From Desulfurococcaceae archaeon (GTDB lineage: Archaea; Thermoproteota; Thermoprotei_A; Sulfolobales; Desulfurococcaceae): a DNA stretch of 46,444 nucleotides. How positions within the stretch are numbered: the first letter of the stretch is position 1; every line of letters begins with the position of its first letter. The notes beneath the pieces are model-generated. The model made no database searches. It was not told the origin of the DNA and was given only the letters and a program-made list of their open reading frames with translations. The stretch lies in assembly GCA_020833225.1 (NCBI GenBank), contig JAJHQS010000007.1:1-46444 (forward strand), given 5' to 3'. The position numbers were made by a program, and so were the translations under genes. This document shows positions 1 through 46,444 of the stretch, one piece after another.

Positions 1-1
1 A

Positions 2-1489
2 ACCATAACTATTAATGCTACTTCACGACCAGACACTTATGGAGGTGAATGTATAGCAATAGTAAATAAAAGTTTACCAAGTAGTGGAGTAGTTTACATA
101 GCCTCAATAGTTAAAGCTATTACAGGTGAAGGATATGCAGATATTGTTTTAATTCAGAATTCAAGCGCTCTTTATACACTGGGTATATATTTTGACCCGC
201 CAGGGGCTCAAGGCTACGAGATCTGGAAATATGTGGAAAAATTGTGGAAAAGATTAAATGGCACGAGAAATGAGACTTTCTATAATACCAGCTATAATAT
301 TGTAGGAATATATGCGTTTAACATAGGATATTTAGAGTTATGGTCTAATAGAAGTTTAATGGTTAGTGGAAGTAATTTAACTATTACTCCACTACAGACT
401 GGTATAGGTGTATATACAGCTGTAACTAGTAATAAAATGGCGAGTGCAAGTACCGTGCTCATAGCATTTGATAACTTACTAGTTACTTTTAATACTCCTC
501 CATGGTTTGTTAATGTTACAAATGTACCTATTGGTTGGAGTGTTGTTTTGAGAGATGTGAGTGGTAATATTATAAGTAGTGTGAAATCTACTGGTGGTGA
601 TGTTAGTTTAGATGTGTGGGATTATTTTATAGTGTCAAATGGTACTATTGAGGTTTACGATGATCGCGGTGTTTTAGTTGGTGCTAGGACATTTAATTAT
701 GTTATGGGTGGTGAGGTTTATAGAGTTAATGTTTATGGAGATAGCTTTACTGGATTAGTAATTGGTGTTGGTGGTTCTAGTAAAATTTTAATTTATAATA
801 TTTCAAGTAGTATTGAAAGCCCTATTCTTACACATGTAATTAATGCTGATACTATATTTGATGGTCGTGCTGATATAGCTCTTAGTCTTGATTATTTATA
901 CTTATTAAACACTAGTGGTGTGTTTAATTATGATTTTTTACAAGGAAAATGGGTTTTAGTTACAGATTCATGTAGAGCTACAGGGATTAGTGCTAGATTA
1001 GAGGTTGTTAAAGATGTTCTTGTCATAGTACCTGGTGTTGGTAATAATACGTTGTGTTTATATAATTTAACTACTAAAAGAAACCTTAATCCTTACAATA
1101 TAGTTGAGGGTTATGTTACAGAATATACTTCTACAACTACGAGTGAGAGTATTTTATATGTGTCATTAAATAGTACAAGTACATTACGCCCAATAATAGT
1201 TGTATATAACATTAGTAATAATAGTGTTAATTTCTTAACTCAATATAATATTACAGGTTATAGGCTTCTAGGATTAACACGTAGTGATCTAGGTAAACTC
1301 TACTTTATACATGAATATGGTGGAGTATATGAATTAGATATAACTACTAGTACTTTGAGACTTTTACCTCTAATATTGCCTTTCACACCGCGTGGTTTTG
1401 GAGATAGATTAGAATATTATGGTGGATACTTGATTTTCATACGTGGTGATGAAACTACAGAACTCTACATAGTATCATTAACTACGTGA
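2..1489 (+). CDS. Partial secreted/surface protein, Asn/Thr/Ser-rich, function unknown
   Basis: The frame is open from the first bases of the window, so this is the C-terminal 495 codons of a longer gene whose start lies outside. The product is rich in Asn, Ser, Thr, Val and Tyr and carries many N-glycosylation sequons (for example NTS, NIS, NNT, NLT, NST). Short beta-rich segments recur, as in beta-propeller or beta-sandwich surface proteins. No transmembrane helix or cytoplasmic motif is visible, and there is no C-terminal anchor. Composition and sequons point to an exported, glycosylated cell-surface protein; AglB encoded at 12160-14634 could be the enzyme that glycosylates it. I do not recognise a family, and the propeller reading is only an impression from spacing of hydrophobic strands. 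The importer operon that follows has its own promoter-like sequence. Confidence 0.75.
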   Translation, partial: TITINATSRPDTYGGECIAIVNKSLPSSGVVYIASIVKAITGEGYADIVLIQNSSALYTLGIYFDPPGAQGYEIWKYVEKLWKRLNGTRNETFYNTSYNIVGIYAFNIGYLELWSNRSLMVSGSNLTITPLQTGIGVYTAVTSNKMASASTVLIAFDNLLVTFNTPPWFVNVTNVPIGWSVVLRDVSGNIISSVKSTGGDVSLDVWDYFIVSNGTIEVYDDRGVLVGARTFNYVMGGEVYRVNVYGDSFTGLVIGVGGSSKILIYNISSSIESPILTHVINADTIFDGRADIALSLDYLYLLNTSGVFNYDFLQGKWVLVTDSCRATGISARLEVVKDVLVIVPGVGNNTLCLYNLTTKRNLNPYNIVEGYVTEYTSTTTSESILYVSLNSTSTLRPIIVVYNISNNSVNFLTQYNITGYRLLGLTRSDLGKLYFIHEYGGVYELDITTSTLRLLPLILPFTPRGFGDRLEYYGGYLIFIRGDETTELYIVSLTT

Positions 1490-1499
1490 ATTTACTCTA

Positions 1500-1515
1500 A
1501 GAGGAATATTTATAG
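1500..1515 (+). promoter_or_regulatory. Candidate promoter (TATA-like) of the chelate importer operon
   Basis: AT-rich element AATATTTATAG, about 100 bases before the chosen start of the binding protein, followed by a 5-bp inverted repeat ATGTT-GTT-AACAT near 1530-1542. The spacing suits a TATA box with a leader of several tens of bases. No experimental support; the inverted repeat may be chance. Confidence 0.35.
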
Positions 1516-1608
1516 TTCTCGGAGAAACATGTTGTTAACATAGCGTGAGAGCTGGTAGGGTATATTAACCCCTCAAATATGTTTTATTTAATCATGGTGT
1601 TGGACAAG

Positions 1609-2721
1609 ATGTCCAAGCTAGTTCAGAGTGTAGCATTAGCTCTACTAGTAACACTAGTATTTAGTGTATTAGTTAGTGCTAAGCAACCTATAGTAGTTGT
1701 AGATGCTCTTGGTAGGAGTGTTGAATTGCCAAGTATTCCTAAACGTGTTGTTTCAATAGCACCCTCGATTACGCAAATACTAGCTAATCTCGGATTACTA
1801 GATGTAGTAGTTGGTGTTGATAGTTTCTCAATTGGGGATTGGTATTTGAATATTAGTAGTAGGCTTAGAGAGCGTGGTGTTGTTGATGTTGGTGGGTATT
1901 GGTGGAGTGTTATTAAAGTAGAAGAGATTTTGAAATTAAATCCTGATATTGTATTAGCTGATAGTGGTGCTCATAGACCACTATTAGAGACATTTGAATC
2001 TTACAATGTAACAGTGGTGTATTTACATGGTGGCTCAGCTAAGAGTGTTAATGATGTTCTCAGCGACATATATACTATTGGATTAGTTTTTAATGAGACT
2101 AGTAGAGCTGAAAGTCTTGTAAATGAAATTACTAGTGCACTAGATGAGGGTTTAAAGTTATTAAAGCCGTTTAGTGGTAGAAGAATACTTGTAGTTATAG
2201 ATTTCTGGCAGGGTATATGGGTTGTTGGTAAAGCTACATTTATAGATGATGTATTCTCAAGACTAGGATTAATAAATGCTGCAACCACGTATGGTTGGAG
2301 TGCTGTAAGCATAGAGACTATATCTAAGTGGAATCCAGATATCATTATAGTTGCGTGTTCTTATGCTACTAATGAGACTATTAGAGAAGCTGGTTTATAT
2401 GATCTTGGTAAACCAATAGTATTATTAAATAACACTGAAATAGACATTATATCTAGGCCTGGACCACTAATAACACTAGTACCACAAGTACTCTACACAG
2501 CCCTTGAGCGTGGATTAGGTAAACCTGTAGAGACAGTAACGCCTACTACACCATTAACAACTACTATAACTGTAACAGAGACAAAGACTACAACAATTAC
2601 TACGCCAATAGTACAAGTAGTAGGCTTAGAGGCTGGTCAAGTAGTAGTTATAACTGTTATTGTAGCTATACTAGCATTTATTATTGGATTAACTATTGGA
2701 TTAAAGAGGCGTAGGTCTTGA
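1609..2721 (+). CDS. ABC importer substrate-binding protein, BtuF/FecB (metal chelate or cobalamin) type
   Basis: Extracellular binding protein for a metal-chelate or corrinoid importer. The chosen ATG gives an N-terminal signal/anchor helix ending near FSVLVSA, followed by the family pattern VVVDALGRSVELP and PKRVVSIAPSITQILANLG that opens the class III periplasmic-binding fold. The second lobe contains NPDIIIVACSYA. After the fold comes a Thr-rich linker (about residues 313-338), a membrane helix and a basic tail RRRS, so the protein is anchored at its C terminus, a common archaeal arrangement. Two ATGs lie upstream in frame (1579 and 1594), but only 1609 has a GGTG nine bases before it and gives a sensible signal peptide. 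The stop overlaps the TTG of the permease by four bases. The ligand (cobalamin, haem, siderophore or nickel chelate) cannot be told. Confidence 0.88.
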   Translation: MSKLVQSVALALLVTLVFSVLVSAKQPIVVVDALGRSVELPSIPKRVVSIAPSITQILANLGLLDVVVGVDSFSIGDWYLNISSRLRERGVVDVGGYWWSVIKVEEILKLNPDIVLADSGAHRPLLETFESYNVTVVYLHGGSAKSVNDVLSDIYTIGLVFNETSRAESLVNEITSALDEGLKLLKPFSGRRILVVIDFWQGIWVVGKATFIDDVFSRLGLINAATTYGWSAVSIETISKWNPDIIIVACSYATNETIREAGLYDLGKPIVLLNNTEIDIISRPGPLITLVPQVLYTALERGLGKPVETVTPTTPLTTTITVTETKTTTITTPIVQVVGLEAGQVVVITVIVAILAFIIGLTIGLKRRRS

Positions 2722-3677
2722 GTAATAAGTGGAAAATAATACTTGTTTTTTTATTCTTAATAGCCTCAATTATTCTTCCACTACTCTATACTCGTATAAT
2801 TACACTTACAGAAGGCTTACCCGAGAAGATATTTACATATAGATTTCACAGGGCAATATATACAGTCTTAGCTGGCGTCGTTCTCGCAGCTTCAGGCTGT
2901 ATACTACAAGCTACATTGAGAAATCCACTTGTAGATCACTATGTATTAGGGACAGGGTCAGGGGCTTTATTTGCAGTTTATACTACACTATTATTACTAG
3001 AACATGTAACTCTATGGGTCATTAGCTTAGCAGCTGCTATTGGAGGTCTCTCTGCACTAGCAATTACTGTGCTTATAGCTGAGAGTATTTCTGGAGGTGA
3101 TGTTGCCTATGTTCTTTCAGGTATTGGTGTTACAAGCCTATTCTCAGGTCTCTCAGTGCTCTTATTATACTATGTTGCTTCTAAATATGGTTATGCATCA
3201 CTAATGTTAACTGGTACATTTATACACTCGCGTCCAGAGAACTTACCATACATACTACTAGCAGTAATACTAGTACTAGTAGGATATGTTTTATTAGCTA
3301 AGAGGCTTAATGTCATTATGCTCGGAGATGATCACGCTGCACAGCTCGGAGTAAACCCTAATTTAACAAGGCTTTCAGCGTCAATAATAGCTGGTGTAAG
3401 TGCTAGTATTATTGTCTCACAATTTGGTGTTATAGGATTTTTAGGTCTCGTGACTCCACATATAGCTAGATTTATATTAAAGACTAGTGATAATAGACTC
3501 GTAGTGCCATTAGCCATGGCTCTAGGCTCAACATTATTATTCACCACGGATACTTTATCTAGGTCTATAATGACTAAGATTATAGGTGAAGTTCCAGCTG
3601 GAGCGGTTATATCGGCTATTGGAGCACCATTTTTCCTAATACTCCTCATTAGGAGATTTAGAGGTGTTATCTCGTGA
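2718..3677 (+). CDS. FecCD/BtuC-family ABC importer permease
   Basis: Membrane subunit of the importer begun by the upstream binding protein. It is 319 residues with eight to ten hydrophobic helices. Family landmarks are visible: LAASGCILQATLRNPLVDHY early in the protein, matching the usual G-x-x-LQ-x-x-x-RNPLA pattern, and GVIGFLGLVTPHIARF near residue 240, the coupling region that contacts the ATPase. The TTG start overlaps the previous stop as TTGA, and its own end overlaps the start of the ATPase as GTGA, so the three genes are translationally coupled. Length is normal for the family (about 320-350). Confidence 0.92.
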   Translation: MSNKWKIILVFLFLIASIILPLLYTRIITLTEGLPEKIFTYRFHRAIYTVLAGVVLAASGCILQATLRNPLVDHYVLGTGSGALFAVYTTLLLLEHVTLWVISLAAAIGGLSALAITVLIAESISGGDVAYVLSGIGVTSLFSGLSVLLLYYVASKYGYASLMLTGTFIHSRPENLPYILLAVILVLVGYVLLAKRLNVIMLGDDHAAQLGVNPNLTRLSASIIAGVSASIIVSQFGVIGFLGLVTPHIARFILKTSDNRLVVPLAMALGSTLLFTTDTLSRSIMTKIIGEVPAGAVISAIGAPFFLILLIRRFRGVIS

Positions 3678-4525
3678 TCTCTGCTAGAAATGTAACTGTT
3701 ACATATAGGCGTAATAACATAGTAGCTCTTAGAGATGTAAATATAGAGGTACCAAGTGAAACTGTGACGTGTATTCTGGGTCCTAACGCCTCAGGTAAAA
3801 CAACACTACTTAAAACTATAGCACAATTATTAAATTATAGTGGGGTAGTAGAGATCAATGGTAGAGATGCTAAGAGTATTATTAGAGAGCTTAGAAGAAT
3901 ACTCTCATATTCTTCAACAATAGAAGAACAAGACTTACTAGGAGTTACAGTACTAGATGTACTTGTATATTCTAGATATCCTGTTTCAAGAGGGTTTTTT
4001 ACAAGTGAAGATGATATTAAGAGGGTGTATGAAATAGCTGAGAAGCTTGGATTAAAGGGTTTACTTAGTAGGAGGCTTAGTGAACTTAGTGCTGGTGAAT
4101 TACAGAGAGTTGTTCTCGCGGCAGCTTTAGTAAAAGATCCCAGGATACTACTACTAGATGAGCCTGATAGTCACCTCGACGTTTACTCTAAGATCTGGTT
4201 ATCTAATTTTCTCAGAGAGATCTCTAGTCAAGTAACAATTGTACTCTCCACACATGATCCTATATTTGCTTCAATAACATGTGACTACTTCATAGTGTTA
4301 TCACGTGGTGAAGTAGTTTTTACTGGTTCTCGAGGAGAATTACTTAAGAATACTGGTATATTGGAGAGTGTTTATAATGTCTCCTTCACGAGTATTTCTC
4401 TCGGTGAATTACACATTCTCCTCCCATTAAATCAGAGTATTCACAGAGATAAGCTAGTGAAACTAGGAGAACAGAGTCATCGAGATATCTCTTATAATTC
4501 CTCCAACACACGAGGAGACCACTAG
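3674..4525 (+). CDS. ABC importer ATPase, FecE/BtuD type, with extended C terminus
   Basis: ATP-hydrolysing subunit of the chelate importer. Walker A is GPNASGKTT (about residues 36-44), the signature is LSAGELQRV, Walker B is RILLLDEPD followed by the D-loop SHLD, and the switch histidine is in STHDP. It starts with GTG overlapping the permease stop by four bases. At 283 residues it is about 30 longer than usual; the last stretch, from QSIHRDK onward, is polar and does not look like family sequence. That tail is encoded within a 140-base antiparallel overlap with the convergent gene at 4386-5000, which suggests the original stop was lost and the frame ran on. Confidence 0.92.
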   Translation: MISARNVTVTYRRNNIVALRDVNIEVPSETVTCILGPNASGKTTLLKTIAQLLNYSGVVEINGRDAKSIIRELRRILSYSSTIEEQDLLGVTVLDVLVYSRYPVSRGFFTSEDDIKRVYEIAEKLGLKGLLSRRLSELSAGELQRVVLAAALVKDPRILLLDEPDSHLDVYSKIWLSNFLREISSQVTIVLSTHDPIFASITCDYFIVLSRGEVVFTGSRGELLKNTGILESVYNVSFTSISLGELHILLPLNQSIHRDKLVKLGEQSHRDISYNSSNTRGDH

Positions 4526-5000
4526 TCCTCGGTAAAATTTCTCTGAGTTTTAAGTATGGTTCACAATATTCTCCTACAAGTCCAGGGTATGCTAGATCAC
4601 CATTTATGAGGACGCCGAGAACTTCTACTTTACCAGGCTCTTTACTCGAAATAATAATAAAATCTCGGAGTAAAACAATTCTTCTACTCACAATATTAAG
4701 TATTTCTTCACTAAACCCCCCGTAGAGTACAGGTTTACATGTAAGCCATGGGGCATTAATATTATTAATAGTGATTTTTTCGAGAAGACTACTAAGCCAA
4801 TGTAATTCACCAATCTTTAATAACATAGTAATTTTTCTCACAGTCCTCTCAGTGAGACCTAACATCTTAGATAATGCAACACGACCAACCCCCTCTGTGA
4901 GAGAAGCAAGAGTAACGCTAAAAACATCAATAACACTTAAACCAGATTGTTGTAACCTAGAAGTAGATTCTTTAAGATCATTGCAACTAATCAAAAACAT
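4386..5000 (-). CDS. Winged-helix protein resembling the DUF4443 family, possible regulator
   Basis: A 204-residue protein with a helix-turn-helix in the first third (GRVALSKMLGLTERTVRKIT, about residues 38-57) and a C-terminal alpha/beta half containing LRDFIIISS, VEVLGVLINGDLAYPG and LLVCW. The order, an N-terminal wing then a domain beginning 'LRD-aliphatic' and a 'VLGV..G...PG' turn, resembles archaeal DUF4443 proteins; that assignment is from memory and tentative. The ATG is preceded by TTGGTGT. It converges on the importer ATPase and overlaps it by 140 bases, so it might regulate that operon, but no operator has been identified and the role is inference. Confidence 0.65.
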   Translation of the reverse strand: MFLISCNDLKESTSRLQQSGLSVIDVFSVTLASLTEGVGRVALSKMLGLTERTVRKITMLLKIGELHWLSSLLEKITINNINAPWLTCKPVLYGGFSEEILNIVSRRIVLLRDFIIISSKEPGKVEVLGVLINGDLAYPGLVGEYCEPYLKLREILPRTSGLLVCWRNYKRYLDDSVLLVSLAYLCEYSDLMGGECVIHREKYS

Positions 5001-5151
5001 ACACCAAGTACTTAGAGAATTATTTTGGTTAATTACATTTCCCTATAACTTACTCTCAGGGTTTAAGTAACTAATAATTCTCAAAACCTATTTCTATTAA
5101 TTATTTAAATGGTTAAAGTTCTTCAACACTAATACTTTTTTCGTAATACTT

Positions 5152-5337
5152 CTACAAGGTTTTAACACCACGTCTTCTTAGAGCATCTCTAATAAGAGTG
5201 TCTCTTTCTAGATAGCGTTTAAGACTTCATAGATTGTAAGCTACTATATGTAGTTCTTAGTGAGTAGAGTGGTTTTCTTAACTTCACTGCTTTAATGAGC
5301 GAGGAAGATTCAAAGAGATAATTAGTTGTCAGCGCAT
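5152..5337 (-). pseudogene. Decayed VapC-like PIN toxin remnant
   Basis: Fifteen bases after the end of the VapB-like gene is an ATG (5335-5337) that soon stops. One frame over, the strand reads NYLFESSSLIKAVK, which fits the opening of a VapC PIN domain (Y-L-F-D-x-S, with the first catalytic Asp replaced by Glu). A second stop and a further frame change follow, then SLKRYLERDTLIRDALRRRG and a short tail to a stop at 5152. The catalytic core between is missing. Position right after an antitoxin and the PIN-like start argue for a dead vapC; the C-terminal part is too short to assign firmly. Confidence 0.5.
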
Positions 5338-5351
5338 TTCCTTATCTTCTC

Positions 5352-5552
5352 TTATGTGTTTAAGATTTTTTCAATGTTAATTATATTTAGGATTTCTTTG
5401 AGGTTTTTAAGTCTCTGGTTGTTTGATTTTATTTCTCCTCTTTCTTCTTCGAGTTTTCTCCGTAGAAATTTAGATATGTTAATTCCGAGTCTCTTAGTTC
5501 TTTCAACTAGTTTTCTTTTAACTTTTGTGGAGATGGTTATATAGTTACTCAT
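5352..5552 (-). CDS. vapB: VapB-like antitoxin (orphan)
   Basis: A 66-residue protein opening with SNYITISTKVKRKLVERT and continuing GINISKFLRRKLEEE, the standard archaeal VapB pattern: a short strand, then two helices of a ribbon-helix-helix DNA-binding dimer, then a charged tail that would wrap the toxin. A GTG three codons upstream (5561) is possible, but the ATG at 5552 fits the family. In a working module the VapC RNase gene would follow directly; here only a broken remnant lies downstream (5152-5337), so the antitoxin appears orphaned. It diverges from thiDN and shares an intergenic TATA-like element with it. Confidence 0.72.
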   Translation of the reverse strand: MSNYITISTKVKRKLVERTKRLGINISKFLRRKLEEERGEIKSNNQRLKNLKEILNIINIEKILNT

Positions 5553-5587
5553 TATGTCCACAGAATACTGTTATCTGGATTAAGTAG

Positions 5588-5595
5588 TTTAAAAG
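5588..5595. promoter_or_regulatory. Bidirectional TATA-like element between vapB and thiDN
   Basis: TTTAAAAG lies in the 77-base gap between two divergent genes. For thiDN it is 42 bases before the ATG, leaving a short leader that holds the GGGAGGGG ribosome binding site; for vapB it is about 36 bases before the start. The core TTTAAA is self-complementary, so one element could serve both directions. Confidence 0.4.
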
Positions 5596-5629
5596 CGCAG
5601 TGTATTAGAGTTATTGGGAGGGGTTGTTT

Positions 5630-6979
5630 ATGCGTAGAGTTCCAGTTGCTATGACTATTGCTGGTAGTGATTCTGGTGGGGGTGCTGGTATTGAGGCTGA
5701 TTTAAAGACTTTTAGTGCTCTAGGTGTTCACGGCGTAGTAGCTATTACTAGTGTTACTGCTCAAAATACTTATAGTGTTACAGCTGTTTTTGATCTGCCT
5801 GGTTGGTTTGTATATGAGCAAATTAGAGTTGTAGTTGAAGATATAGGTGTTGATGCAGCTAAGACTGGTATGCTTAGTAATAGTGAAATTATTGAGAGTG
5901 TTGTGAGGGCTATTAGTGATTTTAAAATACCACTTGTAGTAGACCCGGTTATGATTGCTAAATCTGGTGCTAGATTACTCAGAGAAGATGCTATAGAGAC
6001 ACTTACATCAAAGCTTTTACCTCGTGCACGAATAGTAACACCTAATGCACCTGAGGCAGAAGTACTCTCGGGTTTGAGAATTCAGAGTATTGAGGATGCT
6101 GAGAGAGCTGCTAGAGTAATATCTGAGAAATATGGTGTTGAAGCTGTGGTTGTTAAAGGCGGCCACTTGAGAAGTGAGAGGGTTATTGATGTTTTATATT
6201 ATCGTGGAGGATTTTACCACTATGAGTCTGAGAGAGTTGAAGGTTGTACTCATGGTGGTGGTTGTGCTTATTCAGCTGCTATAGCTGCATATTTAGCTAG
6301 AGGACTAGATATAGTTGATGCTGTGGGTAAAGCTAAAGAATTCATAGTTTGGGCTATTAAATACGGGTTGAGAATTGGTAAAGGTCATTGCCCAGTAAAC
6401 CCCATGGCGTGGCTTGAAATACCAGCTGAGAAGTTTAGAGTTCTCAGCAGTGTAGAAGAAGCTGTTAAAATACTACTTGAAAATTCTAGTAGAGTCTTGA
6501 AGTATACTCCTGAAGTAGGTATTAATGTAGTTGAAGCTTTAGACTCTAAATACGCTGTTAGCGTAAACGATGTTGCTGGTATTAAAGGACGTATAGTGAG
6601 AGCTGGTGATAAATTAGTAGTAGTTGGCCCTGTGGAGTTTGGTGCTTCAAGTCACCTTGCGAGGCTAGTGTTAGAGGCTATGAGAACAGATCCCTCTATT
6701 AGAGCAGCTGTAAACATTAGGTATTCTGAGGATCTAGTTGCAAGAGCTAAGAGTAAAGGCTACTCAGTAGTATTTGTTGATAGGAGAGCTGAGCCAGAAG
6801 AGATCAGGAGTATTGAAGGGGCAACTATGCCCTGGATACTTAGAGAAGCTTTGAAAAAAACTGGTAGAGTGCCAGATGTCATATATGATATTGGAGATGT
6901 AGGTAAAGAACCCATGATCAGGGTTTTAGGGAGAAGTGCTATTGAAGTTGTAAATAAGCTTCTCGACATCATAACGTGA
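5630..6979 (+). CDS. thiDN: ThiD-ThiN fusion: HMP/HMP-P kinase with archaeal thiamine phosphate synthase
   Basis: A bifunctional thiamine biosynthesis enzyme. The N-terminal 265 or so residues are a ribokinase-fold HMP kinase/HMP-phosphate kinase: [20 protein letters not shown], the [10 protein letters not shown]-type loop, [22 protein letters not shown] and an anion-hole segment [10 protein letters not shown] (more often HGTGC in relatives). The C-terminal 180 residues are the ThiN domain, which in archaea replaces ThiE and joins HMP-PP to thiazole phosphate; [27 protein letters not shown]-type sequence and [10 protein letters not shown] mark it. The ATG at 5630 is chosen over the TTG at 5624 because GGGAGGGG lies at the right distance. 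The 449-residue length is typical of archaeal ThiDN. Cytosolic. Confidence 0.93.
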
Positions 6980-7031
6980 ACAATAAGCTTATTAACTAGT
7001 AGTATTCTATATTAAGACGTGAGGTGTATTT

Positions 7032-7304
7032 GTGAATAAGCAAATATCTCTATCTCTAAGTAATAGGAGTATAGGTCTTATTTTATTAATAATAGGTGTA
7101 TTGATAATTCTAATGGCTATATTTGTAGCTTTTAATGCGTTTTACACATATAAGCTTCCTGAGCTTAAGGGTTCTTCGCTGGAAGAATTGATCTCTTCAC
7201 TTATGAACGTGCTTATTGAATTAGCGCTAAGATTAGGATTTCTAGGCTTAATTGTATGGGCTGCTAGTATATTGTTAAAACATGGCGTTAGTTTATTAAA
7301 GTAG
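7032..7304 (+). CDS. Small two-helix membrane protein, unknown function
   Basis: A 90-residue product with a membrane helix at about residues 14-36 and a second at 62-85, separated by a polar loop that includes KLPELKGSSLEEL. The GTG start has GAGGTG seven bases before it. It is the first of three closely spaced membrane-protein genes (7032-8122) that look like one transcript. I recognise no family. Its conserved-looking architecture of an N-terminal helix, short outer loop and second helix ending in a basic tail gives topology but not function. Confidence 0.7.
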   Translation: MNKQISLSLSNRSIGLILLIIGVLIILMAIFVAFNAFYTYKLPELKGSSLEELISSLMNVLIELALRLGFLGLIVWAASILLKHGVSLLK

Positions 7305-7326
7305 CTGCTTCTATGGAGTGATCTTA

Positions 7327-7701
7327 GTGTTTACTGGTTTTAAATACATATTAGTAGTAACGGTGTTTTTTATCTCAATACTACTACTCCTACCTCTACT
7401 AGTTTTTGTATGGGATGTATTTCAAAACCCTGAGTGTATTGTTTTAAGATTTGGAAATGCTAGTTATATTGATAGTGAGGTGTTTAAAGTAAATATTACA
7501 TTATCATATTGTTCAAGTATACCACTTAAAAACGTTAAAATTCAAATTGGCAGTAAACTATTAGAATTTGATTATATTAATAAGGGGGTTGTGTATACAC
7601 GGGAAATTATGCTCACAATGGAGGATCTAGAGGAGGGTGTTAGGGGGTTAGAGGCTAGTATTGGTGGCTTTTACAAAGTGGTTTTAAAATTTAAATATTA
7701 G
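7327..7701 (+). CDS. Single-helix membrane-anchored protein with small exported domain, unknown function
   Basis: A 124-residue protein with one N-terminal membrane helix (about residues 8-27) followed by a soluble domain of beta-strand character that contains a pair of cysteines (PECIVLRF and YCSSIP), which could form a disulphide outside the cell. GTG at 7327 is chosen because GGAGTGAT sits just upstream; a GTG at 7318 is also in frame. The middle gene of a three-gene membrane cluster, 22 bases after the previous stop and 10 before the next start. Not recognised. Confidence 0.68.
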   Translation: MFTGFKYILVVTVFFISILLLLPLLVFVWDVFQNPECIVLRFGNASYIDSEVFKVNITLSYCSSIPLKNVKIQIGSKLLEFDYINKGVVYTREIMLTMEDLEEGVRGLEASIGGFYKVVLKFKY

Positions 7702-7711
7702 GTGTTTTATT

Positions 7712-8122
7712 TTGTGGCGTAAAGTAATTAAGAATGTTTTACTCGGGGTTTTTAAAGGCTTAATATACTATGGTGTATTCTGGGTTTTAATACCTTGGCT
7801 TATAAGTAGTGTTCTTAAAGTACCATTTGAGCAGCCATTACACTTAGCTATACTCATATTAGGTGTCTTTATAAGTCTAGGTGTAGTATCTTCGAGTGTT
7901 AAGCAGTTTATTGGAATTATTTTTGGTGTTTTGAGTTCTCTTCTCGCATTATATATTATGGTGGGGGTTTTAGGTGTTGTAATTAATACTAGTGTAAGAT
8001 ATGATGGTGTAATTGTAGAGGCTTCTCTAGATTACACGCCACTAATGATCCTGATTATAGGGGTTACATTGATATATACTATTGTAGAGTGTTTTGAGAG
8101 ATTAGTTGAGCTTGAAGAGTAG
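7712..8122 (+). CDS. Four-helix membrane protein, unknown function
   Basis: A 136-residue, mostly hydrophobic protein with helices near residues 12-32, 43-62, 65-88 and 108-126. The TTG start is preceded by AGGTG with a seven-base gap, the usual arrangement in this genome. It closes the three-gene membrane cluster. The acidic C terminus (ERLVELEE) probably faces the cytoplasm. I see no catalytic or transport motif. Confidence 0.68.
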   Translation: MWRKVIKNVLLGVFKGLIYYGVFWVLIPWLISSVLKVPFEQPLHLAILILGVFISLGVVSSSVKQFIGIIFGVLSSLLALYIMVGVLGVVINTSVRYDGVIVEASLDYTPLMILIIGVTLIYTIVECFERLVELEE

Positions 8123-8167
8123 TATTTTTAATTTCAAAAGTATTTTTTAGTTTAAATGGTGATTTTA

Positions 8168-9148
8168 ATGAGGATTGGGGTTTATGGGTTTGGAGCTATT
8201 GGTAAATTAGTTACTAGGCTTTTAATTGAGCGTGGTCATGATATTGTAGGTGTTGTTGATATTGATGAGAGAATTATTGGTAGAGATGTTGGTGAAATTC
8301 TCGGTATTGGTAAAATTGGTGTTGAAGTCTCTAAGGGAGTTAGTGTCCTTGAGACTGCTGATGTAGTTATTCACGCTACAGGCTCTTATCTCGATAAGGT
8401 TTATCCTCAAATAGCTTCTGTTATTGAGATGGGTGTTAATGTTGTTTCAACTTGTGAGACACTTGCATATCCATATTATAGGTATCCTGTTCTCGCGAGG
8501 AGGCTTGATGAGTTAGCTAAGACTTATGGTGTTGTAGTTATTGGTACTGGTATAAATCCTGGTTTTATTTTTGACACATTAGTAGTTCTATTAGCTTCAA
8601 GTACTCCTAATGTGACGTGGATTAAGGCTGTGAGGAGTCTTGATGCAGCTAAGAGGAGAGAGCCTTTTAGAAGGAAAATTGGTGTAGGTGTAAAGCCTGA
8701 TGTTGTTAGAGAAATGCTTAGTAGGGGTGAGATTACTGGTCATGTTGGCTATGCTGAATCAGTATATTTGATAGCGCAAGCTGGAGATTTAAATTTGACA
8801 CGTGTAGAGGAGTATCAAGAGCCTGTTATAGCTGAAGAATCTGTAGAGTCGGCTGGTATTAGAGTTGAGAGGGGTTTAAATAAGGGTATTGTGGGTCGTG
8901 GTGTTGGCTATGTTGGTGATAAAGAGGTTATTAGATTAGAGCTCTATGCTTATGTTGGAGCACCAGAGTATGATTATATTGCTATAAAGAGCAGGGAGTA
9001 TACTGTTGAATGGAAGAGTACTGGCACACCTGGAGATCTCGGTACAGCATCTATAGTTGTCAATACAGCTGAGAAAATACTCCAGTTACCACCGGGTTTA
9101 AGACTAGTTACTGAGTTATTACCATTAAAAATTAGGTTTAGCGTGTAG
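8168..9148 (+). CDS. DapB-fold NAD(P)-dependent dehydrogenase, 2,4-diaminopentanoate dehydrogenase-like
   Basis: An NAD(P)-binding oxidoreductase of the dihydrodipicolinate-reductase fold. The Rossmann motif is MRIGVYGFGAIGKLV at the N terminus, followed by VVDID after the second strand, VIHATGSYLDKVYPQ, STCETLAYPYYRYP and GTGINPGFIFDTL. This long form, with a C-terminal domain ending in a hydrophobic segment, matches the group that includes 2,4-diaminopentanoate dehydrogenase rather than true DapB, which is shorter. ATG 8168 has GGTGATTTTA in front; ATG 8156 is an alternative. It is followed after four bases by a class III PLP enzyme, so the two probably act on the same amino or keto acid. 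The exact substrate is inference. Confidence 0.78.
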   Translation: MRIGVYGFGAIGKLVTRLLIERGHDIVGVVDIDERIIGRDVGEILGIGKIGVEVSKGVSVLETADVVIHATGSYLDKVYPQIASVIEMGVNVVSTCETLAYPYYRYPVLARRLDELAKTYGVVVIGTGINPGFIFDTLVVLLASSTPNVTWIKAVRSLDAAKRREPFRRKIGVGVKPDVVREMLSRGEITGHVGYAESVYLIAQAGDLNLTRVEEYQEPVIAEESVESAGIRVERGLNKGIVGRGVGYVGDKEVIRLELYAYVGAPEYDYIAIKSREYTVEWKSTGTPGDLGTASIVVNTAEKILQLPPGLRLVTELLPLKIRFSV

Positions 9149-9152
9149 GGTC

Positions 9153-10520
9153 TTGAAGCATATTGATGAAAAACTCTCTGAGTTAACAAGAAGACTTGAA
9201 GTGGAATATATTGCTAAGACTAAGAAGAGTAGAGAGCTATATGAGAAGTCATTAAAATACATGCCTGCTGGTGTAAGCTATGCTCTTAGATATATGTCTC
9301 CACACCCACTATACATTGTGAGAGCTAAGGGTACAAGGGTTTATGACGTTGACGGTAACGAGTACGTGGATTTCTGGATGGGTCATGGTGTTCAATTATT
9401 AGGCCACTTACACCCTGTTGTAGTTGAAGCTGTAAAGAGAGTTCTAGAAATTGGTAGTCATATAGGTTTTGAACACCCCTATGTAGTTGAATACATCGAG
9501 TTTCTCACTAAAATAATACCTGGAGTAGAAATGGTAAGGTTTACTAATAGTGGTACTGAGGCTAATATGTATGCTGTTAGATTAGCTCGAGCATACACGA
9601 GGAGAAAATATATTGTTAAAGTTGAAGGTGGATGGCATGGGGGCTATGATGGCTTACATAAAGCTGTAACATATCCATATGTTAAACCCGAATCTAGTGG
9701 GCTATTAGATGAGGCTATATTATACACGCTTATTGTCCCATACAATGACCTTGACGCATTAGAAGACGTATTGAGAAAATATGAAGTTGCAGCATTCATT
9801 GTAGAGCCAGTTATGGGTGCTGCTGGTTGTCTTGAATCTGAACCCGGGTATCTACGTGGAGTTAAAAAACTCACAGAGGAGTATGGGGCTTTACTAGTCT
9901 TTGATGAAGTTATTACTGGTTTTAGACTAGCACTTGGCGGTGCACAAGAGTATTATAGTGTTAAAGCCGACATTGTTGTTCTCGGTAAGGCTATTAGTGG
10001 TGGTATTGGCGCTATTGGCGCTGTCACAGCGAGATCAGATATAATGGAGTTAATGGATCACTTGAAACACCCAGAGCCATTTATGAGGGTGTTTCACGGA
10101 GGTACATATGTAGCAAACCCTATGAGCATTATAGCTGGCCACGCTTTAGTCAAATATCTCTATGAGAACAGGTATCTCTATGAGGAGTCTAATAGATTAT
10201 GGAGTGAGTTTAGGAGTAGAGTTCAAAAGGCTTGCGAGGAGAATAGTGTTGAATGTTGGACTACTGGTGCAACTTCACTGAGTGGAATACACTTTACAAA
10301 TAAAAGGCCTCGAACAGCGAGAGAGGTCTATGAGGCTAGGTGGAGTAGACTTGTTGAGAGAGCATTACATTTATATAGTAGAATACATGGCGTAGTCTAT
10401 ATGAGTGAGAGAGTAGTTCACTATTTACCCTCACTAATTCACAGTAGAGAAGATATTGAGAAACTCCTCGACATTACAGTGAGTTTTATTGAAGATCTAG
10501 GGAAACTAGCTAACACATAG
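9153..10520 (+). CDS. Class III PLP-dependent aminotransferase (glutamate-1-semialdehyde aminomutase-like)
   Basis: A 455-residue fold-type I PLP enzyme. Visible landmarks are GVSYALRYMSPHPLYI and GTRVYDVDGNEYVDFWMGHG near the N terminus, RFTNSGTEANMYAVRLARA (phosphate-binding turn), the cofactor-ring motif VFDEVITGFRLALGG with Asp, and the Schiff-base lysine in LGKAISGGIGAIGAV. The last two match glutamate-1-semialdehyde 2,1-aminomutase-like proteins. No other haem or tetrapyrrole gene is near; the four-base spacing from the dehydrogenase gene suggests a shared amino acid pathway instead. It starts with TTG and ends in a 15-base convergent overlap with nikR. Aminotransferase, racemase or aminomutase activity cannot be separated by sequence here. 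Confidence 0.85.
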   Translation: MKHIDEKLSELTRRLEVEYIAKTKKSRELYEKSLKYMPAGVSYALRYMSPHPLYIVRAKGTRVYDVDGNEYVDFWMGHGVQLLGHLHPVVVEAVKRVLEIGSHIGFEHPYVVEYIEFLTKIIPGVEMVRFTNSGTEANMYAVRLARAYTRRKYIVKVEGGWHGGYDGLHKAVTYPYVKPESSGLLDEAILYTLIVPYNDLDALEDVLRKYEVAAFIVEPVMGAAGCLESEPGYLRGVKKLTEEYGALLVFDEVITGFRLALGGAQEYYSVKADIVVLGKAISGGIGAIGAVTARSDIMELMDHLKHPEPFMRVFHGGTYVANPMSIIAGHALVKYLYENRYLYEESNRLWSEFRSRVQKACEENSVECWTTGATSLSGIHFTNKRPRTAREVYEARWSRLVERALHLYSRIHGVVYMSERVVHYLPSLIHSREDIEKLLDITVSFIEDLGKLANT

Positions 10521-10907
10521 TATTGTTGGTTTAACTAATAATACTCCACGTAAATTAGTAATTCTACTAGTAAATTCTTCTACCCGCTCACTAGGACCTT
10601 TAACAGCAATTGTTAAAAGACATTTCTCTCTATCTAGGTGTATGTGAGTTGCAAAGAGCACTATATCCATGAATTCGTGTTGTAGATCTGTTAATACAGA
10701 ATCAATATCTCCTATCTCGTGATTATAGAGTATAGTAATAGAGCCTGTAACTATACAGGCAGTTTGCATACTTATCTCTGAAAGATATAATCTAAGTGCC
10801 TTTTGAACAGCTTGACTAATATTACTAATACCACGTTTCTCTATTAAAACTCTTAATTGCTGTTCAAGCTCACTCGGAATATAAATACCGACTTTTCTAC
10901 CAGACAA
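10506..10907 (-). CDS. nikR: NikR, nickel-responsive ribbon-helix-helix repressor
   Basis: A 133-residue regulator with an N-terminal ribbon-helix-helix (KVGIYIPSELEQQLRVL, then a second helix SQAVQKALRLYL) and a C-terminal ACT-like metal-binding domain. All four square-planar nickel ligands known from NikR are present by position: His in DLQHEF, the pair in ATHIHLD, and Cys in REKCLL, followed by the family's AVKGPSERVEEF and RGV. It starts with TTG behind GGTGTTTTACA. In its family it represses nickel uptake genes when nickel is plentiful; no nickel transporter lies directly beside it, though the chelate importer at 1609-4525 is a possible target. An inverted repeat overlaps its own promoter. 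Confidence 0.92.
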   Translation of the reverse strand: MSGRKVGIYIPSELEQQLRVLIEKRGISNISQAVQKALRLYLSEISMQTACIVTGSITILYNHEIGDIDSVLTDLQHEFMDIVLFATHIHLDREKCLLTIAVKGPSERVEEFTSRITNLRGVLLVKPTILCVS

Positions 10908-10939
10908 ATGTAAAACACCAAGTATATTTAATCTAGTAA

Positions 10940-10968
10940 AGAACTAAAAACTATTTAACTAATGTTCT
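10940..10968. promoter_or_regulatory. Inverted repeat over the nikR promoter, candidate NikR operator
   Basis: AGAAC and GTTCT are separated by 19 bases and straddle the AT-rich sequence AACTATTTAAC that is a plausible TATA element for nikR. Widely spaced half-sites are typical of NikR tetramer operators (the E. coli site has a 16-base gap). The half-sites are only five bases, so chance cannot be excluded. Confidence 0.3.
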
Positions 10969-11018
10969 AGTTGAATTCTACAATTAGTACATATAGTTAC
11001 ATAAGGAACTCTAGCAAG

Positions 11019-11054
11019 GATCTATTTAGATCTCAACACGTTAACTATATATTA
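11019..11054 (+). promoter_or_regulatory. argF promoter region with a 14-base palindrome upstream of TATA
   Basis: GATCTATTTAGATC (11019-11032) is an inverted repeat of six bases with a two-base centre. About ten bases later lies AACTATATATTA (11043-11054), a TATA-like element roughly 50 bases before the argF ATG. A regulator bound at the palindrome would sit directly upstream of TBP. Confidence 0.35.
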
Positions 11055-11103
11055 ACTACACTGAATTACTATTTTACCATAGGTGAGGAGTTGGGGGGAA
11101 ACT

Positions 11104-12048
11104 ATGGTCACGAGTTTAAAGGGTCGTCATGTTCTCACATTAACAGAGTTTTCTAGAGAGGAGTTATTGTTTATTATTGATACGGCTTTTAACTTTAAGC
11201 AGAGGTATCTTGCAGGTGAAAAAGTAATACCTGTTTTAGTTGGGAGACATTTAGCGATGATCTTTGAGAAGCCTAGTACTAGGACTAGGGTTAGTTTTGA
11301 GACTGCTATGAGAGAGCTTGGTGGTGATGCATTATATTTGAGTTCTAGTGAATTGCAATTAGCTAGGGGAGAGACTATAGAGGATACTGCTCGAGTATTA
11401 TCAAGATATGTTGATGGAATAATGGCTAGAGTCTATGAACACTGGAAACTAGAGAAATTAGCCCAGTATAGTAGAGTTCCAGTGATAAATGGGCTTAGCG
11501 ATTTACATCATCCATGTCAAGCTTTAAGTGATGTGTTTACAATTATGGAGAAGAAGAATAGAGATATTACTAGGTTGAAGATAGTGTTTATTGGTGATGG
11601 TGGAGATAACGTCTTACACAGCTTAATGCTTGCTATTGGATTACTTGGAGGTAAGATCACAATAGCTTCTCCAAAAGGCTATGAACCACATCCAAGTGTA
11701 GTTAAGCTATTTGAAGAATACGCTACACCAAATGGGGGTGTTTTTGAGATTGAAAGAGATCCTTATAAGGCTATTGAAGGAGCTGATGTAGTATATACTG
11801 ATGTCTGGGTTAGTATGGGTCAAGAGAAAGAGCGCGAGAAGAGAGTGAGAGATCTTGAGCCTTATAGAGTTACAGTAGACTTAATGAAGAGAGCTAAGCC
11901 AGATGCTATTTTCATGCATTGTCTACCGGCTAAGAGAGGTGAAGAAGTAGTAGATGAAGTTATAGATGGTAAGTGGAGTGTTGTATGGGATCAAGCTGAA
12001 AACAGGAAACATGCACAAAAAGCACTCTTAGCTTTAATAATACCTTGA
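11104..12048 (+). CDS. argF: Ornithine carbamoyltransferase
   Basis: Transfers the carbamoyl group between carbamoyl phosphate and ornithine to give citrulline. The carbamoyl-phosphate motif is KPSTRTRVSFETA; HPCQAL follows; the ornithine-binding loop is DVWVSMGQE, where SMG separates this enzyme from aspartate carbamoyltransferase; the catalytic Cys is in MHCLPAKRGEEV. The 314-residue length is typical. ATG 11104 is preceded by a strong GGGGGGAA; the in-frame GTG at 11083 lacks a site. No other arginine genes are in the window, so whether it serves biosynthesis or arginine breakdown for ATP is open. Cytosolic, normally a trimer or higher oligomer. Confidence 0.96.
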   Translation: MVTSLKGRHVLTLTEFSREELLFIIDTAFNFKQRYLAGEKVIPVLVGRHLAMIFEKPSTRTRVSFETAMRELGGDALYLSSSELQLARGETIEDTARVLSRYVDGIMARVYEHWKLEKLAQYSRVPVINGLSDLHHPCQALSDVFTIMEKKNRDITRLKIVFIGDGGDNVLHSLMLAIGLLGGKITIASPKGYEPHPSVVKLFEEYATPNGGVFEIERDPYKAIEGADVVYTDVWVSMGQEKEREKRVRDLEPYRVTVDLMKRAKPDAIFMHCLPAKRGEEVVDEVIDGKWSVVWDQAENRKHAQKALLALIIP

Positions 12049-12159
12049 GTTGAGATTATTAGTAGTATTTATAGTGTATTTATAGTGATTAAATATTCTT
12101 GTAAGTTTAAATATAGTGTTAAATACTAGTGTCTTGACCATAGTATTGGGTGTCTTAGT

Positions 12160-14634
12160 GTGAATATTAGGGAATTAAGTAGGGGGATTAGTGTTGTAAT
12201 TAGACGCGTCTATGAGTCTACGAGAGCTCAGAGAGTACTTACAATAGTGTTATTAGTTGTCTCAGTAGTTCTCGCATTAGTAATACGTAGTGTTTCATTT
12301 GGTTTAAATAAATTTGAGTTTTTTGAATTTGATAGTTATATTGAGTATTGGCAGGCTAAATATGTCTATGAGAATGGTTTGTTTTCATGGTATACTTTAA
12401 CTAGGAGTAATCCAGATACCCATATATTCTGGTATCCTTGGGGTAGGGATTTCATATATACTAGTTATCCTTTTCTACCACTCTGGATAGCTACTACCTA
12501 TAGACTTATAGAGTTTACAGGTCTTACTCTGAAGGAGTGGGCTGCTCTTCAACCAGTTTTCTTTGCATCTATAGCTGTAATTGTAGCATATTTTGCAGCT
12601 AAAGAAGTATCTGGTAGTAGAATTACAGGTGTTGTTGCATCATTTTTAATGGCTATTTTACCATCAGCTGTTGAGAGATCTGTTATTGGATACGTGGAAA
12701 AAGAAGGTGTTGCAGCAGTATTTATTCTACTATTTGTGTATTTTTATGCTAAAATGCTTAAGGGGCTTACTACTAGTACTCCGCATAGTAGACTATTACT
12801 ATACACTATTTTAGCAGCATTATTTCTAGCACTTGTAGGTTGGCTTTGGGGAGGATATGTCTTTATACTAGGCACTGTAGTAGCTTTTATAGTATTTTCA
12901 CCAATAATAGTTAAGTCTTATTTAACTAAGAACTTTGTGTTTTACAATATATTACTAGTAGTTCTCGCCCAGGTATTTGAGATACCATCACCTACAAATG
13001 CGAGTAATTTAGGTATATATCCGCTTAACCCGCGTGGATTAGGCTGGGTTTTTATAGGTGCATCACTACTAGCTCTACTATATTATTACCTGGGAGTTGA
13101 ATATAAGAAGTTAAAGTTTAAAAAAGCAATATTAACAACTGGTAGATATATATTACTACTACTAGTTCTATTAGTTGCTGGAGCTATATTAATAGTTAAA
13201 GGATTACTGCCAATTGGTGGTAGATTAGCCTGGGCTTTAGGTCTTAGATTTATACCTGTACAACCACTTGTTGAGAGTATTGCTGAACACCAATCACCAC
13301 TCTCAAATATAGCTACACTTATGCGTATGCTACAATCTTGGGGTGCTTATATAACCCCCTTGGTTTTTGCTTCACCACTATTTATGAGTATACTTGGGAT
13401 CTTCTATTTACTATATAAGAGTACTCCTGAAAAAGTATATATAGCATTAGCTTTTGCAATTGCATTTTACTCATATTTAAATGCAGTATACATGATTGGT
13501 GCTGCAGCATATTTTGGTGTTTTAGTTTCAAGTTGTTTCATAGGGTTATTAATATCTAAACTCACACCTCAAATAGTACATTATACTACTAAAGCTCGTG
13601 GGAAGAGAGCTCGTAGAGAGGCTAAGAGAGTGGTAAAAACAGGGCTTTATACTAGGATCTTCATATTACTCTTATTAATAGCAATATTTGCTAATACTAG
13701 CTATACAGCTTACACTGAGTATTCTTTAAACTCAAAAATACTCTACACTTTTAAAGCTGGAGTTAGTGGAATTAATGCTGCAACTGACTCCTGGTATAAA
13801 GCTGTTGAAGCAATTAAGTCAACTCCACCAGGCTCACTAGTTATTTCCTGGTGGGATTATGGTTATGGCATAAGTGTACTCGGTGAGAGAGCTTCAGCGG
13901 CAGATGGCTCAACTATAAATAACACTCAAATAGGCATTATAGGATTAATATTACTCTCTAATACAACAGAACAGGCTGTTAAGTTAGCTAAGTTATTTAA
14001 TGCAAAGAGCAATACTACGTTTCTCATGGTTATTGAGGGGTTGTTTATATCTGATCTCGGCAATGAGACAGTGATATGGCCTATTACAGGTGGAGGAGCT
14101 ATCCCGGGTATTGTTGATTGGCCTAAGAGTATCTGGATGATTAGAATAGGGAATTCTGTTGTTGAAGAGTTAAATAGTAAGGGTATAAATGTGAGCTATA
14201 TTAAGACAGATGATTTCCTCTACCTCTACAATATTGGTGGTGGAGTATTAGCTCCACAATTCAATAACCCAATTAATACTCCTCTAATATATAGACTTAT
14301 AGTTGATGCTGCACTATACTGGGCTAATAATATGAATAAAACTGCACGTTTCTGCTGGTTTACAGGGACAATGCAGCCACTAGACTATACCACTAGACAG
14401 CGGATACAAGATACTCTTAAATTAAATATCACTACAATGATTAATCCAGGAGATATTAGCTGTACTACTGAGAGGCCGTTATTAGGAGACACATATTTAG
14501 AACCCTATGCTATCATAATAGAGCCCTTTAAAAACCCGGAGACAGGAGAACTTCTCCAAGCAAACTTCATGAATTATTCTGGGGTAATTTATAGTGTAAT
14601 AGTAATATATAAGTTTACTACAATTCCAAGTTAG
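12160..14634 (+). CDS. aglB: AglB/STT3 oligosaccharyltransferase
   Basis: Membrane enzyme that moves a lipid-linked glycan onto Asn of N-x-S/T sequons outside the cell. The 824-residue protein has an N-terminal helix, an outward loop with the metal-binding Asp of FEFDSYIEYW (about residue 58), about a dozen more helices, the conserved VEKEGVAAVF, and a C-terminal soluble domain with the signature WWDYG at about residues 564-568 inside SWWDYGYGISVLGERASAADG. The GTG start follows GGGTGTCTTA. Length and layout match crenarchaeal single-subunit enzymes. The sequon-rich surface protein at the left edge is a likely substrate. The ESCRT-III homologue follows after 76 bases. Confidence 0.95.
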   Translation: MNIRELSRGISVVIRRVYESTRAQRVLTIVLLVVSVVLALVIRSVSFGLNKFEFFEFDSYIEYWQAKYVYENGLFSWYTLTRSNPDTHIFWYPWGRDFIYTSYPFLPLWIATTYRLIEFTGLTLKEWAALQPVFFASIAVIVAYFAAKEVSGSRITGVVASFLMAILPSAVERSVIGYVEKEGVAAVFILLFVYFYAKMLKGLTTSTPHSRLLLYTILAALFLALVGWLWGGYVFILGTVVAFIVFSPIIVKSYLTKNFVFYNILLVVLAQVFEIPSPTNASNLGIYPLNPRGLGWVFIGASLLALLYYYLGVEYKKLKFKKAILTTGRYILLLLVLLVAGAILIVKGLLPIGGRLAWALGLRFIPVQPLVESIAEHQSPLSNIATLMRMLQSWGAYITPLVFASPLFMSILGIFYLLYKSTPEKVYIALAFAIAFYSYLNAVYMIGAAAYFGVLVSSCFIGLLISKLTPQIVHYTTKARGKRARREAKRVVKTGLYTRIFILLLLIAIFANTSYTAYTEYSLNSKILYTFKAGVSGINAATDSWYKAVEAIKSTPPGSLVISWWDYGYGISVLGERASAADGSTINNTQIGIIGLILLSNTTEQAVKLAKLFNAKSNTTFLMVIEGLFISDLGNETVIWPITGGGAIPGIVDWPKSIWMIRIGNSVVEELNSKGINVSYIKTDDFLYLYNIGGGVLAPQFNNPINTPLIYRLIVDAALYWANNMNKTARFCWFTGTMQPLDYTTRQRIQDTLKLNITTMINPGDISCTTERPLLGDTYLEPYAIIIEPFKNPETGELLQANFMNYSGVIYSVIVIYKFTTIPS

Positions 14635-14710
14635 CTAAGATAATACTTTTTCATCATAGTGCCTACTCCTTAAAAAACATAGTAGTAGATAATACTAAGG
14701 GTGTGTTTTA

Positions 14711-15235
14711 GTGTTTAAACGCAATGACCCCTTGAAAAAAGCTTTTGAAACACTTTATACTGTGAGGTTATTTAGAGATCGTGTTAGTAGGCTATATAAT
14801 AGGCTTGATGAGAGGAGAAGTGAACTTAAAGCTAGAATGTTACTATTAGAATCTAAAGGTGAAAGCTATTTAGCTAAGAGATATGCTGAAGAGACTATAA
14901 AACTTGAGGGTTTATTAAAAAATCTTGCAATTATACAGCTTGTCTTAGATAAAGTAGATATTGCATTACAACACTCTATAGTAATGAGGGAATTTAATAC
15001 TCTAGTTTTAGAGTTAAAGCCCATTATCGAGGAGTTATCAAAACTACCAATAATTAGGAATATACCTGAAATGGGCTTATTACTAGCAGATCTTGAGGAG
15101 TCTGTAAGAGAACTAGCAGATCTTCAGACATCACCGCCTAATATAACTTACAGTGTACCTGCTACGAGTGAAGTTAAAGCTGTACTTGAAGAAGCTCGTG
15201 AAGCTTTAAAGAAGAAGTTAGAGCCTTCAGTATAG
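14711..15235 (+). CDS. ESCRT-III/Snf7-family protein (CdvB paralogue)
   Basis: A 174-residue, highly helical and charged protein. It opens with DPLKKAFETLYTVRLFRDRVSRLYNRLDERRSELKAR-type sequence, which matches the long basic helix hairpin of Snf7/CdvB proteins, continues with MREFNTLVLELKPIIEELSKL, and ends with an acidic helix (EVKAVLEEAREALKKKLE). It lacks the C-terminal winged helix and MIM2 linker of CdvB proper, so it is closest to the shorter paralogues CdvB1-B3, which polymerise on membranes in division or vesicle budding. The Vps4-like ATPase and CdvA are not in the window. GTG start after AAGGGTGTGTTTTA. Confidence 0.78.
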   Translation: MFKRNDPLKKAFETLYTVRLFRDRVSRLYNRLDERRSELKARMLLLESKGESYLAKRYAEETIKLEGLLKNLAIIQLVLDKVDIALQHSIVMREFNTLVLELKPIIEELSKLPIIRNIPEMGLLLADLEESVRELADLQTSPPNITYSVPATSEVKAVLEEAREALKKKLEPSV

Positions 15236-15239
15236 TTAC

Positions 15240-15911
15240 TTATAGTTGTATTGTGTATTTACGTTCTTCTTTAATAGTTGCGAATTTAATATTCATATTC
15301 TTAAGTATCTCTATGATTTCTTGTGGTATTCTCTTGTAGAGTTCACCTGGAACTAGTATAATGTGGTCTTTGTAGTTTTTATTTAATAGTGATGAACCTA
15401 GAGAGTAGGCTAATTGTCTATATTGTGTTGAGAGGGGTGCTGCTGGATCTATAACCCATATTCCAGAAACTTCTTCTTCACTCTTCTCGGCAATAATGTC
15501 TGGTTCTAGTGGCTTAGTTGTCTTATTAATTGTTACATCGTAACCTAGATTTTCAAGTACTTCTAATACTTCTTCAACTAGTTGTTTTCTACTAATAGTT
15601 AGAAGTCTCTGAGAACCAATATATTTTTCGAGGTCGCCGTGTTCTTCTGGATTATACAGAGTATATTTACCTCTTTCAACCCTGTAGAGGAAGAGTTTCT
15701 CGGGATCTCTATATCTCTCTCTACTACCACTATTAACAGTAACAAGGTCTATTTCAAAATCTAAACTCATCTCTGACCTAGAGGGATCTCTCTTTAAGAC
15801 CTCAGATACTAGTTCTTTACGTGTAAAATTAGTTTTACCACTCCTATAGAGGGATTCTGCAGCCTCTTTTAATAACTGCCAATTAGGCTTTTTCCCCAAC
15901 TCTTCACTCAA
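15240..15911 (-). CDS. Winged-helix protein with a C-terminal nuclease-like domain, unknown function
   Basis: A 223-residue protein. The first 90 residues (WQLLKEAAESLYRSGKTNFT and RKELVSEVLKRDPSR, then YRVERGKYTLYNP) look like the N-terminal winged-helix module found before restriction-like or DUF7669-type proteins. The second half has QLVEEVLEVLENLGYDV, KPLEPDIIAE and DHIILVPGE, with an E-P-D-I-I pattern that could be part of a PD-(D/E)XK-like nuclease fold, but the later catalytic E-x-K is not evident. Convergent with the ESCRT-III gene, four bases between stops. Function not assigned. Confidence 0.62.
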   Translation of the reverse strand: MSEELGKKPNWQLLKEAAESLYRSGKTNFTRKELVSEVLKRDPSRSEMSLDFEIDLVTVNSGSRERYRDPEKLFLYRVERGKYTLYNPEEHGDLEKYIGSQRLLTISRKQLVEEVLEVLENLGYDVTINKTTKPLEPDIIAEKSEEEVSGIWVIDPAAPLSTQYRQLAYSLGSSLLNKNYKDHIILVPGELYKRIPQEIIEILKNMNIKFATIKEERKYTIQL

Positions 15912-15978
15912 ATTAACACCCCTAACACTCCTCCCCCAGGAAGAATATGTTTAACCTGGATTTATACGCTTAGGAGAG

Positions 15979-16812
15979 TTATTTCTCGAGTAATTTAATT
16001 ACTTTATCTGCGAGTTCTCTAATGATCCTTGAAGTCTCGCTTTCTTTCTCTAATAGTAAGTATGGAGTACCAGTATCTAGTGCCTTATTTACTCCTGGTT
16101 CTAATGGTATCTTAGCTAGTAGTGTAGTTCCATATTTAGATGCAAGTAGTTCACCACTAAGTTTACCCATAATACTTGTCTCTCTGCCACAGTGTGGACA
16201 CTTAAAGTAACTCATATTTTCAACTACTCCGAGGAGTCTTATTCTCATTGAAGCAGTAAAATTCACGGCTTTAGCAACTATTACTTCACTTAAAATATTA
16301 GGTGCTGTTACAACTATTGCGTGTGTTTCAGGAGGCATTAATTGAGCTATAGTTATAGCTATGTCTCCAGTACCTGGAGGCATATCAACTATTAAGTAGT
16401 CTCCAATACCCCACTTAACTCTGGCAGCTAGCTCTAATATAGCTCTAGATGCTAGTGGACCACGCCACACAACAGGGGTTTCAGGGGTATCTAGCATTAA
16501 GTTAATAGCTACAACTTTTAATCCAAGAGGTCCTTCAACAGGGAGTATTTCACCTTCTTCATCAATGTAGTGTCTAATGCCCTGTAATCCCAGTATTAGT
16601 GGTGTTGATGAGCCATATACATCTGCATCAAATAATGCAATACTCTTACCTCTCTCAGCTAGTGCTATTGCAAGCATTGAAGCTATAAAAGACTTACCAA
16701 CACCCCCTTTACCACTAACAACTAAGATCCTGTTTTTAAAGTTGCTGAGTTTCTTCCTAGCTCTCTCTTGGAAAAGTGAAGATATATCAAATCCTTGCTG
16801 CTTAGAGCTCAT
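15979..16812 (-). CDS. mrp: Mrp/NBP35-family P-loop ATPase, iron-sulfur cluster carrier
   Basis: A 277-residue ATPase of the ApbC/NBP35/Mrp family that carries and delivers [4Fe-4S] clusters in the cytosol. It has the deviant Walker A GKGGVGKS (residues 34-41), switch-type DADVYGSSTP, VVWRGPLASRAI, DMPPGTGD and a C-terminal CPHC pair (in YFKCPHCGRE) that bridges a cluster between two subunits. The ATG is preceded by GGTGTTTAATC. An AT-rich element at 16851-16863 is a suitable TATA box. Diverges from mevalonate kinase. Confidence 0.94.
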   Translation of the reverse strand: MSSKQQGFDISSLFQERARKKLSNFKNRILVVSGKGGVGKSFIASMLAIALAERGKSIALFDADVYGSSTPLILGLQGIRHYIDEEGEILPVEGPLGLKVVAINLMLDTPETPVVWRGPLASRAILELAARVKWGIGDYLIVDMPPGTGDIAITIAQLMPPETHAIVVTAPNILSEVIVAKAVNFTASMRIRLLGVVENMSYFKCPHCGRETSIMGKLSGELLASKYGTTLLAKIPLEPGVNKALDTGTPYLLLEKESETSRIIRELADKVIKLLEK

Positions 16813-16850
16813 GATTAAACACCATTACCACTCTACACTAGCATATAGTG

Positions 16851-16863
16851 TAAATATTTAAAC
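16851..16863 (-). promoter_or_regulatory. TATA-like element of mrp
   Basis: On the minus strand GTTTAAATATTTA lies about 40 bases before the mrp ATG, leaving a leader of some 15 bases that contains the GGTG ribosome binding site. Spacing fits an archaeal promoter. Confidence 0.4.
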
Positions 16864-16934
16864 TCGAATTATAATATAACCCTCTAAGAGCCAGGTTGTT
16901 GTAAGCTTAAGTCTATATAATTAGGGGTTTAGTT

Positions 16935-17885
16935 TTGAGATGTAGTATTGCACCAGCCAAAATAATTCTCTTCGGCGAGCACTTCGTAGTTAAGGGTAAG
17001 CCTGGTCTTGGAGTTGCGATTAGTAGATATGCTAAAGTATGTGTTAAAGAGGGGTCTAATAAGATCTATTCAACTCAACTAGGAGTATTAGAAAAAGGCT
17101 CTAAATATAGAGCTCTCTTTGACGAGGCAATTGAACATATAGAAGAATTTGCGGGGAAAAGCGTTTGTTTAGATATCTATGTAGATTCCCCTATACCAAT
17201 AGCGTCAGGACTAGGTTCTTCAGCTGCTGTAGCAGTAGCTCTAGTACATGCTACACTAGGATTACTTAATGTAGAATTCACAAAAGAAGATGTTAGAAAA
17301 ATAGCTCATGAGGCTGAGAAAGCTGTACATTATAGGCCTAGTGGCGTAGATACTACACTAGCTACTTATGGAGGCCTATTATACTATAGACGTGGAGAAT
17401 TTAGATTATTAGATGATCTACAATTACCCACAGACCTCAGCTTAATAATCGTTAACACTGGTATTAAGAGAAGTACAGGTGTAATTGTAAGAGATGTATT
17501 AGGGAGATATGAGAGAATTAAGAGAGTGGCGAAACACATATATGAGGCTGGAAGAGAAATTGTAAGAACAGCTTTAAAAGCCATTAAACGCGGTGATAAA
17601 AAACTCCTAGGAGAACTCATGTTAGTAAATCAAGGATTATTATGGTCTATGGGTGCTTCAAGTAAACAATGTGATGAATTAATCTATAAACTCCTAGATC
17701 TCGGCGCCCTAGGAGCTAAAATCACTGGTGCAGGTAGAGGTGGAGCTGTAATAGGTTTAGCGTCTAAGGGCATGGCAAAGTTCATAATTAATGAGCTAAT
17801 TAAAAGCGGGTATGAAGCTTTCATAGCTGAACCAGAATATAATGGTGTAAGACATATTAATCATGATCAACTTCTCCCCTTATAG
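16935..17885 (+). CDS. mvk: Mevalonate kinase
   Basis: Phosphorylates mevalonate at O5 for isoprenoid (archaeal lipid) synthesis. GHMP-kinase motifs are present: PAKIILFGEHFVVKGKPGLG at the N terminus, the ATP-binding IPIASGLGSSAAVAVA, the catalytic Asp in PSGVDTTLATYGG, and the C-terminal GAKITGAGRGGAVIG. The 316-residue length is typical of archaeal enzymes. The only reasonable start is TTG at 16935 (TTGAGATGT), behind GGGGTTTAG; a TATATAA sequence ends only 15 bases earlier, so the message could be nearly leaderless, unless a more distal AT-rich element is used. The next steps back in the pathway, HMG-CoA synthase and thiolase, lie downstream after a non-coding gap. Confidence 0.96.
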   Translation: MRCSIAPAKIILFGEHFVVKGKPGLGVAISRYAKVCVKEGSNKIYSTQLGVLEKGSKYRALFDEAIEHIEEFAGKSVCLDIYVDSPIPIASGLGSSAAVAVALVHATLGLLNVEFTKEDVRKIAHEAEKAVHYRPSGVDTTLATYGGLLYYRRGEFRLLDDLQLPTDLSLIIVNTGIKRSTGVIVRDVLGRYERIKRVAKHIYEAGREIVRTALKAIKRGDKKLLGELMLVNQGLLWSMGASSKQCDELIYKLLDLGALGAKITGAGRGGAVIGLASKGMAKFIINELIKSGYEAFIAEPEYNGVRHINHDQLLPL

Positions 17886-17930
17886 TTAAAAGTCTAATTA
17901 ATACTACACGTTTATTTATAATTCTCTAAA

Positions 17931-17940
17931 TCTTTATAGG
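17931..17940 (+). promoter_or_regulatory. TATA-like element in front of the box C/D sRNA
   Basis: TCTTTATAGG lies 27-30 bases before the predicted 5' end of the sRNA at 17963, the normal distance between an archaeal TATA box and the transcription start. Confidence 0.4.
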
Positions 17941-17962
17941 TTTTTAGTAGATTTTTATGAAT

Positions 17963-18021
17963 GAGGTATGATGAAATTAGCGGTCTTAGAGTGATGATAG
18001 TACTCCCATGGACTGATCCTC
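17963..18021 (+). ncRNA. Box C/D guide sRNA
   Basis: A canonical archaeal C/D layout in the gap after mevalonate kinase. Box C ATGATGA (17968-17974), box C' GTGATGA (17991-17997) and box D CTGA (18013-18016) all match consensus. Box C and D are flanked by GAGG-T and T-CCTC, which pair to close a terminal stem. The D' box is degenerate (around CTTAGA). Guide regions are AAATTAGCGGT before D' and about TACTCCCATGGA before D. The C'-D gap is 15 bases, a little longer than the usual 12. Expected role: directing 2'-O-methylation of rRNA or tRNA with L7Ae, Nop5 and fibrillarin. Targets not identified. Confidence 0.72.
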
Positions 18022-18158
18022 TGAAGTCTTCTTAATATATGCTGTGTATTACGAGAAATTTATGTAACTATTAGAATAAGTCTATTCCTCATCAACATGA
18101 CAAGATTAAATGTTTAAAACACTGATCTACTATAAGAACGAGGCAAAGGTGATTATAT

Positions 18159-18317
18159 ATGAGTAGTGTAATACACTATGAATCCCGATGTGAACAATTG
18201 TTTCTAAGAGATCTTAGGGAAAATAATTCAATATTAACAATAACACTAATACATTACTCATTAATCCCACTAATTTCTCTAAAACTCACTACTAATCTAA
18301 TGACTCTGCTTACTTAA
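18159..18317 (+). CDS. Possible 52-residue small protein
   Basis: An ATG preceded by AGGTGAT with a five-base gap, which is the best ribosome-binding arrangement in this otherwise non-coding stretch, opens a 52-codon frame. The N-terminal half is polar ([19 protein letters not shown]) and the C-terminal half is hydrophobic ([19 protein letters not shown]), enough for one membrane segment. It ends 29 bases before the HMG-CoA synthase ATG and could lie on the same transcript. No family recognised; it may be a chance frame. Confidence 0.3.
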
Positions 18318-18346
18318 TACACACTATGATTCACAGGTGTTTTCTT

Positions 18347-19414
18347 ATGAATTTTGGGGAGAGAATTCCAGCTATATATGGTTGGGGCTCATATATTCCT
18401 ATTTATAGAATTAAACTTGATGACATAGCTAAGGCGTGGGGAGAGGATCCTGTAGTAGTTAAGAAGGGGTTAGAAGTTGAAGAGATCTCTGTGAGGGGTC
18501 CAGATGAAGATCAAGTGACTATTGCTATTAATGCTGCTTGGAACGCGTTGAAGAGGGCTCCTGAAGTTAATCCTAAGGATATTGGTGCAATATATGTGGG
18601 TTCTGAGTCTAAGCCTTATGCTGTAAAACCAACAGCAACTATAGTTGCAGCTGCTATAGGTGCATCAGTGACTATTAGAGCTGCTGATTATGAATTTGCA
18701 TGTAAAGCGGGGACTGAAGCTCTTATATCTGTTATAGCTCAAGTAGCTAGTGGGATGATTAAATATGGTTTAGCTATAGGTGCTGATACTTCTCAATCGT
18801 GGCCAGGTGACGTGTTAGAATATACAGCGAGTGCTGGAGGATCTGCTTTTATAATTGGACCTAAATCTACTAGTAGTGTTGCCTATTTTGAAGCTCAATA
18901 CTCTGTTGCTACAGATACCCCTGACTTCTGGAGGAGAGATGAAATTAAATACCCAAGACACATGGGTAGATTTACAGGTGAACCAGCTTACTTTAAACAC
19001 ATTACATTAGCTGCTAAAGAGCTAATGGAGAGAGAGGGTTTTAAACCAAGTGATTTTGACTACTTTATACCACATCAACCCAATGGGACATTTCCTATTA
19101 GAGTTGCCTTGAAACTAGGTTTTAAGATTGAACAAGTTAAACCAGGGCTTTTATCACCACTAGTTGGAAACTTTTACTCAGGATCATCGCTAACTGGGCT
19201 TTCAAGAGTATTAGATATAGCTAAACCTGGTCAGAGAATACTGTTAGTTTCATATGGATCAGGTGCTGGTGCAGACGCCTTTAGTATAGTAACTCAAGAG
19301 GCTATAGAGGAGAAGAAGAGATTAGCTCCTACAGTAGATTACTACGTCAATAGGAAAAAGTACATTGATTATGCAACATATCTAAGATTCTCTAACAAGA
19401 TCTATGGGTTATGA
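18347..19414 (+). CDS. Hydroxymethylglutaryl-CoA synthase, archaeal type
   Basis: Condenses acetyl-CoA with acetoacetyl-CoA to HMG-CoA, the first committed step towards mevalonate. A thiolase-fold protein with the nucleophilic Cys in [14 protein letters not shown] (about Cys119), the histidine of [12 protein letters not shown] and the glycine-rich [12 protein letters not shown]. The 355-residue length is that of archaeal enzymes. ATG 18347 has AGGTGTTTTCTT before it; an earlier ATG at 18326 would add seven residues. It overlaps the thiolase start by four bases. In archaea these two enzymes and the DUF35 protein form one complex that passes acetoacetyl-CoA directly between active sites, and all three genes are here in that order. 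Confidence 0.96.
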
Positions 19415-20583
19415 GTATGAGGGGGGAGGTAGCTGTAATAGGAGTAGGTATGACTAAGTTTGGTGAACACTGGGATAAGCAGTTAAGAGATCTATTTGTT
19501 GAAGCAGCATTAGAGGCTATTGAAGATGCACAAGTAGATCTAAGGGATATTAAAGCCATGTTTATTGGTAATATGGGTTCAGGTCTTTGGGTTGAACAAG
19601 AACACTTGGGTCCACTATTAGCAGATTACTTAGGGATTCCGGGGACACCATCATTAAAAATAGAGTCTGCATGTGCATCTTCAGGAATGGCGTTTAGGCT
19701 TGGAGTAATCTCGGTAGCTGTAGGTCTCTATGACATTGTATTAGTAGGTGGTGTTGAGAAGACGAGTGATGTGACACATGGTGAGTCTATACATCACTTG
19801 GCATCTGTAGCTGATAGAGAGTGGGAGGCTTTTTATGGAATGACTCTTCCAGCTCTATTTGCATTAATAGCTAAGAGACATATGATGCAATATGGTACTA
19901 CAAGAGAGCAATTAGCTAAAGTAGCTGTTAAGAATCATAAACATGGGTCTTATAATCCAAAGGCGCAGTTTCAGAGGCCAATATCTATAGAAGATGTTCT
20001 TAATTCTCCTCTAGTAGCAGATCCACTGAGGCTTCTCGACTGCTCACCAATTAGTGATGGTGCAGCTGTTGCTATAATAGCGAGGTCTGATATAGCTAGG
20101 AAATTTACAGATACACCAGTATATGTGCTAGGTAGTGGTGTAGCAACTGATACTATAGCTCTTCACGATAGAGACGATATAACGACTTTTAAGTCTATTG
20201 TTCTAGCTGCTAGAGAGGCTTATAAAATGGCTAAAGTAGAGCCTAAAGATATTAATGTTGCTGAAGTCCACGACTCTTTCACTATAGCAGAGATCTTAGC
20301 ATATGAAGACCTTGGTTTTGTTAAGAAGGGTGAAGGAGGTAAGTTAATTGATGAGGGGGTAACCGAGTTAGGTGGTAAAATACCTGTAAATACTAGTGGT
20401 GGTTTAAAAGCTAGAGGACATTCACCTGGTGCAACAGGTATTGCTCAAATAGTAGAGATAGTATTACAATTACGCAATGATGCTGGTAAAAGGCAGGTTT
20501 CAAATGCAGAAATAGGTCTTACACAGAACATTGGTGGTTCTGGGGCTTCATGTGTTATTCATATTTTTGGGAATAAGAGGTGA
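19411..20583 (+). CDS. Acetyl-CoA C-acetyltransferase (thiolase) of the mevalonate complex
   Basis: Makes acetoacetyl-CoA from two acetyl-CoA. Thiolase landmarks: the nucleophilic Cys in [12 protein letters not shown] (about Cys88), the Asn/Asp-His of [10 protein letters not shown], and [14 protein letters not shown] with the general-base His. The family lacks the second active-site Cys of bacterial thiolases at the usual C-terminal place, as is normal for this archaeal SCP2-like group. Its ATG overlaps the HMG-CoA synthase stop (ATGA), so translation is coupled, and the DUF35 gene follows after five bases. Confidence 0.95.
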
Positions 20584-20588
20584 TATAG

Positions 20589-20999
20589 GTGAGTATTATG
20601 TCAGTGCCTAAAGCGCCGAGAATATGGCAATTAGCTGAAAGAAGATATAGGTTAATAGGAACTCAGTGTTTAAAATGTGGAAGAGTATTCATTGGCCCAA
20701 GAAAGATCTGTCCTCAATGTGGTAGTAGAGAACTTAGAGATATAGAGTTACCTAAGAGAGGTAAAATATACTCTTACACCGTCGTTAGAAATCCACCAGT
20801 AGAGAGAGAAAAACAAGGCCCCTACATAATAGCTATAGTAGAGCTTGAAAATGGATGTAAATTAACAACTGAAATCGTCGACTGCTCACCAGAAGAAATA
20901 GATATAGGTACAGTGGTTGAAGCAGTTTTTAGAAAAATTGGTGAAGAAGATAAAACAGGCGTTATATACTATGGTTGTAAATTTAGACCAGTTAAATAA
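20589..20999 (+). CDS. DUF35 OB-fold zinc-ribbon scaffold protein of the thiolase/HMG-CoA synthase complex
   Basis: A 136-residue protein with a rubredoxin-like zinc ribbon (CLKCGRVF and CPQCGSREL) followed by an OB fold (GKIYSYTVVRNPP, GPYIIAIVELENG, IDIGTVVEAVFRK). In the archaeal complex described for methanogens, DUF35 bridges thiolase and HMG-CoA synthase and forms the shared CoA channel. Third gene of the operon. The GTG start has GAGGTGAT five bases upstream; the ATG at 20598 is less well placed. Confidence 0.93.
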   Translation: MSIMSVPKAPRIWQLAERRYRLIGTQCLKCGRVFIGPRKICPQCGSRELRDIELPKRGKIYSYTVVRNPPVEREKQGPYIIAIVELENGCKLTTEIVDCSPEEIDIGTVVEAVFRKIGEEDKTGVIYYGCKFRPVK

Positions 21000-21114
21000 A
21001 AGTGAATTAAAGCAACTTAGTGATTTAAGTGGGTTTAGAGTAAAGACTAGGTAAAGTAGATATCTTTTAACTCTAATTTAAAACTCATTTTTAAGTGATC
21101 CTCTATATTGTGAG

Positions 21115-21600
21115 GTGTTTAAAGCTTATAATTTTTTCATAGTTAACTCACTAACTAGGAAGTTGCCTATGTGTGTTGCTAAAGAGATCAGTAGTAGTAA
21201 GTTGGTTTTAAAAGAATCTACAGTTATGTTTATTAAGTTAAATATGGTTTTTGCTGAAATGCTCTCAGAGATACATGAGTATAATAATAGAATTAAGGAT
21301 ACAGGGTATTACTTAAAGCCTATACATATGTCTACTAGGAGATTACTAGATGGAACTGTACTTAAATACTACTATTATGGAAGGTATTGGTATAGAGTTG
21401 AGAGAAGTGGAGGTAAGAGAATTAGATGGATATATCTAGGTAGAGAAAAACCCTCACCAATACTACCAGATCCTCCGAGAAACCCATTAGAAGGTGTTGT
21501 AGTCAAGAAATATGATAATCGTGTTGAAATAGAGTTCTCTAGTGAAGAGGTGCTAAGAGAGGTATATGAGAGATTATCGAAATATGAGAAGAGATCTTAG
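21115..21600 (+). CDS. Conserved-looking hypothetical protein, aromatic/basic central segment
   Basis: A 161-residue protein. The centre is notable for aromatic and basic residues: LKYYYYGRYWYRVERSGGKR then IRWIYLGREKP, followed by PSPILPDPPRNPLEG and a C-terminal beta-alpha unit VEIEFSSEEVLREVYERL. Such a Tyr/Trp/Arg surface would suit nucleic-acid binding, but no family is recognised. The start is uncertain: GTG 21115 lacks a separate ribosome site, and ATG 21169 (MCVAKEISSS) is possible. Single gene with a TTTAAAAC promoter-like element about 35 bases before the first start. Confidence 0.6.
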   Translation: MFKAYNFFIVNSLTRKLPMCVAKEISSSKLVLKESTVMFIKLNMVFAEMLSEIHEYNNRIKDTGYYLKPIHMSTRRLLDGTVLKYYYYGRYWYRVERSGGKRIRWIYLGREKPSPILPDPPRNPLEGVVVKKYDNRVEIEFSSEEVLREVYERLSKYEKRS

Positions 21601-21729
21601 TTTAAAATAGAACTTTAAATTTTAATCCTCTTAGTATTTGTCATCTAAGAGTATTTAGTGAGGTGATTTTACATTTATTATTCTTAAATATTTTATAATT
21701 ACTATGACTTACTAGTAGAGGAGGATATT

Positions 21730-22842
21730 GTGGTTAAAAGTAGTGTTGTAGATGGCGTTATAGCATTAGTATTGCTTAGTACTCTTAGCTACTCGTTCTT
21801 AGTTTCTATGGGTGCTATTAGCTATGCTGTATATAAGCCTCGGAGGAGTAGTACTAGGGCTAATAATGTAGAAATAGTTATTGTCTCTAAGGCTGATGAA
21901 AAAGTTAAAAATTCATTATATGAGGTTTTAGATTACCATGTTAAGAAGTATGGTAGAGTGGTTTTAGTTGTTGATGAAGAGGCTCCACTACTCCCAGTGC
22001 TTAGAGAGTTTAGAGGAGTAGATCTTGTTGTAGTGCCGTCGAGTTATAGGAGAGACCTTACTGGTAAGGGTAGAGCGTTACAGTATTTTACAGAGTGTTG
22101 TGTAGATTCCTCTAAGTGGTATGTATTTATAGATGATGATAATTTAATACTTGATGACTCTTTCCTCTACGAGATCCCGGCTTATGAGGAGTTAAATTAT
22201 GTTGCTGCAAACGGTGTTCTCGTACCACGTCCTGGTAGGAGTGTTACTGCCTATGTTATGGATTGGATTAGATTTGTAGATGACTTATTTCTTTTCAGGC
22301 TATTTACTGGTCTCCTAGGTAAACCTCTCCTCGGGTTACATGGAGATCTATTAATAGTTAAAGGTAGTGTGCTTAGAGAAATAGGTTTCTCTAAGAAAAC
22401 GCTTACAGAGGACTTTGAATTTGCTAAAGAACTTGTTAAAAGAGGTTATAAGACATGGCAGTCTAATACGAGGGTTTCAATAAAGAGTCCTAATAGTGTA
22501 AAAGACCTTATTACTCAGCGTGGTAGATGGTTTAAAGGTATTGTGAGTGGCATGAAGAGTTGTCCATTACTAATGAAAATAGTAATTATAATTAGGGGTT
22601 TTACTTTTACAATTGGAGTATTATTATTAATAATACTACTACCAGCAATATATTACATTGGATATACGTGGTTTATTGTACCAGCAGGCTTATACTACGC
22701 TGGTACATATATTTATGGAGTCTATAATTCCGGTAAGCCATACATGATACTACTAGTACCTTTCTTCGGCTTTATAGAGGCAATATCCCGAGTCTATGGG
22801 CTTGTACACGTGAATAGTTATGTAGTTATAGATAAGAACTAG
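21730..22842 (+). CDS. Membrane-anchored family 2 glycosyltransferase
   Basis: A 370-residue GT-A enzyme with an N-terminal membrane helix, a catalytic domain and two or three C-terminal helices, as in processive or ceramide-glucosyltransferase-like GT2 enzymes. The metal/UDP-sugar motif is FIDDDNLIL (DDD at about 135-137), the general-base motif is LTEDFEFAKELVKRG and the acceptor motif is TQRGRWFKG (Q-x-x-R-W). GTG start behind GAGGAGGATATT. It probably builds a lipid-linked or secreted glycan at the inner membrane face. Followed after 15 bases by the alcohol dehydrogenase-like gene. Confidence 0.85.
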   Translation: MVKSSVVDGVIALVLLSTLSYSFLVSMGAISYAVYKPRRSSTRANNVEIVIVSKADEKVKNSLYEVLDYHVKKYGRVVLVVDEEAPLLPVLREFRGVDLVVVPSSYRRDLTGKGRALQYFTECCVDSSKWYVFIDDDNLILDDSFLYEIPAYEELNYVAANGVLVPRPGRSVTAYVMDWIRFVDDLFLFRLFTGLLGKPLLGLHGDLLIVKGSVLREIGFSKKTLTEDFEFAKELVKRGYKTWQSNTRVSIKSPNSVKDLITQRGRWFKGIVSGMKSCPLLMKIVIIIRGFTFTIGVLLLIILLPAIYYIGYTWFIVPAGLYYAGTYIYGVYNSGKPYMILLVPFFGFIEAISRVYGLVHVNSYVVIDKN

Positions 22843-22857
22843 GATAGAGTGATATAA

Positions 22858-24021
22858 TTGTGGAGTAGTATTTTTAAATTTAAATATGGAGAGGTAGAAG
22901 TATATTTTGGCCCAGGGGTTCTAAGAAGACATTTAACTAGTAAAATTCAGGGTTATCGTAGAGTACTAGTAGTGACGAGTAGGAGTGCTGCACTTATTTC
23001 AGGAGCTCTAAATGATGTAGAGAGGGCTCTTAGAGAATATAGTATAGACTATACTATTTACAATAATGTGAAATCAAATCCAGACACTAAAACAGCTGAT
23101 ATTGTTGCAGAAATAGCGAAGAACACTAGAGCAGATGCTATTATAGGCATTGGTGGTGGTAGTGTTATTGATGTTGCTAAAGTATCCTCTATCAGTGCTA
23201 AAAGTAATGTTAAAGCAGAAGACATCATGGTTAAGAGGATAAATACTTCTGAGGCTCTTCCACTAATTATTATTAATTTAACTCATGGCACAGGATCTGA
23301 AGTAAATAGATTTGCTGTATTAACACTAAGTGGTACTATTGAAAAACGTGGTTTTGTAGCTAGATATCCCTTAGTGAGCTTTGATGACCCTACATATACT
23401 ACTACGCTGAGTACTAAGCAGACGTTATATACTACAATAGACGCCTTCTATCATGCATATGAGTCAGCTACATCGAAGAGGACAAATCTACTAGTAATAT
23501 CTCTCGCTGAAATGGCAATAAGTAATATTAAAGAGCATTTGAAGAGAGCTATTGAAGAACCTAGTAATCTAGAGGCTAGAACTAGATTACTCTACGCCTC
23601 TATGCTGGCTGGTATTAGTGCAGATATTGCCGGTGGATCTCACTTAAATCACGCAATAGAGCATGGTTTTAGTGGTTTAAATCCAGAGTTGCCTCATGGT
23701 GCAGGACTTGCAATGTTTGGACCTATGATAGTGTATTATACTCATAGAGCGGCCCCAGAGATATCTGCTAGACTATTGAGAAACCTAGATCCCTCTATTA
23801 AGCCCACTAGTGAAGATGCAGAGAAAGCTAAGAGAGTGGTAGAGGAATTTCAAGAAACCCATGGATTTAGTGAAAGACTTAGTGATTATGGTATTAGGGG
23901 GGAGGATATTGAGAGAACTGTAGATTTTATTATGAAAACTATTAGTGAGAGATATCATGTATTAATACCATTTCCTACTAGTAGAGAGCTTGTTTTAAAC
24001 ATAGTTAGAAGTGTATTGTGA
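22858..24021 (+). CDS. Iron-type (group III) alcohol dehydrogenase family protein
   Basis: A 387-residue NAD(P)- and metal-dependent dehydrogenase. The dinucleotide motif is GIGGGSVIDVAKVS, then THGTGSEVNRFAV, and the metal ligands are consistent with DAFYHAYES (Asp, His), SHLNHAIEHGFSG and ELPHGAGLAMFGP (His). TTG start in GTGATATAATTG. The substrate is not determined; related proteins act on simple alcohols, lactaldehyde or glycerol-like compounds. It lies directly after the glycosyltransferase, which may only reflect shared transcription. It is not sn-glycerol-1-phosphate dehydrogenase, whose motifs differ. Confidence 0.85.
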   Translation: MWSSIFKFKYGEVEVYFGPGVLRRHLTSKIQGYRRVLVVTSRSAALISGALNDVERALREYSIDYTIYNNVKSNPDTKTADIVAEIAKNTRADAIIGIGGGSVIDVAKVSSISAKSNVKAEDIMVKRINTSEALPLIIINLTHGTGSEVNRFAVLTLSGTIEKRGFVARYPLVSFDDPTYTTTLSTKQTLYTTIDAFYHAYESATSKRTNLLVISLAEMAISNIKEHLKRAIEEPSNLEARTRLLYASMLAGISADIAGGSHLNHAIEHGFSGLNPELPHGAGLAMFGPMIVYYTHRAAPEISARLLRNLDPSIKPTSEDAEKAKRVVEEFQETHGFSERLSDYGIRGEDIERTVDFIMKTISERYHVLIPFPTSRELVLNIVRSVL

Positions 24022-24127
24022 AGTTCTAGATATTAGTGAACTATTCATTTACCACGCATATTCATCTTGATTTAGATTTAAAAAGGCTTTCTACACATTA
24101 AATATGTAACCTGGTGAAATCTGAGAA

Positions 24128-25024
24128 TTGCATATAGTATGGATAATGTTCTTTGTAAACGCGCTCTCAGCTATTTTAAAAGCTACTAGTACTACTTGGA
24201 CTAATTCTGCAAGTGTATTTGTAGATATGCTCAATGATCTTGGCGACGCGGTTGGATTAGGCTTAATATTATTAGGCCTGAAATTGAGTAATAGGTCTAG
24301 TAGTATTACTTACCCCTATGGTACTCGTAGAGCTATATATGTCTTAGGCTTAATAGCTATATCTATCTTTAGTGGTGTTATCTTTTCAAGTGCTATTTAC
24401 AAGGTTGCAGGGGCTCTCAGCGGAGAGTACATGGTTTACTCGGGGAGAACAGCCCGTGTCCTCTTCACAATAGCGTTTATAATTAACTTAGTGAGTTTAA
24501 TTCTACTTTATCGAGTTTTAAGAGGGAATTCTAATGACCCAGCATTAGAGGGTACTCTACTAGATGCTATTAGTGATTTATCTGCAAGTATACTTGCCCT
24601 ATTAGTACTATTTACTGAGAGTGTTATACTTGACGTTACTGGTGGGATAATAATATCACTAGTTATTTTAATATCTGCTCTTTCAATAGGTTATAAATAC
24701 TACCAGGTACTTGTGGGGAGATCTCCGCCTCGAGGTGTATTGAAGAGTGTTCTTGAAAAAGTGCTTAATATACCTGAGGTAAAAGACGTAAATGTGTTTA
24801 ATGCAATGATGATCACGGGAGATGAATATATGCTTATACTCGAAGTAGAAGTTGATAAGAGCTTAGACGTTATTGATACCGAAGAACTCTCAACTAGAAT
24901 AGAGAACATTGTGCGCTCTATTGAACCCAGATTTAAACACATAATTATAGAATTTGTTGCTGAGAAGAGGGAACCTAAGACATATAAGTCTATTATGAGA
25001 GAACTAGAGAGTACACATGCATAG
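24128..25024 (+). CDS. Cation diffusion facilitator, predicted Mn2+/Fe2+ exporter
   Basis: A 298-residue CDF-family exporter with six helices and a cytoplasmic C-terminal domain (LNIPEVKDVNVFNAMMI to IIIEFVAEKRE). Helix 2 has FVDMLNDLGDAVG and helix 5 has LLDAISDLSAS, so the transport site would be Asp-xxx-Asp in both helices. Zinc transporters have His in helix 5; all-Asp or Asn/Asp sites are typical of manganese (and some iron) CDFs. The loop TYPYGTRRAIYVLGL is the family's HPYGH-like signature with its histidines lost. TTG start after GGTGAAATCTGAGAA; ATG 24146 is an alternative. Convergent with the MFS-like gene. Confidence 0.85.
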   Translation: MHIVWIMFFVNALSAILKATSTTWTNSASVFVDMLNDLGDAVGLGLILLGLKLSNRSSSITYPYGTRRAIYVLGLIAISIFSGVIFSSAIYKVAGALSGEYMVYSGRTARVLFTIAFIINLVSLILLYRVLRGNSNDPALEGTLLDAISDLSASILALLVLFTESVILDVTGGIIISLVILISALSIGYKYYQVLVGRSPPRGVLKSVLEKVLNIPEVKDVNVFNAMMITGDEYMLILEVEVDKSLDVIDTEELSTRIENIVRSIEPRFKHIIIEFVAEKREPKTYKSIMRELESTHA

Positions 25025-25060
25025 AGTATATTTAATTTCACAGGACACTCTCAATTGTTC

Positions 25061-26260
25061 TCAGAGTTTTAATAGTATTAGTAGGGATATTGTGTTTAAT
25101 ATTCCTATAGTTAGTGAGAGATATGTTAAACCCAGGGTTCTGAGTGCTTGTGAAGAAGTTAAAGCGCCAATAAAACTTGCTATTTCACCAAGCATAGTAT
25201 ATGCCGTAATTTTCTCACCACCTGTGATTTTTAAGTAAGTTGTATATATAGAGATATCTATTACGACTCCACATACATAGATTAGAGATAAAAGTATTGA
25301 GAGTACTTGACTAGGTAGTTTTATAGCTAATAGTGTATAAACACTAAATACTCTAATTGCAATAGCAATGCTAAATATTCTATTATTAATCTTACTCAAT
25401 GGTATTAGAGCTAGGAGAATTGAAGCTAAGATTTTACCAAGCCCATATAGCATTAACACACTCTCAGTACTTAGACTCATCATGTTTATGAGTATATATG
25501 GTAGTGGTGTAAATAAGTATTCACTACTAATTTTAAAGAGTACTAGTGAAATTATAATTAAACCTACTCCACTACTAATTCTCCTATATAGTGAACGCGT
25601 CTTTATCTGTGTAGTGTTCATATAAGGGTCTAGTGATGATAGTACTAGTAAATTGTCTATTGGAATTAAGCCTACAGCAATGTTTCTCTCTATTTTCTCT
25701 ACCAGCCTAGTGAGTCTTAGAATTGGTTGTGGTATTATTAGATAGGATAAGAGGCCTGTAAATATGTATAATACCAGGAGTATAATAGAGTAGGATAATG
25801 TAAACACATTGATCCAGAGAATTGAAAGAAGTGTGAGAAATAAGCCGTCTAGTAAAATAGTAGTTGCCGAGACACGTCTATTAATAGAGCCCCATATATT
25901 ACTAAAATAATTCTCCACGATACTGGTTTGAACACCTACTCTACAATAAATAAATGCTACTGCGTGAAGCATATATGAAACATAGAGGGCTTCTCTAATA
26001 GTGTTAATTGTAGATAAATAGAGTACTATTAAGCTCGCGGAGAGTAGTAAAAATCCTATTAGTAATAGTCTTTTAGAGCATCCACGTTGAGACAATATCT
26101 CAGTATGTATTGATGAAAATAATATGACAAGTGTCCATAGAGCATTGAGTATTGCGATCTCTTGTAAATTAAATTTAAGAATTCTAACAGCTACAATATT
26201 AATTAATAAATCTAGGGAATTCACCAGGGCTAATAGTAGGCTGGTAATATAATACCACAC
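25061..26260 (-). CDS. MFS-like multi-helix membrane transporter, unknown substrate
   Basis: A protein of about 399 residues with roughly twelve hydrophobic helices in two halves and a cytoplasmic middle loop (RLTRLVEKIERN ... TRSLYRRISSG), the major-facilitator layout. Little of the family signature between helices 2 and 3 is recognisable (TEILSQRGCSKRLLLIG is the closest). GTG at 26260 is chosen because GGTGTTTACT precedes it; TTG 26272 and GTG 26269 are in frame upstream. Stops close to the CDF gene in convergent orientation. Substrate unknown. Confidence 0.72.
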   Translation of the reverse strand: MWYYITSLLLALVNSLDLLINIVAVRILKFNLQEIAILNALWTLVILFSSIHTEILSQRGCSKRLLLIGFLLLSASLIVLYLSTINTIREALYVSYMLHAVAFIYCRVGVQTSIVENYFSNIWGSINRRVSATTILLDGLFLTLLSILWINVFTLSYSIILLVLYIFTGLLSYLIIPQPILRLTRLVEKIERNIAVGLIPIDNLLVLSSLDPYMNTTQIKTRSLYRRISSGVGLIIISLVLFKISSEYLFTPLPYILINMMSLSTESVLMLYGLGKILASILLALIPLSKINNRIFSIAIAIRVFSVYTLLAIKLPSQVLSILLSLIYVCGVVIDISIYTTYLKITGGEKITAYTMLGEIASFIGALTSSQALRTLGLTYLSLTIGILNTISLLILLKL

Positions 26261-26373
26261 AGTAAACACCAAGGGTCAGGGCCTAGGTAAGTATTGATAT
26301 GGTGAGTAATTTTAAGATGAGAGATTATAGTGATCTAGTTACTATATGAACAAGACCTCTATAAGGTTAGTGT

Positions 26374-26389
26374 TAAAAAGAGAAAAAAG
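26374..26389 (-). terminator. Pyrimidine-rich tract after the nucleoside-importer operon
   Basis: Just past the binding-protein stop the minus strand reads CTCTTTTTTCTCTTTTT. Runs of T on the coding strand are the usual archaeal termination signal. No hairpin is needed or seen. Confidence 0.45.
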
Positions 26390-26401
26390 AGGATGGTGTA
26401 T

Positions 26402-27814
26402 TTAACCTAGTAGTCCTCTCCAATATGCTACTTCATCACCGGTTGTAGGGCAGGGGACTTCTACTTTACCCTCTCTTATTAGCTTTTCTAATTCACTAAC
26501 AGCATCCCATATCCATGATGGTATAGATTCTCTCATTTCTTTAACTTTTTCCTTAATATCTTCTGGTGGCATTGGGAGTACTTTCTTTCCTAGTAATTTC
26601 TCAGCTTCAATACCCATTTGTATAAATTCATCTAAGTCTGCTAGTGTACTAACAGATATACCCTCCATGAGTTCTCCAGCAATAATTGTACCTATGCCTA
26701 GTGTTAATGTTCCATTATATTGTTTAACAATGTCTTTAAATAACCCTTTCACAACTAGTCTAGCAGCATAATAGACTCCTTTATCAACTCTCTTCATCAT
26801 ACTAGCTACTACAAAGCCTGGATTAATCCAGTCTTGATTAGCGTCAACGCCAATCCAGAATGGTGGGCCCATTGTGAGACCTTGTGCTTTAGCTATTTCT
26901 TCCACAGCCTGGTTAATTCCTAGCCCTAGAGGACCTGCAATATTATATACAGCTACAGCTCCTTTAGCATACATTTCTTTAGCCGCTAAATAACCCTTAG
27001 TTATATCACTAAATGTACCAGTATATGTCCAGAGAACTCTCTCTTTTACAGGTGTATTTAAGATATTATTAGGTACTTTTAACTTAGCCTCATAGAGGTC
27101 AGGTTTATTCTCTTTAAGCCATGTTAATGACCAATTACAACCCCACTTATAGCCTATTTCAAATTTCCACAATACCGGGATCTCTATACCAAGTACAGCA
27201 CCTATGTGTGGATAATCATAGTAAGCTGCTAGTAGACAGCCAAGAGCACCTACAAGTGCACTTCCCTTATGTTCCTCGAATTTAATGTCGAGGAGATTTG
27301 GTAATGGATATTTATCTGGATACTTATCCATAATAATACTCTGAGAGAAAGTGTCTATACCGGCAAAATATTTATCTGGGAATTCTAAAGCTACTGTTGC
27401 TAAGGCATCACTTAGTAGAAATCCAACACCAACAATTAATATGGTATCAGGGTCTTTAGCCGCAGACCTCAAGTTAGGGATGTAGTCTTCTTCTCTATAA
27501 CTAATAAATTCTAAGACTTCAAGCCCAAGGTCTCTGGCAGCCTCATCAGCTCCTTTAAACGCCATATCATTAAAGCTTAGATCTCCTCTACCACCGATAT
27601 CTGATACTACAGCTATTTTGAGTTTTCTTGTCGGTGGAGTAGTTGTGGGAGTAGGAGTTGGTGAAGTAGGTGTAGGAGTAGGTGTGGTCTCTGTGGGTGT
27701 GGGGCTTGTTGGTGTAGGTGGAGGTCTTATTAGTGTGGCGGCTACAGCGGCTATGGCAATGATCACTATGATAGCTATAATAATAGCTAGGGTTTTACGT
27801 GTAAGAGGTGACAT
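26402..27814 (-). CDS. BMP-family substrate-binding protein of a nucleoside ABC importer
   Basis: A 470-residue membrane-anchored binding protein. It starts with a signal-anchor helix (IIIAIIVIIAIAAVAATLI), then a Thr/Pro linker of about 40 residues, then a Bmp/PnrA-type fold: KIAVVSDIGGRGDLSFNDMA, FKGADEAARDLGL, TILIVGVGFLLSDA, FPDKYFAGIDT, the EEHKGSALVGALGCLLA motif and VAVYNIAGPLGLGINQA. These proteins bind purine nucleosides or related compounds. ATG 27814 is preceded by GAGGGTGTACTCT; TTG 27829 is in frame upstream. Last gene of the permease operon and followed by a T-rich terminator-like tract. Longer than bacterial BmpA mainly because of the linker and C-terminal helices. Confidence 0.92.
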   Translation of the reverse strand: MSPLTRKTLAIIIAIIVIIAIAAVAATLIRPPPTPTSPTPTETTPTPTPTSPTPTPTTTPPTRKLKIAVVSDIGGRGDLSFNDMAFKGADEAARDLGLEVLEFISYREEDYIPNLRSAAKDPDTILIVGVGFLLSDALATVALEFPDKYFAGIDTFSQSIIMDKYPDKYPLPNLLDIKFEEHKGSALVGALGCLLAAYYDYPHIGAVLGIEIPVLWKFEIGYKWGCNWSLTWLKENKPDLYEAKLKVPNNILNTPVKERVLWTYTGTFSDITKGYLAAKEMYAKGAVAVYNIAGPLGLGINQAVEEIAKAQGLTMGPPFWIGVDANQDWINPGFVVASMMKRVDKGVYYAARLVVKGLFKDIVKQYNGTLTLGIGTIIAGELMEGISVSTLADLDEFIQMGIEAEKLLGKKVLPMPPEDIKEKVKEMRESIPSWIWDAVSELEKLIREGKVEVPCPTTGDEVAYWRGLLG

Positions 27815-27872
27815 AGAGTACACCCTCAATAGTTGTATAGAGATGAGGGTTTAAAAAATTATTTAAATGATT

Positions 27873-28856
27873 TCACTCTTTTATATATGGTAATCCTAGT
27901 GCTCGCGGAAATCTCTTACCCCTCATAAATAATGAAACAACTACTAGTACTGTTATATATGGTAATAAGTAGACGAAGTGATATGGTACTATCTCTTTAA
28001 CACCTGGCGTTATAGCCACTGAATACGCTAAAGCCTCTGCAAAGCCAAATAAGAATGCAAATCCTAGTGCAGGTAGTGGTTCTAATCCACTAGCAACTAC
28101 ACAGCCTAATGCTAGAAATCCTCTACCAGCAGATATTTCTTTAACTACACCACCAAACCATGTAAGTGACATAAAAGCTCCGCCTAAACCAGCCAGAGCA
28201 CTTCCAAGCGTAGACAGAATTATCCTTATTTTAAACACGCCAATGCCAGCTACATCAGCTGCTTCAGGCATCTCGCCACATGCTTTTATTCTTAATCCTA
28301 GAGGTGTTTTATGTAAAATATAGTAGAAGATGAGTGCTAAGAGTACAGTTAGTATTGTTACTTCACTAATATCAAAATACACGCCATTAAGAACTATTGT
28401 CCTCGGCTTTGCGAGGACTTCTTTAGGTGGAATTCTAATACCCGGGAACTTCCACATAGCCATTATGAAGTAGGGGGTGAATCCATATGCGAAGATATTT
28501 ACTCCTATGCCGGCGATGATTTGTATAGCTTTACCATAAGTACTCATAACTCCAAGTATTAATCCAATTAAGCCTCCTACTAGTAATCCTACTAGTAATC
28601 CAATATATCCAATACCACTAGCTTCTGCACCCCAAACTCCAATAGCAGCAGTCATGAGCATTATGCCGTCAAGCCCAATATTAACTAATCCAGCTTTCTC
28701 ATTTACAACTTCTCCGAGAGCTGCAAGTGCTAGTGGTGTCATTGATAATAGTGCTGAATGTGTTAGTTTTACAGGGTCTATACCTATAAATCTAAGTAGC
28801 ATTACTACTATGATGTAGCATAATATAAGTAATATGTATTTGTAAAGGAGCTTCAT
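27873..28856 (-). CDS. Nucleoside ABC importer permease (NupQ/YufQ type)
   Basis: A 327-residue integral membrane subunit of the branched-chain/ribose (BPD_transp_2) permease class. Diagnostic segments: ALAALGEVVNEKAGLVNIGLDGIM, GKAIQIIAGIGVNIFAYG, LGLRIKACGEMPEAADVAGI and the Gly-rich GSALAGLGGAFMSL. In the family this is the second of two permeases of the BMP nucleoside importer. Its ATG overlaps the stop of the upstream permease by four bases (ATGA), and the binding-protein gene follows after about 58 bases. Confidence 0.93.
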   Translation of the reverse strand: MKLLYKYILLILCYIIVVMLLRFIGIDPVKLTHSALLSMTPLALAALGEVVNEKAGLVNIGLDGIMLMTAAIGVWGAEASGIGYIGLLVGLLVGGLIGLILGVMSTYGKAIQIIAGIGVNIFAYGFTPYFIMAMWKFPGIRIPPKEVLAKPRTIVLNGVYFDISEVTILTVLLALIFYYILHKTPLGLRIKACGEMPEAADVAGIGVFKIRIILSTLGSALAGLGGAFMSLTWFGGVVKEISAGRGFLALGCVVASGLEPLPALGFAFLFGFAEALAYSVAITPGVKEIVPYHFVYLLPYITVLVVVSLFMRGKRFPRALGLPYIKE

Positions 28857-29920
28857 GTTAATCTACCTCTTAAATGCTTAGAGATATACCTGTAGAGCTC
28901 TGGTAATGCTATAACTAGTATTATTAATCCTATAATAGCTCTACTAAGCTCTGATGACATTTTAACGTAGGGTTCTAGGAGTCTACTACCATTTCTTAAG
29001 CCACCAATAAGTATACTACTAAAGATTATTGCTAATGGTTGATTTGAACCTATTAATGCAACACCAATACCATCAAAACCAATATTTACAACATCTCCTA
29101 GTGTGCCATGTATAGCCCACTTAGGTGGTCTACCAGTGACTATTAAGCCGCCTGCAAGCCCGGCTAATGCACCAGAGATAATAAATGCTAAAAGCATTGT
29201 TTTCTTCACATTTATGCCGGCATATCTTGCAGCATCAGGATTTATACCGCAAGTTCTTATTTCAAATCCAAGTTTAGTATGCCATAGGAGGAAATATGTT
29301 AATGAAACTATTATGACTGCGAGGTAAATAGATGTTGTAAGTATACTGTAGATCACGCTAAACCTAGCTTCTTCAACAACTGTGAGTGATTTCTCAGGTC
29401 TATTGGGATCTACTAGTGGTCCTGTAGACACGAGATACATTGATATATAAAATGACATCCAATTAAACATTATAGTTGATATTACTTCGTGAACGCCAAA
29501 ATATACTTTAAGTATTGCTGGGCCCAGAGCCCATAGTGCTCCAAGGAGCATTGAGAAGAGTAATGCTAGTGGTAGTGCTATTGGTTTAAGAGCATTCACC
29601 TTAGTTACTAATAGAGCACCAGCGAAAATAGCTCCTATAGCCCCCATATAGGTTTGCCCTTCAACACCTATATTAAAGAGCCCGGCTAGAGATGCTACTG
29701 CAAAAGCTGTACCTGTCAACATGAGTGGTGTTGCAAATGCAAGTGCATCTAATATAGCATTATAGTAGATAAAGCCACCGTAGAATAGCCAGTAGTATGT
29801 GTCAATTACACTGTAGCCGTGTATTACTATTATTACTGCTGAGAGGATTAATCCTACTAGTAGTGCAAAAACAGTTTCAGCAACTCTACTTAGAGTCTTT
29901 TTTAATATTAAAATAGCCAT
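28853..29920 (-). CDS. Nucleoside ABC importer permease (NupP/YufP type)
   Basis: A 355-residue membrane protein of the same class as its neighbour. Diagnostic segments: FATPLMLTGTAFAVASLAGLFNIGVEGQ, VHEVISTIMFNWMSFYI, LGFEIRTCGINPDAARYAGI, GALAGLAGGLIVTG and GFDGIGVALIG, typical of the first permease of BMP-type systems. ATG 29920 (MAILILKK) is chosen because GGGAGAT lies seven bases before it; ATG 29932 is also in frame. First gene of the minus-strand operon, divergent from the ATPase. Confidence 0.93.
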   Translation of the reverse strand: MAILILKKTLSRVAETVFALLVGLILSAVIIVIHGYSVIDTYYWLFYGGFIYYNAILDALAFATPLMLTGTAFAVASLAGLFNIGVEGQTYMGAIGAIFAGALLVTKVNALKPIALPLALLFSMLLGALWALGPAILKVYFGVHEVISTIMFNWMSFYISMYLVSTGPLVDPNRPEKSLTVVEEARFSVIYSILTTSIYLAVIIVSLTYFLLWHTKLGFEIRTCGINPDAARYAGINVKKTMLLAFIISGALAGLAGGLIVTGRPPKWAIHGTLGDVVNIGFDGIGVALIGSNQPLAIIFSSILIGGLRNGSRLLEPYVKMSSELSRAIIGLIILVIALPELYRYISKHLRGRLT

Positions 29921-29982
29921 GTAATCTCCCATAGCTGAGTGTACTTTGTCCTAGGTAATGAGTATTATAATAAAAATATTTT

Positions 29983-29996
29983 AAATACATGTATTT
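29983..29996. promoter_or_regulatory. Perfect 14-base palindrome in the divergent importer promoter
   Basis: AAATACATGTATTT is self-complementary over its full length. It lies in the 100-base gap between the two halves of the nucleoside importer, overlapping the TATA-like TATTTTAAATAC used in at least one direction. A dimeric regulator bound here could control both transcripts together. Confidence 0.4.
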
Positions 29997-30043
29997 TCTG
30001 TTTCTTATAGAGGTGTTGTATTATTAGACGCGAAGTTGTAAAA

Positions 30044-31597
30044 ATGATCAATATTCACAAAGTATACCCAGATGGAACAATTGCTCTTAGAGGAGTAGAT
30101 TTTACAATACATAGTGGTGAAGTAGTTGGATTACTAGGAGAGAATGGTGCTGGTAAAACCACCCTTATGAAAATACTCTCCGGCTTCATAAAGCCAACAC
30201 GTGGAAAAATATTAATTGATGGTGTTTCAGTCAAGTTTAATTCTCCCAGAGATGCGTTAAATCAAGGTATAGCAATGGTACACCAGATTTTCACATTAGT
30301 TCCAAATTTCACAGCACTAGAAAATATTATTTTAGGTTATGAATACGAATGGAGTGTTCAAAAACGCCGTGGAGGAGTATTAGGTTTAATAGAGCCTCTT
30401 AAACTAAGTGAAGTTAAGAAAAATATTGTAGAATTAATGGATAATCTCGGATTAAAAGTTCCTCTTGAAGTTCCAGTTGAAAAATTACCTTTAGGATTAA
30501 GACAGAGAATTGAAATACTAAAAGCTCTCTATAAGAGAGCTAGAATATTAATATTAGATGAGCCTACATCATTTCTTACACCACTAGAAGTTGAAGAGCT
30601 CTTTAAATTCATAAGGAGATTTAAGGAGCAGGGTAATAGTGTTGTCTTTATTACACACAAGATCAAGGAGGCTTTAAGTGTAGCTGATAGAATAGTTGTT
30701 TTGAGAAAAGGTATTGTAGCAGGAGAATTAGATGCAAATAGAGCTACACCCGAAGAACTTGCAGTTTTAATGGTTGGTAAAGAAATTAAATTAGATGTAG
30801 TATTTAGGAGAAAGAACCCTATAGAATACGTTAACCCAGTACTGAGAATTAGAGATCTCTGGGTTAAAAATGATCTCGGCGCTTACGCTGTAAAAGGAGT
30901 TTCTTTCGAAGTCTATCCTGGAGAGATCTTTGGCATAGCCGGTGTTGAAGGTAATGGTCAAGATGAGCTTATCGAGGCTATTACCGGCCTTAGAAAGCCG
31001 GAAAAAGGAGTTATAGAAGTTAACGGTGTAGCAATAAGTGGAATAAGCCCTTTGAGTTTTTATAAAGCGGGTGGATCACACATTCCAGGAGACCGTGAGA
31101 GATATGGTCTAGTTGTAGATTTCACTGTTACAGAAAATTCCCTTATTAGTAGACAATGGGAACCCCTATTTATTAAGAAAGGTAGAATTCTGTGGAGTAG
31201 TGTGAGAGAGTTTGCTAAGAAGATTATTAGTTCATTTAATGTTATTACGCCAGGACTTGAAGCCCCTGTAAGGAGTCTTAGTGGTGGTAATAGGCAAAGA
31301 TTACTTGTTGGAAGAGAGCTTAGTAAGGAGTCTAAATTAATAATAGCTGTACATCCAACTAAGGGGCTTGATATCGCCTCAACTATGTATATTAGAGAAT
31401 TATTAGCTAAGACGCGGGATGAAGGTAAAGCCATTCTCTTAGTATCAGCTGATCTAGAGGAGGTGTTACAGTTAAGCGATAGAATAGCAGTAATGTATGA
31501 GGGAGAATTTCTAGCTATTGGTAAAACCGAGGAGTTTACACTTAAAGATATAGGGCTATTAATGGGGGGAGTTAAGCCGGTAAAAACGAGTTCTTAA
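30044..31597 (+). CDS. Nucleoside ABC importer double ATPase (NupO/RbsA type)
   Basis: A 517-residue protein with two ABC domains that power the divergent BMP-type importer. Domain 1: Walker A GENGAGKTT, IAMVHQIFTLVPNFTALENI, signature-like LPLGLRQRIEI, Walker B ILILDEPTSF and H-loop FITHK. Domain 2: degenerate Walker A GVEGNGQDE, signature LSGGNRQRLLV, Walker B LIIAVHPTKGLDI, where the catalytic Glu is replaced, so only one site should hydrolyse ATP well, as known for this family. From the ATG the first strand begins abruptly; seven further in-frame codons reach an ATT at 30023 seven bases after GAGGTG, so the true start may be upstream. Convergent with the PfkB kinase. Confidence 0.93.
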   Translation: MINIHKVYPDGTIALRGVDFTIHSGEVVGLLGENGAGKTTLMKILSGFIKPTRGKILIDGVSVKFNSPRDALNQGIAMVHQIFTLVPNFTALENIILGYEYEWSVQKRRGGVLGLIEPLKLSEVKKNIVELMDNLGLKVPLEVPVEKLPLGLRQRIEILKALYKRARILILDEPTSFLTPLEVEELFKFIRRFKEQGNSVVFITHKIKEALSVADRIVVLRKGIVAGELDANRATPEELAVLMVGKEIKLDVVFRRKNPIEYVNPVLRIRDLWVKNDLGAYAVKGVSFEVYPGEIFGIAGVEGNGQDELIEAITGLRKPEKGVIEVNGVAISGISPLSFYKAGGSHIPGDRERYGLVVDFTVTENSLISRQWEPLFIKKGRILWSSVREFAKKIISSFNVITPGLEAPVRSLSGGNRQRLLVGRELSKESKLIIAVHPTKGLDIASTMYIRELLAKTRDEGKAILLVSADLEEVLQLSDRIAVMYEGEFLAIGKTEEFTLKDIGLLMGGVKPVKTSS

Positions 31598-31598
31598 A

Positions 31599-32567
31599 TT
31601 AAAAACTCTCACTATTACTCAGTATTCTTTCAAAATTTAATAACTCACCAAGATCTCTCGGTAAGTGTTGAGCACCATAACCAGTAGCCTTGTAAGCTGC
31701 TAGTAGTGAACCCAATTTTGCCGCATTACTTATACTATAACCTTTCAATATACCATAGAGAACTCCGGCGTTAAAAACATCACCACAACCAGTTGTATCT
31801 ACTACGTGAACTCTATATGCTGGTATAGTTATAGCAATATTTCTCCCTCGGATTAAACAACCCTTCTCACCTTGTTTTAAAAAGATAACGTGGGGTGTAA
31901 TTATCTCATATAATGCCTCTAAGCCATCATTAACATTCATAGATCCAGTGATCTCAAGTAGCTCTTCTTCATTTAGAAATAAATAATTTAATTTTCCTCT
32001 CAGCTCTGAGAGTATTTTATTGTGTTCTTGTTTAAACCCGCCAAGATCAATAGCTACGAGTACACCGTGTTTTGAAGCCTCTGAAGCAATATTTATAATG
32101 CTTTCACCACGATCTTCATTGTGAATAGTATAACCTGAAATAAATACTAATTGAACACACATTAATCTATCTAAGATAGAAGAGAATTCTCTAGCTCTAA
32201 TAGTGTTTTTCTCTGATGCTCCTTTATACGTGAAGAGTGTTCTATGACCACTGGGTTCAATAAAGCCAATTGTGACCCCAGTATAGGTTTCTTTAATTTT
32301 CTTAATGTAATCTACTCCTACATTTTCATTTACCAATGTACTTAGTAAATATTCTCCTATTGGATCTATGCCTATAGTTGAAATTACATATACGGGTATT
32401 TTAAGTCTAGATAGTGCTACAGCAATATTTCCTGCAGCACCTCCAGGAGATATAATCACGCGTTTAATTATGTGAGCCCTGCGATCTATACTCACATTTT
32501 CCTCTAAGTAGAAGAGGATATCTAAGAGGAGATCTCCATATACGATGACACAGCACTCTCTACTCAA
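31599..32567 (-). CDS. PfkB-family sugar/nucleoside kinase
   Basis: A 322-residue ribokinase-fold kinase. The glycine motif of the substrate site is SPGGAAGNIAVALSRL and the C-terminal ATP/anion-hole motif is DTTGCGDVFNAGVLYG with the catalytic Asp. Family members phosphorylate ribose, nucleosides or ketosugars. The TTG start overlaps the BtpA-family stop by four bases (TTGA), so the pair is one operon. Next to a nucleoside importer, a nucleoside or ribose kinase role is the most economical reading, but substrate is not determined by the sequence. Confidence 0.9.
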   Translation of the reverse strand: MSRECCVIVYGDLLLDILFYLEENVSIDRRAHIIKRVIISPGGAAGNIAVALSRLKIPVYVISTIGIDPIGEYLLSTLVNENVGVDYIKKIKETYTGVTIGFIEPSGHRTLFTYKGASEKNTIRAREFSSILDRLMCVQLVFISGYTIHNEDRGESIINIASEASKHGVLVAIDLGGFKQEHNKILSELRGKLNYLFLNEEELLEITGSMNVNDGLEALYEIITPHVIFLKQGEKGCLIRGRNIAITIPAYRVHVVDTTGCGDVFNAGVLYGILKGYSISNAAKLGSLLAAYKATGYGAQHLPRDLGELLNFERILSNSESF

Positions 32568-33448
32568 ATATTTCTCAACCTCTTAACTACAGACATTAAT
32601 TTACGTACTCTCTCAGGATCTACTGGGTTTTGAGTTATACCATTAACTTTGAAATATGTACCTACGATAGCCCCATCAGCGTATTTGAGAAGTTTTTCTG
32701 CATTTTCAGGTGTTAACCCACTTCCAATTAGGACGGGTGTATCACCCACGATCTCTTTTACTAACTTCACATCTTCAGGTGAAGGAGATTCACCAGTCAT
32801 TTTACCAGTAACTATAATAGCGTCTGCTAGGTAAAAATCACTCCACTTAGTGTGTGTTACAATATCTATACCGGGAAATACAACACTATGTTTTTTAACA
32901 ACATCAACAAAGAACTTTATGTCTTCAGCGTAGAGGTGTTTTCTCAGCCTAAAGAGGTCTGCTGTAACACCATGATCTAATTCACCAGTATCCCACACAG
33001 CCGCGCCAGTGTAGAGACATACTCTTATAAATCTAGCTCCAGCAGCTTTAGCTATGCCTAATGCTACTCTACCACCATTATGTATTACTGTTATACCTAC
33101 TGGTATACTAACGTTTTTAACAACTTCACGTGCAACTACAGCGTGTGCTGCTATCTCCTCAGGCGGTATTCTAAGTGCTCCACTATAATATGGTAAATCC
33201 CACATATTTTCAACTATTACACCATTAACCTCGTTTTCCTCATATATCTTAGCCTCTTTTACGGCACGCTCAATAATAGTATCTATAGGCCAACCCTCAT
33301 ATGCCGGTGCTCCTGGAAGTGGAAGCATATGTATCATTCCAATAATAGCCTTATCTACTCCGAAGAGATCTCTTATGGAGAAGAGCCTCTTAGAATAGAA
33401 TTTCTTAGCCCACTCTTCAATCATTAATTCTAAATCTCTACGTCTCAT
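32564..33448 (-). CDS. btpA: BtpA/SgcQ-family TIM-barrel protein
   Basis: A 294-residue TIM-barrel protein of the BtpA family: AIIGMIHMLPLPGAPAYEG near the N terminus, NGVIVENMWDLPYY, IPVGITVIHNGG, ARFIRVCLYTGAAVWDTG and the C-terminal phosphate-binding strand-loops TPVLIGSGLTPENAEKLL and ADGAIVGTYFK. The two Gly-rich C-terminal loops form a standard phosphate-binding site, so a phosphorylated sugar or nucleotide ligand is likely. BtpA was first linked to photosystem I in cyanobacteria, a role that cannot apply here. ATG 33448 has AGGTGTGCAAT before it; GTG 33457 is in frame but overlaps the ribosome site. Operon with the PfkB kinase, beside the nucleoside importer. Confidence 0.88.
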   Translation of the reverse strand: MRRRDLELMIEEWAKKFYSKRLFSIRDLFGVDKAIIGMIHMLPLPGAPAYEGWPIDTIIERAVKEAKIYEENEVNGVIVENMWDLPYYSGALRIPPEEIAAHAVVAREVVKNVSIPVGITVIHNGGRVALGIAKAAGARFIRVCLYTGAAVWDTGELDHGVTADLFRLRKHLYAEDIKFFVDVVKKHSVVFPGIDIVTHTKWSDFYLADAIIVTGKMTGESPSPEDVKLVKEIVGDTPVLIGSGLTPENAEKLLKYADGAIVGTYFKVNGITQNPVDPERVRKLMSVVKRLRNI

Positions 33449-33606
33449 ATTGCACACCTAATATAGTTGTCAATGTTTAATCTAATAATCTTGGCAATTG
33501 AATGTAGAGTTAACTATAAGTTCTTAAACTACGCTAATTCCCCCTCAAATCTAACATCTATAGATGATTAAAAATACTTCCCCATACATATGACTATTTC
33601 ATATAG

Positions 33607-33812
33607 ATGCCTAGAGACATTGAACAGGTGTTTTGGGTGGATAATAGCAAAGTAGCACTATGTATTGTCTAAAACAGGCACATATTCACTTGGATTTTCA
33701 CCATCTTTTTCAATACTTATTAGAATACATTATGAGAGGTATTTACAGAGAACTTGAAGAAGCTGTTAACAACTTATTCAATGTTGAGAGAATTGGTGAT
33801 AAATACATTTAG
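33607..33812 (+). pseudogene. Fragments of a possible decayed gene
   Basis: The 412-base gap between btpA and the FkbM gene contains two overlapping short frames. The first (ATG 33607) reads PRDIEQVFWVDNSKVALCIV and stops; shifted by two bases, a second (ATG 33660) continues to a stop at 33812 and ends RELEEAVNNLFNVERIGDKYI, helical and charged like a protein C terminus. The continuity after one frameshift suggests a broken gene. I do not recognise it. The rest of the gap (33449-33606 and 33813-33860) shows no feature beyond AT-rich promoter-like sequence. Confidence 0.25.
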
Positions 33813-33860
33813 ACACAACTATATTGTTTCTCTACGTTTTTAAAGTCTTTTGATAATTAT

Positions 33861-34658
33861 TCAATTAATTTTCTTAGCGTAGAATATTACTTGGTAGGGC
33901 ATTTCATTAGATGTGTAGATTATGAAAAATCCAAAGCCTAGGTTTACGAGTAATTTTTCGATTTCAACAGTATCTACGAGATCTCTGTGGACTTCTATTA
34001 CTAAGCTCTCAGCTCTTCTAAGCTCACTACTAGCTTCTCTCAATAATTCTAATTCTACACCCTCAACATCTAGTTTAATAATATCTATTCTTCCTATGTG
34101 TTTTAATAGTGTGCTTAACTTGATACACTTCACATTGATAATACTCTTAATAGATGTGAACTCTTCCACGTGATCTCTAATTATAGATGTAACGGCTGGA
34201 TTTTCACCAATATATAGTTTTACTTGGCCCCTCTCTGTGCAGAGGGCTCGTGGATAAATATATACTTTGCTATTGGCCCCCATCTCTATATTTCTCGTTA
34301 AAATTGGTAATATAAATGGGTTTGGTTCAAAAACATGTATTACGCCTCTCTCGCTGAGAAACTGTGAGATAGCTATAGTATAGTAGCCGAGAAAACCACC
34401 ACAATCAATAATAATACTATTAGATTTAGGTATAGCGTAATCTACTTGAAAATAATCACAATCTATAAACACGTGTTTAAGATTTAAAATAGCTGATTCT
34501 AAATGATCTAGTGGTAGTAGTATAGGTATTTTCTTACCATTAAATTTAACTCTTATTTTAACATAAGGGGTTTTTAAAAGACGTGGTATTATTGAAACAT
34601 ATCTAGTTACTAATAGTCTCAGAGATTGATTTATACATGGAAAAATCAGCGACGCCAT
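33861..34658 (-). CDS. FkbM-family SAM-dependent methyltransferase
   Basis: A 265-residue methyltransferase. The SAM site is IIIDCGGFLGYYTIAISQFL (motif I), VIHVFEPNPFILPILTRNIE (motif II with the acidic ribose ligand), and the FkbM core IDIIKLDVEGVELELLREA followed by SLVIEVH. FkbM members O-methylate sugars or polyketides, so glycan decoration is plausible in a genome with AglB and GT2 enzymes. The start is unusual: the ATG lies inside a box C/D sRNA encoded on the same strand (34646-34697), and I see no good in-frame start for the next 40 codons. The true N terminus could therefore be uncertain. Confidence 0.85.
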   Translation of the reverse strand: MASLIFPCINQSLRLLVTRYVSIIPRLLKTPYVKIRVKFNGKKIPILLPLDHLESAILNLKHVFIDCDYFQVDYAIPKSNSIIIDCGGFLGYYTIAISQFLSERGVIHVFEPNPFILPILTRNIEMGANSKVYIYPRALCTERGQVKLYIGENPAVTSIIRDHVEEFTSIKSIINVKCIKLSTLLKHIGRIDIIKLDVEGVELELLREASSELRRAESLVIEVHRDLVDTVEIEKLLVNLGFGFFIIYTSNEMPYQVIFYAKKIN

Positions 34659-34697
34659 CCTTCTTCACAGAGTCCTCCAGTTCACCCGGTTCATCAT
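34646..34697 (-). ncRNA. Box C/D guide sRNA overlapping the start of the FkbM gene
   Basis: On the minus strand: box C ATGATGA (34697-34691), a guide beginning ACCGGGTGAA, a D'-like CTGG, box C' GTGAAGA (34668-34662), a guide of exactly twelve bases AGGATGGCGTCG, then box D CTGA (34649-34646). Box order and the 12-base guide fit archaeal sRNAs that direct 2'-O-methylation. The segment is clearly richer in G and C than its surroundings. No strong terminal stem is visible. The D guide contains the ATG of the FkbM methyltransferase, so guide RNA and coding sequence share about 13 bases. Targets not identified. Confidence 0.62.
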
Positions 34698-34802
34698 GTC
34701 CACTTTTAGATTAATTAAAACTCCTTAATTAGCTATTAGTGTAGTGTTCTCATTTTCTTTAAGCATAATTAAGGATTAAATTTACATTAATTGTAGTTTT
34801 TA

Positions 34803-36146
34803 ATGGTGAAATGCTTGGTTAATAGGGTTTTCCTAGTAGAGGATTTTATATATAGAGTTGAGCGTGAAGGTTATAGTCCAAGTGAAGAAGAGATTAGAGT
34901 TATTGGTGAAGTGTTAGGTCAGCCTACGAGGAAGCTTAATGTTGTCTTAGATAGGTATTGGTATGTGTTTACGAGGAATATTGAGAAGAAGTGTAGTAGT
35001 ATTGGTAATAGGTCTATATGTATATATACATGGAGGACTAATGTTCCATTTAAAATTTACCCATTAGCACTACATGCTTTTGGAACAATTATTCTATTTG
35101 AGGGTGATAAGCCCGTTAGTATATTAGCTTATCCCTTTAATAAGCCATTGAGTTATGCTAAGTCTCCTGGTATTTCTGAGAATGAACTTAAAAATAGGGT
35201 CCCCAGAGAGGTTACTGTGAGAATTGATGGGTGGCATTTAACGCTATACTATAACCCCTTAATTGACAGGTGGATTTTTGCTACTAGATATGTTCTTCAC
35301 AACATGTACTATATGAGGGGTAAACTAGTAGAGGAGTCTCTAGATACTATTGCAAACCCCTATGTAGAAATAGCTGATGTTAAGGCTAGAGAAACAGGGC
35401 TCTACAATGTAGTTGAGAAGTTTAAGGGGTGGACTTTTACATTTGTATTAGAAGGCCCTGAACCAGCTATTACAAAGCCACCTTATCCAATAGGAGCTGA
35501 TCCAGGCCTCTTTAAGCTCTATTTAACGATGGCAAGAGATCCTGAGGGGAGACTATATACGTGGAGTGAGTCTCAGAAACTAATAGGCTATGAAATACCT
35601 AAATTAGTAGAGCCTAAAGACGTGGGTGAGTTATATCGTGAAGTCCGCGAGAAGCTTGACGTAAGGTCTTATATAGCTTATTTTGACAGCGGCGACCCTG
35701 AAAACCCTGTTCTAGTAGAGCTTGAATCTGATTATTATGCTGATGCTATGAGCGTTAAATATCTTAATGATGCTAAGTCAACAGCACTCTTAATTGTAGA
35801 GGGGTTTACTGAGAGACTTATAGAGTTATTACGTGAAGAACAAGTAGACGTTATTAAAAATATTAGTAGTAGTGTTCAAGGGCTCTTAGAAGTAATTAGA
35901 AAAGCTCTCTCTCAAAGACCCATAGAAGATGTTTCAAGAATAATAGTTAATACTGCGAGAGAACACGGTGTTAAAGGCCTATACTATGAGGAGATCTCTA
36001 AGAGCTTAAAAGAGAGTAATGTTAAGAGAGTTGTTAAAAAAGTACTTGGACTCTTATTAGAAAATAAATCTATATTGTCAACTGAGACAATGCAATTAAT
36101 AAATAGTTTTTCAGAGTCTTTAAAGAAGAATTTACGTGAACTCTAA
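34803..36146 (+). CDS. T4 RNA ligase 1-like protein, apparently catalytically inactive
   Basis: A 447-residue protein whose order of segments follows T4 Rnl1: PLALHAFGTIILFEGDKPVS and AYPFNKPLSYA, then motif I region VTVRIDGWHLTLYYN, motif III-like WIFATR, WTFTFVLEGPEPAI, KLYLTMARDPEGRLYTWSE, and motif V region VRSYIAYF to VELESDYY, then a helical C-terminal domain. Active ligases have K-x-D-G in motif I and E-G plus K-x-K in motif V. Here they are RIDG (Arg140), RS (288-289) and E-L-E (306-308), so the adenylated lysine and both motif V lysines are lost. The fold call is by eye. It may bind RNA or nucleotide without ligating. TTG 34815 is an alternative start with better GGTG spacing. Confidence 0.68.
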   Translation: MVKCLVNRVFLVEDFIYRVEREGYSPSEEEIRVIGEVLGQPTRKLNVVLDRYWYVFTRNIEKKCSSIGNRSICIYTWRTNVPFKIYPLALHAFGTIILFEGDKPVSILAYPFNKPLSYAKSPGISENELKNRVPREVTVRIDGWHLTLYYNPLIDRWIFATRYVLHNMYYMRGKLVEESLDTIANPYVEIADVKARETGLYNVVEKFKGWTFTFVLEGPEPAITKPPYPIGADPGLFKLYLTMARDPEGRLYTWSESQKLIGYEIPKLVEPKDVGELYREVREKLDVRSYIAYFDSGDPENPVLVELESDYYADAMSVKYLNDAKSTALLIVEGFTERLIELLREEQVDVIKNISSSVQGLLEVIRKALSQRPIEDVSRIIVNTAREHGVKGLYYEEISKSLKESNVKRVVKKVLGLLLENKSILSTETMQLINSFSESLKKNLREL

Positions 36147-36194
36147 GCTCTTATTTTATTAAGCTCTACTCTAATAACACTACTAGGTGTATTT

Positions 36195-36524
36195 ATGTCT
36201 GAAGTGGGCCTTATAGAAGCTATAGAGGTGTTATTGTCTAGTAAGCCACTACTAGTATTAATACTACAGTTTATACTTGGAGTAGGACTTGGCTATGTTA
36301 GTGTTAAGGCGTTTAAGTATGTTCTCGCATTCATAATCCTCTTACTACTAGGAGCACTTCTCTCACTATGGTCTCTGAGTGAACAAGCACATGCATTAAT
36401 GAGTGAACTTGGGGATATAGCTAGGCGTTTAATAGGTTTACTCATAGCTCTTGGAATACTCACAGTAGGCCCGCTCTCAATAGGTTTTCTCATAGGAGCT
36501 CTACTAGCATTAGTTAAAAAGTGA
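36195..36524 (+). CDS. FUN14-like small membrane protein
   Basis: A 109-residue protein with three hydrophobic segments (about residues 17-36, 38-60 and 80-105). The Gly-containing ILGVGLGYVSVKAFKYVLAF and the C-terminal GPLSIGFLIGALLALVKK resemble the helices of FUN14-domain proteins, including the small-residue turn before the last helix. The function of archaeal members is not known. ATG behind AGGTGTATTT. It follows the ligase-like gene after 48 bases and may be co-transcribed. Confidence 0.6.
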   Translation: MSEVGLIEAIEVLLSSKPLLVLILQFILGVGLGYVSVKAFKYVLAFIILLLLGALLSLWSLSEQAHALMSELGDIARRLIGLLIALGILTVGPLSIGFLIGALLALVKK

Positions 36525-36546
36525 ATTTTTAGAGAATATTTCTACA

Positions 36547-36605
36547 CGGCTCAGTGATCGAGGGCGTCTTCACAGATCCGGTAAACCCTGCCCTCTTCAC
36601 AGCCG
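36547..36605 (-). ncRNA. Structured small RNA, probably box C/D-like guide (H/ACA possible)
   Basis: A G/C-rich island in AT-rich non-coding DNA. On the minus strand it is closed by CGGCT/AGCCG. Inside are two identical GTGAAGA elements (36600-36594 and 36573-36567), the second followed by exactly twelve bases CGCCCTCGATCA and then CTGA (36554-36551), matching a C, C' and D layout with a D'-like CGGA between. The same GTGAAGA serves as C' in the sRNA at 34646-34697. However GAGGGC and GCCCTC (36560-36565 and 36590-36595) can also pair, giving a hairpin with an internal loop, as in H/ACA RNAs. Class therefore uncertain; being a structured RNA is better supported. Confidence 0.5.
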
Positions 36606-36729
36606 CTTTAAATTCTAATAAACTAGCTATTATAATTGCTCTTTATTAATATACAACTCTAGGTAGAAGATTATTCATAAGGAAAAATATTTAAGGATTT
36701 TTTCCAAAGCAACAGGTAGGGATTTAATA

Positions 36730-37311
36730 TTGTCTGAGTTATATGTGCGGAGAGTTCTAGACCTTGTAGATGGTGTTTCACGAGAATTTAATTTACCATC
36801 ACTAGTTATTCTTGAGGCTAGAGATATTGCTAAGAGAGCTATTAGTGAAGAAGTAGCATTTGGCTTTAGACCTGAAGACGTGGCAGCTGTTTCTGTTTAT
36901 GTTGCTTGTAGGAGACATAGAGTGCCATTATTACTACGTGAAGTAATTTCTGCCGTGAAATCTGAGAGGAGGAGGGCTTTAAGCCTCTATAAGCGTATTC
37001 TCAGCTATCTAGGTATTAGTGTAAATATACCTAAACCTGAAGACCACTTATACTATATAGCTCCGAAATTAAATATTGATAGAGATGTTATTGAACATGC
37101 TGTTAAATTACTTAATGAGGCTAATAAGACAGGGTTTTCTGTAGGTAAGAATCCACGTGTATTAGCAGCTGCAGCTCTCTATACAGCTGGTATTTTAGCT
37201 AATAAGCCTATGTCAGTTAAGAATATAGCAAGTGTTTCTAAAGTGACAACAGTAGCTGTGAAATTGCTATCAAAGCGCCTATTAGAGCTTGTAGGGTTTA
37301 AGTCTATTTAG
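36730..37311 (+). CDS. TFB-like transcription factor lacking the zinc ribbon
   Basis: A 193-residue protein made of the two cyclin-like repeats of archaeal TFB/eukaryotic TFIIB. Repeat 1 is about residues 1-97 (LVDGVSREFNLPSLVILEARDI, VAAVSVYVACRRHRVP, LYKRILSYLGI) and repeat 2 about 98-193 (YYIAPKLNIDRDVIEHAV, NPRVLAAAALYTAGIL, SKVTTVAVKLLSKRLLELVG). A full TFB is about 300 residues with a zinc ribbon and B-reader/linker before the core; neither is here, and the 200 bases upstream hold an RNA gene and no Cys-rich coding sequence. It could bind TBP-DNA but should not recruit polymerase in the usual way. TTG start after GGGATTTAATA, with AAATATTTAAGG as a BRE/TATA-like element some 40 bases before. 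Confidence 0.85.
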   Translation: MSELYVRRVLDLVDGVSREFNLPSLVILEARDIAKRAISEEVAFGFRPEDVAAVSVYVACRRHRVPLLLREVISAVKSERRRALSLYKRILSYLGISVNIPKPEDHLYYIAPKLNIDRDVIEHAVKLLNEANKTGFSVGKNPRVLAAAALYTAGILANKPMSVKNIASVSKVTTVAVKLLSKRLLELVGFKSI

Positions 37312-37567
37312 TCTCAGTATAAGTTGCAATAATGACTTTTCCATAAGGATATTCTTTAATTTTCACGTTAATATTAATCTTCTCTGAAATGCATTTAGCA
37401 ACCTCTTCAATAACACTACTACTTGGCATTGGTGAAATTTCTACTTTAAATCCACTACTAATAGGTGTTATGTATATTTCTTCATAGTATACTCTGGAAT
37501 TCTTAATACACTCTTTAATCTTCTTCTCGACGCTGATGTAGTCAATTTTCTTAGTCAATGTTCTCAA
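37304..37567 (-). CDS. Small hypothetical protein
   Basis: An 87-residue alpha/beta protein: a charged helix (KKIDYISVEKKIKECIKN), strands YYEEIYITPISSGFKVEISP, a helix VIEEVAKCISEKI and a final strand pair INVKIKEYPYGKVIIATYTE. The beta-alpha-beta rhythm suggests a small ferredoxin-like fold, but no family is recognised. It starts with TTG after GGTTGAGAACA-like sequence (a TTG three codons on is possible) and overlaps the TFB-like gene by eight bases at the stops. Confidence 0.5.
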   Translation of the reverse strand: MRTLTKKIDYISVEKKIKECIKNSRVYYEEIYITPISSGFKVEISPMPSSSVIEEVAKCISEKININVKIKEYPYGKVIIATYTETK

Positions 37568-37665
37568 CCATGTTGTTAATTAACAGTGTTTATTGGTATT
37601 TAAGCTATTTGTTAACTACTAAGAGATAATAATCTCCATGTTGAGTAATTATATTGGTGTTAATT

Positions 37666-38601
37666 TTGAGTTTTAAGCCTAAAATACGTCCTCGTAGACA
37701 AGAGCATTATAGGTGGATGAGAGAGGGTACTCCTAATTTTGACGATAGGGTTTTTAAACACTTAAAAGAACTAGAAGTTTTAGCTAAGCGTAATGTAAAA
37801 TACGTGTATACGACTACACCTATTATTAAAGCAATTGAAGAAATGGCTTCTTCACATAGGAGTCTATTAGTACTCTCAGCCGGTAAGTTTGCTGGTTTAA
37901 TTACAGCTATGAGTATTGTTAATTATCTTGGCGGCGGTGAACTCTACAGTATTGTTGAAAAGAGACATGGTTATAATCTATATACTGCGCTGCGAGATGA
38001 GCCTGTTGAGAGTATTATGGTGAAGAACCCTGTCTACGTGTATGTAGATGAGGGTATTAATGAAGCCCTCTCACGCATGGTTCTCTATGGTGCAGGCATA
38101 CTCCCAGTTCTCACTAGGAGTAGTGAGGTTTATGGTATTCTCACTGAACATGACTTTGTGAGTTACTTAGCTGGTTTAGTGGCTTTTGGAGCTAAAGTGA
38201 GAGATTATATGTCACGCCCGGTTGTCGTTATTCCTACTGGGAGTAGTTTAAAGAAAGCATTAGAGACAATGACTTATCATGGGTATAGAAGACTACCAGT
38301 TGTAGAAGACAGCGTGGTTATTGGTATTATAACAGCTGTTGATGTTGTGAGATTTTTCAATCCACCAGGTATTTTCGAGAGAAGTATTAGTGGTGATATT
38401 AGAGAAGTATTAGAAATAACTGTAGATGAGATTATGTCTAAAGATCTTGCCACAGTACACTCTGAAGACGACTTAGTAGTAGCTGTTAAGACAATGTTAA
38501 GTAAAGATGTGAGCTCAGTGCTAGTAGTTGATGAACACGGGGTCTTAGAGGGGATTTTAACAGAGCGCGATGTTCTCTACGCTATTTTAGCTCCTAAATA
38601 A
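37666..38601 (+). CDS. Four-CBS-domain protein
   Basis: A 311-residue protein with four CBS motifs in two pairs. Typical closing phrases recur: LITAMSIVNYLGG, ILTEHDFVSYLAG, IITAVDVVRFF and ILTERDVLYAIL, each preceded by a VMxxPV-like strand (ESIMVKNPVYV, DYMSRPVVVIP, EIMSKDLATV). Paired CBS modules bind AMP, ATP or SAM and act as sensors; no catalytic domain is attached, so it may regulate a partner. The N terminus is basic (KPKIRPRRQEHYRWMR). TTG 37666 is chosen because GGTGTTAATT precedes it; TTG 37654 is in frame upstream. Confidence 0.9.
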   Translation: MSFKPKIRPRRQEHYRWMREGTPNFDDRVFKHLKELEVLAKRNVKYVYTTTPIIKAIEEMASSHRSLLVLSAGKFAGLITAMSIVNYLGGGELYSIVEKRHGYNLYTALRDEPVESIMVKNPVYVYVDEGINEALSRMVLYGAGILPVLTRSSEVYGILTEHDFVSYLAGLVAFGAKVRDYMSRPVVVIPTGSSLKKALETMTYHGYRRLPVVEDSVVIGIITAVDVVRFFNPPGIFERSISGDIREVLEITVDEIMSKDLATVHSEDDLVVAVKTMLSKDVSSVLVVDEHGVLEGILTERDVLYAILAPK

Positions 38602-38736
38602 CAACTTGGATTAAAAAGAATATAAGTGTTCTTTATTTACTCCTATCTCTATTTAAAGTGTTATTTTATAGTTATTAAAGCCTAGTTTAAGGATTGAGGT
38701 GTTTTAAGCTGGGATTATAGTGTTAGTGTGGAGTTT

Positions 38737-39246
38737 ATGAGTAGTGAGCCGAGATTTATTGTAAACAATATGCTTGGTACTCTAGCTAGGTGGCTGAGAA
38801 TGCTGGGTTATGATACTGTGTATGATAGAGATGCTGAAGACTGGGAGATTATTAGGAGAGCTGAACTTGAAGGTAGATATATTATTACTAGAGATAGAGC
38901 TTTACATCACAAGGCTATTAGGAGTGGTGTGAGGAGTATTTATATACCAGATACAGATATGGCTACGAGGCTTGCTTATATAGCTCTACTCGCTGGTATA
39001 AAGTTATACATTGATCCTGAGAAGACAAGATGCCCTGAAGATAATACTCCACTTATAAAAGTAAATAGGGAAAGTGTTAGAGGTAAAGTACCAGAAGCTG
39101 TCTATAGGCTTTATAGTGATTTCTGGGTTTGTAAGAGGTGTGGTAAAGTATACTGGGTTGGTAGTCACTGGAAAATGATTGAGGAGATATTGGGTAAGGC
39201 TAGAGAAAAACTAGGAGAATTAAAATTGAAATTAACATTAAGGTAG
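38737..39246 (+). CDS. Mut7-C (DUF82) family PIN-like RNase with zinc ribbon
   Basis: A 169-residue protein of the Mut7-C family. The N-terminal PIN-like half has [23 protein letters not shown] with the family's 'D/N..LG.LA..LR.LG.D' pattern, then DAEDWEII and [13 protein letters not shown] with acidic active-site residues. The first acidic residue, usually Asp in 'FLCD', is Asn here. The C-terminal half is a zinc ribbon with CPEDNTPL and CKRCGKVYW. Members are expected to cut or bind RNA. ATG 38737 has GTGGAG before it; GTG 38728 is in frame. Confidence 0.87.
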
Positions 39247-39307
39247 TAGTGAAACACACACATATATTTTTCTCACTAAGAGATTTTATTTTAGGAGGTG
39301 TTATTAC

Positions 39308-39988
39308 ATGGCTTCAAATACTCTACACCCATCAGAACTTACATTTGAAGAGGGAGTTTACTTAGTTAGACTTGCAAGGAGGGCTATTGAAGAATACTTG
39401 AAAAGTGGTGTTAAAATAAAACCTAAAGATATTCCCAGTGAGAAGCTCTTAAAGCCCGGTATGACTTTTACAACTCTTGAGACAATAGATAAGAGAACTG
39501 GTAAGACTAATCTACGTGGTTGTATAGGTTTTCTCGCTCCAATTAGGAGTCTTGTAGAAGTCCTCGTAGACTCCGCTATTGAGGCTGCTACAGGCGATCC
39601 TAGGTTTCCGCCAGTCGAGTTGAGTGAAATGGATGATATTATAGTAGAGGTTACAGTGCTCTCAGAGCCTATTCTCTTAAAAGTTGAGAAGAGAACTGAT
39701 CTCCCGAGACATGTGATCATAGGTAGACACGGCCTCGTAGTTGAAAGAGGATTATATAAGGGTACATTACTTCCAGTAGTACCTATTGAATATTGCTGGG
39801 ATGAAGAGACATTTCTCGCTGAGACATGTCTTAAAGCTGGTTTAAGACCAGATTGCTGGCTTGACCCCTCAACTAAGGTTTACTACTATGAGGGTAGAGT
39901 ATTTAGAGAGAAGACTCCACGTGGAGAGATATATGAGAGAGATATGAATACTGAATATAGAAAACTTTGTTTTCCAAGTAGAAGTTAA
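39308..39988 (+). CDS. AMMECR1 family protein (TIGR00296)
   Basis: A 226-residue protein with the AMMECR1 signature [18 protein letters not shown] at about residues 71-88, [41 protein letters not shown] and [16 protein letters not shown]. The family occurs across archaea and eukaryotes; structures show two subdomains around a conserved cleft suggesting an enzyme, and genome linkage with MEMO-family proteins has been noted, but the reaction is not established. The ATG follows a near-perfect GGAGGTG nine bases upstream. Confidence 0.92.
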
Positions 39989-40225
39989 CTAGTGTGTTAA
40001 GAGAGCACTCCTATTACTTAGTTTACGGACTAATTCCTCTACAATTCTCCTACTCTTACACTTAACTACTAGTATTCCTCCATATTCCTCAATTATAATA
40101 CTTGTATATTGGGCAAGAATACTCTTAGCATCAATTGTATTATAGACTAGCAATATGTAGTAGCCGCTTGGATCTCTGCGTGAAATTATATCTCTAATAA
40201 TTTTTTCAATGCTCAATTCAAACAA
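39989..40225 (-). CDS. Small hypothetical protein
   Basis: A 78-residue alpha/beta protein: helix SIEKIIRDIISRR, strand GYYILLVYNT, helix DAKSILAQYTSIIIEEY, strand GGILVVKCKS and helix RRIVEELVRKL. This order resembles a small regulatory or nucleotide-binding half-domain, but I do not recognise it. TTG start; a second TTG three codons later is equally good behind GAGGGTTG. Its stop abuts that of the AMMECR1 gene. Confidence 0.5.
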   Translation of the reverse strand: MFELSIEKIIRDIISRRDPSGYYILLVYNTIDAKSILAQYTSIIIEEYGGILVVKCKSRRIVEELVRKLSNRSALLTH

Positions 40226-40307
40226 CCCTCTATTAGTGCTGTTATTAACTGTACTCGAGAGTATTTTATTTGCTAATTAGATTATTAACTATGACTGGTG
40301 AATATGC

Positions 40308-41138
40308 TTGGTGAAAATTACTATTAAAGATGTTATCTCTATATCCTATGACACTGTGATTGAGCATATTTCAAGCTTTGTAAAGAGTATTATTGAGAAG
40401 ACTAGTACTCGTATTGTTGTTATGGGTTTAAGTGGTGGTATTGACTCTTCAGTACTCCTCGCTATCTTAGCCCACTTACTCCCAGAGAAAAACGTAGTAG
40501 CACTTATAATGCCTGACTCTAGATCTACACCTGAGGAAGATGTTGACGACGCTATTAACCTTGCTGAGAGCCTTGGTGTTAAATACCACGTATTTTACAT
40601 CGATAAGATTGTTGATTCTTATACCATAGCACCTTTTGTTGAAATACGCGAAGACATGGCTACTGGTAATCTGAGAGCAAGAGTTAGAATGAATCTCCTC
40701 TACTATTATGCTAATAAATATGGTGGTCTCGTAGCTGGAACTAGTGATCGCAGTGAAATATTAATAGGATATTTCACGAAGTATGGTGATGGAGCTGCAG
40801 ATTTTCTACCACTGGGATGTCTCTATAAGACACAGGTGAGAGAGCTAGGTAAGAGGCTTGGAGTACCAGGGAGAATTACTAGTAAGCCTAGTGCTCCAAG
40901 ACTATGGAGAGGTCATACAGCACGTGGTGAAATAGGTTATGATTACGAGGAGATAGATTTAGCTCTCTACACTCTATTCGACCTTAAACTCAACATTGAA
41001 GAAGCAGTAGAGTATACAGGGCTTCCACGTGAATTATTTGAAAAAGTGCTTTTAATGCATAGGGCTTCAAGACATAAGAGGAAAACTCCACCAATACCAA
41101 TACTTCCGTGGCTTCAAAACCCTATTCTCGAGATCTAG
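40308..41138 (+). CDS. nadE: NH3-dependent NAD+ synthetase
   Basis: Makes NAD+ from deamido-NAD+, ATP and ammonia. The N-type ATP pyrophosphatase P-loop is GLSGGIDSSVLLA (residues 41-53), followed by ALIMPDSRSTPEEDVDDA, NLRARVRMNLLYYYANKY, VAGTSDRSEILIGYFTKYGDGAADFLPLG-type sequence (catalytic and NaAD-binding) and KPSAPRLWRGHTARGEIGYDYEEID. No glutaminase domain is attached, so free ammonia is the donor. The TTG start has GGTG seven bases upstream. Overlaps the convergent gene by 17 bases. Confidence 0.96.
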   Translation: MVKITIKDVISISYDTVIEHISSFVKSIIEKTSTRIVVMGLSGGIDSSVLLAILAHLLPEKNVVALIMPDSRSTPEEDVDDAINLAESLGVKYHVFYIDKIVDSYTIAPFVEIREDMATGNLRARVRMNLLYYYANKYGGLVAGTSDRSEILIGYFTKYGDGAADFLPLGCLYKTQVRELGKRLGVPGRITSKPSAPRLWRGHTARGEIGYDYEEIDLALYTLFDLKLNIEEAVEYTGLPRELFEKVLLMHRASRHKRKTPPIPILPWLQNPILEI

Positions 41139-41553
41139 TAATTAATAGTAGTTTAAATGGTTCTTCAATTAACTCTATTACACCTCTGCAGTGTAGTATA
41201 ATTCTCCTAGGTGTAAAAGAGGTTATTAAATGTGATTTTACACTATTAAATATGAGTTTTACTTCAGAAGCTTCTCGCTGTTTAGAGGAGTACTTCACAG
41301 TAAAGCTCTTTCTAAGTTCAACTACATCAACTCTAATACTATCACCATTACTCCACGCTCCAATTATAAGTATACCTGGATATTCATATGTAATTGTAGA
41401 TGTATCTTCAACTACTACTTCACCCCAAATACCAGTATTCTTACTAATACTTATTTCACCTCTTAACACACCTCCCACGTAGAGCTCGCTTACACTATAG
41501 GGCTTATTATCAACTTCTACTAGTCCATCGCGAATTTTCAAAGCTATATTCAC
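41122..41553 (-). CDS. Hypothetical protein
   Basis: A 143-residue protein, beta-rich in the first 80 residues (KIRDGLVEVDNKPYSVSELY, LRGEISISKNTGIW, EVVVEDTSTITYEYPGILI) with a C-terminal stretch VKLIFNSVKSHLITSFTPRR and RGVIELIEEPFKLLL. No family recognised. The opposite strand also has an open frame here, but this one has an ATG, better protein-like composition and a strand order that reads as a small beta sandwich. Convergent with nadE. Confidence 0.55.
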   Translation of the reverse strand: MNIALKIRDGLVEVDNKPYSVSELYVGGVLRGEISISKNTGIWGEVVVEDTSTITYEYPGILIIGAWSNGDSIRVDVVELRKSFTVKYSSKQREASEVKLIFNSVKSHLITSFTPRRIILHCRGVIELIEEPFKLLLITRSRE

Positions 41554-41649
41554 AAACCCCCTACCTAACTATATTCAAATAAAACAGCGATTTATTTTTA
41601 CAATTGTTTACAATTATCTATTAGTTAAAAGCATACGTGAGAGAAATAG

Positions 41650-43230
41650 TTATTTTGAGTAGACTCTTTCACCATTTACATATGTTTCAATGATTCTTAG
41701 TTCTCTAAGCTCTTTCTCGGATACGCTGAGAGGGTCTTTATCTAGGATAATAAAATCTGCGAGTTTACCTTGTTCTAGTGTTCCAATTTCATTTTCACTT
41801 CTAAGTATTTTTGCTGATCCCTGAGTATACGCGTATAGAGACTCTAGTATTGTAAGCTCTTCACTCGCTGTATCCTCGTAGTATGGGATATTATCATATT
41901 TACCCCTTGTAACAGCTGCATAAATAGTCTCCCATGGGTTTGCTGATTCAACAGGGGCGTCTGTAGAGAAGCCTACTAGTAGACCACTAGTAATTAGTGT
42001 TTTGAAACGGTAAAGCCATTTAATTCTCTTTTCTCCAATTCTACTCTTAGCCCACCAATCTGATATTACAAAGTGTGGTTGTATTGAGAGTGCTGGTTTA
42101 AGTTTCTTTAACTCTTCAAGCTGATCATCTCTCACCAGTGACGCATGTTCAATTCTATGTCTAAGCTTCTCTGGTCTAATGTAACTATAAGCCTCTAACA
42201 CCACGTCTAAAGCTCTATCACCAATAGCGTGTACAGCTACTTGTAATCCAATATCATGTGCTCTTTTAACCAGTTTCTTCAACTTCTCAGGCTCTAATAT
42301 TGGGGCACCACTATTTGAGGGGTCATCTGTATATGGCTCACTAAGCCACGCTGTCCTTGGACCTAGGGCACCGTCAGCAAATAGCTTTATACCCATAATT
42401 CTCAAGTATTCATCTCCAAATCCACATTTAACACCAATTTTATCTAGTATATCTAAGATATCTACATCTCCATCTACATGATATAAGTAAAGTCTTACAC
42501 GTATTCTCAGTTCTCCACGAGACCACATTGACATAAGTGCTCTCAATACTTTTAAACCACAACCAGCTACACCGACAGTTGTAACTCCCATAGAGAGTAA
42601 GTGTTCTTGTGCTGTCTTAATGAGCTCTACGTAGTCTCTAATAGTTAACTCACTTTTCAATTTCTCTCTCACATATTTTAACGCGTCTTCTAATAAAACA
42701 CCAGTAGGTTCACCCTTCTCATCTCTGAGAACACCAGGTAACCCGCTTTCAGCAATTTTCGAGATCAAGAGTGCACGTGTATTTACAACACCAGCATGTA
42801 GACAAATCCTAGTTAATAGAACAGGTTTATCGCTTACAACTTCATCTAGATCCCAGCGTGTAGGCCACCTCTTTTCTACAAATAACTCCTGATCCCATCC
42901 ATGACCAAGAATCCACGTAAACTTAGATTTAGAAGCGTATTCTCTAAGTTTCTCTCTAAGATCACTTATACTCCTAACCCCCCTTAAATCCAGTGTTGAG
43001 AGGGCTAAGCCTAGTGTGTCTAAGTGTAAGTGTGAATCTATAAAACCAGGTATTATAGTCTTACCAGCTAAATCTACTATTTCACCTCCAAGACTCCTTG
43101 CTAGCTCAAGAGTCCTCTCAGCTGAACCAACATATAAAACTCTACCATTATAGATGAGGAGGCCGCTTTCAACTCTTAATGGATTAAAAGATACATAGAT
43201 CTTTCCATTTATAAAAGCTTTTATACTCAT
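41650..43230 (-). CDS. Amidohydrolase family 3 metal-dependent hydrolase (YtcJ-like)
   Basis: A 526-residue amidohydrolase. The metal-binding HxH is in GFIDSHLHLDTLG (about His67 and His69), with LGHGWDQELFVEKRWPTRWDLD, the later His in LQVAVHAIGDRALDVVL and HRIEHASLV, and the final Asp in VGFSTDAPVESANPWETIYAAV. ADFIILDKDPL near the end belongs to the second beta-sandwich. Members hydrolyse amides, formamides or cyclic imides; substrate here unknown. The ATG overlaps the stop of the DHH gene (ATGA), so the two are translationally coupled. Confidence 0.9.
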   Translation of the reverse strand: MSIKAFINGKIYVSFNPLRVESGLLIYNGRVLYVGSAERTLELARSLGGEIVDLAGKTIIPGFIDSHLHLDTLGLALSTLDLRGVRSISDLREKLREYASKSKFTWILGHGWDQELFVEKRWPTRWDLDEVVSDKPVLLTRICLHAGVVNTRALLISKIAESGLPGVLRDEKGEPTGVLLEDALKYVREKLKSELTIRDYVELIKTAQEHLLSMGVTTVGVAGCGLKVLRALMSMWSRGELRIRVRLYLYHVDGDVDILDILDKIGVKCGFGDEYLRIMGIKLFADGALGPRTAWLSEPYTDDPSNSGAPILEPEKLKKLVKRAHDIGLQVAVHAIGDRALDVVLEAYSYIRPEKLRHRIEHASLVRDDQLEELKKLKPALSIQPHFVISDWWAKSRIGEKRIKWLYRFKTLITSGLLVGFSTDAPVESANPWETIYAAVTRGKYDNIPYYEDTASEELTILESLYAYTQGSAKILRSENEIGTLEQGKLADFIILDKDPLSVSEKELRELRIIETYVNGERVYSK

Positions 43231-44192
43231 ATAACACCACCTAACTCTCTATTTAACTCCTCTATGAATTTTGCAAAGATATCTTTTGGTACTCGTGCAC
43301 CAGCAGCTGATGGATGTCCTCCACCATGAATACCTAGTCTCTTACTTAGTTTTCTCAGAATAGTGTTTAAGTCGCATTCACCACTACTTCTAAGACTCAT
43401 AACTAACATGTCTTTACGCTCTTCAATACCTACACCTACTTTAACACCACCATATATTTTAGCGTAATTAGCAGCTCTACCAACACTACCAGGTGGATTA
43501 AACACATATGCTACTTGACCATTAATTTTAAGGTTTTCTTTAACCCAAATTCTCAATTTCTCGTCTAGCTCAGCTTGCTTAATACTCCTCACAACGAGCT
43601 CTTGCATTTGACTTGGAAGCATATTTCTCGCCAAGTACTCTACTACAGCTCTCTTAAATTCATAATCTCTCTTAGCACCCTCAAGGCCCTGAGATATGAT
43701 ACCTGCCTCTAGGAAAACTGATCTCCTATCCCACTTCCACAATTCACTCTTAACCCAGGGTGTTTCATCAAGATAGTCACAAATAGCACCATAAAGTGCT
43801 ATTCTACTATATTCCCCGCTTAAACCCAAGTCGTGAAAATATTTAAATGTGAGTTCTGAAGCTGAGCAACAAGTATTATGAACCCAGAATACTCTCTGCG
43901 GCACAGTGAAATCTTCTGGTAATGGGTGGTGATCTATGTAAACGACAGCTCCTACACTAGCATACTCCTCTAGTATATGGGCGAGTTCAACTGCGTGTAG
44001 CTCATTAACAGCTATATCTAAAATTACAACTCTACTACCCTTAGACACAAATTCTTTGAAGTCGTGAATTAAACCAACAGGATGTGTGAAGTAAACTGAG
44101 ACATCGCATTGAGATTTCAAGAAGCCCAGTGCAAGTGCAGCTGAACAAACACCATCACCATCACCATGAGCTAGAATAACACACTTCTCCAC
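43227..44192 (-). CDS. DHH/DHHA1 family phosphoesterase
   Basis: A 321-residue Mn2+-dependent phosphoesterase. Motif I is AHGDGDGVCSAALAL, motif II is VVILDIAVNE, motif III is the name-giving YIDHHPLP, and the C-terminal DHHA1 domain has GGGHPSAAGARVP, which binds substrate. Family activities include oligonucleotide (nanoRNA) and cyclic-dinucleotide hydrolysis and RecJ-like exonuclease. The size and single DHH-DHHA1 layout suit a small nanoRNase or RecJ-like (GAN) protein. GTG 44192 has AGGTGTTCTCT before it; GTG 44201 overlaps that site. First gene of a pair with the amidohydrolase. Confidence 0.92.
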   Translation of the reverse strand: MEKCVILAHGDGDGVCSAALALGFLKSQCDVSVYFTHPVGLIHDFKEFVSKGSRVVILDIAVNELHAVELAHILEEYASVGAVVYIDHHPLPEDFTVPQRVFWVHNTCCSASELTFKYFHDLGLSGEYSRIALYGAICDYLDETPWVKSELWKWDRRSVFLEAGIISQGLEGAKRDYEFKRAVVEYLARNMLPSQMQELVVRSIKQAELDEKLRIWVKENLKINGQVAYVFNPPGSVGRAANYAKIYGGVKVGVGIEERKDMLVMSLRSSGECDLNTILRKLSKRLGIHGGGHPSAAGARVPKDIFAKFIEELNRELGGVI

Positions 44193-44295
44193 AGAGAACA
44201 CCTAGCTAAATCTATCTTAGACCTCAAATATTTAACTTAAATATCCAGTGGATTAAAGCAAAACCCACTTAGATTACTCCTACAACATATAGATC

Positions 44296-44613
44296 TCAAA
44301 TTATAATCCTACCCCACTCAGCTATAATTTCTTCTTCACTCTTATCACTCTCAATGAGCTGATATTCAGCATATCCAAACTTCTTATCTCGCTCACTAAG
44401 CTTAACTTGAATATATTCAATAGCCCTCCTAGTAGGGTGTCCAACGATATTCACATATGCTCTTACAATAGCTGATATAGCCGCCTCCTGTAATACTATA
44501 ACTTGATCTCTAAGCACCAGAATAAGCCTCATGTGAATATGGCCTTGAGGAATAAGACCAATAACTCTTAAAACATCATTATTTCTATATACTCTAACAC
44601 TTACATTGCTCAT
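44296..44613 (-). CDS. Small hypothetical protein
   Basis: A 105-residue protein: beta strands SVRVYRNNDVLRVIGLIP and HIHMRLILVLRDQVIVLQEA, helix ISAIVRAYVNIVGHP, then RRAIEYIQVKLSERD, a strand and an acidic C-terminal segment EEEIIAEWGRIII. No family recognised. The ATG is preceded by a strong GGGGGGCG. It lies alone between the encapsulin and DHH genes on the same strand; link to either is not shown. Confidence 0.6.
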   Translation of the reverse strand: MSNVSVRVYRNNDVLRVIGLIPQGHIHMRLILVLRDQVIVLQEAAISAIVRAYVNIVGHPTRRAIEYIQVKLSERDKKFGYAEYQLIESDKSEEEIIAEWGRIII

Positions 44614-44707
44614 TAAAACGCCCCCCTATATGTAAATTTATAAGTTATTGAGAGAGGTGTGTAAAAAGGTTAAAGAGTAAAATTAGAGATATGAAATGCT
44701 CTCATAT

Positions 44708-45760
44708 TCACTGACTTGTTTGTTTTAGTATTGCTACGCCTTTCTCTAATCTAGGTCTTAGAGCTATAGTTTCCCATAATCTCAATTTGTGATAGCCGTC
44801 TTCAGGTCCTAGGTAATCTACTTGTGTATCTACACCTAGAACTAAGTCTAATACGTGTGGATTAGTAGAAATTAATATTGCGATATCATCAGGTAATATT
44901 GGTGTTGAAACAACTTCTTTTACAAGACTCTTAATCCTCGTTAACTCCATTACACCAGTCTTCTCGTGAACAGCCATTAGCTTCACATATCTAGATGGAT
45001 TTACGAATAGTATAAATGGTTCTCGAGCGCCATTCTCCAGCATTTTAGCTATAGCTTTTGCTACATCACTTACAGCTGTGCCTGGAATATCCCAAGAGCT
45101 CATTTCAACTCTCACAGCACCTGTAAGACCCATAAGTTTTTCTAATATAAATTTATCTTCTAGAGTAGCGAATTCAACTGCAGCTCTATAAGCGTCACCG
45201 AGCTCTGGGACTTGTTTAAACTGCTCTGCGTAGTCTACAGCTCTCTGAGTAACCTTAAATACAACAGAGATCTCGTTGAGTGGTAAGACGCTTCGAGCAC
45301 CACTAATAGACTCAATACTAACAGCATCAACACCTCTACCAACTCTAACAATCGGTATAAACCTCCTAAACACTCTACTAGCATCAACAACTCTCACAAC
45401 ATTCTCAGAGACAATTTTCCATACATTGGTAACATTACTTAAAGATGTTTGTTGACTAGTAGGATCTCTCACTTCGAGGCCAGTAAGCTCTTTAACTTCA
45501 CTAGCTCCCCTCACGATCTCCTCAACTTGCTCTTGGTCAAGAGTTTTTAGCAGAGCTAAAAACTCGCCAACATGTGTTTTCTCCTCTTTAGCAATATCCT
45601 CAAAGACCTTCCTATACCTCTCATCTTCAATAGCCCTAGCTAATTGCAAATACAAGTTTATAGCGTCAAGTTCAGCAATAATAGATAATCTAATAGCTTC
45701 AGCAAGTTCTTCTCTAGACAACTTTCTTCCAAGAGGAAGTTCAAGCGGGTGTTTAGACAT
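44708..45760 (-). CDS. Ferritin-like/encapsulin fusion protein (iron-storing nanocompartment shell)
   Basis: A 350-residue fusion. Residues 1-95 are a ferritin-like two-helix domain (LSREELAEAIRLSIIAELDA, INLYLQLARAIEDERYRK, DIAKEEKTHVGEFLALLKTL) with ferroxidase ligands in AELDAINLY (Glu30) and EEKTHVGEF (Glu60, His63). After a linker, residues 120-350 are an encapsulin (HK97-fold) shell protein: SRVFRRFIPIVRVGRGVDA, SIESISGARSVLPLNEISV, SSWDIPGTAVSDVAKAIAKM, EPFILFVNPSRYVKLM and VLDLVLGVDTQVDYLGPED. This is the layout of the Pyrococcus furiosus virus-like particle protein, whose sequence it follows closely by eye. It should assemble into a capsid with ferritin inside, oxidising and storing iron. 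ATG 45760 and TTG 45763 are both possible. Confidence 0.94.
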   Translation of the reverse strand: MSKHPLELPLGRKLSREELAEAIRLSIIAELDAINLYLQLARAIEDERYRKVFEDIAKEEKTHVGEFLALLKTLDQEQVEEIVRGASEVKELTGLEVRDPTSQQTSLSNVTNVWKIVSENVVRVVDASRVFRRFIPIVRVGRGVDAVSIESISGARSVLPLNEISVVFKVTQRAVDYAEQFKQVPELGDAYRAAVEFATLEDKFILEKLMGLTGAVRVEMSSWDIPGTAVSDVAKAIAKMLENGAREPFILFVNPSRYVKLMAVHEKTGVMELTRIKSLVKEVVSTPILPDDIAILISTNPHVLDLVLGVDTQVDYLGPEDGYHKLRLWETIALRPRLEKGVAILKQTSQ

Positions 45761-45796
45761 CAATTTCTAACTCACCGGGTAATAGTTATATACCTC

Positions 45797-45807
45797 AAAT
45801 ATATAAA
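45797..45807 (-). promoter_or_regulatory. TATA-like element of the ferritin-encapsulin gene
   Basis: TTTATATATTT on the minus strand, about 40 bases before the start codon, leaves a leader of roughly 15 bases that includes GGTGAG. No obvious metal-regulator operator is seen around it. Confidence 0.45.
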
Positions 45808-45877
45808 CACATTGAAGACTCAAGAGCACAGTGATAATATATAGTAATAGTAAAAATAGCCTTGTAGAGCGATCTAT

Positions 45878-46093
45878 CTAGATCTCGATTATTTCCTCAG
45901 GCTTAATAAATCTCTTATACTAATTTTCATAGAGCTCTAGTGTAACAATATGTAATTCTACTGGTGCATTTACTTCACTATACACAGTAACCATAATATT
46001 GTATTTTAAATCTAAATTAGAAATTGCGGCTAAAATATCAATATCACTTAAAGCAGTATACTCACCTCTAACAACTGATCCAAACACATAAAC
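45878..46093 (-). pseudogene. Broken MNT nucleotidyltransferase (antitoxin partner of HEPN)
   Basis: The strand reads VYVFGSVVRGEYTALSDIDI, the heart of a minimal nucleotidyltransferase with the GS and D-x-D catalytic motif, then VELHIVTLELYEN. A TAG stops the frame at 45920-45922 where relatives have Trp, and beyond it the frame continues YKRFIKPEEIIEI to a natural-looking end. Upstream, another TAG lies two codons before VYVF and the N-terminal 20-30 residues are missing, because the HEPN frame runs into this region. So the gene carries a nonsense codon and an N-terminal deletion or frameshift. Confidence 0.65.
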
Positions 46094-46444
46094 CCTCTAG
46101 TAGAGTACATTATAATTGAATCCCCCTCAACAAGCGACTTAAACACCTCTAAAACAATAGTATATTCATATGGTAAATACCTTGAAGTTATATGTGCTTC
46201 TTTAAGTCGCGCAACATAATGTAAATTCTTAACATAGTTGATAAGTACTAGTATCCTTGAGTCAAAACTCCCCAATTCCCTTATCAATCTTCTAAGTGAA
46301 TGTGTTTGTGGATAAACACCTCTAATAACTAGGAGTTTATATTTAAGTATTAGTTGACAATATTGCTCTAGATTAAATACTGCTAAGTCATCTTCACCCT
46401 CATCAATCAACTTTAACGCATTTCTTAAGAAAATTAGCTCTCCT
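46048..46444 (-). CDS. HEPN-domain protein, partial at window edge (toxin-like, HepT type)
   Basis: The frame is open to the right edge, so the start lies outside. It reads ELIFLRNALKLIDEGEDDLA, then VFNLEQYCQLILKYKLLVI and SLRRLIRELG, the helical pattern of HEPN domains in archaeal HEPN-MNT pairs. The catalytic R-x4-6-H of active HEPN RNases should follow; RLKEAHITSRYLPYEY holds an R-x4-H (Arg-Leu-Lys-Glu-Ala-His), a candidate. After FKSLVEG the frame runs 25-30 codons into the MNT sequence in another phase and ends at 46048, so its C terminus is probably altered by a deletion. Confidence 0.75.
   Translation of the reverse strand, partial: GELIFLRNALKLIDEGEDDLAVFNLEQYCQLILKYKLLVIRGVYPQTHSLRRLIRELGSFDSRILVLINYVKNLHYVARLKEAHITSRYLPYEYTIVLEVFKSLVEGDSIIMYSTRGFMCLDQLLEVSILL

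Follow-up and report, generated by a model that had tools for sequence, protein, structure and literature searches.

The window analyzed herein, a 46,444-nucleotide stretch from a Desulfurococcaceae archaeon, carries an open reading frame whose product belongs by fold and by descent to the family of T4 RNA ligase 1 (Rnl1 or gp63, covered in Pfam by PF09511 and PF20819). Its features are collected in Table 1. Just 3′ of this gene lies a frame for a small hydrophobic protein of 109 amino acids, probably a membrane protein, that has no Pfam match (36195-36524, forward strand). A stretch resembling this protein persists in a genome of the same genus (G001), beside a remnant of the ligase-like gene. 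Farther downstream on the same strand (36730-37311) is a gene for a 193-amino-acid TFIIB-repeat protein (PF00382, E 1.5e-23) that consists of cyclin-like repeats and is too short for the usual N-terminal zinc ribbon. Genomes of the same genus preserve the synteny of this gene with those for a CBS-domain protein and a Mut7-C RNase. A BtpA-family gene is found near the ligase-like gene in the window (32564-33457, reverse strand) and, in genome G038, directly downstream of it (L092, 9389-10192), and these are the only two cases.

Table 1. Coordinates of the ligase-like gene and of its notable residues in the window.
Feature	Position	Strand	Basis
Gene for putative Rnl1-fold pseudo-ligase, 447 aa	34803..36146	+	ORF, AlphaFold model, PDB fold match, hhalign
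N-terminal helical segment, residues 1-59	34803..34979	+	not covered by the hhalign alignment with T4 Rnl1; model secondary structure, alignments
Conserved basic positions R43, K44, R51	within residues 1-59 (34803..34979)	+	alignments
Invariant cysteine pair (Cys64, Cys73) on neighboring strands	34992..35021	+	alignments, model
F93, replacing the T4 R54-type Arg	35079..35081	+	alignments, hhalign
Motif I R140-I-D-G (residues 140-143), replacing K-x-D-G	35220..35231	+	alignments
Post-motif I region T161-R162-Y-x-x-H166-N167-M168	35283..35306	+	T, H, N and M invariant in alignment
V215, replacing the motif III Glu (T4 E159)	35445..35447	+	alignments, hhalign
Motif IV R288-S289, replacing E-G	35664..35669	+	alignments
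Motif V E306-L-E308, replacing K-x-K; SDYY follows at 309-312	35718..35726	+	alignments
C-terminal all-helical domain, residues 309-447	35727..36143	+	model secondary structure; PDB alignment with T4 Rnl1

When searched as a single sequence, the protein has no family match in Pfam, NCBIfam, PHROGs, or the PDB, and the PD-L1 matches returned by this search are due to chance. PF09511 yields no match above its gathering score in the window protein, in any member of an alignment of 13 homologues, or elsewhere in the genome of origin. Because the single-sequence searches were empty and PF09511 was silent, the Rnl1 assignment required independent support. The 13 homologues, taken from related genomes, were used as the family alignment and profile for AlphaFold and hhalign, and the reference alignment of lysine-bearing Rnl1 proteins comprised sequences from archaeal genomes together with T4 Rnl1. 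With hhalign, the family profile matches the lysine-bearing alignment with a probability of 99.4% (E 1.6e-21) and T4 Rnl1 alone with an E-value of 2e-4. The same profile matches lysine-bearing archaeal Rnl1 proteins at E-values of 8e-9 to 1e-14, and the family HMM finds no match among PDB sequences. A preliminary description of this gene had proposed that the protein follows T4 Rnl1 segment by segment, and the residue pairing given by hhalign is identical to the one proposed.

The AlphaFold model of the window protein, computed from the 13-homologue alignment, has a mean pLDDT of 92.5 and a pTM of 0.88. A structure search of the PDB with this model ranks T4 Rnl1 (2c5u) first, with an E-value of 5.7e-13 over 409 columns, followed by the T4 Rnl1 K99M mutant and ATP complex, and then by fungal Trl1 ligase domains and archaeal Rnl3 (E 3e-6 to 9e-6). 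RNA ligases also make up many of the best matches in a comparison with a viral library. TM-scores against the PDB matches are moderate (0.43-0.46 by query length) and the rmsd over whole chains is large, as can arise when the domains of multi-domain proteins differ in orientation. Thus, the argument for fold and homology rests on the E-values and on the profile result.

The window protein resembles T4 Rnl1 in its fold, in the order of its segments, in the D-G of motif I, in the basic residue at the position of T4 K119, in the S and Y that follow motif V, and in its helical C-terminal domain. In contrast, the motif I lysine has become arginine, the equivalents of R54, E159, E227, and K240 are lost, a helical segment has been added at the N terminus, and PF09511 is blind to the protein. 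The nearest outgroups found are lysine-bearing archaeal Rnl1-like proteins (from G042, G052, G134-136, G041, G112, G453, and G507). These share with the window protein a C-I/V-Y strand and an RGT/GT motif, and the protein from G453 also shares W-x-x-A-T-R. However, they differ from the window protein and its arginine-bearing relatives (the Arg clade) in retaining ARGT/SRGT, K-x-D-G, the motif III glutamate, E-G, and K-x-K intact. Judging from these residues, the lysine-bearing archaeal proteins are probably active ligases. Examples with intact KxDG, EG, and KxK are encoded at L085 2776-3972, L079 6352-7371, L080 6135-7133, and L090 6053-7354; the L085 protein is below Pfam detection, and the G052 genome has two Rnl1 matches.

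In nucleotidyltransferase ligases, AMP is carried on the motif I lysine. The columns that are invariant in the lysine-bearing Rnl1 alignment include T4 R54, G55, K75, F76, N78, K99, D101, G102, E159, E227, G228, K240, and K242, and we counted the residues at the corresponding positions over 31 distinct homologues, including the window protein. The position of K99 is arginine in all 31, so that Arg140 is not a chance substitution, and D142 and G143 (T4 D101 and G102) are likewise kept in every protein. At the position of T4 R54, arginine is found in 0/31 homologues, with F, T, Y, N, or G instead, and the position of T4 E159 is occupied by V, S, I, N, or M. The E-G of motif IV has become RS in 24 of the 31 proteins and PS or PA in an Acidilobaceae-type subclade (E227 position: R 24, P 7; G228 position: S 30, A 1). 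In motif V, the first lysine (T4 K240, residue 306) is replaced by an acidic residue throughout (E 29, D 2), and the second (T4 K242) varies widely (K 11, E 8, P 5, R 5, S 1, G 1).

The preliminary description had given the reading frame, its coordinates and length, and the residues RIDG, RS, ELE, and SDYY correctly. As to its question of whether R, RS, and ELE are conserved, the arginine is kept in all proteins and RS in most, but ELE is not a family-wide feature. The reversal of two positive charges in motif V is therefore general only for the first position, and the second glutamate is a state of the window sub-lineage. Similarly, the claim that every catalytic lysine has been replaced in the window protein is accurate for the equivalents of K99, K240, and K242, but the position of T4 K119 keeps a basic residue, R162, and is basic throughout the family (R 28, K 3). 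Two losses had been missed, namely those at the positions of R54 and E159.

In total, 21 residues are invariant among the 31 homologues, and these include R140, D142, T161, H166, N167, M168, and R245. Lysine and arginine interchange at most of the other conserved basic positions (R43, 12 R and 19 K; K84, 10 K and 21 R; K114, 11 K and 20 R; K412, 12 K and 19 R), with R245 being the sole position besides 140 that is strictly arginine. This pattern suggests that there has been selection for arginine itself at position 140. The model places the invariant cysteines at positions 64 and 73 where a cross-strand disulfide may form, and several lysine-bearing archaeal Rnl1 proteins have both cysteines as well.

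In a maximum-likelihood tree, all 31 arginine-bearing proteins are separated from all 12 lysine-bearing proteins by a branch with support values of 100/99. T4 Rnl1 and other distant Rnl1 proteins fall on the lysine side of this tree, whose root is unproven. The Arg clade is monophyletic, and the lysine-bearing Rnl1 proteins lie outside it. Pairwise omega values of 0.07-0.21 for close pairs clearly indicate purifying selection. The distribution is patchy, with the gene present in 30 of the 229 genomes of the class (in one of the 30 as a contig-end fragment), and further carriers found beyond the class search are members of the Thermoproteaceae. All members found come from Thermoproteota, and searches of plasmids and viral contigs yielded none. 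An origin from viruses or plasmids was rejected because of this absence of matches to members and because the phage matches are mostly annotated RNA ligases at E-values of 0.05 or worse. One apparent member from Gemmatimonadetes (L037) is an aminotransferase-like ORF that fits the pattern by chance. In the same-genus genome G001, the flanking gene order is kept and the gene has been cut to approximately its first 30 codons, with a stop (L101, 1473-1570), which indicates that it can be lost and is dispensable.

Given that the lysines of motif I and of the first position of motif V have been lost together with the other pocket residues, ligase chemistry is very unlikely, and by analogy with known ligases we infer that proteins of the Arg clade neither form ligase-AMP nor seal RNA. 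Because the ligase body is complete and well folded and the pocket positions are conserved, noncovalent binding of RNA or of a nucleotide can be inferred instead. We therefore favor, with a probability of roughly 0.55, the reading that these proteins are a conserved clade of Rnl1-fold pseudo-ligases, restricted to Thermoproteota, that bind RNA or a nucleotide without catalysis. This agrees with the earlier proposal of a retained pseudo-ligase rather than a decaying gene, since the substitutions are conserved in a monophyletic clade that is under purifying selection. The Rnl1 fold, in which a nucleotidyltransferase domain is joined to a helical C-terminal domain, is confirmed, and neither an intact KxDG nor an invariant lysine exists elsewhere in the protein.

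If the favored reading is correct, the protein would bind either RNA (most likely tRNA-like molecules or the ends of broken RNA) or a nucleotide. Together with the retained ligase cleft, the T-R/K that follows motif I and the C-terminal domain of helices would form the binding surface. The old AMP pocket may have been rewired around R140 and E306, either to hold a fixed conformation or to accept a noncovalent ligand. Such a protein would work stoichiometrically, in that it would cap RNA ends, escort them, or compete with true ligases, and it would be an accessory and dispensable component, perhaps a scaffold or regulator. No neighboring gene was found to be conserved across the whole clade. 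GlmS-like, class II aldolase, metallophosphatase, and BtpA neighbors were considered as partners and rejected, because they occur only in sub-lineages, inconsistently, and point to no single pathway. The lack of a conserved gene partner means that no RNA pathway is indicated, which counts against the RNA-binding mode, and the patchy distribution would fit a niche role unrelated to RNA as well.

A possible though unlikely alternative is that the protein is a nucleotide sensor or allosteric regulator that binds ATP, AMP, or a signaling nucleotide noncovalently and controls a partner, with no binding of RNA. The strict conservation of former nucleotide-pocket positions (R140, D142, G143, E/D306, and S309) is consistent with such a role, as is the fixation of arginine at position 140 while other basic positions swap with lysine. 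However, the R54, E159, E227, and K240 equivalents that characterize the pockets of active Rnl1 proteins are gone, and the hypothetical partner has no counterpart among conserved neighboring genes.

The other RNA ligases of the carrier genomes bear on a second alternative. The archaeal homodimeric RNA ligase Rnl3 is represented by Pab1020 and MthRnl (structures 2vug and 5d1o). The window protein shares the superfamily fold with Rnl3, which is present in related archaea, but it lacks the Lig_C domain (PF18330), for which its genome (G000) also has no match, and the two rarely occur in the same genome. Specifically, Rnl3 matches are found in 3 of the 30 carriers (one broken and two intact) compared to 64 of 199 noncarriers. 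The broken copy, in genome G013, is a C-domain fragment with two in-frame TAG stops (G013:C33:2239-2493). With this copy excluded, the anticorrelation gives p 0.004 by Fisher's test and p 0.006 by within-family permutation. The values of 0.07 within genera and 0.23 at the genus level mean that the anticorrelation is not established, and we treat it as a possible lead only. RtcB is found in nearly all carriers, with none seen in G088 (82% complete), so RNA ligation as such is independent of the pseudo-ligase. It is conceivable, but we consider it doubtful, that the Arg clade replaces Rnl3 in lineages that have lost it, and that it protects RNA ends, counts them, or channels them to RtcB by means of a rewired pocket around R140 and E306 that is noncovalent or uses an undescribed chemistry. 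A heteromer with a lysine-bearing Rnl1 paralogue was also considered and rejected, as a second match occurs in none of the carrier genomes in a search of limited sensitivity to distant paralogues.

An active nucleotidyltransferase that uses a relocated or different nucleophile, either another lysine or His166, is improbable. The invariance of R140, D142, T161, H166, N167, M168, and R245 could reflect an active pocket, and there is a precedent in the deviant RNA ligase 2 of Diplonema (DpRNL), for which a rewired pocket with a relocated lysine has been proposed (PMC4599027). DpRNL, however, retains the motif I lysine in addition to its candidate replacement, whereas the Arg clade has no invariant lysine among its 31 proteins, the best position being K325 (29 K and 2 R). 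Thus, the family is unlikely to share one relocated lysine as its nucleophile. A histidine also aligns with H166 in the lysine-bearing Rnl1 from G453, and hence H166 did not originate within the Arg clade as a substitute for the lysine.

It is more difficult still to envision an ATP-independent ligase that performs only step 3 and seals RNA that has been 5′-adenylated by another enzyme, and we judge this to be very improbable. MthRnl relies on its motif I and motif V lysines, but its K97A mutant, in which steps 1 and 2 are abolished, has step 3 activity equal to that of the wild type, and step 3 is also kept in the motif V mutant K246A (PMC3514331). Retention of D142 and G143 in motif I would be compatible with such an activity. 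However, combining the two substitutions (K97A/K246A) leaves MthRnl without activity in any step (PMC3514331), and the Arg clade is without both equivalent lysines as well as the R54, E159, and E227 equivalents. Moreover, 27 of the 30 carriers have no detected Rnl3 that could supply adenylated RNA. Finally, a functionless, decaying ligase gene, as the patchy distribution and the G001 remnant might suggest, is scarcely credible given intact frames in 31 divergent members, the low omega values, and the 21 invariant residues that include R140.

No pseudo-version of an RNA ligase family was described in the open-access literature that we searched, and the novelty of these findings lies in the conserved clade of Rnl1-fold pseudo-ligases. 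A whole clade, unmatched by Pfam and NCBIfam, would have had its covalent nucleotidyl-transfer pocket rewritten once and would then have kept it. With the Arg clade, one can cleanly test how a ligase fold functions when deprived of its chemistry, and the clade serves as a warning that structure alone is insufficient for calling such proteins RNA ligases.
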